Shown: one piece after another, positions 1 through 38,665 of the stretch
Layout: every line of letters starts with the position of its first letter
Position numbering within the stretch: the stretch's first letter is position 1
Assembly: GCA_903899845.1 (NCBI GenBank)
Contig: CAIUKV010000144.1
Location: 1-38,665 of the forward strand
Reading direction: 5' to 3'
DNA: 38,665 bases
From: an uncultured Actinomycetes bacterium
Lineage (GTDB): Bacteria; Actinomycetota; Acidimicrobiia; IMCC26256; PALSA-555
Notes under the pieces: generated by a model
Seen by the model: the letters and a program-made list of their open reading frames with translations, nothing else
Database searches by the model: none
Told to the model about the DNA's origin: nothing
Position numbers and translations under genes: made by a program

Positions 1-115
1 CCGTGTCGACCGCGGCGTCGACCAGGGCCGCGCTCCCGGCGAGGGGGAGCTCCCCGGCCCCGGCGTCACGCGCCGCGCCACCCGGGTGCGCCCCCGGCCG
101 GTCGACCCCGCTCAT
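1..115 (-). CDS. Start of a second ABC-transporter permease (partial, runs off window)
   Basis: Only the first 38 codons are visible. The ATG at 115-113 overlaps the TGA of the upstream permease (112-114) as ATGA, the usual translational coupling of paired permeases. The visible residues (MSGVDRPGAHPGG...) are a polar, Gly/Ala-rich tail with no membrane segment yet. That fits the cytoplasmic N-terminus of DppC/OppC-type permeases, which follow DppB in these operons. The identity rests on operon order only, because no permease motif lies inside the window. Confidence 0.5.
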   Translation of the reverse strand, partial: MSGVDRPGAHPGGAARDAGAGELPLAGSAALVDAAVDT

Positions 116-1092
116 GCGGACCGCGGCCCGGCGATGCGCACCCGGGGGTCCAGGAGGGCGTAGGCGACATCCGCGATCAGGTTCGCGAGCACCACGGCCG
201 CGCCGGCGACCAGCAGCCACGGGATCAGCACGGCGGTGTCGCCGTCGCTCACCGACGACACGAGCAGGGTGCCCATTCCCGGCCGCGAGAACACCCGCTC
301 GGTGATCACCACGCCGCCGATCAGCGCTCCCGCGTCGAGCGCGACCACGGTGACCATGGCCGTCGACGAACCCCGCAACCCGTGCTTCCACACCACCCGG
401 CGCTCGCGCAGGCCCTTGGCCCGGGCCGTGCGCACGTGGTCGGCCTGCAGCTCTTCGATCAGCGCCGCCCGCTGGTACCGGCTCCACCCCGCCACCAACT
501 GCACCGACAGCACCAGGACGGGGAGCGCGAGCTCGCGCGCGGCCGCGACCGGACCTCGCCCCGTCGGATCGGGCACCGAGTAGAGGACGGGTCCGTCGAT
601 CCCGAGCCATCGCGGCAGGTCGTAGGTGAACAGCTGGATGGCGAGCAGACCGAACCAGAAGGTCGGGAGCGCGAGCCCGGCGATCGCCAGCGCACCGAAG
701 GCGTGGTCGCGGGTCGACCCGGGTCGGCGCGCCCCGCTCACCGCGATGACGACCGCCAGCACGAGCGACACGACCATCGCCCACCCGACCAGGGGTGCGG
801 TGGCTGCGAGCGCGTCGCCGATGAGCTCCGCCACCGACCGGTCGGAGCGCAGGCTCCGGCCCCAGTCGCCCGTCACCACGCCCCGCATCTCGTCGAGGTA
901 CTGCACCGCCAGCGGCCGGTCGAGCCCCAGCTGCGCCCGGACCCGCTCGAGGCAGCCGGCGTCGCGGGAGGTCTCGCAGCGGACCCGGGCCGGGTCGACG
1001 CCGAAGGACCGCACCACCACGAACACGAGCACCGAGGCCAGCACGAGGACCGGGATCGACACGAGAACACGGCGGAGGACGTACCTGCCCAT
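112..1092 (-). CDS. ABC transporter permease, DppB/OppB family
   Basis: This is an integral membrane subunit of a peptide/nickel-type ABC importer. Its 326 residues have the family layout: an N-terminal segment starting MGRYVLRRVLVSIPVLVLAS, a periplasmic loop containing GLDRPLAVQYLDEMRGVVTG, then about five more hydrophobic segments. The cytoplasmic EAA-type loop that contacts the ATPase is visible at RTARAKGLRERRVVWKHGLR, followed by PGMGTLL near the C-terminus. Residues 37-48 (VRCETSRDAGCL) hold two cysteines in the external loop that could form a disulfide. It lies 77 bp downstream of the binding-protein gene and overlaps the next permease by 4 bp, so the three form one operon. The substrate cannot be told from the sequence. 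Confidence 0.9.
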   Translation of the reverse strand: MGRYVLRRVLVSIPVLVLASVLVFVVVRSFGVDPARVRCETSRDAGCLERVRAQLGLDRPLAVQYLDEMRGVVTGDWGRSLRSDRSVAELIGDALAATAPLVGWAMVVSLVLAVVIAVSGARRPGSTRDHAFGALAIAGLALPTFWFGLLAIQLFTYDLPRWLGIDGPVLYSVPDPTGRGPVAAARELALPVLVLSVQLVAGWSRYQRAALIEELQADHVRTARAKGLRERRVVWKHGLRGSSTAMVTVVALDAGALIGGVVITERVFSRPGMGTLLVSSVSDGDTAVLIPWLLVAGAAVVLANLIADVAYALLDPRVRIAGPRSA

Positions 1093-1169
1093 GAGCCGGA
1101 CGATTGTCCCACCCGCCCGGGACCGGACGGGGGACGGTCAGGGGGTCGGACCCACCGACCGCCCCGGCC

Positions 1170-2837
1170 CTACCGGAGGGTCCAGCGCTCCAGGTTGAAG
1201 AACGGCCCCTCGGTCACGTTGTCCTGGAGCGGCCCGCCGACCTGGCGCGGGTTCCACACGAACAGGGTCGGCAGCTGGAACAGCGGGAGCGAGGCCATGT
1301 CGGCGGCCAGGGCGGCCTGGCCCTGGGCCACGCTCGCCACTCGGGCCACCGGATCGACCTCACGATCGGCTGCCGTCCAGGCCGTGTCGATCGCCGGCGA
1401 CGAGGTCCGGGTGAAGTTCTGCCCGACGAACCCGTTGGCCCGGGTCGGGATGTTCTGCGAGCAGAACACCACGCACAGGCCCGGGTCCGGCGTCCCGACC
1501 TGTGCGTACAGCGCCGCCGCGAACCGGCCCTCGGGGATCTGCCTGCCGAAGAGCAGGTCGGCGCTCGCGTTGCGGATGGTGACCGCGAACCCGGCCTGGC
1601 GCAGCTGACTGCGCCACAGCTGCTGGGTCAGGGCCCGGCTCTCGTTGCCGGTCGTCGTCGCGATCGTGAACTCGGCCCGCCGGCCGCCCTTGGCCCAGAC
1701 GCCGTCGGAACCCTTCGCCCAGCCGTCACCGGTCATGAGCGCCTCGACGCGCGCGAGGTCGCGGGTGTACCCCGCGTACGCCGGGCGGTAGTACTCGGGG
1801 AACGACGGCACGACGAAGCTCTGGAGCACCCGGCCCTCGCGGACCGCCGGGCGCACGATCTGGTCGACGATCGTCTGGCGGTCGGTCGCGTACGCGACGG
1901 CCTGGCGGACCGCGAGCCGGTCGAAGGGCGGGGCGGCGCTGTTGAACCAGAATCCCTCGTAGCTGTTGCCGGAGCCGACCACGTAGTCGAGGTCGGCCCG
2001 GTCGAACTGGTCGAGCATGCCGGTCTGGGGCTGGGGGTAGGCCGCGGCGACCTGCCCGCTCTTGAGCGCCTGCACCTCGGCGCTGGACTCGGTGATGAAC
2101 TGGAACACGACCTTGCCGATCGACGGGACCGTGCCCCAGTAGCCCGGGTTCGGCACCAGGGTGATGCTGCGCCCCTTGTCCCAGCCCCGCTTGCCGCCCT
2201 GCATCTTCCACGGGCCGCCCGAGAATGCGTAGCCGTCCTTCATCACCCGGTTGCGGTCGCGCCCCTCGAGGAGGTGACTGGGCAGGATGTAGTAGAAGCC
2301 GCCGAAGAGGTCGCGCCACGCCGCGTAGGGCTCGGAGAACGTGACCACCGCGGTCTTCGGGTCGCTCGTGTCGATCGCGGCGATCGCCGTGTACCCGGTG
2401 GTGTCGTAGATGTCGTCGCTGTCGACGATCTGCTTCCAGGTGTAGGCGAAGTCACGCGCGGTGATCGGCGTGCCGTCCGACCACTTCGCCGCCGGAGCGA
2501 TCGGGTAGCGCACGACCATCGGCGGCCCCGGCTCGAGGGTCGGCGCACCGGCGAGCACCGGGCCGGGCACGTACTCGCCCGCCGGGCTCACCCGGAACGC
2601 CTGGGGCAGGGTCTGCACGCCGAGGATCCAGTTCCCCCAGCTCAGCCCGGCGCAGCTCGCGATCCAGTCGGCGCAGAACGGCTCCTGCTGCGCCGCCAGG
2701 CGCAGCACTCCCGACGCGGCCCCGGCCTGGGTCCGGGTCCCGGCCCCGGCCGGCACCGCCGACGCGCCGACCGCCGCCAGGGCGACCGCCATTGTCACGA
2801 TCCCCGCCGCCGTGCGCCCGCCCCGCCTGCGTCGCAT
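1170..2837 (-). CDS. Extracellular solute-binding protein family 5 (peptide-type ABC importer)
   Basis: This is the substrate-capturing component of the importer encoded downstream. The ATG at 2837 (MRRRRGGRTAAGIVTMAV) was chosen over one at 2912 because a GGGAGG sits 7 nt before it and the product then begins with a proper signal peptide: RRRR, a hydrophobic core at residues 11-28, and a likely cleavage near AVPAGA. The mature part has family-5 features: YTWKQIVDSDD, FSEPYAAW, an FSGGPWKM block and NPGYWG. The length of 555 residues is normal. There is no lipobox cysteine after the signal peptide, although actinobacterial binding proteins are usually lipid-anchored; this one would be released or held by other means. 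The ligand is unknown. Confidence 0.88.
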   Translation of the reverse strand: MRRRRGGRTAAGIVTMAVALAAVGASAVPAGAGTRTQAGAASGVLRLAAQQEPFCADWIASCAGLSWGNWILGVQTLPQAFRVSPAGEYVPGPVLAGAPTLEPGPPMVVRYPIAPAAKWSDGTPITARDFAYTWKQIVDSDDIYDTTGYTAIAAIDTSDPKTAVVTFSEPYAAWRDLFGGFYYILPSHLLEGRDRNRVMKDGYAFSGGPWKMQGGKRGWDKGRSITLVPNPGYWGTVPSIGKVVFQFITESSAEVQALKSGQVAAAYPQPQTGMLDQFDRADLDYVVGSGNSYEGFWFNSAAPPFDRLAVRQAVAYATDRQTIVDQIVRPAVREGRVLQSFVVPSFPEYYRPAYAGYTRDLARVEALMTGDGWAKGSDGVWAKGGRRAEFTIATTTGNESRALTQQLWRSQLRQAGFAVTIRNASADLLFGRQIPEGRFAAALYAQVGTPDPGLCVVFCSQNIPTRANGFVGQNFTRTSSPAIDTAWTAADREVDPVARVASVAQGQAALAADMASLPLFQLPTLFVWNPRQVGGPLQDNVTEGPFFNLERWTLR

Positions 2838-2915
2838 TCCCGTCCTCCCGGTCGCGGACCCGACGGCCCGGCCCACCATGAGTAGCAGGCCGACCCGGGG
2901 GAGCATCGGCATCCC

Positions 2916-2938
2916 GGGGCCGGTTCTTGAGCGGCCCC
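2916..2938 (-). terminator. Hairpin after secG
   Basis: A 7-bp inverted repeat (GGGGCCG at 2916-2922, CGGCCCC at 2932-2938) with a 9-nt loop lies 18 bp past the secG stop. There is no T-tract, which is common for terminators in very GC-rich actinobacteria. It separates secG from the transporter operon. Confidence 0.5.
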
Positions 2939-2956
2939 AATCGCCGGGGCGGCGGC

Positions 2957-3190
2957 TCAGGCGACGCGCAGCGCGAGGATGACCGAGGCGAAGACGAAGA
3001 TGATGGCGGTCACGACCGTGAGCCGGTCGAGGTTGCGCTCGACCACGGTGGACCCGGCCATCGAGCCGCCCAGCTGACCGCCCCCGAACATGTCCGAGAG
3101 GCCACCACCGCGCCCGGAGTGGAGCAGGATCAAGAAGATCAGGGTCAGGGCCGACAGGACCTGGATCCCGATGACGATGGCGTTGATCAC
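2957..3190 (-). CDS. secG: Preprotein translocase subunit SecG
   Basis: SecG is a small membrane subunit of the SecYEG channel that assists export of unfolded proteins. The product has 77 residues and two hydrophobic segments (about 5-23 and 57-74) joined by the conserved glycine-rich loop HSGRGGGLSDMFGGG. The GTG at 3190 is the only start that gives normal SecG length. The open frame extends upstream, but only as antisense of tpiA. There is no Shine-Dalgarno sequence; instead TAGGAT lies exactly 7 nt upstream, so the transcript is probably leaderless. It follows tpiA, as in other actinobacteria, but appears to have its own promoter. Confidence 0.93.
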   Translation of the reverse strand: MINAIVIGIQVLSALTLIFLILLHSGRGGGLSDMFGGGQLGGSMAGSTVVERNLDRLTVVTAIIFVFASVILALRVA

Positions 3191-3197
3191 GGCCCCG

Positions 3198-3203
3198 ATC
3201 CTA
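3198..3203 (-). promoter_or_regulatory. Putative -10 element of a leaderless secG transcript
   Basis: TAGGAT (TAnnnT type) is separated from the GTG by 7 nt, which would place the transcription start on the start codon. No clear -35 is visible. The same arrangement occurs before uvrA, polA, fabZ and others in this window. Confidence 0.5.
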
Positions 3204-3252
3204 GCCTCCGGGCCTCCTAGCCTCCGGGCCTCCGGGCCTCCGGGCCTCCGGG
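3200..3252. repeat. 8-bp tandem array between tpiA and secG
   Basis: A 16-bp direct duplication (3200-3215 and 3216-3231, each CCTAGCCTCCGGGCCT) runs into four exact tandem copies of CCTCCGGG (3221-3252). The array fills almost all of the 74-bp tpiA-secG gap. The duplication also creates a second copy of the CCTAG part of the secG -10 region. Confidence 0.85.
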
Positions 3253-3264
3253 CGCAGTGGGCGA

Positions 3265-4035
3265 TCAGCGGCGCCACTTCAGGAGCCGGGCGAACTCGTC
3301 GGGGTCGAGCGACGCCCCGCCCACCAGGGCGCCGTCCACCTCGGGCATCGCCATCAGGTCGGCGATGTTCCCGGGCTTCACCGACCCGCCGTACTGGATC
3401 CGCACGGCGTCGGCGAGCTCCCCGTAGAGGTCCCGCAGGGCGCCCCGGATCACGCCGATCGTCGCGTCGGCGTCCTCGGGCGTCGCGTTGCGCCCGGTCC
3501 CGATCGCCCAGATCGGCTCGTAGGCCACCACGCACCGCTCGAACTGGGCCTTGGTCACACCGGCGAACGCGGCCCGGGCCTGCCCGGCGACCTTCTCGGC
3601 GGTCCGCCCGGCCTCGCGCTCCTCGAGCGTCTCCCCCACGCAGATGATGGGGGCCATCCCGTGGCGCAGCACCGCCTGGACCTTGCGGTGCACGACGTCG
3701 TCGTCCTCGCCGAAGAGCTGGCGGCGCTCGCTGTGACCAACGATCACGTAGCGGACGTTGAGCTTGGCCAGCATCGGCGGACTGACCTCGCCCGTGTAGG
3801 CGCCCTGGTCCTCGAAGTGGCAGTTCTGCGCCCCGAGCGCGAGGTCGAGCTGGTCGCTCTCGATCAGGGTCTGCAGTGAGCGCAGGTCCGTGAACGGCGG
3901 GCAGACCACGACGTCGATGCCCTCGTACACCTCGGCGTCGACGATGTAGGCGAGCTTCTGGACGAACTGGATCGCCGCGTGGTGGTCGTGGTGCATCTTC
4001 CAGTTGGCGGCGATGATCGGACGACGGTCGGGCAC
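3265..4035 (-). CDS. tpiA: Triosephosphate isomerase
   Basis: The enzyme interconverts dihydroxyacetone phosphate and glyceraldehyde 3-phosphate in glycolysis and gluconeogenesis. The 256 residues carry the complete catalytic set: N11 and K13 (AANWKMH), H101 in GHSERR, E173 in AYEPIWAIGTG, and the phosphate-binding YGGSVKPGN near residue 220. The ATG lies 10 bp after the pgk stop, so tpiA is the last gene of the gap-pgk-tpiA part of the operon. Nothing is unusual in length or motifs. Confidence 0.97.
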   Translation of the reverse strand: MPDRRPIIAANWKMHHDHHAAIQFVQKLAYIVDAEVYEGIDVVVCPPFTDLRSLQTLIESDQLDLALGAQNCHFEDQGAYTGEVSPPMLAKLNVRYVIVGHSERRQLFGEDDDVVHRKVQAVLRHGMAPIICVGETLEEREAGRTAEKVAGQARAAFAGVTKAQFERCVVAYEPIWAIGTGRNATPEDADATIGVIRGALRDLYGELADAVRIQYGGSVKPGNIADLMAMPEVDGALVGGASLDPDEFARLLKWRR

Positions 4036-4045
4036 GGGGGCTCCT

Positions 4046-5233
4046 CTAGCGGGACGACGGGGCGGAACGCAGCGCCTGGAGGCCGGGCAGGTCGCCCAGC
4101 TCGATCAGCTCGAGTGCCGCGCCGCCGCCGGTGCTGACGTGGTCGACGCGGTCGGCGAGGCCGAACTGGCGGACGGCGGCGGCGCTGTCGCCCCCACCCA
4201 CGACGGTGAATCCGGGGCAGGCGGCGACCGCCTCGGCGACGCCGACGGTGCCCGCCGCGAAGGGCGCGACCTCGAACACGCCCATCGGGCCGTTCCACAG
4301 CACGGTGGCGGACGCGGCGACGGTCGCCGCGTAGTCGGCGACCGTGGCCGGGCCGACGTCGAGGCCCTTCCAGCCGTCGGGCATCGCGTCGGCTGCGACC
4401 ACGCGGGTCTCGGCGTCGGGCGCGATGTCGGTGGCGACGACGACGTCGCTCGGCACACGAACCCGCCCGGTGTCGAGCAGCCGGGCGCAGGCGTCGACCA
4501 TCGCGGGCTCCACCAGCGAGTCGCCGACCGTGTGGCCCTGGGCGAGGAAGAACGTGAACGCCATCGCCCCGCCCACGAGGACCGTGTCACAGCGGTCGAG
4601 CAGGGCCTCGATCACGCCGAGCTTGTCGCTGACCTTCGAGCCGCCCAGCACCGCCACGAACGGGCGGTCGGCGCCGGCGAGCAGTCGGCCGAGCACCTCG
4701 ACCTCCCGGGCCAGCAGGCGTCCCGCCGCGCTCGGGAGCACGCGCGGTGGTCCGACGATGCTGGCGTGGGCCCGGTGGGACGCCCCGAAGGCGTCGTTGA
4801 CGTAGGCGTCGTACCCGGCGGCCAGGCTCGCGGCGAAGCCCGGATCGTCGGCCTCCTCCCCTGCGTCCCAGCGCAGGTTCTCGAGCAGCACCACGGCGCC
4901 CGGGCCCGCCGACGCTGCGCACCGCTCGACCTCGGGGCCGAACACCCCCGGGGCGAGCGGGACCTCGCACCCGAGGAGACCGCCGAGGTGCACGGCGACC
5001 GGAGCCAGCGACGACGACGGATCGGGGCGGCCCTTCGGGCGCCCGAGGTGGCTGGCCAGCACGACCGTCGCCCCCCGGTCCCGCAGGTACCCGATCGTCG
5101 GCAGCGCCGAGACGATCCGGAGGTCGTCCTCGATGACGCCGTCGCGCAGGGGCACGTTGAAGTCGACCCGCACGAGCACGCGCGCGCCGCGCGCGAGGTC
5201 GAGGTCCTCCAGGACGGGGACGTCCACGGTCAC
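4046..5233 (-). CDS. pgk: Phosphoglycerate kinase
   Basis: The enzyme transfers phosphate between 1,3-bisphosphoglycerate and ADP. Family motifs occur in order: RVDFNVPLRDG, SHLGRPKG, LLENLRWDAGEE, DAFGASHRAHAS, LGGSKVSDKLGV, LVGGAMAFTFF, WNGPMGVFE and the nucleotide-binding GGGDSAAA. The open frame begins far upstream, but that part is antisense to gap. The GTG at 5233 gives VTVDVPVLEDLDLARGARVL, which matches the normal N-terminus and a 395-residue length. It sits 8 nt after the gap stop with no obvious Shine-Dalgarno, so translation is probably coupled. A GTG at 5227 is an alternative start. Confidence 0.96.
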   Translation of the reverse strand: MTVDVPVLEDLDLARGARVLVRVDFNVPLRDGVIEDDLRIVSALPTIGYLRDRGATVVLASHLGRPKGRPDPSSSLAPVAVHLGGLLGCEVPLAPGVFGPEVERCAASAGPGAVVLLENLRWDAGEEADDPGFAASLAAGYDAYVNDAFGASHRAHASIVGPPRVLPSAAGRLLAREVEVLGRLLAGADRPFVAVLGGSKVSDKLGVIEALLDRCDTVLVGGAMAFTFFLAQGHTVGDSLVEPAMVDACARLLDTGRVRVPSDVVVATDIAPDAETRVVAADAMPDGWKGLDVGPATVADYAATVAASATVLWNGPMGVFEVAPFAAGTVGVAEAVAACPGFTVVGGGDSAAAVRQFGLADRVDHVSTGGGAALELIELGDLPGLQALRSAPSSR

Positions 5234-5241
5234 GGGTCGGG

Positions 5242-6270
5242 TTACTGGGCGCCGACGAAGCCGACGAGGTCGACCAGGCGGTTCGAGTAGCCCCACTCGT
5301 TGTCGTACCACCCGAGGATCTTCACCAGCGTGCCGTTGGCCATCGTGTCCTTCGCCGAGAAGATGCACGACGCCGGGTTGCCCACGATGTCGGCCGACAC
5401 CAGCGGGTCCTCGGTGTAGACGAGCACGCCGCGGTAGCTGGGGCTGCCGGCGGCATCGGCGAACGCCTCGTTGACCTCGGCGACCGAGGCCGCGGTGGCC
5501 AGCTCGACGCTGAGGTCGGTGATCGACCCGGTCGGCGTGGGGACCCGCAGCGCCATGCCGTCGAGCTTGCCGTTCAGCTCGGGCAGCACGAGGCCGATGG
5601 CCTTCGCCGCCCCGGTGCTGTTCGGGATGATCGAGAGCGCCGCGGCGCGCATCCGGCGCAGGTCGGCCTGGCCCTTGCGGCTCGGCTTGGCCAGGTCCTG
5701 GAGCGACTGGTCGCTGGTGTAGGCGTGGACCGTCGTCATCATCCCCTTGACCACCCCGAAGCGGTCGTTGAGGACCTTGGCCATGGGAGCCAGGCAGTTG
5801 GTGGTGCAGGACGCGTTGGAGATCACCTGGTGCGCGGCCGGATCGAAGACCTCGTCGTTGACGCCGTAGCAGATCGACGCGTCGGCGTCACCGCTCGGCG
5901 CCGAGATGACCACCCGCTTCGCGCCGCCCCGCAGGTGCCCGGCCGCCTGCTCCCGACCGGTGAACAGGCCGGTGGACTCGATCACGACGTCGACCCCGTG
6001 GTCGCCCCACGGGATCTCGGCCGGATCCATCGTCTCGAGCTTCACGATGTCGCGACCGTCGACGGTGATGCCCGTGTCGGTGTGGCCCACCTCGTTGCGC
6101 AGCACTCCGCCGACGGAGTCGTGCTTGAGCAGGAAGGCCATCGTGTCGCTGTCGCCCATCGGGTCGTTGATCGCCACCAGCTCCACTCCGGCGCCCGGCC
6201 CCTTGGCCAGGAGGGCCCGGGTGAACGAGCGCCCGATGCGACCGAAACCGTTGATGCCGACTCGGATCAT
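5242..6270 (-). CDS. gap: Glyceraldehyde-3-phosphate dehydrogenase, type I
   Basis: This is the NAD-linked oxidative phosphorylation step of glycolysis. The N-terminal Rossmann motif is INGFGRIGR. Asp36 (VAINDP) points to NAD rather than NADP use. The catalytic Cys155 lies in SNASCTTNC and the general base is His182 (TVHAYTSDQ). The C-terminus has WYDNEWGYSNR. The product is 342 residues, of normal length. The ATG at 6270 is preceded by GGGAG at 5-nt spacing and overlaps the yvcK stop as ATGA. The frame stays open upstream to about 7074, but this only reflects GC content on the strand opposite yvcK. In many actinobacteria whiA lies between yvcK and gap; it is absent here. Confidence 0.97.
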   Translation of the reverse strand: MIRVGINGFGRIGRSFTRALLAKGPGAGVELVAINDPMGDSDTMAFLLKHDSVGGVLRNEVGHTDTGITVDGRDIVKLETMDPAEIPWGDHGVDVVIESTGLFTGREQAAGHLRGGAKRVVISAPSGDADASICYGVNDEVFDPAAHQVISNASCTTNCLAPMAKVLNDRFGVVKGMMTTVHAYTSDQSLQDLAKPSRKGQADLRRMRAAALSIIPNSTGAAKAIGLVLPELNGKLDGMALRVPTPTGSITDLSVELATAASVAEVNEAFADAAGSPSYRGVLVYTEDPLVSADIVGNPASCIFSAKDTMANGTLVKILGWYDNEWGYSNRLVDLVGFVGAQ

Positions 6271-7289
6271 GTGTGCTCCCTGCTCGTGCGCGTACGCGTC
6301 GTCGGACCCGTACTCGGACTTGGACTCGGACTCGGACCCGGACCCGGGGCTCCGGGCCGAGGGCGGGCACGACGGATCCCCACTCCGCCCGGCCGAGGAG
6401 ACTCCAGCAGAGCCGCCAACGCCGGGGCCAATCTTCGCGGGTCGTGCTCCGGATCCCGCGGATCGCCCACCGGGGCGGTGACCACCTCGGCCCCCAGGGC
6501 CGCGAACCGGTCCGGGTCCACCACCAGGGCGCCGCCCGCCGGGGCCAGGTACACGTCGACCCGGGCCCCGTGGTCCCGGACCGCGGCGAGGTGGTCGGCG
6601 GCGTCCATCCCGGCGGTCTCGGCGTCCTGGGTGCGGAGGTTCCCCACCTGGACCACCATCCCGGGCGCCGCGCCCACGGCCCCGGCGAGGCCACCCACGG
6701 CCAGGACCGCCAGCACGCTGGTGTAGAGCGACCCCGGGGCGAGGACGATCTGGTCGGCCGCCGCGATCGCGGCCAGGGCGTCGGGCACGGGTCGGGCCCC
6801 GGCCGGGACCACTCCCACCCGACCGATCCGCCCCGGGGTGGTCGCCACCGCCACCTGGCCCTCGACCGTCCGCCCGTCCACGTCGGCGACGAGGACCACG
6901 GACTCGGCGGTGGCGGGCAGGGCCCGGCCCCGGGACCCGAGCAGCCGAGCCGCCTGGTCGAGGGAGGCGACGACGTCGCCGGTGGTCTCGAACAGCGCGG
7001 CGAGCACGAGGTTGCCGACGGCGTGCCCGGCCAGGGCGCCGTCGTCGAAGCGGTGCTCGAACGCCCGGGGCCACACGGCGTCCTCGTCGGCCATGGCCAC
7101 GAGCGCCTTGCGCAGGTCCCCGGGCGGGAGGATGCCGAGCTCGCGCCGCAGGCGTCCCGACGACCCCCCGTCGTCGGCCACCGTCACCACCGCGATCAGG
7201 TCCCCGGCGTAGGTCGCCACCGCCCGCAGCACGTTGGCCAGCCCGTGGCCCCCGCCGATCGCGACGACCCGGGGACCGCCGTCACGCAC
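6267..7289 (-). CDS. yvcK: YvcK/CofD-like gluconeogenesis factor
   Basis: The family binds UDP-sugars and governs the balance between central carbon flow and peptidoglycan precursors. The nucleotide-binding loop is at the N-terminus (VVAIGGGHGLANVLRA), followed by VTVADDGGSSGRLRRE, PPGDLRKAL, HAVGNLVLAAL and LAPGSLYTSVL. The conserved fold ends near residue 300. The last 35 or so residues are a Pro/Ser/Thr/Arg-rich low-complexity tail (GPGPSPSPSPSTGPTTRTRT) encoded by a hexamer repeat. The start overlaps rapZ by 8 bp and the stop overlaps gap by 4 bp, so the gene is embedded in one operon. Confidence 0.93.
   Translation of the reverse strand: MRDGGPRVVAIGGGHGLANVLRAVATYAGDLIAVVTVADDGGSSGRLRRELGILPPGDLRKALVAMADEDAVWPRAFEHRFDDGALAGHAVGNLVLAALFETTGDVVASLDQAARLLGSRGRALPATAESVVLVADVDGRTVEGQVAVATTPGRIGRVGVVPAGARPVPDALAAIAAADQIVLAPGSLYTSVLAVLAVGGLAGAVGAAPGMVVQVGNLRTQDAETAGMDAADHLAAVRDHGARVDVYLAPAGGALVVDPDRFAALGAEVVTAPVGDPRDPEHDPRRLAPALAALLESPRPGGVGIRRARPRPGAPGPGPSPSPSPSTGPTTRTRTSREHT
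6312..6347. repeat. 6-bp tandem array in the 3' end of yvcK
   Basis: Six tandem copies of ACTCGG/ACCCGG (one reads ACTTGG) encode alternating Pro-Ser and Pro-Gly in the yvcK tail on the minus strand. The array ends about 40 bp before the gap start codon, so slippage in multiples of 6 would lengthen or shorten the tail without disturbing the frame. Confidence 0.8.
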
Positions 7290-8148
7290 GGTCGACGTCC
7301 CGGTGCAGGACCCGCGGCTCGACGCCCTGGCGCCGCAGCACCTCGGCGAGCGCGTCGGCGATCACCACGCTGCGGTGCCGACCGCCGGTGCAGCCCACCC
7401 CGATGGAGAGGTAGACCCGCCCCTCCTTCTGGTAGGCGGGGAGCAGCAGCGCGAGGAGGCGCTCGAGCTCGGCGACGAAGGCGGTCGCCTCGGGCTGGCC
7501 CATCACGTACTCGCGCACCGCCGGGTCGTGGCCGGTGCGGGCCCGCAGGTCGTCGATCCAGTGCGGGTTGGGCAGGAAGCGGCAGTCGAAGAGCAGGTCG
7601 ACGTCCACCGGGATGCCGTGCTTGTACCCGAACGACACCACGCTCGTCTGGAGGACGTTCTGGGTCGGGGCCCCCTCGCCGAAGAGCTCGTGCAGGCGGC
7701 TCCGCAGGGTGTGCACGTTGAGACCGGAGGTGTCGACCACCAGGTCGGCCTGCCCCCGGAGACCCTCGAGCAGGCGGCGCTCGCGCGCGATGCCCTCGGG
7801 GACCCCGTCGCCGGCGGCGAGGGGGTGGCGGCGGCGGGTCTCCTCGAAACGCCGCACCAGGGCGTCGTCGGACGCGTCGAGGAACACCACCCGGGTCGCG
7901 ATCCCCACGGCCCGCAGCTCGCCCAGGGCGACGTCGAGGTCCTCCACGAACGCACCCGACCGGACGTCGACCACGAGCACGAAGCGGCTGGGCTCATCGC
8001 GCCCGCGGGCGAGCTCCACCACCTTCGGGATCAGCGCCGGCGGCAGGTTGTCGATCACGAAGTAGCCGAGGTCCTCGAGCACGTCGGCCGCGCTCGACCG
8101 CCCCGCCCCGGACATCCCGGTGATGATCGTCACGTCGAGGGCGGTCAT
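7282..8148 (-). CDS. rapZ: RNase adapter/nucleotide-binding protein RapZ (YvcJ family)
   Basis: This is a P-loop protein. In E. coli RapZ controls glucosamine-6-phosphate synthase through small RNAs; the actinobacterial role is not well defined. The 288 residues carry a P-loop at 11-19 (GMSGAGRSS, with Arg in the usual Lys place, as is common in actinobacterial members), GYFVIDNLPPALIP, VDVRSG, and the C-terminal signature GVGCTGGRHRSVVIAD. The ATG overlaps the uvrC stop as ATGA and the stop overlaps yvcK by 8 bp. The order uvrC-rapZ-yvcK is conserved across Actinobacteria. Confidence 0.95.
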   Translation of the reverse strand: MTALDVTIITGMSGAGRSSAADVLEDLGYFVIDNLPPALIPKVVELARGRDEPSRFVLVVDVRSGAFVEDLDVALGELRAVGIATRVVFLDASDDALVRRFEETRRRHPLAAGDGVPEGIARERRLLEGLRGQADLVVDTSGLNVHTLRSRLHELFGEGAPTQNVLQTSVVSFGYKHGIPVDVDLLFDCRFLPNPHWIDDLRARTGHDPAVREYVMGQPEATAFVAELERLLALLLPAYQKEGRVYLSIGVGCTGGRHRSVVIADALAEVLRRQGVEPRVLHRDVDRA

Positions 8149-10043
8149 GTGGCCATGCTCGCGCGTGGCGGTCGGTCACCGTCGGGCCCGGGGGGCCCGT
8201 GCAGGCGCTCGTACACCGCCCGACCCACGGCGTCGGGCAGCCACGACAGCGCGAGGAGGTCCTCCTCGGCGCAGGCCCGCAGGGCGGTGACCGACCCCTT
8301 CTCCTTGAGCAGGCGGGCCCGCCGGGCCGGGCCCAGGCCGGGCACGTCGTCGAGCACCGACCGGGTGGCCCGGGCCGCCCGTCGGCGGCGGTGGTAGGAG
8401 ACCGCGACCCGGTGGGCCTCGTCGCGCACCTGCTGGAGCAGGTGGAGGGCCTCGGAGCCCCGCGGGATGCGCACCGGGTCGGGGTCGCCGGGCCGGTAGA
8501 CCTCCTCGAACCGCTTGGCCAGGGCCGCCACCGGCAGGTCCTCGAGCCCGAGATCCTCGAGCACCCGCACCGCGACGCCCAGCTGCCCCTTGCCACCGTC
8601 GACCAGGATCAGGTTCGGCGGGTACGAGAACCGCTTGCCCGCCCGGGCCCCCTCCTCGCGCTCGGCGAGGTACCGGCGGAACCGACGGGTCAGCACCTCC
8701 TCCATCGCCGCGAAGTCGTCCTGGCCGTCGACCCGCCGGACCTGGAACCGGCGGTAGTCGGACCGCTTGGGCAGGCCGTCCTCCATCACCACCATCGACC
8801 CGACGACGTCGGTCCCCTGGAGGTTGGAGATGTCGTAGCACTCGATCCGCAGCGGGGCCTCGGGGAGTTCGAGTGCCTCCTGCAGCGCCGTGAGCGCCCG
8901 GGCCCGGGCATTGTGGTCCGACGCCCGCTTGAGCTTGTGGCGGGCGAACGCCTCCTCGGCGTTGTGCGTGACCATCGCGAGGAGCTCCCGTCGGGCGCCC
9001 CGCTGCGGTGCCCGGACCTTCACCGGGCCGCCGCGCCCGAGGGCGAGAAACTCCTCGTAGAGGCGCCGGTCCTCCGGCTCGACCGGCACGAGCACCTCGC
9101 GGGGGACGTCGCCGGGGCCGGCGTCCCCGTAGAGCTGCTCGAGCACCTTGCCCACGAGCGCGGGCGGGTCGACCTCCTCGACCTTGTCGACGATCATCCC
9201 CTTGCGGCCCACGACCCGGCCCCGCCGCACGAAGAACACCTGCACCGACGCCTCGAGCGGGTCCTCCACCAGGCCGACGACGTCGAGGTCCTCCTCCTTG
9301 GCCGCGACCATCTGCTGGCGCTCCACGGCCTTGCGCACCGACTGCAGCTGGTCGCGCAGACGCGCCGCCCGCTCGAACTCGAGCGCGTCGGCCGCGGTCG
9401 CCATCGCCGCCTCGAGCCGGTCGAGCACGGGGCCGTGCTCACCGTCGAGGAAGGCGAGCAGGTCGGCGACGAGGGCGTCGTAGTCGGGCTTGGTGATCTC
9501 CCCCACGCACGGGGCCGCGCACTTCTCGATGTGGGCGTACAGGCAGGGCCGTCCGAGCCGGTGGTGGCGGTCGAACTTGGCCGGGGTGCAGGTGCGGATC
9601 GGGAAGGTCCGCAGCAGCAGGTCGAGCGTCTCCCGGATCGCCCAGGCGTGGGCGTAGGGCCCGAAGTACCGGCGCCCGGGCCGCTTCTCCCCCCGCAGCA
9701 CCATCGCCCGGGGCCACTCCTCGTCGAGGGTCACCGCCAGGTACGGGTACGACTTGTCGTCGCGGTAGCGGATGTTGAAGCGGGGCCGGTGGCGCTTGAT
9801 CAGGTTGTACTCGAGGAAGAACGCCTCGATCTCGTTGCGGACCTCGATCCACTCCACCGAGGCCGCGCTCGTGACCATCTGGCGGGTCCGGGTGGCCAGG
9901 GTCTCGGGCGGGGCGAAGTAGCTGAGCACCCGACTGCGCAGGTGCTTGGCCTTGCCCACGTAGAGCACCCGGCCGTCGGCGTCGAGGAACTGGTACGAGC
10001 CGGGGCCGTCGGGGATCGTGCCGGGGGCCGGCCGCGGGACCAT
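8145..10043 (-). CDS. uvrC: Excinuclease ABC subunit C
   Basis: UvrC makes both incisions around the lesion bound by UvrA-UvrB. Domains in order are: GIY-YIG nuclease (PGSYQFLDADGRVLYVGKAK, residues 14-33); a four-cysteine Fe-S region (CTPAKFDRHHRLGRPCL...EKCAAPC); a UVR UvrB-binding helix near residues 205-235 (ALEFERAARLRDQL); the RNase H-like nuclease (ECYDISNLQG, LILVDGGKGQLG); and a C-terminal helix-hairpin-helix (LDDVPGLGPARRARLL). The first motif reads GSY rather than GVY. The ATG at 10043 gives 632 residues. There is no useful Shine-Dalgarno, but GACAAT lies 6 nt upstream, so the mRNA may be leaderless. It is the first gene of the operon running to tpiA. Confidence 0.96.
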   Translation of the reverse strand: MVPRPAPGTIPDGPGSYQFLDADGRVLYVGKAKHLRSRVLSYFAPPETLATRTRQMVTSAASVEWIEVRNEIEAFFLEYNLIKRHRPRFNIRYRDDKSYPYLAVTLDEEWPRAMVLRGEKRPGRRYFGPYAHAWAIRETLDLLLRTFPIRTCTPAKFDRHHRLGRPCLYAHIEKCAAPCVGEITKPDYDALVADLLAFLDGEHGPVLDRLEAAMATAADALEFERAARLRDQLQSVRKAVERQQMVAAKEEDLDVVGLVEDPLEASVQVFFVRRGRVVGRKGMIVDKVEEVDPPALVGKVLEQLYGDAGPGDVPREVLVPVEPEDRRLYEEFLALGRGGPVKVRAPQRGARRELLAMVTHNAEEAFARHKLKRASDHNARARALTALQEALELPEAPLRIECYDISNLQGTDVVGSMVVMEDGLPKRSDYRRFQVRRVDGQDDFAAMEEVLTRRFRRYLAEREEGARAGKRFSYPPNLILVDGGKGQLGVAVRVLEDLGLEDLPVAALAKRFEEVYRPGDPDPVRIPRGSEALHLLQQVRDEAHRVAVSYHRRRRAARATRSVLDDVPGLGPARRARLLKEKGSVTALRACAEEDLLALSWLPDAVGRAVYERLHGPPGPDGDRPPRASMAT

Positions 10044-10049
10044 GCCCCC

Positions 10050-10055
10050 ATTGTC
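10050..10055 (-). promoter_or_regulatory. Putative -10 element of a leaderless uvrC operon transcript
   Basis: GACAAT matches the -10 consensus at four of six positions and is 6 nt before the uvrC ATG. This is the weakest of the leaderless-type signals listed here. Confidence 0.35.
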
Positions 10056-10101
10056 CCACCCGGGACGTTCCCCGGCCCGGGCCGAGCGTCCCGTGCGACC
10101 A

Positions 10102-10139
10102 CCGGACTCCCGCCGGACTCCCGCCGGACTCCCGCCGGA
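10102..10139. repeat. 11-bp tandem array upstream of uvrC
   Basis: Three exact copies of CCGGACTCCCG (10102-10112, 10113-10123, 10124-10134) plus a CCGGA remnant. It lies in the 269-bp divergent spacer between uvrC and nadA. No other structure in that spacer is convincing beyond a TACGCT hexamer at 10185-10190, which is too far (122 nt) from nadA to be called its -10 with confidence. Confidence 0.85.
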
Positions 10140-10312
10140 GGTCCCCGGGCGCCCCCGGGACACCCCCGGTGTCCCACGGGGCGTTACGCTGGCTCGCAGG
10201 CCGGCCTGGTACTCCGGTCGAACATCAGTCCCGGGGCCGACACCCCCGCGGTGGGCGACCAGGCTGTCCCCGCCGGCCACCACCGGGACCCCCCGAGCAG
10301 GACCCGAGACCG

Positions 10313-11413
10313 ATGCTCCGACTCCAGGCTCCGCTGCCGGACCGCTACACCCTCGCGACGCCCGAGGAACTCGCCGAGATGATCGCCGCGGCCAAGGCCG
10401 CCCTCGGCGACCGCCTCCTGATCCTCGGGCACCACTACCAGCGCCCCGAGGTCATCCGCTGGGCCGACATGCGGGGCGACTCGTTCAAGCTCGCCCGCTT
10501 CGCGGCCGACGACGACCGGGCCACCGACATCGTCTTCTGCGGCGTGCACTTCATGGCCGAGTCGGCCGACGTGCTCACCGGCCCGCACCAGCGCGTGATC
10601 CTCCCCGACCTCAACGCCGGGTGCTCCATGGCCGACATGGCCGACCTCGACCAGGTCGAGGAGTGCTGGGAGGCGCTCACCGCCGTGACCGACATCGACC
10701 GGGTCGTGCCGATCACGTACATGAACTCGTCGGCGGCCCTCAAGGCGTTCGTCGGCCGCCAGGGCGGCGCGGTGTGCACCTCGTCGAACGCCCGGGCGGT
10801 GCTCGAGTGGGCCTTCGCCCAGGGACCCGACACGAAGGTGCTGTTCTTCCCCGACCAGCACCTCGGGCGCAACACCGGGATCGCCATGGGCTACACCGAG
10901 GCCGACATGCGGGTCTGGAACCCACACCACGAACGCGGCGGCCTGACCGAGGCCGACGTGAAGGAGGCGACCTTCCTGCTGTGGCGGGGCTGGTGCTCCG
11001 TGCACCAGCGGTTCAGCCCCGACCACGTGCGCGACTTCCGGACCCGGTACCCCGAGGGCGAGGTGGTCGTGCACCCCGAGTGCCGCCACGAGGTGGTCGC
11101 CCTCGCCGACCGGGTGGGCTCCACCGAGCGCATCCTCGAGTGGGCGACCGAGGCGCCGCCGGGCTCCGTGCTCGGGGTCGGGACCGAGATCCACATGGTG
11201 CAGCGCATGGCCACCGAGATGCCCGACAAGACGATCGTGTCGCTCGACCCGCTCGTGTGCCCCTGCTCCACGATGTTCCGCATCGACGAGCCGCACCTGG
11301 CGTGGTGCCTCGAGTCGATCGTGGCCGGGGACCCGGTGAACCAGATCGCGGTGGACGCCGAGACCGCGCAGTGGGCCCGGGTCGCACTCGAGCGCATGCT
11401 CGAGATCACCTGA
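10313..11413 (+). CDS. nadA: Quinolinate synthase
   Basis: This [4Fe-4S] enzyme condenses iminoaspartate with dihydroxyacetone phosphate to quinolinate in de novo NAD synthesis. The ATG at 10313 (MLRLQAPLPDRYTLATPEEL, 366 residues) gives the family N-terminus, with AGGA about 10 nt upstream; the frame is open further upstream without homology. Substrate motifs are ILGHHYQRPEV and YMNSSAALKAFVG. The cluster ligands are C104 (NAGCSMAD), C257 (HPECRHEV) and one of C316/C318 (PLVCPCS). nadB and nadC are not adjacent, so this copy stands alone between two repair operons. It is transcribed away from uvrC and toward a methyltransferase. Confidence 0.96.
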   Translation: MLRLQAPLPDRYTLATPEELAEMIAAAKAALGDRLLILGHHYQRPEVIRWADMRGDSFKLARFAADDDRATDIVFCGVHFMAESADVLTGPHQRVILPDLNAGCSMADMADLDQVEECWEALTAVTDIDRVVPITYMNSSAALKAFVGRQGGAVCTSSNARAVLEWAFAQGPDTKVLFFPDQHLGRNTGIAMGYTEADMRVWNPHHERGGLTEADVKEATFLLWRGWCSVHQRFSPDHVRDFRTRYPEGEVVVHPECRHEVVALADRVGSTERILEWATEAPPGSVLGVGTEIHMVQRMATEMPDKTIVSLDPLVCPCSTMFRIDEPHLAWCLESIVAGDPVNQIAVDAETAQWARVALERMLEIT

Positions 11414-11432
11414 GCCGACGGGCGACGTCGGC
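11414..11432. terminator. Bidirectional hairpin between nadA and the convergent methyltransferase
   Basis: GCCGACG (11414-11420) and CGTCGGC (11426-11432) form a perfect 7-bp stem with a 5-nt loop directly after the nadA stop. There is no T-tract. The position between convergent genes supports a shared terminator. Confidence 0.55.
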
Positions 11433-11460
11433 CCGGCCCGGTCCGGTCCGGCCGCGGGGC

Positions 11461-12232
11461 TCAGGCCTGCTTGCGGGTCCGCAGCACCAGCAGCCGTGGG
11501 ATCGCGGCGGCGTGCGCGTACTCGGGCGCACGCGCGATGAACCCGGGCGCGGGCGCCGGCTCGTCCATGTGCTCCACCAGGAGCCCCCGGTCGGCGAGCA
11601 CGTTGACGTACCGCGACAGGGGCCGGTGCACGAACGGCAGGTGCACCCCGGGGGCCACCTCCTCGACCGACACGTCGTCGGGGAGGTAGGGGCCCAACCG
11701 CCAGTACTGCTCCTCGAGGATGTGGTCGTCGATCCAGCCGCTGCCCGGGGCCTGGAGGAGCGGGTGGTTGAGGAACAGCACGAAGCAGCCCCCCGGCGCG
11801 AGCACGCGCGCGATCTCGTCGATGGCGGGCTCGAACGGGTCGACGTGCTCGAGCACCAGGCAGGCCATGACGGCGTCGACGGCCCCCGTCGCCACCGGGA
11901 GCGCGGTCGCGGCGCCCCGGAGGTAGGCCGGGCCCCCGGCCCGGTCCCGGGCGGCGCGGATCTGGGCCCACGAGCCGTCGACCCCGATCACCTCGGCCCC
12001 GAGCGCGGCGACCCGGCGGGCGAGCTGGCCCTCGCCGCACCCGAGGTCGAGCACCCGCCGGAACCCGGCCAGGTGCGCATCGGCGAGGGGCAGGATCTGC
12101 TCCTCGTACTCCGGGTCGGCTCCCGCGGTGAAGTGCTCCTGCCACCAGGCCGCGTGGGTCTCCCACTCGGGGGCCACCCCCGACCCCGGCCCGCCCGGAG
12201 CGGACCGGTCGGGCCCCCCGGGCCCGGGCCGG

Positions 12233-12243
<11 letters not shown>
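11461..12243 (-). CDS. Class I SAM-dependent methyltransferase (Methyltransf_11 type)
   Basis: The Rossmann-like methyltransferase core is clear: motif [16 protein letters not shown] (residues 64-78), the acidic end of strand 2 at GVDGS (87-91), [12 protein letters not shown] before motif IV, and [14 protein letters not shown] as motif VI. The substrate is not recognisable. A C-terminal lid with [13 protein letters not shown] resembles proteins acting on small molecules rather than nucleic acid. The start overlaps the last 11 bp of uvrA, so it is likely co-transcribed with uvrA. The first 25 residues are Pro/Gly-rich and poorly constrained; they coincide with the uvrA overlap. Confidence 0.85.
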
Positions 12244-15094
<2,851 letters not shown>

Positions 15095-15101
15095 CGGGCG
15101 C

Positions 15102-15107
15102 AGGCTA
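15102..15107 (-). promoter_or_regulatory. Putative -10 element of a leaderless uvrA transcript
   Basis: TAGCCT, then 7 nt, then the uvrA ATG. The element sits in the 28-bp gap between the uvrB stop and uvrA, so uvrA can be transcribed independently of uvrB. Confidence 0.5.
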
Positions 15108-15122
15108 CCGGCGCGGCAACGG

Positions 15123-17153
15123 TCAGCCGGCGGCCCGGAGCTCGCGCTTGAGCTCGGTGATCTCGTCGCGCAGCCGGGCGGCCTCCTCGAACCGGAGCTC
15201 CTTGGCCGCCTCGCGCATCTCGTCCTCGAGGCCGAGGATCAGCCGGCCCAGCTCGTCGGGCGGGACCCCGGTGAGGTCGAAGACCGCCGACGGGGCCGCG
15301 GCCCGGCCGCCCCGGCCCCGGCCCCGGGTGGCCGGGGCGTCGTCGTCGCCCCCACGGGCCCGGACCATCGCCAGGATGTCGGTGACCTTCTTGCGCACGG
15401 TCTGGGGGTCGATGCCGTGCTCGGCGTTGTGCTCCATCTGGAGCTTGCGGCGTCGGCTGGTCTCGGAGATGGCCCGGCGCATGGAGTCGGTCACCTGGTC
15501 GGCGTACATGACGACCTGGCCGTCCACGTTGCGGGCGGCCCGGCCGATCATCTGGATCAACGAGGTCTCGGAGCGCAGGAAGCCCTCCTTGTCCGCGTCG
15601 AGGATGGCGACGAGCGACACCTCGGGCAGGTCGAGACCCTCCCGCAGGAGGTTGATCCCCACCAGGACCTCGAACTCCCCGAGCCGCAGCGAGCGCAGGA
15701 TCTCGACCCGCTCCAACGTGTCGACCTCGGAGTGGAGGTAGCGGACCCGGACCCCCAGCTCGAGCAGGTAGTCGGTGAGGTCCTCGGACATCTTCTTCGT
15801 GAGGGTGGTCACGAGCACCCGCTGCTCGCGCGCCTCCCGGAGGCGGATCTCGGCGACGAGGTCGTCGATCTGGCCCTTGGTCGGGCGCACGATCACCTCG
15901 GGGTCGACCAGGCCGGTCGGCCGCACGATCTGCTCCACCACCCGCTGCGACACCTCGAGCTCGTAGGGACCGGGGGTGGCCGACAGGAAGACGACCTGGC
16001 GCACCTTCTGGACGAACTCGTCGAAGCGCAGCGGCCGGTTGTCCATGGCCGAGGGGAGCCGGAAGCCGTGCTCGACCAGGGTCTCCTTGCGCGACCGGTC
16101 GCCCTCGAACTGGCCGTGGAGCTGGGGCACGGTCACGTGCGACTCGTCGAGCACGACCACGAAGTCGTCCGGGAAGTAGTCGAGCAGCGTGTAGGGCATC
16201 TCGCCGGGCTCCCGGCCGTCGAGGAACCGCGAGTAGTTCTCGATGCCCGAGCACACGCCCACCTCGCGCAGCATCTCGAGGTCGTAGGTGGTCCGCATGC
16301 GCAGCCGCTGGGCCTCCAGCAGCTTGCCCCGCTCCTCGAACCACGCGAGGCGGTCGGTCAGCTCGGTCTCGATGCCCTCGACCGCCCGCCGCATCCGCTC
16401 CCGGGACGTGACGTAGTGCGAGGCGGGGAACAGCACGAGGCGGTCGAGCTCCTCCACCACCTCACCGGTCAGCGGGTCGACCGAGGCGATCCGCTCCACC
16501 TCGTCGCCGAACATCTGGAGCCGGATCGCCCGCTCCTCGTAGGCCGGGTAGATCTCCACCGTGTCGCCGCGGACCCGGAACCGGTTGCGGGCGAAGGTGA
16601 AGTCGTTGCGCTCGTACTGGAGGTCGACCAGCCGGGCCAGGATCGCCCGCTGCTCGTGCTCCTCACCCCGGTCGATGATGAGGCACTGGCGCTCGTACTC
16701 GTCGGGGGCACCCAGCCCGTAGATCGCCGACACCGACGCGACGACGATGACGTCGCGCCGGCTCATGATCGCGGAGGTGGCCGAGTGCCGGAGCCGGTCG
16801 ATCTCGTCGTTGATCGACGAGTCCTTCTCGATGTAGGTGTCGGTGGTCGGCAGGTAGGCCTCGGGCTGGTAGTAGTCGTAGTACGAGACGAAGTACTCGA
16901 CCCGGTTCTTCGGGAAGAGCTCCCGGAACTCGCTCGCGAGCTGCGCGGCCAGGCTCTTGTTGGGTGCGAGCACGATGGTCGGGCGCTGCACCCGCTCGAT
17001 CACCCCGGCGATGGTGAACGACTTGCCCGAGCCGGTGATCCCGAGGAGCGTCTGGAACCGCTCCCCCGCCTCGATGCCCTCGGCCAGCGCGGCGATCGCG
17101 GCGGGCTGGTCCCCCGCCGGCGCGAAGTCGCTGACCATCTGCAGGGGCGGCAT
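15123..17153 (-). CDS. uvrB: Excinuclease ABC subunit B
   Basis: UvrB is the helicase-like damage-verification subunit of nucleotide excision repair. The 676 residues show [14 protein letters not shown] at the N-terminus, Walker [12 protein letters not shown] (37-47), the beta-hairpin region [13 protein letters not shown] near 95-107, DESHVTVPQ, helicase motifs V-VI ([28 protein letters not shown]), and a C-terminal UVR helix near residues 640-670 ([18 protein letters not shown]) that matches the one in UvrC. The ATG at 17153 was preferred to the Met at position 6 because family members have a few residues before VSDF and because TACCAT lies 6 nt upstream of it, a leaderless arrangement. Confidence 0.97.
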
Positions 17154-17159
17154 CCGAGA

Positions 17160-17165
17160 ATGGTA
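17160..17165 (-). promoter_or_regulatory. Putative -10 element of a leaderless uvrB transcript
   Basis: TACCAT, 6 nt before the uvrB ATG, with no Shine-Dalgarno between. It lies immediately downstream, in the minus direction, of an 11-bp tandem array. Confidence 0.45.
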
Positions 17166-17175
17166 CGGCCGGGGC

Positions 17176-17230
17176 GGCTCGGTCCCGGCTCGGTCCCGGC
17201 TCGGTCCCGGCTCGGTCCCGGCTCAGATCC
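17176..17230. repeat. 11-bp tandem array between coaE and uvrB
   Basis: Four exact copies of GGCTCGGTCCC (17176-17219) are followed by a degenerate fifth (GGCTCAGATCC, 17220-17230). The next half-copy, GGCTCAGTC, contains the coaE stop codon. The array therefore abuts a gene end, like the arrays at 3200 and 38533. Confidence 0.88.
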
Positions 17231-17233
17231 GGC

Positions 17234-17842
17234 TCAGTCGGCGGCGTCGGCCCCCGCGGTCTGCAGCGCCGCCCAGATGCCTTCGACCTGGCGCTCGAGG
17301 TGCTCGAGGTCGCCGGAGTTGTCGACGACCCACGTCGCCAGGGCCCGGCGCTCCTCGTCGGTGGCCTGGCTGGCCATGCGGGCCTCGGCGTCGGCCCGGG
17401 GCACCCCCCGGCCCTCGAGCCGGTCGAGGCGCAGGGCGCGGGGCGCCTCGACCACGATCACGTGCTCGTAGCCCCGGGACCGGGCCTCGTCGGACTCGGC
17501 GAGGAGGGGGACGTCGCAGACCACCACCGCGTCGGGTGGCGCCTCCTGCATCCGGCGCAGGAACTCGGCGCCCACGGCCGGGTGCGTGATGGCGTTCAGC
17601 GCGGCCGTCGCCTCCGGCGTGGCGAAGGCGAGCGCGGCGAGGGCGGGCCGGTCGAGGTGCCCGTCGGGCCCGACCACGCCGGGCCCGAACCGCTCGACCA
17701 GCGCCGTGAACGCGGGCATCCCCGGCTCCACCACCTCCCTGGCGATGCGGTCGGCGTCGATGATCACCGCCCCCCGGGCCTCGAGGAGGCGGGCCACGGT
17801 GGACTTCCCCGAGCCGATGCCCCCGGTCAGGCCGACCAGCAC
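17234..17842 (-). CDS. coaE: Dephospho-CoA kinase
   Basis: The enzyme phosphorylates dephospho-CoA to CoA, the last step of CoA synthesis. The GTG at 17842 gives VLVGLTGGIGSGKSTVARLL with the P-loop at residues 6-14 and a 202-residue product; GGAGGT precedes it by 5 nt. The frame remains open upstream, but that part lacks homology and is Pro/Arg-rich. Other family motifs are IIDADRIAREVVEPG, ITHPAVG and VVVCDVPLLAES. In mycobacteria and streptomycetes coaE lies close to rpsA and polA; here the Tad pilus island separates them. Confidence 0.95.
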   Translation of the reverse strand: MLVGLTGGIGSGKSTVARLLEARGAVIIDADRIAREVVEPGMPAFTALVERFGPGVVGPDGHLDRPALAALAFATPEATAALNAITHPAVGAEFLRRMQEAPPDAVVVCDVPLLAESDEARSRGYEHVIVVEAPRALRLDRLEGRGVPRADAEARMASQATDEERRALATWVVDNSGDLEHLERQVEGIWAALQTAGADAAD

Positions 17843-18117
17843 GGTCCACCTCCGGTCGGAGCCCCGGTGGCGGGGGACGGTGGACGGACGGTTCCGGGGG
17901 GTCGTGCCGGCACGGCGCACCTCGCGATCGGTGGGCCCGGACCGCCACGGCCCGGGACGCTCCCATTCTTCCGTGCCCGGCCGCCCGGCGCCGCCCCGGG
18001 ACCCCCCGCGATCCGCGCCCGGATCCGCGCTCAAGTTCGGCCCGGAGGTGCCGATCATCCCGTCGGGCGTGGTGTTCGTGCGCCCGTCCATCCGGATCCG
18101 GACCCAAAGGGGCAACT

Positions 18118-18312
18118 GTGAACATCTTCGTCCTCAAGACCTGGCTGCAGACCAAGCTGGCCACCGACGAGCGGGGGGCCAACCTCGTGGAGTACGTGCT
18201 CCTCGTGGCGCTGATCGCCCTCGCCGTCATCGCCGCCGTCGTGTTCCTGCGGGGCCAGGTCTCCGACAAGTTCAACGACGCCGGCACGCAGATCCAGAAC
18301 AACGGCGCCTGA
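18118..18312 (+). CDS. Flp-type pilin prepilin
   Basis: This is the major subunit of a Flp/Tad type IVb pilus. The 64 residues show the family plan: a short positively charged leader ending in G20, the processing site ERG/ANLVEYV with Glu25-Tyr26, and one hydrophobic helix (residues 23-44). The mature pilin would be 44 residues. The GTG at 18118 follows AAAGGGG by about 5 nt. It stands alone on the plus strand and converges on the minus-strand tad operon, so the abundant pilin can be made from its own promoter. The 275-bp upstream gap (17843-18117) holds a twofold GATCCGCGC direct repeat but no clear promoter. Confidence 0.93.
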   Translation: MNIFVLKTWLQTKLATDERGANLVEYVLLVALIALAVIAAVVFLRGQVSDKFNDAGTQIQNNGA

Positions 18313-18328
18313 ACCCCGCTCCCCCCGT

Positions 18329-18363
18329 CGAGGCGCCCGTGGGCCCCGCCCCCGGGCGCCTCG
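18329..18363. terminator. Bidirectional terminator between flp and tadC
   Basis: A perfect 11-bp stem (CGAGGCGCCCG at 18329-18339, its complement at 18353-18363) with a 13-nt loop starts 16 bp past the flp stop and ends 27 bp from the tadC stop. There is no T-tract. It would stop transcription from both convergent units. Confidence 0.7.
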
Positions 18364-18389
18364 TCGCGTCCGGGGCCGGTCGCGACCGG

Positions 18390-19304
18390 TCATGCCTGCC
18401 CGAAGGCTCCCGAGAGCTGGATCAGGGCCGGGCCGAGGATGACGACGAAGATCGAGGGGAAGATGCAGAACACGAGCGGGAAGAGCATCTTCACCGGGGC
18501 GCGCTGGGCCTGGGCCTGGGCCCGGAGCCGCCGGCGGACGCGCATCTCGTCGGCCTGGCTCCGCAGCAGGCGGGCCACCGAGACCCCGAAGGTGTCGGCC
18601 TGCAGCATCGCCAGCACGAACGTGCGCACCTCCGCCACGTCGCAGCGACCCTCCATCGCCCGGAGCGCCTCGGCCCGGGACGACCCGATCCGCGTCTCGC
18701 CCAGCATCCGCCGGAACTCGTCGGACAGCGGGCCGGGCACGGCCGCGGTGGTCCGCTCGAGCGCCTGCTCGAACCCGAGACCCGCCTCCACCGAGATGAC
18801 GAGGAGGTCGAGCACGTCGGGCAGCTGCACGGCGATGGCGTGGCGACGGGCATCGGCGGCCCGTCCGAGCACGACGTCGGGAGCAGCGATCGCCACCCCC
18901 CAGCACACGGCGACGGCGAAGAGGGCGAGGCCCCCCGTCCACCGCAGCCCGACCACCACCAGCGGCACCCACACGATCCCCGACGCGAGGCCGAGGAGCT
19001 TCAGCGCGAGCACCTGGTCGACCGACGCCCCGCCGGGATTGCCGCCGAGGACGAGGGTTCGGGCGAGCCGCTCCCGGTAGCCGCCCGGCGAGGCCCGCCG
19101 GGCCAGCCGCGTGAGTCCCCCGACCACCGGCGCGAGGAGCCGGGTGCTCGCCGGGGCACCGAGCTCCCGGTCGCGGGTCGAGGTCGCCGGCGCGTCGTGC
19201 CAACGGTCCATCACCCGGATCCGGCCCGATCCCGCGGCGATCAGGGTGAGCGCCACCGCGCCGACGGCACCGGCGGCCAGGACGGCGAGCAGCAACGGCG
19301 ACAC
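18390..19304 (-). CDS. tadC: Tad pilus assembly membrane protein TadC (T2SF family)
   Basis: This is an inner-membrane platform protein of the Tad secretion machine, homologous to GspF. The 304 residues comprise an N-terminal membrane segment (1-24), two further membrane segments around 100-145, a cytoplasmic T2SF helical domain (about 155-265: AVQLPDVLDLLVISVEAGLG, FGVSVARLLRSQADEMRVRR) and a C-terminal membrane anchor (KMLFPLVFCIFPSIFVVILG). It starts 4 bp after the tadB stop and is the last gene of the operon. It is distinguished from TadB by position and by the PDVLDLLVISVEAG motif, which TadB lacks. Confidence 0.9.
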   Translation of the reverse strand: MSPLLLAVLAAGAVGAVALTLIAAGSGRIRVMDRWHDAPATSTRDRELGAPASTRLLAPVVGGLTRLARRASPGGYRERLARTLVLGGNPGGASVDQVLALKLLGLASGIVWVPLVVVGLRWTGGLALFAVAVCWGVAIAAPDVVLGRAADARRHAIAVQLPDVLDLLVISVEAGLGFEQALERTTAAVPGPLSDEFRRMLGETRIGSSRAEALRAMEGRCDVAEVRTFVLAMLQADTFGVSVARLLRSQADEMRVRRRLRAQAQAQRAPVKMLFPLVFCIFPSIFVVILGPALIQLSGAFGQA

Positions 19305-19308
19305 CGGC

Positions 19309-20268
19309 TCAGACCTCGATCGTCATGATCCGGCGCAGCCAGACGAACCCGACCACCGCCATGACCAGCGACACGCCGAGGGCGAGCACGCCGATCGGCG
19401 ACCCGAACAGCGTGGCCATGTACGCGGGCTGGGCGACGGAGAGGACGACCCCGCACCCGAGCGGGAACACCCCGAGGACCCACGCCGACAGGCGGGCCTC
19501 GGCGGTCAGGGCCAGGACCTCCTGGCGGAGCCGTTCCCGCTCCACCATCGTGGCGGCGACCGTGTCGAGCAGCTCGGCGAGGTTCCCCCCGACCTCCCGC
19601 TGGATGCGGATGGCCATCACCGCCCAGGCGAGGTCGACGCTCTCCATGCGCGTGGCCACGTCGTCGAGGGCGTCCTCGACCGGGCGGCCGAGCCGCTGCT
19701 CGCTCGTCGCCCGCTGGAGCTCCCGGCGGGCCGGGTCCCCGATCTCCTCGACCACGGCCATCAGCCCCTGCGCGAAGGAGAAGCCGGCCCGCATCGAGCC
19801 CGCCAGCAGGTGCAGCACGTCGGGCAGCTGCCCTTCGAACGCACGGAGCCGGGCCGACCACCGGCGCCGGACCACCAGCACCGGCGCCACGGCGACGCCG
19901 GCCCCGAGCAGCAGGGCCGGGAACGGCCCGAGGAGCAGGGTCGCCCCGACGACGGTCGCGCCCGCGACCACGGCGGTCCCGAACACCGCCTCGGGCGCGC
20001 GCAACGGCACGTCGGCGTGGTCGAGGGCCCGGGCGATCCGGTCGAGCATCCCGGCCCGCTCGGCCACCCGTCCGGTCAGGTCGACCATGTCGCGCACCCA
20101 CCGCGACGACGGGTCGGTGGCGACGACCCCCCGGGCGTCCCGACCGCCGCCGACGCGGACGGCCAGGTCGCGCGCCGAGACCGTGCGCCGGGTCACCGTC
20201 ACGCACCACGTCGCGAGCAGGACGGCGCCCGCCGCCGCCAGCCCGGCCAGCACCGGCCCGGGCGTCAC
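19309..20268 (-). CDS. tadB: Tad pilus assembly membrane protein TadB (T2SF family)
   Basis: This is the second GspF-like platform protein, thought to act with TadC and the ATPase in pilin assembly. The GTG at 20268 overlaps the tadA stop as GTGA and gives 319 residues; the frame runs further upstream but only over tadA. Features are an N-terminal membrane segment (VLAGLAAAGAVLLATW), two central membrane segments, the T2SF domain (QLPDVLHLLAGSMRAGFSFA, IQREVGGNLAELLDTVA) and two C-terminal membrane segments. It lies 4 bp upstream of tadC. Confidence 0.9.
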   Translation of the reverse strand: MTPGPVLAGLAAAGAVLLATWCVTVTRRTVSARDLAVRVGGGRDARGVVATDPSSRWVRDMVDLTGRVAERAGMLDRIARALDHADVPLRAPEAVFGTAVVAGATVVGATLLLGPFPALLLGAGVAVAPVLVVRRRWSARLRAFEGQLPDVLHLLAGSMRAGFSFAQGLMAVVEEIGDPARRELQRATSEQRLGRPVEDALDDVATRMESVDLAWAVMAIRIQREVGGNLAELLDTVAATMVERERLRQEVLALTAEARLSAWVLGVFPLGCGVVLSVAQPAYMATLFGSPIGVLALGVSLVMAVVGFVWLRRIMTIEV

Positions 20269-21623
20269 CGTCGCACCGCCGGGCGCCGCTGGAACCCCTC
20301 CCCCGCGAACAGCGACGGGTCCAGGCCCACCCCGGCGTCGGCCAGTCGCTCGGTGCACGCAGGCCGGATGCCGGTCGACTTCAGTCGTCCGCGGAACCGG
20401 CCGTCGGGCCCCGCACCCATGGCGAAGTCGAAGAGGTACAGGTCCTGGAGGACCACGACGTCGCCCTCCATCCCCATCACCTCGCTGACGTGGGTGACCC
20501 GGCGGGTGCCGTCACGCAGGCGGGACAGGTGCACCACGAGGTCGAGCGCGGAGGCCATCTGCTCCCGGATGACCCGGACCGGGAGCTCCATGCCCGCCAT
20601 GAGGGCCATCGTCTCGATGCGCGACAGCGTGTCACGGGGCGAGTTCGAGTGGACGGTGGTGATCGACCCGTCGTGCCCGGTGTTCATCGCCTGGAGCATG
20701 TCGAGCGCCTCCGCGCCCCGCACCTCCCCCACCACGATCCGGTCGGGTCGCATGCGCAGCGCGTTGCGGACGAGGTCGCGGATCCGCACCTCGCCCCGCC
20801 CCTCGATGTTCGGCGGACGAGCCTCGCAGCACAGCACGTGCGGCTGCTGCAGCTGCAGCTCCTTCGCATCCTCGATCGTGATGATGCGCTCGTCGGCGGG
20901 GATGAACGACGACAGCACGTTGCACATCGTCGTCTTCCCGGTCCCGGTCCCGCCGCTCACCACCACGTTGAGCCGTCCGCGCACGCAGGCGTCGATGAAC
21001 ATCGCGACCTGGTCCGACAGCGTGCCCATCCGCACGAGGTCGTGGATCCGGTACGGCTCGGCGGCGAAGCGACGGATCGTCACGAACGGTCCGTCGATGG
21101 CGAGCGGATGGATCATCGCGTTGACCCGGGAGCCGTCGGGGAGGCGGGCGTCGACCATCGGCGTCGCCTCGTCGATGCGCCGACCCACCTGACTCACGAT
21201 CTTGTCGACGACCCGCCGGACGTGGGCCTCGTCGTCGAAGCGGACCTCGGTCCGCACCATCTTCCCGTCGCGCTCCACGTAGACGCGCTCCGGGCCGTTG
21301 ACCATCACCTCGTTGACGGTCGGGTCGCGCAGCAGCACCTCGATCGGGCCGTAGCCGAGGACGTCGTCGGCGACGGCCTGCAGGACGTCGCGCCGCTCAG
21401 CGGCCGAGAGCACGACCCGCTCGTCGGCGACGGCGCGGACCAAGCGGCTCTCCACCTCCTGGCGGAGGTGGGCCTCCGACACGGCCCGGTCGTAGAGGTG
21501 GGGACCGAGGTCCTGGATCACCTGCTGCTGCAGCCGGCGACGGAGGTCGTCGAGGCCACGGCGCCGGGTCCCACCTGCGTCCGACCAACCCCCGTCGGAC
21601 CCGCGGCCGATCGCGGTCACCAC
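20265..21623 (-). CDS. tadA: Tad pilus assembly ATPase TadA/CpaF
   Basis: This hexameric secretion ATPase of the T2SE/VirB11 type powers Flp pilus assembly. The 452 residues show an N-terminal domain with GYGPIEVLLRDPTVNEVMVN (90-109), Walker A GGTGTGKT (224-231), Asp box EDAKEL, Walker B RIVVGEVRG (295-303) and the His box TTVHSNSPRDTL. The start at 21623 overlaps the cpaE stop by 7 bp; a GTG one codon later is equally possible. The stop overlaps tadB by 4 bp. The tight overlaps indicate a single transcript for the whole cytoplasmic and membrane core. Confidence 0.95.
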   Translation of the reverse strand: MVTAIGRGSDGGWSDAGGTRRRGLDDLRRRLQQQVIQDLGPHLYDRAVSEAHLRQEVESRLVRAVADERVVLSAAERRDVLQAVADDVLGYGPIEVLLRDPTVNEVMVNGPERVYVERDGKMVRTEVRFDDEAHVRRVVDKIVSQVGRRIDEATPMVDARLPDGSRVNAMIHPLAIDGPFVTIRRFAAEPYRIHDLVRMGTLSDQVAMFIDACVRGRLNVVVSGGTGTGKTTMCNVLSSFIPADERIITIEDAKELQLQQPHVLCCEARPPNIEGRGEVRIRDLVRNALRMRPDRIVVGEVRGAEALDMLQAMNTGHDGSITTVHSNSPRDTLSRIETMALMAGMELPVRVIREQMASALDLVVHLSRLRDGTRRVTHVSEVMGMEGDVVVLQDLYLFDFAMGAGPDGRFRGRLKSTGIRPACTERLADAGVGLDPSLFAGEGFQRRPAVRR

Positions 21624-22906
21624 CCCGGCCTCCCGGAGCCGGGCTCGGGCATCCCTGCCGCCCGCCGGCGGCGACGGCCCCGGGGCCTCGGCTCGGCGTA
21701 GGCCGCGGCCAGGCGCGCCAGCGCCCGACCCGCCGGGGCCCGGGGGGCGGACCGGACCACCGGGACCCCGGCGTTCACCGCCCGCGTCACCGCCGGGTCG
21801 TCGGGCACCGAGTGGGCCCCCCGGAGATCGAGCACCCGCTCGACCTCCCGGACGGCGAGCCCGCCCCGCGCACCGGCGCGGTTCACCACGAGGTGGCAGC
21901 GCGGGTCGCGCTCGGCGGGGAGGCCGAGCCGCTGGAGCCCCCGGTGCAGGTGCTTCACCCCGGGGACGTCGAGGGTGGTCACGAGGACGATCGCGTCGGC
22001 CTCCTCGACCAGGGCCCGGGACACCTCGTCGTTCCCGGCGGGCAGGTCGACGACCACGTTCCCGAGCGGTCGGAGGGCCGTGGCCACGGCCACCATCTCC
22101 TCGGCGGTCGGGCCGTCGGGGCCGGGCGGCTCCAGCGGCGCCGGGAGCACGAGGAGACGTTCGCCCACCGGGACGAGCAGGGACCGGAGGAGATCGGGCT
22201 CGGCGTAGTGCACGGACCCGACGAGGTCGAGGGCCGACCGCTCCGGCGTGACCCCGAGCAGGAGCGCGACGTCACCGCCCGCGAGGTCGGCATCGACGAG
22301 CACCGCACCGGATCCCGACGCGGCGAGGGCGGACGCGAGGTTGACCGCGACGGTCGTCGTCCCGACGCCCCCCTTCGGCCCGTGCACCACGATCAGACGA
22401 CCCCGACGGAGCGTTCCCGGCTCCGGCCACGGGCGCTGCCGCCGGTCCGGCCCCCGGGCCACGAGGTCCGCGCCGACCCGGTCCACGGCATCGAGGAGGG
22501 CGTGGGGCCCGGCCGCCGCGGCCACCACGTCGCGGGCCCCGGCCCGCACGGCCTGCTGGAGCAGGTCGGTGGAGAGGTCCGGCGCCACGACCACCGGGGC
22601 GAGGTTCGGGTGGACGACCACGAGCCGGTGCAGCTGCTCGAACCCGAATGCGCTCACGTGACCGGGGCCGACGACCGCCACGGTGGCCCGACCGTCACCG
22701 AGCGCCCGCTCGAGGCCGGCCATCGAGTCGACGACCACATCGCCGGGCCCATCGCCGGGTACGCCGACGGGTACGCCGACTGTCCGGTCGGCATTCCCGT
22801 CGATGCCGAGGCACGCCCGGAGATCCTCCCGCCGACGCGCGTCCGCCTCGACGACCACGACCCGGAACGGCGGGTCGACCACATCGGAGACCGGGAGCAG
22901 CGCCAT
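21617..22906 (-). CDS. cpaE: Tad pilus assembly ATPase CpaE/TadZ (ParA/MinD-like)
   Basis: This positioning protein for Tad pili has two parts. Residues 1-150 form an atypical receiver-like domain (VVVVEADARRREDLRACLG, VAVVGPGH). The rest is a MinD-type ATPase with the deviant Walker A KGGVGTTTVAVNLA (178-191), switch residues VLVDADLAGGDVALLLG and VVVDLPAGND. Residues 43-55 (VGVPVGVPGDGPG) come from a local duplication in the linker. The last 25 residues are Arg/Pro-rich. The ATG is 4 bp after the cpaB stop. Confidence 0.9.
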   Translation of the reverse strand: MALLPVSDVVDPPFRVVVVEADARRREDLRACLGIDGNADRTVGVPVGVPGDGPGDVVVDSMAGLERALGDGRATVAVVGPGHVSAFGFEQLHRLVVVHPNLAPVVVAPDLSTDLLQQAVRAGARDVVAAAAGPHALLDAVDRVGADLVARGPDRRQRPWPEPGTLRRGRLIVVHGPKGGVGTTTVAVNLASALAASGSGAVLVDADLAGGDVALLLGVTPERSALDLVGSVHYAEPDLLRSLLVPVGERLLVLPAPLEPPGPDGPTAEEMVAVATALRPLGNVVVDLPAGNDEVSRALVEEADAIVLVTTLDVPGVKHLHRGLQRLGLPAERDPRCHLVVNRAGARGGLAVREVERVLDLRGAHSVPDDPAVTRAVNAGVPVVRSAPRAPAGRALARLAAAYAEPRPRGRRRRRAAGMPEPGSGRPGW

Positions 22907-22910
22907 CAGG

Positions 22911-23609
22911 TCACCGGACCCCGGAGGCCGCGACCGCGCTCGGAGCCTGGAGGGTCAGGTAGAGCCCGCCGTCGCGGTTGGCGTTGACGATCGCGAGCGC
23001 CTGGTCGGGGGTCACCGCGAACGTGATGAGCCCGGTGGCGACGGCATCCGCCGACGGCTGCCCGTTCCCGCCGCTCGTGGTGGCGGCGGTCTCGGCGCCC
23101 ACCGCCAGCACCCGGACCCCGCGGTAGAGGTACGCACCCGCCGGCTCGCCGCCGATCAGGTCGACCCGGTCACCCGGCGCGATCTGGTTGGCCACTCCCC
23201 GGGCCGCATCGACCTCGATGGTCACCGCCACCTGGTCGCTCGACCCGATCGCCGCGGCGAGGGCACCGCCGCCGCCCTGGGCCGGGGTCACGAAGGAGGC
23301 CTCGGTGATGAACTGCCCGGTCTGGATCGTGGCCGCGGCGACCCGGTCGCGCACGGTGCGGGGATCGACCACCGCAGCTGGCGGCACCGAGCCCCGCAGC
23401 ACGCGGGCCGCCACCACCGCACCGGCGGCGACCGCCTGCGCCCCGGTGGTCCCCTTCGGGATGTCGGTCGACGCGACGAGCGCGTCGACGAGCGCCACGT
23501 CGGCGCGAGCCCGGCGGTCGGCACCCGACGCGTACGTGAACACGGCGAACCCGGCGACGACCGCCAGCACGACGGCCGTCGCGACCAGCAGCGTCCGACG
23601 GTTGCCCAC
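22911..23609 (-). CDS. cpaB: Flp pilus assembly protein CpaB/RcpC (SAF domain)
   Basis: This is the first gene of the tad operon. The GTG at 23609 is fixed by GGAGGAG 7 nt upstream and gives VGNRRTLLVATAVVLAVVAG, a membrane anchor of about 20 residues followed by an exported SAF domain (VASTDIPKGTTGAQAV, then the GQFITEASFV region) and an RcpC-like module (ANQIAPGDRVDLIGG). The product has 232 residues. CpaB proteins interact with the secretin in Gram-negatives; no secretin is expected or seen here, so the partner in a single-membrane cell is unclear. A GAGCCGCC/GGCGGCTC hairpin lies just upstream of the Shine-Dalgarno. Confidence 0.88.
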   Translation of the reverse strand: MGNRRTLLVATAVVLAVVAGFAVFTYASGADRRARADVALVDALVASTDIPKGTTGAQAVAAGAVVAARVLRGSVPPAAVVDPRTVRDRVAAATIQTGQFITEASFVTPAQGGGGALAAAIGSSDQVAVTIEVDAARGVANQIAPGDRVDLIGGEPAGAYLYRGVRVLAVGAETAATTSGGNGQPSADAVATGLITFAVTPDQALAIVNANRDGGLYLTLQAPSAVAASGVR

Positions 23610-23628
23610 GGCGCGACTCCTCCATCCG

Positions 23629-23648
23629 GAGCCGCCCGGTGGCGGCTC
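23629..23648 (-). promoter_or_regulatory. Hairpin immediately upstream of cpaB
   Basis: A perfect 8-bp inverted repeat (GAGCCGCC, 4-nt loop, GGCGGCTC) ends 19 nt before the cpaB GTG, next to its Shine-Dalgarno. It may be the second half of a double rpsA terminator, or a leader structure limiting cpaB translation. The sequence does not decide. Confidence 0.4.
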
Positions 23649-23669
23649 TCGGGGAGGTCTTCGGCGCGT

Positions 23670-23697
23670 CCGGCCCGCGCCTTGAGCGCGGGACCGG
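23670..23697 (-). terminator. Terminator-like hairpin after rpsA
   Basis: CCGGCCCGCGC pairs with GCGCGGG-A-CCGG: an 11-bp stem with one bulged A and a 5-nt loop. It starts 7 bp past the rpsA stop. There is no T-tract. It would insulate the tad operon from strong rpsA transcription. Confidence 0.6.
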
Positions 23698-23704
23698 GGC
23701 CGGA

Positions 23705-25078
23705 TCAGGCCTCGGGGGCCTCGGGGGTCTCCGGTGCGGCCGCCTCGACCGCCAACTCGGCGTCGCCCGCCGCGGCGTCGTCGTCCTCCTCGATCGCCGG
23801 GCCGATGTAGTTGCCCTGGGCGTCGTAGGCGTGCTCGCCGAACTGGTCCCGGTACTCGGCGGCGACCTCGCCGCCCTCGGCCGCCTGCTTGATCGACAGC
23901 GAGATGCGCCGCCGGTCGAGGTCGATGTCGATGATCTTCACCCAGAGCTCCTCGCCCGGGGTCACGACCTGCTCCGGCGCCTCGACGTGCTGCGACGCCA
24001 TCTCGGAGATGTGCACGAGGCCCTCGATGCCGTCGCCCACCTGCACGAACGCGCCGAAGGGGACGAGCTTGGTGACCCGGCCGTAGACCAGCTGGTCGAC
24101 CCCGTGGCCGTCGGCGAACTCCTGCCAAGGGTCCTGCTGGGTCGCCTTGAGCGACAGCGAGATGCGCTCGCGGGAGAGGTCGACGTCGAGCACCGACACG
24201 GTGACCTCGTCGCCGACCTGCACCACCTGGCTGGGGTGCTCGACGTGCTTCCACGAGAGCTCGGACACGTGCACGAGCCCGTCCATGCCACCGAGGTCGA
24301 CGAAGGCGCCGAAGTTGACGACCGAGCTCACGACGCCGCGGCGGACCTCGCCGGGCTTGAGGTTGGTGAGGAACTCGTCGCGCTGCTCGCGCTGGGTCTC
24401 CTCGAGATAGGCCCGCCGCGAGAGGACCACGTTGTTGCGGTTGCGGTCGAGCTCGATGATCTTGCACTCGAGCGAGCGCCCGACGAAGGGCTGGAGGTCG
24501 CGGACCCGGCGCAGGTCGACGAGGGACGCGGGCAGGAAGCCCCGCAGGCCGATGTCGAGGATGAGGCCGCCCTTGACGACCTCGATGACCGGGCCCGAGA
24601 CGACCTCGTCGCGCTCCTTGAGCTCCTCGATCGTGCCCCAGGCCCGCTCGTACTGGGCCCGCTTCTTCGACAGGACGAGGCGCCCGTCCTTGTCCTCCTT
24701 GGTGAGGACCAGGGCCTCGATCTCGTCCTGGAGCGCCACCACCTCGTGGGGGTCGACGTCGTTGCGGATCGACAGCTCGCGGGAGGGGATGACCCCTTCC
24801 GACTTGTACCCGATGTCGAGCAGGACCTCGTCGTTGTCGATCTTGACGACGACGCCCTTGACGATGTCGCCGTCGTCGAACTCGACGATCGTGGCGTCGA
24901 CCGCATCGGAGAAGGACTGGCCACCGAGGTCGTCGAGCACGACCGCCATCGCGTCGAGCTGGTCGAGGTCGAGCTCGACCGTCCCGACCGCTCCGGCCTC
25001 CGCTGTGGTGGCGCCGACCGCGCCCTCGTCGTTCCCCTCGGGGGCGGACGTCGCCGCCGCCTCGTCCTGCTCCGACAA
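23705..25078 (-). CDS. rpsA: 30S ribosomal protein S1
   Basis: S1 holds mRNA on the small ribosomal subunit. The 457 residues contain four S1/OB repeats, at about 69-140, 155-222, 240-312 and 325-397, with typical cores such as NFGAFVDLGGMDGLVHVSEL and PFGAFVQVGDGIEGLVHISE. The repeats are flanked by acidic, Ala/Glu/Asp-rich tails. Repeats 3 and 4 are the most canonical, as in other actinobacterial S1. The start codon is TTG (25078), preceded by AGGAG at 5-nt spacing, and no in-frame ATG is nearer than deep inside the acidic N-terminus. A TTG start for such an abundant protein, with a palindrome in the leader, suggests translational control. Confidence 0.96.
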   Translation of the reverse strand: MSEQDEAAATSAPEGNDEGAVGATTAEAGAVGTVELDLDQLDAMAVVLDDLGGQSFSDAVDATIVEFDDGDIVKGVVVKIDNDEVLLDIGYKSEGVIPSRELSIRNDVDPHEVVALQDEIEALVLTKEDKDGRLVLSKKRAQYERAWGTIEELKERDEVVSGPVIEVVKGGLILDIGLRGFLPASLVDLRRVRDLQPFVGRSLECKIIELDRNRNNVVLSRRAYLEETQREQRDEFLTNLKPGEVRRGVVSSVVNFGAFVDLGGMDGLVHVSELSWKHVEHPSQVVQVGDEVTVSVLDVDLSRERISLSLKATQQDPWQEFADGHGVDQLVYGRVTKLVPFGAFVQVGDGIEGLVHISEMASQHVEAPEQVVTPGEELWVKIIDIDLDRRRISLSIKQAAEGGEVAAEYRDQFGEHAYDAQGNYIGPAIEEDDDAAAGDAELAVEAAAPETPEAPEA

Positions 25079-25114
25079 CCTGACTCCTCGGACCGAGCGT
25101 CACCCCTCCCGCTC

Positions 25115-25131
25115 ACCGGCACCGTGCCGGT
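25115..25131. promoter_or_regulatory. 17-bp perfect palindrome upstream of rpsA
   Basis: ACCGGCAC-C-GTGCCGGT has 8-bp arms around a single base and is centred about 45 nt before the rpsA TTG. It could be a protein-binding operator near the promoter, or the core of a leader stem. The loop is too short for a good RNA hairpin unless the inner pairs open. Confidence 0.5.
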
Positions 25132-25187
25132 CGTTCCGGGATCACGCCCGGCCCAGGGGGCCGACCGTGCCCGGCTCGCAGACGCGA

Positions 25188-25200
25188 GGGGCGCAGCCCC
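25188..25200 (-). terminator. Short GC hairpin after the methyltransferase gene
   Basis: GGGGC-GCA-GCCCC, a 5-bp stem with a 3-nt loop, lies 33 bp downstream of the methyltransferase stop and upstream of rpsA. It is a weak candidate terminator. Confidence 0.3.
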
Positions 25201-25233
25201 CGGCGGGGGCCGCCGAGGCAGGCTAGTCCGTGC

Positions 25234-25968
25234 TCACCGTCGCTGTCCCACCAGCAGGACCTCGGGGTGGTCGAGGGTCGGGTCGCCGGTGCCGTAGGCC
25301 CCGGGGGCGACCCCGTGGATCCCGGCCACCACCACCCCGGCGGCCTCGGCGAGGAGGGCCAGCTCCCGGGCCGTGAAGCACGTCGTCCAGAGGTCGAACG
25401 GCGCCTCGACGCCGCTCGGGTCCCGGAGGGTGGCCACCTCGTGGAGCACCCCGGTCGCCGGGTCGAAGGTCTCGCCGGCCTCGAGGTGGCGCAGGGCGAA
25501 GGGGGCGTGGAACGCCGAGACGGCCAACCCACCCCCGGGCCGGACCGCCCGCACGATCCGCCCGAAGACGTCGACCTCGTCGGTCCCGCCCAGGAGCCCG
25601 AACCCGCCCTGGCAGAGACACACGGCTGCGTCGAACTCCCCCGCGAAGGCCAGATGCCGCACGTCGAGCACCTCGAACCGGGCGGGCAGGCCCTCACGCT
25701 CCGCGGCCACCCGGGCCAGCGCGACGAAGTCGGGCGACAGGTCGACCCCCATCACCCCGATCCCCCGCCGGGCCAGGGCGAGGGCGTGCCGCCCGGGGCC
25801 GCACCCGACGTCGAGGACCCGGTGGCCCGGTCGCAGGTCGAGGGCCTCCACCAGGAACCCGACCTCCTGCTCCGTGCCCTTGGTGAACGCGTTGCGCAGG
25901 TAGGCCGGCCCGAGGAAGCGGGCCAGCGCGTTGAACCAGGGCCCGTCGGGTGCGCCGGGCCGGGTCAC
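25234..25968 (-). CDS. Class I SAM-dependent methyltransferase (Methyltransf_25 type)
   Basis: The 244 residues have motif I VLDVGCGPGRHALALARRG (51-69), GVDLSPDF as the SAM-ribose acidic strand end, the FEVLDVRHL adenine-contact strand, and AVRPGGGLAVSAF as motif VI. The N-terminal helix WFNALARFLGPAYLRNAFTKG resembles cyclopropane-synthase-like or small-molecule methyltransferases. The substrate is unknown. The start is GTG at 25968 with no strong Shine-Dalgarno. It lies between the lipoprotein gene and rpsA on the same strand, with terminator-like structures on both sides, so it is probably a single-gene unit. Confidence 0.83.
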   Translation of the reverse strand: MTRPGAPDGPWFNALARFLGPAYLRNAFTKGTEQEVGFLVEALDLRPGHRVLDVGCGPGRHALALARRGIGVMGVDLSPDFVALARVAAEREGLPARFEVLDVRHLAFAGEFDAAVCLCQGGFGLLGGTDEVDVFGRIVRAVRPGGGLAVSAFHAPFALRHLEAGETFDPATGVLHEVATLRDPSGVEAPFDLWTTCFTARELALLAEAAGVVVAGIHGVAPGAYGTGDPTLDHPEVLLVGQRR

Positions 25969-26007
25969 CCGTCGACGGCCCGAGGCGGCGCCATCACCCG
26001 ACGAGAC

Positions 26008-26030
26008 GGGAGCCGTGGCGGAAGGCTCCC
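26008..26030 (-). terminator. Terminator-like hairpin after the lipoprotein gene
   Basis: GGGAGCC (26008-26014) and GGCTCCC (26024-26030) form a 7-bp stem with a 9-nt loop, 38 bp past the stop. It is nested inside a looser outer inverted repeat of the CACCC-GTCGAC type (about 25966-25979 and 26034-26048). Confidence 0.5.
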
Positions 26031-26067
26031 CCCTCCGGTCGACGGGGTGTCGTCACTTCGGGCAGGT

Positions 26068-26577
26068 CTAGCTCGGCCTGGGCTCGACGAAGATCTCGAG
26101 CTGCTGTCCCTGGCTCCGAGCGACCGAGCGGGCACCGACGCGGTAGGACCCACCGGGCGACTCTCGCCACTCCAACCCGGCTCGGTCGCCGTCGACGAAC
26201 GGGACCCGATTGAAATCATCGCTGAAGTCGTTGTACACCCGGAGGTCGTAGCCGTCGATGAAACCGCCCGGCGGATCCGCCGTGATGCTGGTGTCGAAGT
26301 AGTTCCACCGGAACGTGCTCGCCCGGCCGCACTCGGTCGCCCCCGGCTTCACGCTCGCCGCACCGCTTTCGTGGCGTCCTTCCTTGAGATCCCACGTCTG
26401 GCTCGTGTTGTTCGTGAGGCACGCCAAGAACTCCTCCCCGGCGGCCTTGCGGGTCGGAGCCCCACCGGACCCCGATCCGGCGTCGGACTTCGCGTCGCCA
26501 CCTCCGCAGGCGGCGAGAGCCCCCGCCACCAACGCGACCACGAAGAGCGCTGCCACTCGTCGCCTGGATCTCATCAT
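26068..26577 (-). CDS. Predicted lipoprotein of unknown function
   Basis: I do not recognise this 169-residue protein. It begins MMRSRRRVAALFVVALVAGA and has a clear lipobox, L21-A-A-C24, followed by a Gly/Ser/Lys-rich tether (25-46). The mature domain (47-169) has two cysteines (C52, C83) placed for one disulfide, many aromatic residues (FRWNYFDTSI, RVYNDFSDDFNRVPF) and short beta-type stretches, which suggests a small extracellular beta-sandwich or ligand-binding domain. ATG at 26577 follows GGGAG by 9 nt. It lies 35 bp downstream of polA on the same strand. Codon use is a little less GC-rich than its neighbours (for example ATT, AAA and TTC-GTC-GAA stretches). That could mean later acquisition. 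Confidence 0.75.
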   Translation of the reverse strand: MMRSRRRVAALFVVALVAGALAACGGGDAKSDAGSGSGGAPTRKAAGEEFLACLTNNTSQTWDLKEGRHESGAASVKPGATECGRASTFRWNYFDTSITADPPGGFIDGYDLRVYNDFSDDFNRVPFVDGDRAGLEWRESPGGSYRVGARSVARSQGQQLEIFVEPRPS

Positions 26578-26612
26578 GATCTTCCGCTCCCTTCGCACAC
26601 CGTCGCGTCGCG

Positions 26613-29252
26613 TCACTTCGCGTCCGCCCAGTTCGGTCCGTACCCGAGGTCGACCACCAGGGGCACCCGGAGGTCGCACACGCCCTCCATCGTCGCACGC
26701 ACGAGCGCCTCGGCGGCGTCGCGCTCGGCCAGGGGCACCTCGAAGACCAGTTCGTCGTGGACGGTGAGCAGCATGCGCGTCGCCATGCCGGCGGCGGTGA
26801 GGGCGGCATCGACGTCGACCATCGCCAGCTTGAAGATGTCGGCCGCGCTGCCCTGGACCGGGGCGTTCTGGGCCATCCGCTCGCCCATCTGGCGGATCCG
26901 GAAGTTGTCGGAGGAGAGCTCGGCGATGAAGCGCCGGCGGCCGAAGACCGTCGTCGTGTAGCCCCGCTGCTTGGCGTCGTCGATGGTCTCCTGCATGAAC
27001 GCCTTCACCCGGGGGAACCCGGCGAAGTAGGCGTCGAGGATCACCTTCGCCTCGCCCGACGGGATGCCGAGGCGCTGGGCGAGACCGTAGGCCTCCATCC
27101 CGTAGGCCAGGCCGTAGTTGACCACCTTGGCGAAGCGGCGCTGGTCGCCGTCGACGGCGGCCTCCGGGACCCCGAAGACGGTCGCCGCCGTGACCGTGTG
27201 GATGTCGACCCCGCGCTCGAACGCGTCGATCAGGCCGGGGTCGTCGGCCAGGTGGGCGAGCACCCGCAGCTCGATCTGGGAGTAGTCGGCGGTGAGCAGA
27301 CCCGAGCCGTCCTCGGCCACGAAGACCTTGCGGAACTCGCGCCCGTCGGCGGTGCGCACCGGGATGTTCTGCAGGTTGGGGTGCTCCGACGAGATCCGCC
27401 CCGTGGTGGTGTCGGTCTGCTTGAACGTCGCGTGGACCCGACCGTCGGCCTCGATCAGCGGCGGGAGCGCATCGGCGTAGGTGCTGCGGAGCTTCTCGAC
27501 CTCGCGGTACCGGAGCAGCTCGGGGACGATCGGGTGCTCGGCGGCGAGCTTCTGGAGCGAGTCGGCGTCGGTCGACGGCCCGGTCTTGGTCTTCTTGACC
27601 GGGGTGAGGCCGAGCCGGTCGAACAGGACGGTGCGCAGCTGCGGCGTGGAGTTGACGTTGAACGCCTCCCCGGCGAGGCCGTGGATCACCCCCACGAGGC
27701 GCTCGCACTCGGCCGACAGCTGGGCGCGCAGCTCGTCGAGGGCGTGCCGGTCGACGGCGATGCCGGTGCGCTCCATGAGGGCGAGTACCCGCACCAGTGG
27801 ACGCTCGAACCGCTCGTAGAGGTCGAGGAGCTCGCGGCCCTCGAGGGCCTCGATCAGCGCGTCGGCGAGCGCGGGCAGGGCCGCGGCACGGCGGGCCAGG
27901 TCGTCGAGCGCGGCGTCGCCGCCGAAGTCGAGCGTGCCCTCCTCGCGGTCGGGCGAGCGCACCTCGACCGAGCAGTACCGCAGCGCGAGGTCCTCGAGCG
28001 CGTACCGCCCCTCGGCCGGGTCGACGAGGTACGCCATCACCGCCGTATCGCGGTCGAGGGTGCGGACGTCGATCGCCAGGCTCCGCATGACGTCCTTGGC
28101 GCGGTGGGCCGTGAGCCCGGGGCCCTCGGTGAGCAGCGCGACGCCGGCGGGACCGGTGAGCGCACCGAGGGCGTCGCCGACGAGCACGTGGACGGGCCCG
28201 CCGGGGGCGTGCAGGGCCACGGCGGTCACCGGCGAGCGGCCCGGCGTGCCCGCCCAGCGGGCGTCGAGGGCGTAGGGACCGCCGGTCCGGTAGGCGTCGA
28301 GCAGCGCAACCGCCCGATCGGCGTCGTGGACGGTCTCGGTGTCGAACTCGACCGTCTCGGCCACCGGTGCGTCGGCGACCGCCTTCTCCCCCACCGCGTC
28401 GAGGAGGCGGGGGTACAGCGTGCGGAACGCGAGCTGGTCGAACAGGACGCGGACCGCCTCCTTGTCGAAGCCGCGGTGGGTGAGGTCGGGATCGCCGACG
28501 TCGACCGCCCGGTCGAGGACCGACATGTCGCGGTTGAGCACGACCCGTGCGGCCATGGCGCCGAGGTTCTCGCGCTGCTTCGGGGGCAGCTCGTCGAGGT
28601 GGGCGAGGATCTCCTCGACCGTGCCGTAGGTGTTGACCAGCTTCGCCGCGGTCTTCTCGCCGATGCCGGGCACGCCGGGCAGGTTGTCGGACGAGTCGCC
28701 CCGCAGCGCGGCGTACTCGGGGTACTGGCGGGGCGTGACCCCGGTGCGCTCGGCGATGCCCGCCTCGTCGTAACGGGCGTAGTCGGACACCCCGCGCTTG
28801 TTGTAGAGGACCCGGATGTGGGGGTCGCGCACGAGCTGGTAGGAGTCCCGGTCACCGGTGACGATCACCACGTCGGTGCCGGCGTCGGCGGCCCGGGTGG
28901 CCAGCGTCGCGATGACGTCGTCGGCCTCGACGCCGGCCACCTCGACCACCGGGATGCCGACGGCGGCGAGCACCTCCCGGATCAGGGGCAGCTGGGGCGG
29001 GAACAGCTCCGGGGTCTCCTTGCGACCCGCCTTGTACTCGGGGTCCATGCCGTGGCGGACCGTCGGCCCCGGCGGGTCGAAGACCACCGCGATCTGGTCG
29101 GGGTGCTCGTCGGCGAGCATCTTGACCAGCATCGACGTGAACCCGAAGACGGCGTTGGTGACCGTGCCCGACGGTGTGCTCATGTCGGGCGGCAGGGCGT
29201 AGAAGGCGCGGTAGGCGAGGGAGTGGCCGTCGAGCAGCAACAGCTTCGGCAT
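26613..29252 (-). CDS. polA: DNA polymerase I
   Basis: PolA fills repair gaps and removes RNA primers. The 879 residues hold a 5' nuclease domain (1-290; LLLLDGHSLAYRAFYAL, VVFDPPGPTVRH, VEADDVIATLA, RGDSSDNLPGVPGIGEKTA), an exonuclease-like domain (about 300-470) and the polymerase domain (490-879). Polymerase motif A is TADYSQIELR with D656, motif B is RRFAKVVNYGLAYG with K709 and Y713, and motif C is VHDE (832-834). Where proofreading enzymes have Asp-x-Glu, this one reads D330-A-R332, so 3'-5' proofreading is probably lost. Tyr713 replaces the Phe found in E. coli. TACGAT lies 7 nt before the ATG with no Shine-Dalgarno, so the mRNA is likely leaderless. Confidence 0.97.
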   Translation of the reverse strand: MPKLLLLDGHSLAYRAFYALPPDMSTPSGTVTNAVFGFTSMLVKMLADEHPDQIAVVFDPPGPTVRHGMDPEYKAGRKETPELFPPQLPLIREVLAAVGIPVVEVAGVEADDVIATLATRAADAGTDVVIVTGDRDSYQLVRDPHIRVLYNKRGVSDYARYDEAGIAERTGVTPRQYPEYAALRGDSSDNLPGVPGIGEKTAAKLVNTYGTVEEILAHLDELPPKQRENLGAMAARVVLNRDMSVLDRAVDVGDPDLTHRGFDKEAVRVLFDQLAFRTLYPRLLDAVGEKAVADAPVAETVEFDTETVHDADRAVALLDAYRTGGPYALDARWAGTPGRSPVTAVALHAPGGPVHVLVGDALGALTGPAGVALLTEGPGLTAHRAKDVMRSLAIDVRTLDRDTAVMAYLVDPAEGRYALEDLALRYCSVEVRSPDREEGTLDFGGDAALDDLARRAAALPALADALIEALEGRELLDLYERFERPLVRVLALMERTGIAVDRHALDELRAQLSAECERLVGVIHGLAGEAFNVNSTPQLRTVLFDRLGLTPVKKTKTGPSTDADSLQKLAAEHPIVPELLRYREVEKLRSTYADALPPLIEADGRVHATFKQTDTTTGRISSEHPNLQNIPVRTADGREFRKVFVAEDGSGLLTADYSQIELRVLAHLADDPGLIDAFERGVDIHTVTAATVFGVPEAAVDGDQRRFAKVVNYGLAYGMEAYGLAQRLGIPSGEAKVILDAYFAGFPRVKAFMQETIDDAKQRGYTTTVFGRRRFIAELSSDNFRIRQMGERMAQNAPVQGSAADIFKLAMVDVDAALTAAGMATRMLLTVHDELVFEVPLAERDAAEALVRATMEGVCDLRVPLVVDLGYGPNWADAK

Positions 29253-29259
29253 CGGGTCG

Positions 29260-29265
29260 ATCGTA
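29260..29265 (-). promoter_or_regulatory. Putative -10 element of a leaderless polA transcript
   Basis: TACGAT, then 7 nt, then the polA ATG. It lies in the 48-bp gap after pdtaR, so polA has its own promoter. No -35 is evident. Confidence 0.5.
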
Positions 29266-29300
29266 GGCCCGGACCATCCTCCCCGGTGGCCTCGTCGGGA

Positions 29301-29906
29301 TCAGTCGGGCCCTGGTGCGACGGGGGCGAGATCCCCGGCGATCACGGCCCGGGCCACGGTCGCGATCCCTGTCCGGCCGTTCATCGCCGCGGTCTGGAGG
29401 AACCGCCACGCCGCGGCCTCGGAGAGCCCGTGGTCGTCCATCAGGACGCCCTTGGCCCGGTCGGTGAGCTTGCGGGTCTCGAGTCGTTCCTTCAGGTCCG
29501 CGACCTCGACCTCGAGCGCGACCCGTTCGGCCTGGCGGGCCAGCGCGACCTCGATCGCGGGCACGAGGTCGCGCTCCTGGAACGGCTTGACGAGGTAGGC
29601 CAGCGCACCGGCGTCGCGCGCCTCTTCCACGAGGTCGCGCTGCGAGAACGCCGTGAGCACGAGCACCGCCGCGAGACGCTCCTCGGTGATGATCCGCGCC
29701 GCGCTGATGCCGTCGAGGCCGGGCATCTTGACGTCGAGGATGGCGAGGTCGGGCCGCAGCGAACGGACCAGCTCGACCGCCTCGTCGCCCCGGCCCGCCT
29801 CCCCGACCACCTCGTAGCCCTGGCCCTCCAGGATCTCGCGCAGGTCGAGGCGGATGATGGCCTCGTCCTCGGCGATCACGATGCGGGGTCGGGCCGGGTC
29901 GGTCAC
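29301..29906 (-). CDS. pdtaR: Response regulator with ANTAR RNA-binding output (PdtaR type)
   Basis: This is a two-component regulator that acts on RNA rather than DNA. The receiver domain (residues 8-125) has the acidic pocket AEDE, phosphoacceptor D58 (AILDVKMPG), T85 and K107 (LVKPF). A coiled-coil linker (125-145) leads to the ANTAR domain (about 145-190: LTDRAKGVLMDDHGLSEAAAWRFLQ), which binds dual-hexaloop antiterminator RNAs. The start is GTG at 29906. Position next to polA matches mycobacterial PdtaR, whose histidine kinase partner PdtaS is encoded elsewhere; no kinase is in the window. It follows the coiled-coil protein by 19 bp and is probably co-transcribed with it. Confidence 0.85.
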   Translation of the reverse strand: MTDPARPRIVIAEDEAIIRLDLREILEGQGYEVVGEAGRGDEAVELVRSLRPDLAILDVKMPGLDGISAARIITEERLAAVLVLTAFSQRDLVEEARDAGALAYLVKPFQERDLVPAIEVALARQAERVALEVEVADLKERLETRKLTDRAKGVLMDDHGLSEAAAWRFLQTAAMNGRTGIATVARAVIAGDLAPVAPGPD

Positions 29907-29925
29907 CGGGGCGTCGACCCGCCGA

Positions 29926-30225
29926 TCAGGGCCCGGCGAGCTCGGCCGCCATGCGGTCGAGCAGCTCGTCGAGCTCCTGCTGGAGCCGGCCGATCTGGAC
30001 GAGCAGCCCGTCGCGGTACCGGGTCATGGTGTCGGCCTGCTGGCGGGCGTCGCGGGCCTCGGCGTCGGCCAGGGGCGTCTCGGAGACCAGGGCCCGAAGC
30101 CGGAACTCCTCGGCCTCGCCCTCGAGGAAGGCCACCTGCTCCTCCGTGACCGCCAGCTCCGCGCGCAGGCGCTTGAGGCGGTCGCTGACGTCGACGAGCC
30201 GACGCTGGAGGATCGTGCGGGTCAC
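29926..30225 (-). CDS. Small coiled-coil protein of unknown function
   Basis: The 99 residues are almost entirely heptad-like charged helix (RRLVDVSDRLKRLRAELAVT, RDGLLVQIGRLQQELDELLD), with no membrane segment and no cysteines. I recognise no family. The start is GTG at 30225; TAGACT lies 8 nt upstream and there is no Shine-Dalgarno, so it probably begins a near-leaderless transcript that continues into pdtaR. A scaffold or partner role for the ANTAR regulator is possible but unsupported beyond position. Confidence 0.72.
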   Translation of the reverse strand: MTRTILQRRLVDVSDRLKRLRAELAVTEEQVAFLEGEAEEFRLRALVSETPLADAEARDARQQADTMTRYRDGLLVQIGRLQQELDELLDRMAAELAGP

Positions 30226-30233
30226 GGCTCAGC

Positions 30234-30239
30234 AGTCTA
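30234..30239 (-). promoter_or_regulatory. Putative -10 element for the coiled-coil gene and pdtaR
   Basis: TAGACT is 8 nt before the GTG at 30225. It lies back to back with the tRNA-Leu promoter in a 50-bp divergent spacer. Confidence 0.45.
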
Positions 30240-30255
30240 CGCGGGGTCCCTCCGG

Positions 30256-30261
30256 TAGCCT
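30256..30261 (+). promoter_or_regulatory. Putative -10 element of tRNA-Leu
   Basis: TAGCCT is the same hexamer as before uvrA. It lies 14 nt upstream of the mature tRNA 5' end, giving a 5' leader of about 7 nt for RNase P to remove. No clear -35 is seen. Confidence 0.4.
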
Positions 30262-30275
30262 GCCGGTCTCCATCG

Positions 30276-30358
30276 GCCCGAGTGGTGGAACGGCAGACAC
30301 GGCGGACTCAAAATCCGCTGCCCGCAAGGGCGTGTGGGTTCGAATCCCACCTCGGGCA
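30276..30358 (+). tRNA. tRNA-Leu (anticodon CAA)
   Basis: The 83-nt class II tRNA has acceptor strand GCCCGAG pairing with CTCGGGC (30351-30357) and discriminator A at 30358. Its anticodon arm is GCGGA-CTCAAAA-TCCGC with CAA at 34-36, it has a long variable arm (CCCGCAAGGG) and a T-arm GTGGG-TTCGAAT-CCCAC. It reads UUG codons. The genomic sequence after the discriminator is CCG, so the CCA end is not fully encoded and must be added. Confidence 0.96.
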
Positions 30359-30361
30359 CCG

Positions 30362-30377
30362 GACCCGGCGCCGGGTC
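30362..30377 (+). terminator. Palindrome directly after tRNA-Leu
   Basis: GACCCGGC-GCCGGGTC is a perfect 16-bp palindrome starting 4 nt after the tRNA discriminator, with partial extension by CACC and GGTG outside it. It probably acts as the tRNA terminator. As RNA the innermost pairs would have to open to form a loop. Confidence 0.5.
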
Positions 30378-30391
30378 GGTGCAGGACCGGG

Positions 30392-30667
30392 TCAGTGCGA
30401 GACGTGGATCCAGCGCCGACCCGCACGCGAACGCGAGAGTTCCTCCACCACCGTCGACCGGACCGGGTCGATCCCGGGCTGGCCGTCGTCGGACACGTGC
30501 TCGGTCCAACGATCTCCGTCCCACTCCCGGAACTGGTGCCGACGGGTCGGGTCGCGGTACCAGCCGGGCGACCGGGGGTCTCGGTTGCGCAACATCTCGG
30601 GGACTCGGGTCTTCCTGCGTCGGAGAGCGCCCGGGTCGGAAACCGGGCATGGGTCTGGACGGCGCAT
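30392..30667 (-). CDS. DUF2510 domain protein
   Basis: The 91-residue product contains one DUF2510 domain (about residues 34-66), with the signature [20 protein letters not shown] followed by WTEHV. This short Trp-rich domain is almost restricted to Actinobacteria and is usually fused to membrane proteins; its function is unknown. Here it stands nearly alone, with no membrane segment, and runs opposite to tRNA-Leu. ATG at 30667 has GGGGAG 9 nt upstream; Met25 (30595) is an alternative, because a TACGAT hexamer overlaps the first ATG and could instead be the promoter. C-terminal residues 75-91 are Arg/Ser-rich. Confidence 0.7.
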
Positions 30668-30731
30668 CGTAGGGGACTCCCCACCCGAAACGGTGGATCG
30701 CGCACGCCGGGCGCCACCCCGAGACCGCCGG

Positions 30732-30737
30732 TACCCT
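30732..30737 (+). promoter_or_regulatory. Putative -10 element of a leaderless transcript
   Basis: TACCCT, then exactly 7 nt, then the GTG of the acidic membrane protein at 30745. There is no Shine-Dalgarno in between. Confidence 0.45.
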
Positions 30738-30744
30738 GCCGCCC

Positions 30745-31164
30745 GTGACCGTCACCGCCGTGGACACCCTCGTCTGGGCGGCAGGCGCCGTGGTGATCGC
30801 AGCGGTGGCCCTGCTCCTGGCGCTGCTCGCCCCCTGGCGCAGCGTCCGGGACGAGAGCCCCCTGCCCCCCGACGTCGAGACCCGACTGCTCCTGGGCGAG
30901 GACCCCGACCGGGTCGCCGCCGACCTGGGCGCGACGACCCCGAGCCGCGACGCGCCCCCCGGACCACCCGCGACCGGCGAGCCCGGCGAGCCCGGCGACC
31001 TGTCGGACCTGTCGGACCTCTCGGACCTCGCCGAGCTCGCAGGGCTCCCCGAAGACGGGGACCCCGACGACGGGGACCCGGACGACGGGGACCCGGACGA
31101 CGGGGACCCGGACGACGGACCCGACGCCGCTCCCTCCTCCGCACCGGGCCCCTCGGGATCCTGA
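30745..31164 (+). CDS. Single-pass membrane protein with acidic repeat tail
   Basis: I recognise no family. The 139 residues begin with one hydrophobic helix (8-30: TLVWAAGAVVIAAVALLLAL) and then a juxtamembrane segment (PWRSVRDESPLPPDVETRLL). A disordered acidic tail follows, with DLSDLSDLSDLAEL at 85-98 and about five repeats of DGDPD at 104-127. A GTG start at 30745 with TACCCT 7 nt upstream supports a real, leaderless gene. The tail is likely cytoplasmic, because Arg residues follow the helix. The tandem DNA repeat beneath the tail means the protein length may vary between strains. Confidence 0.6.
   Translation: MTVTAVDTLVWAAGAVVIAAVALLLALLAPWRSVRDESPLPPDVETRLLLGEDPDRVAADLGATTPSRDAPPGPPATGEPGEPGDLSDLSDLSDLAELAGLPEDGDPDDGDPDDGDPDDGDPDDGPDAAPSSAPGPSGS
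31054..31125. repeat. 15-bp in-frame tandem array
   Basis: About 4.8 copies of GACGGGGACCCGGAC encode DGDPD units in the acidic membrane protein. The copies are nearly identical at the DNA level (one C/G difference), pointing to recent expansion rather than selection on the protein alone. Confidence 0.85.
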
Positions 31165-31174
31165 GGCCCCGGCA

Positions 31175-31192
31175 GCCGGGGGCTCCCCCGGC
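31175..31192. terminator. Bidirectional hairpin between convergent genes
   Basis: GCCGGGG-GCTC-CCCCGGC, a 7-bp stem with a 4-nt loop, lies in the 38-bp gap between the acidic membrane protein (plus) and fabZ (minus). There is no T-tract. Confidence 0.55.
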
Positions 31193-31202
31193 GCCACCCG
31201 CC

Positions 31203-31634
31203 TCAGCCGGCGATGGCGAAGAAGATGCGGGCCTCGCAGGCGAGCTCGTCGCCCACGGTGGCCCGCCCGGCCCCCCAGCCCCCGCGCGCGCTGAGCCGCT
31301 CGAGGGTGACGGCCATGCGCAGCTCGTCGCCGGGGCCGACCAGCCGGCGCCAGCGGACCTTCTCCACCCCGCCGAAGAGCGGCAGCCGGCCGGCGTAGCG
31401 CTCGTGGGCCAGCACCCCGATCGCCCCGGTCTGGGCGATCGCCTCGAGCTGGATCACCCCGGGGAACACCGGGTTTCCGGGAAAGTGGCCGGCGAGGAAG
31501 TCCTCCGCCCCGGTCACGCGGTACCGGGCCACGACCATCCCGCCGGGATCGATCTCGTCCACCTCGTCGACGAAGCGGAACGGGGGCCGGTGCGGGAGCA
31601 GGGCCACGAGCGCCTCGGAGTCGGGGTGGGCCAT
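31203..31634 (-). CDS. fabZ: 3-hydroxyacyl-ACP dehydratase FabZ
   Basis: FabZ dehydrates 3-hydroxyacyl-ACP to trans-2-enoyl-ACP. The 143-residue hot-dog fold protein has the catalytic His50 in HFPGNPVFPGV and Glu64 in LEAIAQTG, plus the N-terminal LLPHRPPFRFVDEV. The ATG at 31634 is supported by TACGGT exactly 7 nt upstream (leaderless layout); a longer frame with ATG at 31658 is possible. It is divergent from the rest of the fab cluster across an AT-richer 125-bp spacer, so both directions may share an operator. Use of FabZ rather than HadABC differs from mycobacteria. Confidence 0.95.
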   Translation of the reverse strand: MAHPDSEALVALLPHRPPFRFVDEVDEIDPGGMVVARYRVTGAEDFLAGHFPGNPVFPGVIQLEAIAQTGAIGVLAHERYAGRLPLFGGVEKVRWRRLVGPGDELRMAVTLERLSARGGWGAGRATVGDELACEARIFFAIAG

Positions 31635-31641
31635 GGCCCGC

Positions 31642-31647
31642 ACCGTA
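31642..31647 (-). promoter_or_regulatory. Putative -10 element of a leaderless fabZ transcript
   Basis: TACGGT, 7 nt, then the fabZ ATG at 31634. Confidence 0.45.
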
Positions 31648-31673
31648 GCGGGACGCATGTCACGCCCCGGCAA

Positions 31674-31721
31674 GTTACCGGTCAGTAAATGGCCACTCTG
31701 CTGTAACCCCCTCCCGGTAAC
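31674..31721. promoter_or_regulatory. Candidate operator region between fabZ and fabD
   Basis: This is the least GC-rich spot of the surrounding kilobases. It contains a perfect 8-bp inverted repeat, GTTACCGG (31674-31681) and CCGGTAAC (31714-31721), 32 bp apart. The left half is also part of a compact dyad, TTACCGGTCAGTAA (31675-31688). Two half-sites facing each other in a divergent fatty-acid promoter region suggest binding of a TetR- or MarR-like lipid regulator. No regulator gene is in the window. Confidence 0.5.
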
Positions 31722-31759
31722 GCAGGTCAAACCGTCACCGAGAGAGGGGTGGAGCGGGC

Positions 31760-32683
31760 GTGGGGGCCACTGGCGTCGCGATCGTGTTCCCGGGACAGGG
31801 GACACAGCAACCGGGGATGGGCGCGCCGTGGCGCGACCACCCGGCGTGGCGGGTGGTCGAGGAGGCCGAGGCCGCGTTCGGCGAGCCGCTCGCGTCGCTG
31901 ATCCTCGACGCCGGCCCCGACGAGCTCGCCCGGACCCGCGAGGCACAGCTCGCCGTCCTGTTGACCTCACTGGTCGCGTGGGAGGCCGTGCGCGACGCGG
32001 TCCCCGCGCCGGTCGCCTTCGCCGGGCACTCGCTCGGGCAGGTCACCGCGCTGATCGCCGCCGGCGTGCTGCCCCTCGACGTCGGGGTGCGCTTCGCCGC
32101 GCGTCGGGCCGAGTGCACCCAGGCCGCCGCCGACGCGAACCCGGGCCGGATGGCCGCGCTGCTCGGCGCGACCGTGGCCCAGGCCGAGGACGCCTGCACC
32201 GCCGCGCCCGACGCCTGCTGGGTCGCCAACGACAACGCCCCCGGGCAGGTCGTCATCGCCGGCACCCCGATCGGGGTCGAGGCGGGCATGGCCCGGGCCA
32301 AGGAGCTCGGGGTCAAGCGGGCCACGCCCCTCAACGTGGGCGGGGCCTTCCACACCCCGCTCATGGACCCCGCGAGCGCGGTGCTCACCGCCGAGCTCGC
32401 CACCGTCGTGCTCCGTGCGCCGAGCGCGCCGGTGGTCTCGAACCACGACGGCGCGCCGTACGCCGACGGCGACGGCTGGCGGGAACGCCTCCCCGAGCAC
32501 GTGCGCGTCCCGGTGCGCTGGCGTACGACCCTCGAGACCATCGCCGGGCTCGGTGCCACCTCCATGCTCGAGGTCGGTCACGGCTCGATGATCGCCGGGC
32601 TGGCCAAGCGCACCGTGCCCGACGTCCCCGTCCGCAACGTCGCCACCCCCGACGACGTCCCCGTCATCTCCGAGGTCGCCTGA
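31760..32683 (+). CDS. fabD: Malonyl-CoA:ACP transacylase FabD
   Basis: FabD loads malonate from CoA onto ACP. The 307 residues show FPGQGTQQPGMG (10-21), the nucleophile elbow GHSLGQ with Ser91, Arg115 of FAARRAE (carboxylate binding), the oxyanion-side VANDNAPGQVVIAG and catalytic His198 in GGAFHTPLM. The GTG at 31760 is preceded by GGAG at 5-nt spacing. The stop TGA overlaps the next ATG by one base (TGATG). It is the first gene of the plus-strand fab operon. Confidence 0.96.
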   Translation: MGATGVAIVFPGQGTQQPGMGAPWRDHPAWRVVEEAEAAFGEPLASLILDAGPDELARTREAQLAVLLTSLVAWEAVRDAVPAPVAFAGHSLGQVTALIAAGVLPLDVGVRFAARRAECTQAAADANPGRMAALLGATVAQAEDACTAAPDACWVANDNAPGQVVIAGTPIGVEAGMARAKELGVKRATPLNVGGAFHTPLMDPASAVLTAELATVVLRAPSAPVVSNHDGAPYADGDGWRERLPEHVRVPVRWRTTLETIAGLGATSMLEVGHGSMIAGLAKRTVPDVPVRNVATPDDVPVISEVA

Positions 32684-32940
32684 TGGAGTCCCACATCGGC
32701 CCGGGCGAGGTCCTCCTCGTCCCCGAGCGCATGATCGTCGCCCCGACGGTCGGAACCTTCCGGCCCGTGGACCTGGGTACGGACCCCCACGTCACCGCAG
32801 GCCAGACTGTCGGCGTGCTGGAAGGACCCGGGACCTCGACGCCGGTCGCCAGCCCGTTCGCCGGGCGGCTGGTCGGCATGCTCGCCCGCCCCGGCGAGCG
32901 CATCCGCGAGGGGCAGCCGATCGCCTGGCTCCGCGTCTGA
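32683..32940 (+). CDS. Lysine-less biotinyl/lipoyl-domain-like protein
   Basis: The 85 residues align with the biotinyl domain of acetyl-CoA carboxylase carrier protein across its whole length. VAPTVGTFRPV matches the entry strand SPMVGTFY, VTAGQTVGVLE matches VGDTLCIVE, and VASPFAGRLVGMLARPGERI with REGQPIAWL matches the exit half. At the hairpin where carriers have EAMKM, this protein reads E47-G-P-G50-T, and it has no lysine anywhere, so it cannot carry biotin or lipoate through a lysine. The missing 80-residue N-terminal linker of BCCP is also notable. Translation is coupled to fabD and fabH by one-base TGATG overlaps on both sides, so it is a real gene made with the FAS II enzymes. A structural or docking role is an inference. 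Confidence 0.82.
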   Translation: MESHIGPGEVLLVPERMIVAPTVGTFRPVDLGTDPHVTAGQTVGVLEGPGTSTPVASPFAGRLVGMLARPGERIREGQPIAWLRV

Positions 32941-33926
32941 TGCGCACCTGCATCGCGGGCTGGGGCGCCGCCGTGCCCGACGGGCGGCTGACCAACGCCG
33001 ACCTCGAGGCCCGGGTGGAGACCACCGACGCCTGGATCCTCGAGCGCACCGGGATCCGCGAGCGCCGCGTCGCGGCCGACGACGAGACCACGGCGAGCCT
33101 GGCCGTCGCCGCGGGCGCCGCCGCGATCAAGCGGGCCGGCTGCACCCCCGACGACATCGACCTGCTCCTCGTGGCCACGGCCACCCCCGAGCAGCCGATC
33201 CCCCACACCGGGGCGTTCGTCGGCGACGGGCTCGGGCTCCGCTGCGGCTCCTTCGACCTCAACGTGGGCTGCGCCGGGTTCATCTACGGGATCATCACCG
33301 GGTCGGCCCTGCTCCAGGCCGGGCACCTGCGCCGCGTCCTGGTGGTGGGCGCCGAGACCCTGTCGCGCGTGGTGGACCCCCGCGACCGCGGCACCTGCAT
33401 CCTCTTCGGCGACGGGGCCGCCGCGGTGGTGCTCGCCCCGGCGGACGATGACGGTCCGGGCATCCTCGGCTGGGACACCGGCTGCGACGGCTCGGCGGCC
33501 TACCTGATCGGCATCCCCGCCGGTGGGAGCCGCATGCCCGCCACGCCCGACACCATCGACGAGGGCCTGCAGTACATCAAGATGCAGGGCCAGGAGGTCT
33601 TCCGCCGGGCGGTGCGGGCCGTGGTCGACTCCGCCAACCTCGCCCTCGAGCGCGCGGGCGTCACCACCGCCGACATCGACTGGTTCATCCCCCACCAGGC
33701 CAACCTGCGCATCATCGAGGCCGCGGCGAGCCGCCTCGGGATCGACCGCGACCGCACCATCGTCAACATCGACCGGTTCGGCAACACCTCGGCGGCGTCG
33801 ATCCCGCTCGCCATGGCCGAGGCGGCCGATGCCGGGCGCCTGCGCGACGGTGACCTGCTGCTGATGAGCGGCTTCGGGGCGGGCATGTCGTGGGCGTCGG
33901 CCGTGCTGCGGTGGGGTCAGGCGTGA
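32940..33926 (+). CDS. fabH: 3-oxoacyl-ACP synthase III FabH
   Basis: FabH starts fatty acid chains by condensing acyl-CoA with malonyl-ACP. The 328 residues have the complete triad Cys111 (NVGCAGF), His252 (IPHQANLRI) and Asn282 (GNTSAAS), the N-terminal signature WILERTGIRERR, and the C-terminal GFGAGMSWASAVLRW. The ATG overlaps the preceding stop by one base and the stop overlaps fabG as GTGA. The primer acyl-CoA preference cannot be read from the sequence. Confidence 0.96.
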   Translation: MRTCIAGWGAAVPDGRLTNADLEARVETTDAWILERTGIRERRVAADDETTASLAVAAGAAAIKRAGCTPDDIDLLLVATATPEQPIPHTGAFVGDGLGLRCGSFDLNVGCAGFIYGIITGSALLQAGHLRRVLVVGAETLSRVVDPRDRGTCILFGDGAAAVVLAPADDDGPGILGWDTGCDGSAAYLIGIPAGGSRMPATPDTIDEGLQYIKMQGQEVFRRAVRAVVDSANLALERAGVTTADIDWFIPHQANLRIIEAAASRLGIDRDRTIVNIDRFGNTSAASIPLAMAEAADAGRLRDGDLLLMSGFGAGMSWASAVLRWGQA

Positions 33927-34693
33927 GCGCCGCGCCCCCCGCGGACGCGACGCCGGGCCGGGTCGCACTGGTCACCGGCGCGTCGCGCGGGATCGGTCGC
34001 GCCGTCGCCGTCGCCCTGGCGCACGCAGGCTGCCGGGTCGCCGTCGGCTTCGGCGGCGACGCCGCCGGGGGCGCCGAGACCCTGGCGATGGTCACCGCGA
34101 CCGGGCGCACCGGCATGACGGTCGGCATCGACGTCGCCGACGCCGCCGCGGTCGATGCCGCCTTCACGGCGGTCGAGGCCGAGCTCGGTCCGGTCGAGAT
34201 CCTGGTCAACAACGCCGGCATCACCCGCGACGGCCTCCTCGCCCGCATGAGCGACGACCAGTGGGCCGCCGTCCTCGACACCAACCTCGGCGGGGCCTTC
34301 CACACCATCCGCCGGGCCACCCCGAAGATGATGCGGGCCCGCTTCGGCCGGATCGTCAACGTGTCGTCCGTGAGCGGCCACCTCGGCGCACCCGGCCAGG
34401 CCAACTACTCGGCGGCCAAGGCGGGGCTGCTCGGCCTGTCGCGTGCCGTGGCCCGGGAGCTGGCCTCCCGCAACGTCACCTGCAACGTGGTGGCACCCGG
34501 ACCGATCGTCACCGCGATGACCGACGGCCTCCCCGGCGAGTGGCGGGCGGCCATGGAGGCCACCGTCCCCCTGGGCCGCCTCGGGACCCCCGAGGAGGTC
34601 GCCGCCGTGGTCGCCTTCCTGTGCTCCGACGCCGCCGCCTACGTCACCGGGGCCCTGGTGCCGGTGGATGGCGGTCTCGGCATGGGACACTGA
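33923..34693 (+). CDS. fabG: 3-oxoacyl-ACP reductase FabG
   Basis: FabG is an NADPH-dependent reductase of 3-oxoacyl-ACP in the short-chain dehydrogenase family. The cofactor motif is TGASRGIG (18-25), NNAG is at 96-99, N121, and the catalytic Ser149, Tyr162 and Lys166 lie in VNVSSVSG and NYSAAKAG. GTG at 33923 overlaps the fabH stop (GTGA) and gives 256 residues; the frame is open slightly further upstream inside fabH. The following 120-bp gap before acpP holds two CGAGCACCCA direct repeats and no clear promoter. Confidence 0.95.
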   Translation: MSAAPPADATPGRVALVTGASRGIGRAVAVALAHAGCRVAVGFGGDAAGGAETLAMVTATGRTGMTVGIDVADAAAVDAAFTAVEAELGPVEILVNNAGITRDGLLARMSDDQWAAVLDTNLGGAFHTIRRATPKMMRARFGRIVNVSSVSGHLGAPGQANYSAAKAGLLGLSRAVARELASRNVTCNVVAPGPIVTAMTDGLPGEWRAAMEATVPLGRLGTPEEVAAVVAFLCSDAAAYVTGALVPVDGGLGMGH

Positions 34694-34813
34694 CAAGATC
34701 TGTGCCACCCTGGGCACCGAGTTCCACCTGACCCCACCCGGGGGCTCCGGGGGCCTCCCGGCCCCGGCCACCGGTCCCGAGCACCCAACCCGAGCACCCA
34801 AGGAGACGCAACG

Positions 34814-35065
34814 ATGGAGCGGGCTGAAGTCCTGGCAGCGCTGAGCGAGGTCGCGGTCGAGGTCCTGAGCGTGGAGGCCGACCAGGTCACGGAGGCGGCC
34901 CGGTTCAAGGAGGACCTCGACGCCGACAGCCTCGACCTGGTCGAGTTCGTCATGGGCCTCGAGGAGCGCTTCGACATCTCGGTGCCCGAGGAGGAGCTCG
35001 AGAACGTCGCCACCGTCGGCCAGGCCGTGGACCTCGTCCTGGCCAAGGTCGCCGCCAAGTCCTGA
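34814..35065 (+). CDS. acpP: Acyl carrier protein
   Basis: ACP carries the growing acyl chain on 4'-phosphopantetheine. The 83-residue acidic helical protein has the attachment site Ser39 in [12 protein letters not shown]. The ATG follows AAGGAG by 8 nt, the strongest Shine-Dalgarno in the cluster and in keeping with the high amounts of ACP needed. It lies between fabG and fabF, the common FAS II order. Confidence 0.97.
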
Positions 35066-35093
35066 ACGGCCCCGTCGCGCAGGAGCGGAAGCA

Positions 35094-36344
35094 ATGAGCG
35101 AGGAGCTGCTCGACCACCGGGGTCGTCCCCGGATCGCCGTGACCGGAATGGGGATCAAGTGCCCCGCCGGCACCGACCTCGACGCGGTCTGGGCGGCCAT
35201 GCGGGCCGGGCGTTCCTTGGCCTCCCCGATCGAGTTCTTCGACGCGTCGCCGCTCGAGGTCCGGTTCGCGGGCCAGGTGCGCGACTTCGACCCGGTCCCG
35301 TACTTCGGGCCCAAGGAGGTGCGGCGTCAGGACCGGGTGACCCATCTCGGGTTCGCGGCCGCCGCCGACGCCATCGCCCACGCCGGGGAGCTCGACGCCG
35401 ATCCGGAGCGCTGCGCGGTCGTGGCGGCCACCGGGGTGGGTGGGCTCACCACCCTCGAGGAGAACTGCCACATCTTCTACGAGAAGGGGCCGTCGCGGGT
35501 CAGCCCGTTCTTCGTGCCGATGATGATGCCCAACGCCACGGCGGGGGTGATCTCGATGCGCTACGGCTTCACCGGACCGGCGTTCTGCGTGTCCACCGCC
35601 TGCGCGGCCGGCACCAACGCGATCGGCGAGGGCGCCCGGCTCATCCGCGACGGCACGTCCGACGTCGTCGTCGCCGGGGGCACCGAGGCGTTCACCGCGG
35701 TGACCGTCGCCGCGTTCGCCCGGATGGGCGCGCTGAGCAAGCGCAACGACGACCCCACCGCCGCCTCGCGTCCGTTCGACGTCGCCCGCGACGGATTCGT
35801 CATCGCCGAGGGGGCGGCCTTCTTCGTGCTCGAGCCCCTGGCCCGGGCCCTCGCGCGCGGCGCCGAGATCCACGGCGAGATCGCGGGGTACGGCCGGAAC
35901 GCCGACGCGTACCACATCACCGCGCCGTCGCCCGGGGGCGCGGGCGCGGCCCGCTGCATGCAGCTCGCACTCGAGGACGCCGGGATCGAGCCCGCCGAGA
36001 TCGGCCACATCAACGCGCACGGGACCTCCACCGAGCTGAACGACGCGGCCGAGGCCGAGGCGATCCGCAAGGTGTTCGGTGACGCCGCCCCGCCCGTGAC
36101 CGCGCCCAAGGGGGTGCTCGGGCACATGATCGGAGGTGCCGGGGCGGCCGAGGCCGTCATCTCCCTGCTCGCGCTGCGCGACCGGGTCCTGCCCCCCACC
36201 GCGAACCTCACCACGATCGGGCCCGGCATCGACCTCGACGTCGTGCACGGCGAGGAGCGCACGATCTCCGACCGTCCGGCGATCTCGAACTCCTTCGGGT
36301 TCGGCGGGCACAACGCGTCGCTGGTGCTGCGACGCGTGGGGTGA
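35094..36344 (+). CDS. fabF: 3-oxoacyl-ACP synthase II FabF
   Basis: FabF is the chain-elongating condensing enzyme. The 416 residues have Cys170 in STACAAG, His309 in NAHGTST and His344 in KGVLGHMIGG, plus C-terminal NSFGFGGHNASLVL. The ATG at 35094 follows AGGAG by 8 nt. The stop overlaps the start of the carboxyltransferase gene as GTGA, so elongation and malonyl-CoA-related functions are translationally coupled. Confidence 0.96.
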   Translation: MSEELLDHRGRPRIAVTGMGIKCPAGTDLDAVWAAMRAGRSLASPIEFFDASPLEVRFAGQVRDFDPVPYFGPKEVRRQDRVTHLGFAAAADAIAHAGELDADPERCAVVAATGVGGLTTLEENCHIFYEKGPSRVSPFFVPMMMPNATAGVISMRYGFTGPAFCVSTACAAGTNAIGEGARLIRDGTSDVVVAGGTEAFTAVTVAAFARMGALSKRNDDPTAASRPFDVARDGFVIAEGAAFFVLEPLARALARGAEIHGEIAGYGRNADAYHITAPSPGGAGAARCMQLALEDAGIEPAEIGHINAHGTSTELNDAAEAEAIRKVFGDAAPPVTAPKGVLGHMIGGAGAAEAVISLLALRDRVLPPTANLTTIGPGIDLDVVHGEERTISDRPAISNSFGFGGHNASLVLRRVG

Positions 36345-37720
36345 GCGGACCCACCACCCCCCTGGTCGGCCGGCGCAGCGCCGTTGCGGCGGCCCGGCTG
36401 ACCCGGGCCCCCGACGGCCGTCCGGTCGCCTCGTTCCGCATCGAGGGCGGGCCCCACGTCGGCGCGATCGGTCCGGCCGAGGGAGCGGTGCTCGAGCGGG
36501 CGATCCGCCAGGCCGCCGATCTCGGGGTCCCCGTCGTCGGCACGATCGCCTCGTCCGGGGCCGACGTCCGGGCCGGGGTGGCCTCCCTGCACGCCTGGGG
36601 CAGGGTGGCGAGGGCCCTGGCCGCGGCGTCCGGGGTGGTCCCGACCGTGCTCGTCGTGACCGGGCCGTGCCTGAGCGGGCCCGCGCTGCTCCTCGGGCTC
36701 GCCGACGTCGTGATCATGACCGACGAGGCGTTCGCCTACGTGAGCGGCCCCGACACGGTGCGCGCATTCACCGGCATCGCGATCGAACCTCAGGCCCTCG
36801 GAGGCAGCGCCGTGCACGACCGGCGCAGCGGGGTCGCCGCGTTGGTCGCGCCCGACGAGGCCGAGGCCGTCGCCCTGGCCTGGGCTGTGCTCGACTACCT
36901 CCCCGGCCACCATCTCGACGACCCCCCGGTGTGGCCCACCGACGACCCCCCCGACCGCCCGTGCCGCGTCGCCGCGGCGACCGTGCCCGCGCTGCCCACG
37001 GCGTCCTACGACGTGCGCCGGGTGATCGACGACGTCGTCGACGCCGACAGCCGCCTCGAGCTGTGGGCCCGCCACGCCCCGAACCTCGTGACCGCCCTCG
37101 CCCGGCTCGGGGGCCGCACCGTGGGGGTCGTGGCCAACCAGCCCCAGCAGCGGGCCGGCACCCTCGACATCGAGGCCTCGGAGAAGGCGGCCCGCTTCGT
37201 GCAGTGGTGCGACGGTGCCAACGTGCCGCTCGTGACCTTCGTCGACACGCCCGGGTTCGAGCCGGGCAAGGACCTCGAGTGGCGGGGCATGATCCGCCAC
37301 GGGGCCGAGCTGGTCCACGCCTACGCCGCCGCCACCGTCCCGCGCTGCTGCGTGGTGCTGCGCAAGGCCTACGGCGGCGCCTACATCGTCATGGACTCCA
37401 AGGGCATGGGCAACGACTGGTGCGGGGCCTGGCCCGGGGCCGAGATCGCGGTGATGGGTGCGCCCGGGGCGGTGCAGATCCTCTCGGGCCGCGAGCTCGC
37501 CGCGATCGCCGATCCCGCGGCGCGCGCCCGGGCCCAGGACGAGCGGGAGGCCGAGTACCAGGCCCGCTTCTCCAACCCCTACGTGGCCGCCGAGCGGGGC
37601 TACGTCGACGCGGTGATCGACGCCGCCGACACCCGCCGCGTCCTGATCGACGTGCTCCGCCAGCTCGACACGAAGCGGGAGCTCGGTCGGCCCCGCCCGC
37701 ACGCCAACACCCCGCTGTGA
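36341..37720 (+). CDS. Divergent acyl-CoA carboxylase carboxyltransferase (beta) subunit
   Basis: This is a member of the AccD/PccB carboxyltransferase family, which moves CO2 from carboxybiotin to acetyl- or propionyl-CoA. The C-terminal lobe is canonical: FVDTPGFEPGKDLEWRGMIR, RKAYGGAYIVMDSKG (341-355) and AWPGAEIAVMGAPGAVQIL. The N-terminal lobe is shortened: 459 residues against roughly 510-550, lacking the usual KLTARERI region. Its acyl-CoA/oxyanion site is altered: TIASSGADVRAG (68-79) in place of the DSGGARIQEG type, and GPCLSGPA (108-115) in place of GPCAGGAV. The GTG overlaps the fabF stop. It could be the acetyl-CoA carboxylase subunit of this FAS II system, or a relative with changed chemistry. 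No biotin carboxylase gene is in the window. Confidence 0.82.
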   Translation: MSGPTTPLVGRRSAVAAARLTRAPDGRPVASFRIEGGPHVGAIGPAEGAVLERAIRQAADLGVPVVGTIASSGADVRAGVASLHAWGRVARALAAASGVVPTVLVVTGPCLSGPALLLGLADVVIMTDEAFAYVSGPDTVRAFTGIAIEPQALGGSAVHDRRSGVAALVAPDEAEAVALAWAVLDYLPGHHLDDPPVWPTDDPPDRPCRVAAATVPALPTASYDVRRVIDDVVDADSRLELWARHAPNLVTALARLGGRTVGVVANQPQQRAGTLDIEASEKAARFVQWCDGANVPLVTFVDTPGFEPGKDLEWRGMIRHGAELVHAYAAATVPRCCVVLRKAYGGAYIVMDSKGMGNDWCGAWPGAEIAVMGAPGAVQILSGRELAAIADPAARARAQDEREAEYQARFSNPYVAAERGYVDAVIDAADTRRVLIDVLRQLDTKRELGRPRPHANTPL

Positions 37721-37760
37721 GCCCGCCGGAGTGGTGATCGGGCCCGCCCCGACCCACCGT

Positions 37761-37766
37761 TAGGCT
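37761..37766 (+). promoter_or_regulatory. Putative -10 element of fabI
   Basis: TAGGCT lies 22 nt before the fabI ATG, giving a leader of about 15 nt that includes AGGAGG at 37779-37784. Unlike the leaderless genes, fabI therefore has both signals. Confidence 0.4.
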
Positions 37767-37788
37767 CCCGCCCGACCCAGGAGGGACC

Positions 37789-38544
37789 ATGCTGCTCGAC
37801 GGCAAGCGCATTCTCGTGACCGGCGTCCTCAACACCGAGTCGATCGCGTTCGCGGTCGCCCGCTGCGCCCAGGAGCAGGGGGCCGAGGTGGTGCTGTCGT
37901 CGTTCGGGCGGATCATGAGCCTCACCGAGCGGTCCGCCCGCCGCCTGCCCGCGGCCCCGGAGGTGGTGGAGCTCGACGTCACCCAGCCCGCCGACCTCGA
38001 GGCCCTGGCCGGACGGGTCGGGGGCCGGCTCGACGGCGTGGTCCACGCGATCGGGTTCGCCCCGGCCACCTGCCTGGGCGGCGGCTTCCTCGACGCGCCC
38101 TGGGAGGACGTCGCGGTGGCGCTGCAGGTGTCGGCGTACTCGCTCAAGGCCCTCGCGGTGGCCGCCCTCCCCCTCATGGAGCGGGGCGGCGCGGTGGTCG
38201 GCCTCGACTTCGACAACACCGTGGCCTGGCCGGTCTACGACTGGATGGGGGTGGCCAAGTCGGCGTTCGAGTCGACCGCCCGCTACCTCGCCCGCGACCT
38301 CGGGCCGAAGGGCATCCGGGTCAACCTGGTCGCGGCCGGGCCGGTGCGCACGATGGCGGCCAAGAGCATCCCGGGGTTCGAGCAGTTCGAGGACGCCTGG
38401 ACCACCCGGGCGCCGCTGGGCTGGGACCTCAAGGACCCCGAGCCGGTGGCCCGGGCCACCGTGGCGCTGCTCAGCGACTTCTTCCCGGCCACCACCGGGG
38501 AGATCGTGCACGTCGACGGCGGGTACCACGCCATGGGGGCCTGA
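37789..38544 (+). CDS. fabI: Enoyl-ACP reductase, FabI/InhA type
   Basis: The enzyme reduces trans-2-enoyl-ACP with NAD(P)H, the last step of each elongation cycle. The 251 residues resemble mycobacterial InhA more than E. coli FabI: RILVTGVLNTESIAFAVAR at the cofactor site, SFGRIMSLTERSARRLP, ELDVTQPADLEALAGRVGG and VYDWMGVAKSAFEST with catalytic Tyr150 and Lys157. At the place of InhA Ser94 (HSIGF) it has Ala87 (HAIGF). AGGAGG is 4 nt before the ATG. The last codons (ATG GGG GCC TGA) are the first part of a 23-bp tandem array that continues to the window edge. Confidence 0.95.
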   Translation: MLLDGKRILVTGVLNTESIAFAVARCAQEQGAEVVLSSFGRIMSLTERSARRLPAAPEVVELDVTQPADLEALAGRVGGRLDGVVHAIGFAPATCLGGGFLDAPWEDVAVALQVSAYSLKALAVAALPLMERGGAVVGLDFDNTVAWPVYDWMGVAKSAFESTARYLARDLGPKGIRVNLVAAGPVRTMAAKSIPGFEQFEDAWTTRAPLGWDLKDPEPVARATVALLSDFFPATTGEIVHVDGGYHAMGA

Positions 38545-38665
38545 GCCCCGGCTCGATGGGGGCCTGAGCCCCGGCTCGATGGGGGCCTGAGCCCCGGCTC
38601 GATGGGGGCCTGAGCCCCGGCTCGATGGGGGCCTGAGCCCCGGCTCGATGGGGGCCTGAGCCCCG
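38533..38665. repeat. 23-bp tandem array starting in the fabI stop region
   Basis: Five complete identical copies (38533, 38556, 38579, 38602, 38625) and an 18-base sixth run to the window end. Each unit begins ATGGGGGCCTGA, the last three codons and stop of fabI, followed by GCCCCGGCTCG. Every unit holds a GGGGC-CTGA-GCCCC hairpin overlapping GAGCC-CC-GGCTC. The full copy number is unknown because the array continues past the window. Confidence 0.95.

Follow-up and report, generated by a model that had tools for sequence, protein, structure and literature searches.

In a draft actinobacterial genome of 2.89 Mb in 284 contigs, fabZ and the long operon that begins with fabD diverge from a spacer at positions 31635-31759 of contig C144. 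This raises the question of how the two arms of type II fatty acid synthesis (FAS II) are controlled from the DNA between them. We analyzed the whole contig (38,665 nt; here, the window) together with related genomes. The closest relatives with a name are bins from metagenomes that bear the labels Actinomycetota and Acidimicrobiia. A first-pass annotation had proposed that the spacer holds an operator for a lipid regulator, comprising a wide perfect inverted pair and a compact dyad around one of its halves. Comparison with relatives supports an operator at the compact dyad, with binding being a prediction, and indicates that the wide pair is no part of it. The annotation also missed the strongest element of the spacer, a bipartite promoter-like sequence that lies 13 bp downstream of the dyad and is more strongly conserved than the dyad. 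All of the evidence is comparative, the genomes are drafts, and gene calls outside the window are our own.

Gene content of the fab locus

Pfam searches agree with the annotation that fab genes diverge on either side of the spacer: fabZ (31203..31634, minus strand; PF07977, FabA-like) lies on one side and fabD, encoding malonyl-CoA:ACP transacylase (31760..32683, plus strand; PF00698, acyl-transferase), on the other. Behind fabD, the plus-strand operon continues with a small gene whose translation reads by eye as a biotinyl/lipoyl-like protein (32677..32940; no Pfam match at E ≤ 1e-5), fabH (32940..33926; PF08541/PF08545), fabG (33890..34693; PF13561), an open reading frame (ORF) with a DSLDLVEFV motif that we take to be the acyl carrier protein gene (34814..35065), fabF (35094..36344; PF00109/PF02801), an acyl-CoA carboxylase carboxyltransferase gene (36341..37720; PF01039), and a fabI-like enoyl-ACP reductase gene (37789..38544; PF13561). 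A 23-bp tandem repeat in 5.8 perfect copies (38533-38665) runs past the fabI-like gene up to the contig end. An Rfam scan of positions 26000-38665 returned nothing except one tRNA.

The spacer is an AT-richer island, as annotated, with a GC content of 65.6%, compared with 73.6% across the window; AT content is as high in 3.8% of 125-base windows. The strings on which the operator proposal was built are also present, with GTTACCGG at 31674-31681, CCGGTAAC at 31714-31721, and the compact dyad TTACCGGTCAGTAA at 31675..31688. The last is the single copy of TTAC-N6-GTAA in the window, a pattern that appeared in 0 of 100 shuffles. The Shine-Dalgarno region assigned to fabD (GAGAGAGGGGTGGAG) is found just upstream of the gene, at 31740..31759 on the plus strand. 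A direct DNA search with the spacer matched 5 of 61 genomes including this one, and two of the five were short matches elsewhere.

A leaderless-type start for fabZ

On the minus strand, TACGGT (31642..31647) ends 7 nt before the fabZ ATG at 31634, and an identical TACGGT is found in G001 and G003. In the 14 genomes with a placeable frame, a scripted search located TANNNT 6 to 9 nt before the fabZ start in 10, this genome included. These -10-like boxes support the leaderless start that had been predicted for fabZ. A second -10-like sequence, TAACTT (31672..31677, fabZ strand), overlaps the dyad. In G005 and G009, TAACTT lies 7 to 8 nt before the fabZ ATG and can be read as the fabZ -10; in G005 this box overlaps a near-dyad. 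Two other genomes (G025 and G035; L027 and L028) carry, divergent from fabD and where fabZ would be expected, a gene that by eye resembles a MerR-type regulator.

The compact dyad recurs before fab and other lipid genes

To score the dyad across genomes, we searched the 100 bases before the promoter in spacers with TGTAAC-N17/18-GTC (n = 28), a set that omits the promoter-positive regions with another first letter (G042, G054, and G060) and all promoter-negative regions. When one mismatch is allowed, YTACYSRYSRGTAR occurs in 10 of the 28 spacers (shuffle mean, 0.06); it occurs exactly in 4 (shuffle mean, 0.003), and 0 of 300 shuffles reached either count; in the other 18 spacers the dyad is absent or has at least 2 mismatches. 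The pattern was written after the spacers had been seen, 8 of the 10 matching spacers were already known (the exceptions being G020 and G049), and the pattern is in that sense partly fitted to the data it describes. The 10 spacers span five families of the order (f1, f4, f6, f9, and f10). One genome, G003, has two contigs with slightly different fabZ-fabD spacers (L034/L260 and L004/L242), probably from two strains in the bin, and an exact dyad in each.

Outside the fab locus, exact dyad sites in 31 genomes number 63 against 44 for the reversed control, a modest raw excess. By our own reading of the neighboring ORF, and with no matched baseline for the frequency of lipid genes, 36 of the 63 sites lie before lipid genes. 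These comprise 15 acyl-CoA dehydrogenase, 6 fabZ/fabD (in 4 genomes), 5 3-hydroxyacyl-CoA dehydrogenase, 5 glpD, 3 desaturase, and 2 thiolase sites. The assignments come from Pfam searches of 30 proteins for 11 of the 36 sites, and for the fabZ/fabD pair studied here, and from N-terminal sequence by eye for the others. The remaining 27 sites are inside ORFs, have no gene nearby, or stand beside other genes, including those for solute-binding proteins, a glycosyltransferase, PEP carboxykinase, and a peptidase-like protein.

The genome under study holds four further dyad near-matches, all lipid-linked. One is an exact YTACYSRYSRGTAR site at an acyl-CoA dehydrogenase gene, and three are one mismatch from TTACYSGYSRGTAA: the first is near glpD, the second is at a 3-hydroxyacyl-CoA dehydrogenase gene followed by a methylmalonyl-CoA-mutase-type gene, and the third is near a pair of genes for a thiolase and a zinc-type dehydrogenase that we read as crotonyl-CoA-carboxylase-like. 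Loss of the half-sites in relatives and a lack of other copies in the genome had been named in the first-pass annotation as grounds for rejecting the operator. Since the dyad recurs in both settings, the outcome was the opposite for the compact dyad; the right half of the wide pair did not share in this conservation.

A different reading treats the dyad as a mere by-product of the fabZ promoter, with GGTAACTT being an extended -10 box and the left half being due to chance. The placement of TAACTT in G005 and G009 described above fits this idea, and several dyads elsewhere share bases with -10-like boxes of genes that look leaderless, glpD and an acyl-CoA dehydrogenase gene at about 9 nt from the start being examples. 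Yet both halves recur together in the 10 matching spacers at varying distances, two dyads stand in tandem in G030, and the genes concerned are strongly lipid-oriented (36 of 63). Loci that were not selected by the dyad, 317 kb in all and including fabD loci found via the promoter pattern, contain 2 dyads, one at the promoter of the extracytoplasmic function (ECF) sigma factor gene of G028 and one at the fabD promoter of G003. A repressor site placed over a -10 would, moreover, look identical to such a by-product. We regard this explanation as rather doubtful and prefer to read the dyad as an operator.

A candidate regulator for the dyad

A symmetric dyad at lipid-gene promoters, in several copies per clade, has the character of a TetR-family lipid operator, and in G014 the dyad is flanked by genes for a TetR protein and a desaturase. 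The genome studied here encodes 11 TetR proteins. No dyad with 2 or fewer mismatches was found in the 500 bases upstream of the helix-turn-helix region of any of these genes, and the TetR of locus L226 has no clear orthologue among the 11. For the TetR at L279 (contig C235), the best solved relatives are 6o6p and 6o6n (E of about 1e-30).

The structure 6O6N is named in a paper on FasR of Mycobacterium tuberculosis, the available text of which gives a 25-bp crystal oligonucleotide that starts with TACCCG and ends with CCAGTA (PMC7382501). By our own comparison, which is not made in that paper, the dyad half-sites TTACCG and CAGTAA resemble the ends of this oligonucleotide in their letters. The spacing does not agree: the oligonucleotide reads TACCCG-N13-CCAGTA, and here TACCGG and TCAGTA abut. 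The half-sites being so much closer together, we therefore do not call the dyad a FasR operator. The FasR-like L279 protein is a candidate for the regulator that would bind it.

A probable bipartite ECF-type promoter upstream of fabD

The second element of the spacer (31702..31731, plus strand) has the form of an ECF-type promoter of the fabD operon, with TGTAACC (31702-31708) as the -35 and GTCAAA (31726-31731) as the -10; its core, TGTAAC-N18-GTC (31702-31728), points into fabD. The start of the fabD mRNA is predicted at 31733..31735 on the plus strand, solely from the position of the -10. We found fabD in 48 of 61 genomes, oriented the upstream DNA to the fabD strand, and counted 46 regions including that of this genome; G002 and G048 were excluded as truncated, and G004, G036, and G032 are short. 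GTAAC-Nk-GTC precedes fabD in 31 of these 46 genomes (k = 18 in 28 and k = 17 in 3). Every other k from 8 to 29 gives at most 6 of 46, and no k yields more than 2 on the opposite strand. Among the 15 regions without the element, three have fabD close behind another ORF by eye (G022, G043, and G050), one has a spacing of 19 (G051), and several are distant or truncated.

In 29 distinct TGTAAC-N18-GTC sites, conservation extends to C at both positions after AAC (24 of 29 each), G before GTC (24 of 29), and A three bases past GTC (28 of 29), and the spacer between the two boxes carries otherwise near-zero information. Sequence records titled Bifidobacterium breve and Thermoanaerobacterales (L045 and L070) contain this fabD, at 73% and 60% identity, respectively, together with the promoter; their organism labels look wrong.

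The element is rare. The exact form TGTAAC-N18-GTC has one copy in this genome, at fabD, and the relaxed form GTAAC-N17/18-GTCnnA has 4 matches against 0 for the reversed control. Besides fabD, these are at an ECF sigma factor gene, at a gene for an AMP-binding acyl ligase, and on contig C22, where the match looks accidental. The acyl ligase match (L183; C167:1096-1124) stands just before the start of the AMP-binding, fatty-acyl-AMP-ligase-like gene and is plausibly a real member of the set. Across the 61 genomes, TGTAACCC-N16-GTC occurs at 43 places, spread over 35 genomes with just one place in each of 29, against 10 places for the reversed control. Of these 43, 23 are at fabD, 3 precede a gene for a 107-amino-acid membrane protein (G033, G046, and G047), and the rest look accidental by eye. 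When homologues of this membrane-protein gene were collected, 12 of 18 loci had the element upstream (k = 18 in 6 and k = 17 in 6), a count that includes the 3 hits by which the gene was discovered. Searches with the protein (L163-L180) matched nothing in the genome that contains the window and no NCBIfam model, and no Pfam hit exceeded the cutoff.

Two other promoter assignments were considered and set aside. As a sigma-70 -10, TGTAAC would be expected in the company of other boxes, and by eye there is no common -35 upstream and no TANNNT downstream. As a promoter of fabZ on the minus strand, the element is disfavored because it stands in the same orientation before the sigma factor and membrane-protein genes; G025 and G035, moreover, keep it before fabD although fabZ has been replaced. 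In G028, the element reaches to within about 7 nt of the fabZ start.

An ECF sigma factor gene carries the same element

The sigma factor among the relaxed matches, P0001, is a 197-amino-acid protein encoded on contig C215, with the element directly upstream of its gene (C215:4363-4391; L275). It scores 109.6 bits against TIGR02937 (cutoff, 42.9), its best solved relative is a SigE, and it carries PF04542 and PF08281, i.e., regions 2 and 4 only. Among the best 25 of 103 NCBIfam models, the general TIGR02937 is the only one above its cutoff. The GTG start of P0001 comes immediately after the promoter, and the sigma gene thus looks leaderless.

Downstream of P0001 are the gene for P0002, tRNA-Trp, and ORFs read as secE and nusG. 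P0002 is a small protein with the sequence HVESCLRC and a hydrophobic segment. An ORF with HxxxCxxC lies behind the sigma gene in 23 of 30 loci, with the regular expression finding none in 7, and these ORFs have a moderately hydrophobic segment (best 19-residue mean, 1.56 to 2.24). P0002 has no Pfam zinc-finger match, and its score against the NCBIfam model "antisigma" is 22.9 bits (cutoff, 100). From its motif, its hydrophobic segment, and its place beside the sigma gene, P0002 is a probable membrane anti-sigma factor.

Matches to P0001 at E ≤ 1e-40 were found in 34 genomes including this one, and 30 loci were fetched. The element is upstream of the sigma gene in all 30 (k = 18 in 28 and k = 17 in 2), as would be expected of an autoregulated sigma factor. 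A matrix built from the fabD sites scores at most 8.1 on the ten other sigma loci of the genome, versus 16.3 at the P0001 locus and 30.0 at fabD. Of the 31 promoter-positive genomes, 20 have a P0001 orthologue (E ≤ 1e-40), as do 7 of the 15 that lack the promoter; this co-occurrence is weak, partly because many of the genomes are drafts. An AAC-type -35 with a distinct -10 at fixed spacing, peaking at k = 17/18 in three gene groups, is the layout of an ECF promoter. Taken together, this is the pattern of an ECF sigma factor that regulates its own gene and a small putative regulon including fabD, and we infer that P0001 itself would read the fabD promoter.

In G028 (L207/L227), the lipid dyad coincides in part with the -35 of the promoter that precedes the ECF sigma gene, a hint that in some species the sigma factor may be under the control of the lipid regulator.

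Instead of a promoter, TGTAACCC-N16-GTC could be a site bound by a transcription factor dedicated to the fab genes, of the kind of the PucR-type MabR or Streptomyces FasR. Such control has precedent, in that MabR and FasR are described in the available text as acting on the fabD operons of M. tuberculosis and Streptomyces coelicolor via upstream inverted repeats (PMC5541348), and the small number of places per genome would also suit a dedicated factor. The halves of the bipartite element, however, form no inverted repeat, and their spacing is fixed at 17 to 18; by eye, no TANNNT-type -10 follows the element in the sequences inspected. Its presence before the sigma gene in every fetched locus likewise speaks against a transcription factor site, and we consider such a site quite unlikely here.

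The notion that the wide pair, GTTACCGG and CCGGTAAC, works as a unit through cooperative binding or looping across 40 bp from center to center is highly improbable and largely refuted by relatives: the pair is a perfect one of 8 bp, but some such perfect pair is present in 28% of 125-base windows, and its right half (31714..31721, plus strand) sits in the freely varying promoter spacer, is gone from the sister genome G001 (FabD 94% identical), which reads GTTACCCG ... CCGACACC, and is absent from G003 as well.

A two-input model for the fabZ-fabD spacer

The reading we favor, with reasonable though not strong confidence, is that the spacer is a two-input control region in which an ECF sigma factor would transcribe the fabD-fabI operon and a TetR-type acyl-CoA regulator would act at the dyad. 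The TGTAACC-N17-GTCnnA sequence has a promoter-like layout and would drive fabD-fabH-fabG-acp-fabF-carboxyltransferase-fabI, the start signal of fabD probably being read by a stress-type sigma factor. In this scheme P0001 would be that reader, its own gene having the same element and being followed by the probable anti-sigma gene. From this shared element and this neighbor, it would follow that conditions at the envelope or membrane set the output of FAS II via P0001.

On the other side, the dyad TTACCGGTCAGTAA belongs, by comparison across genomes, to a family of sites often found before acyl-CoA dehydrogenase, 3-hydroxyacyl-CoA dehydrogenase, glpD, desaturase, thiolase, and fab genes. A TetR-family acyl-CoA sensor bound there would tune the leaderless fabZ and perhaps the fabD promoter too. 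The center of the dyad is about 47 bases upstream of the fabZ start and its end is 13 bases upstream of the fabD -35, and a regulator on the dyad could act on both promoters. The overlap of -10 and near-dyad in G005 would suit repression; the position of the dyad here would suit either sign. The first-pass annotation had suggested that the two arms could respond differently. This remains reasonable because fabZ looks like an ordinary leaderless gene with a TANNNT promoter and fabD looks like a gene with an ECF promoter.

A broader proposal, on which we are evenly divided, is that in much of this actinobacterial order a dedicated ECF sigma factor, freed from a membrane anti-sigma factor, directly transcribes the FAS II operon, and that one family of TetR acyl-CoA operators would join fabZ/fabD, beta-oxidation, desaturase, and glycerol-3-phosphate genes, as well as the sigma -35 of G028, in a single circuit for membrane-lipid homeostasis. 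The roles for which ECF sigma factors are best known concern stress and the envelope. If one of them does drive the main membrane-lipid operon, the membrane itself is likely to be the signal. The predicted chain of sigma factor, promoter, and target is sufficiently specific for a reporter test, and the dyad would define a first lipid regulon in a group that is known mainly through metagenomes. Among the matches listed for open-licence articles in PubMed Central, neither an ECF promoter for fab genes nor a dyad regulon is described in this group.

Comparison with known systems

SigX-type ECF promoters of Bacillus subtilis have the form TGTAAC...CGAC. The -35 hexamer is the same as that upstream of fabD and the spacing is similar, but the bacteria and the targets differ, and the -10 here is GTCnnA. 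SigX of Pseudomonas aeruginosa and SigW of B. subtilis are likewise ECF sigma factors that affect fab genes. As described in the available text, P. aeruginosa SigX raises many fab genes including fabD, with no discernible consensus upstream of the induced operons and with indirect control allowed for by the authors, and SigW acts on fabF from within fabHa (PMC3875570). In contrast, a single conserved element stands here before the whole FAS II operon.

For the dyad, the closest parallel is FasR of M. tuberculosis, a TetR-family acyl-CoA sensor of fatty acid synthesis with a like-lettered oligonucleotide; the ends of that oligonucleotide are 13 bp further apart than those of the dyad, and the known target given in the available text is the FAS I operon fas-acpS (PMC7382501). 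MabR in mycobacteria and FasR in Streptomyces similarly provide a dedicated control point upstream of the fabD operon, but belong, in the text available, to the PucR family and use inverted repeats rather than the -35/-10 pair seen here (PMC5541348). A system of that type would be expected to have a PucR gene beside fabD; the neighbor of fabD here is fabZ. A direct, conserved ECF-type promoter before a complete FAS II operon, as predicted here, is an arrangement different from those of SigX, SigW, MabR, and Streptomyces FasR.
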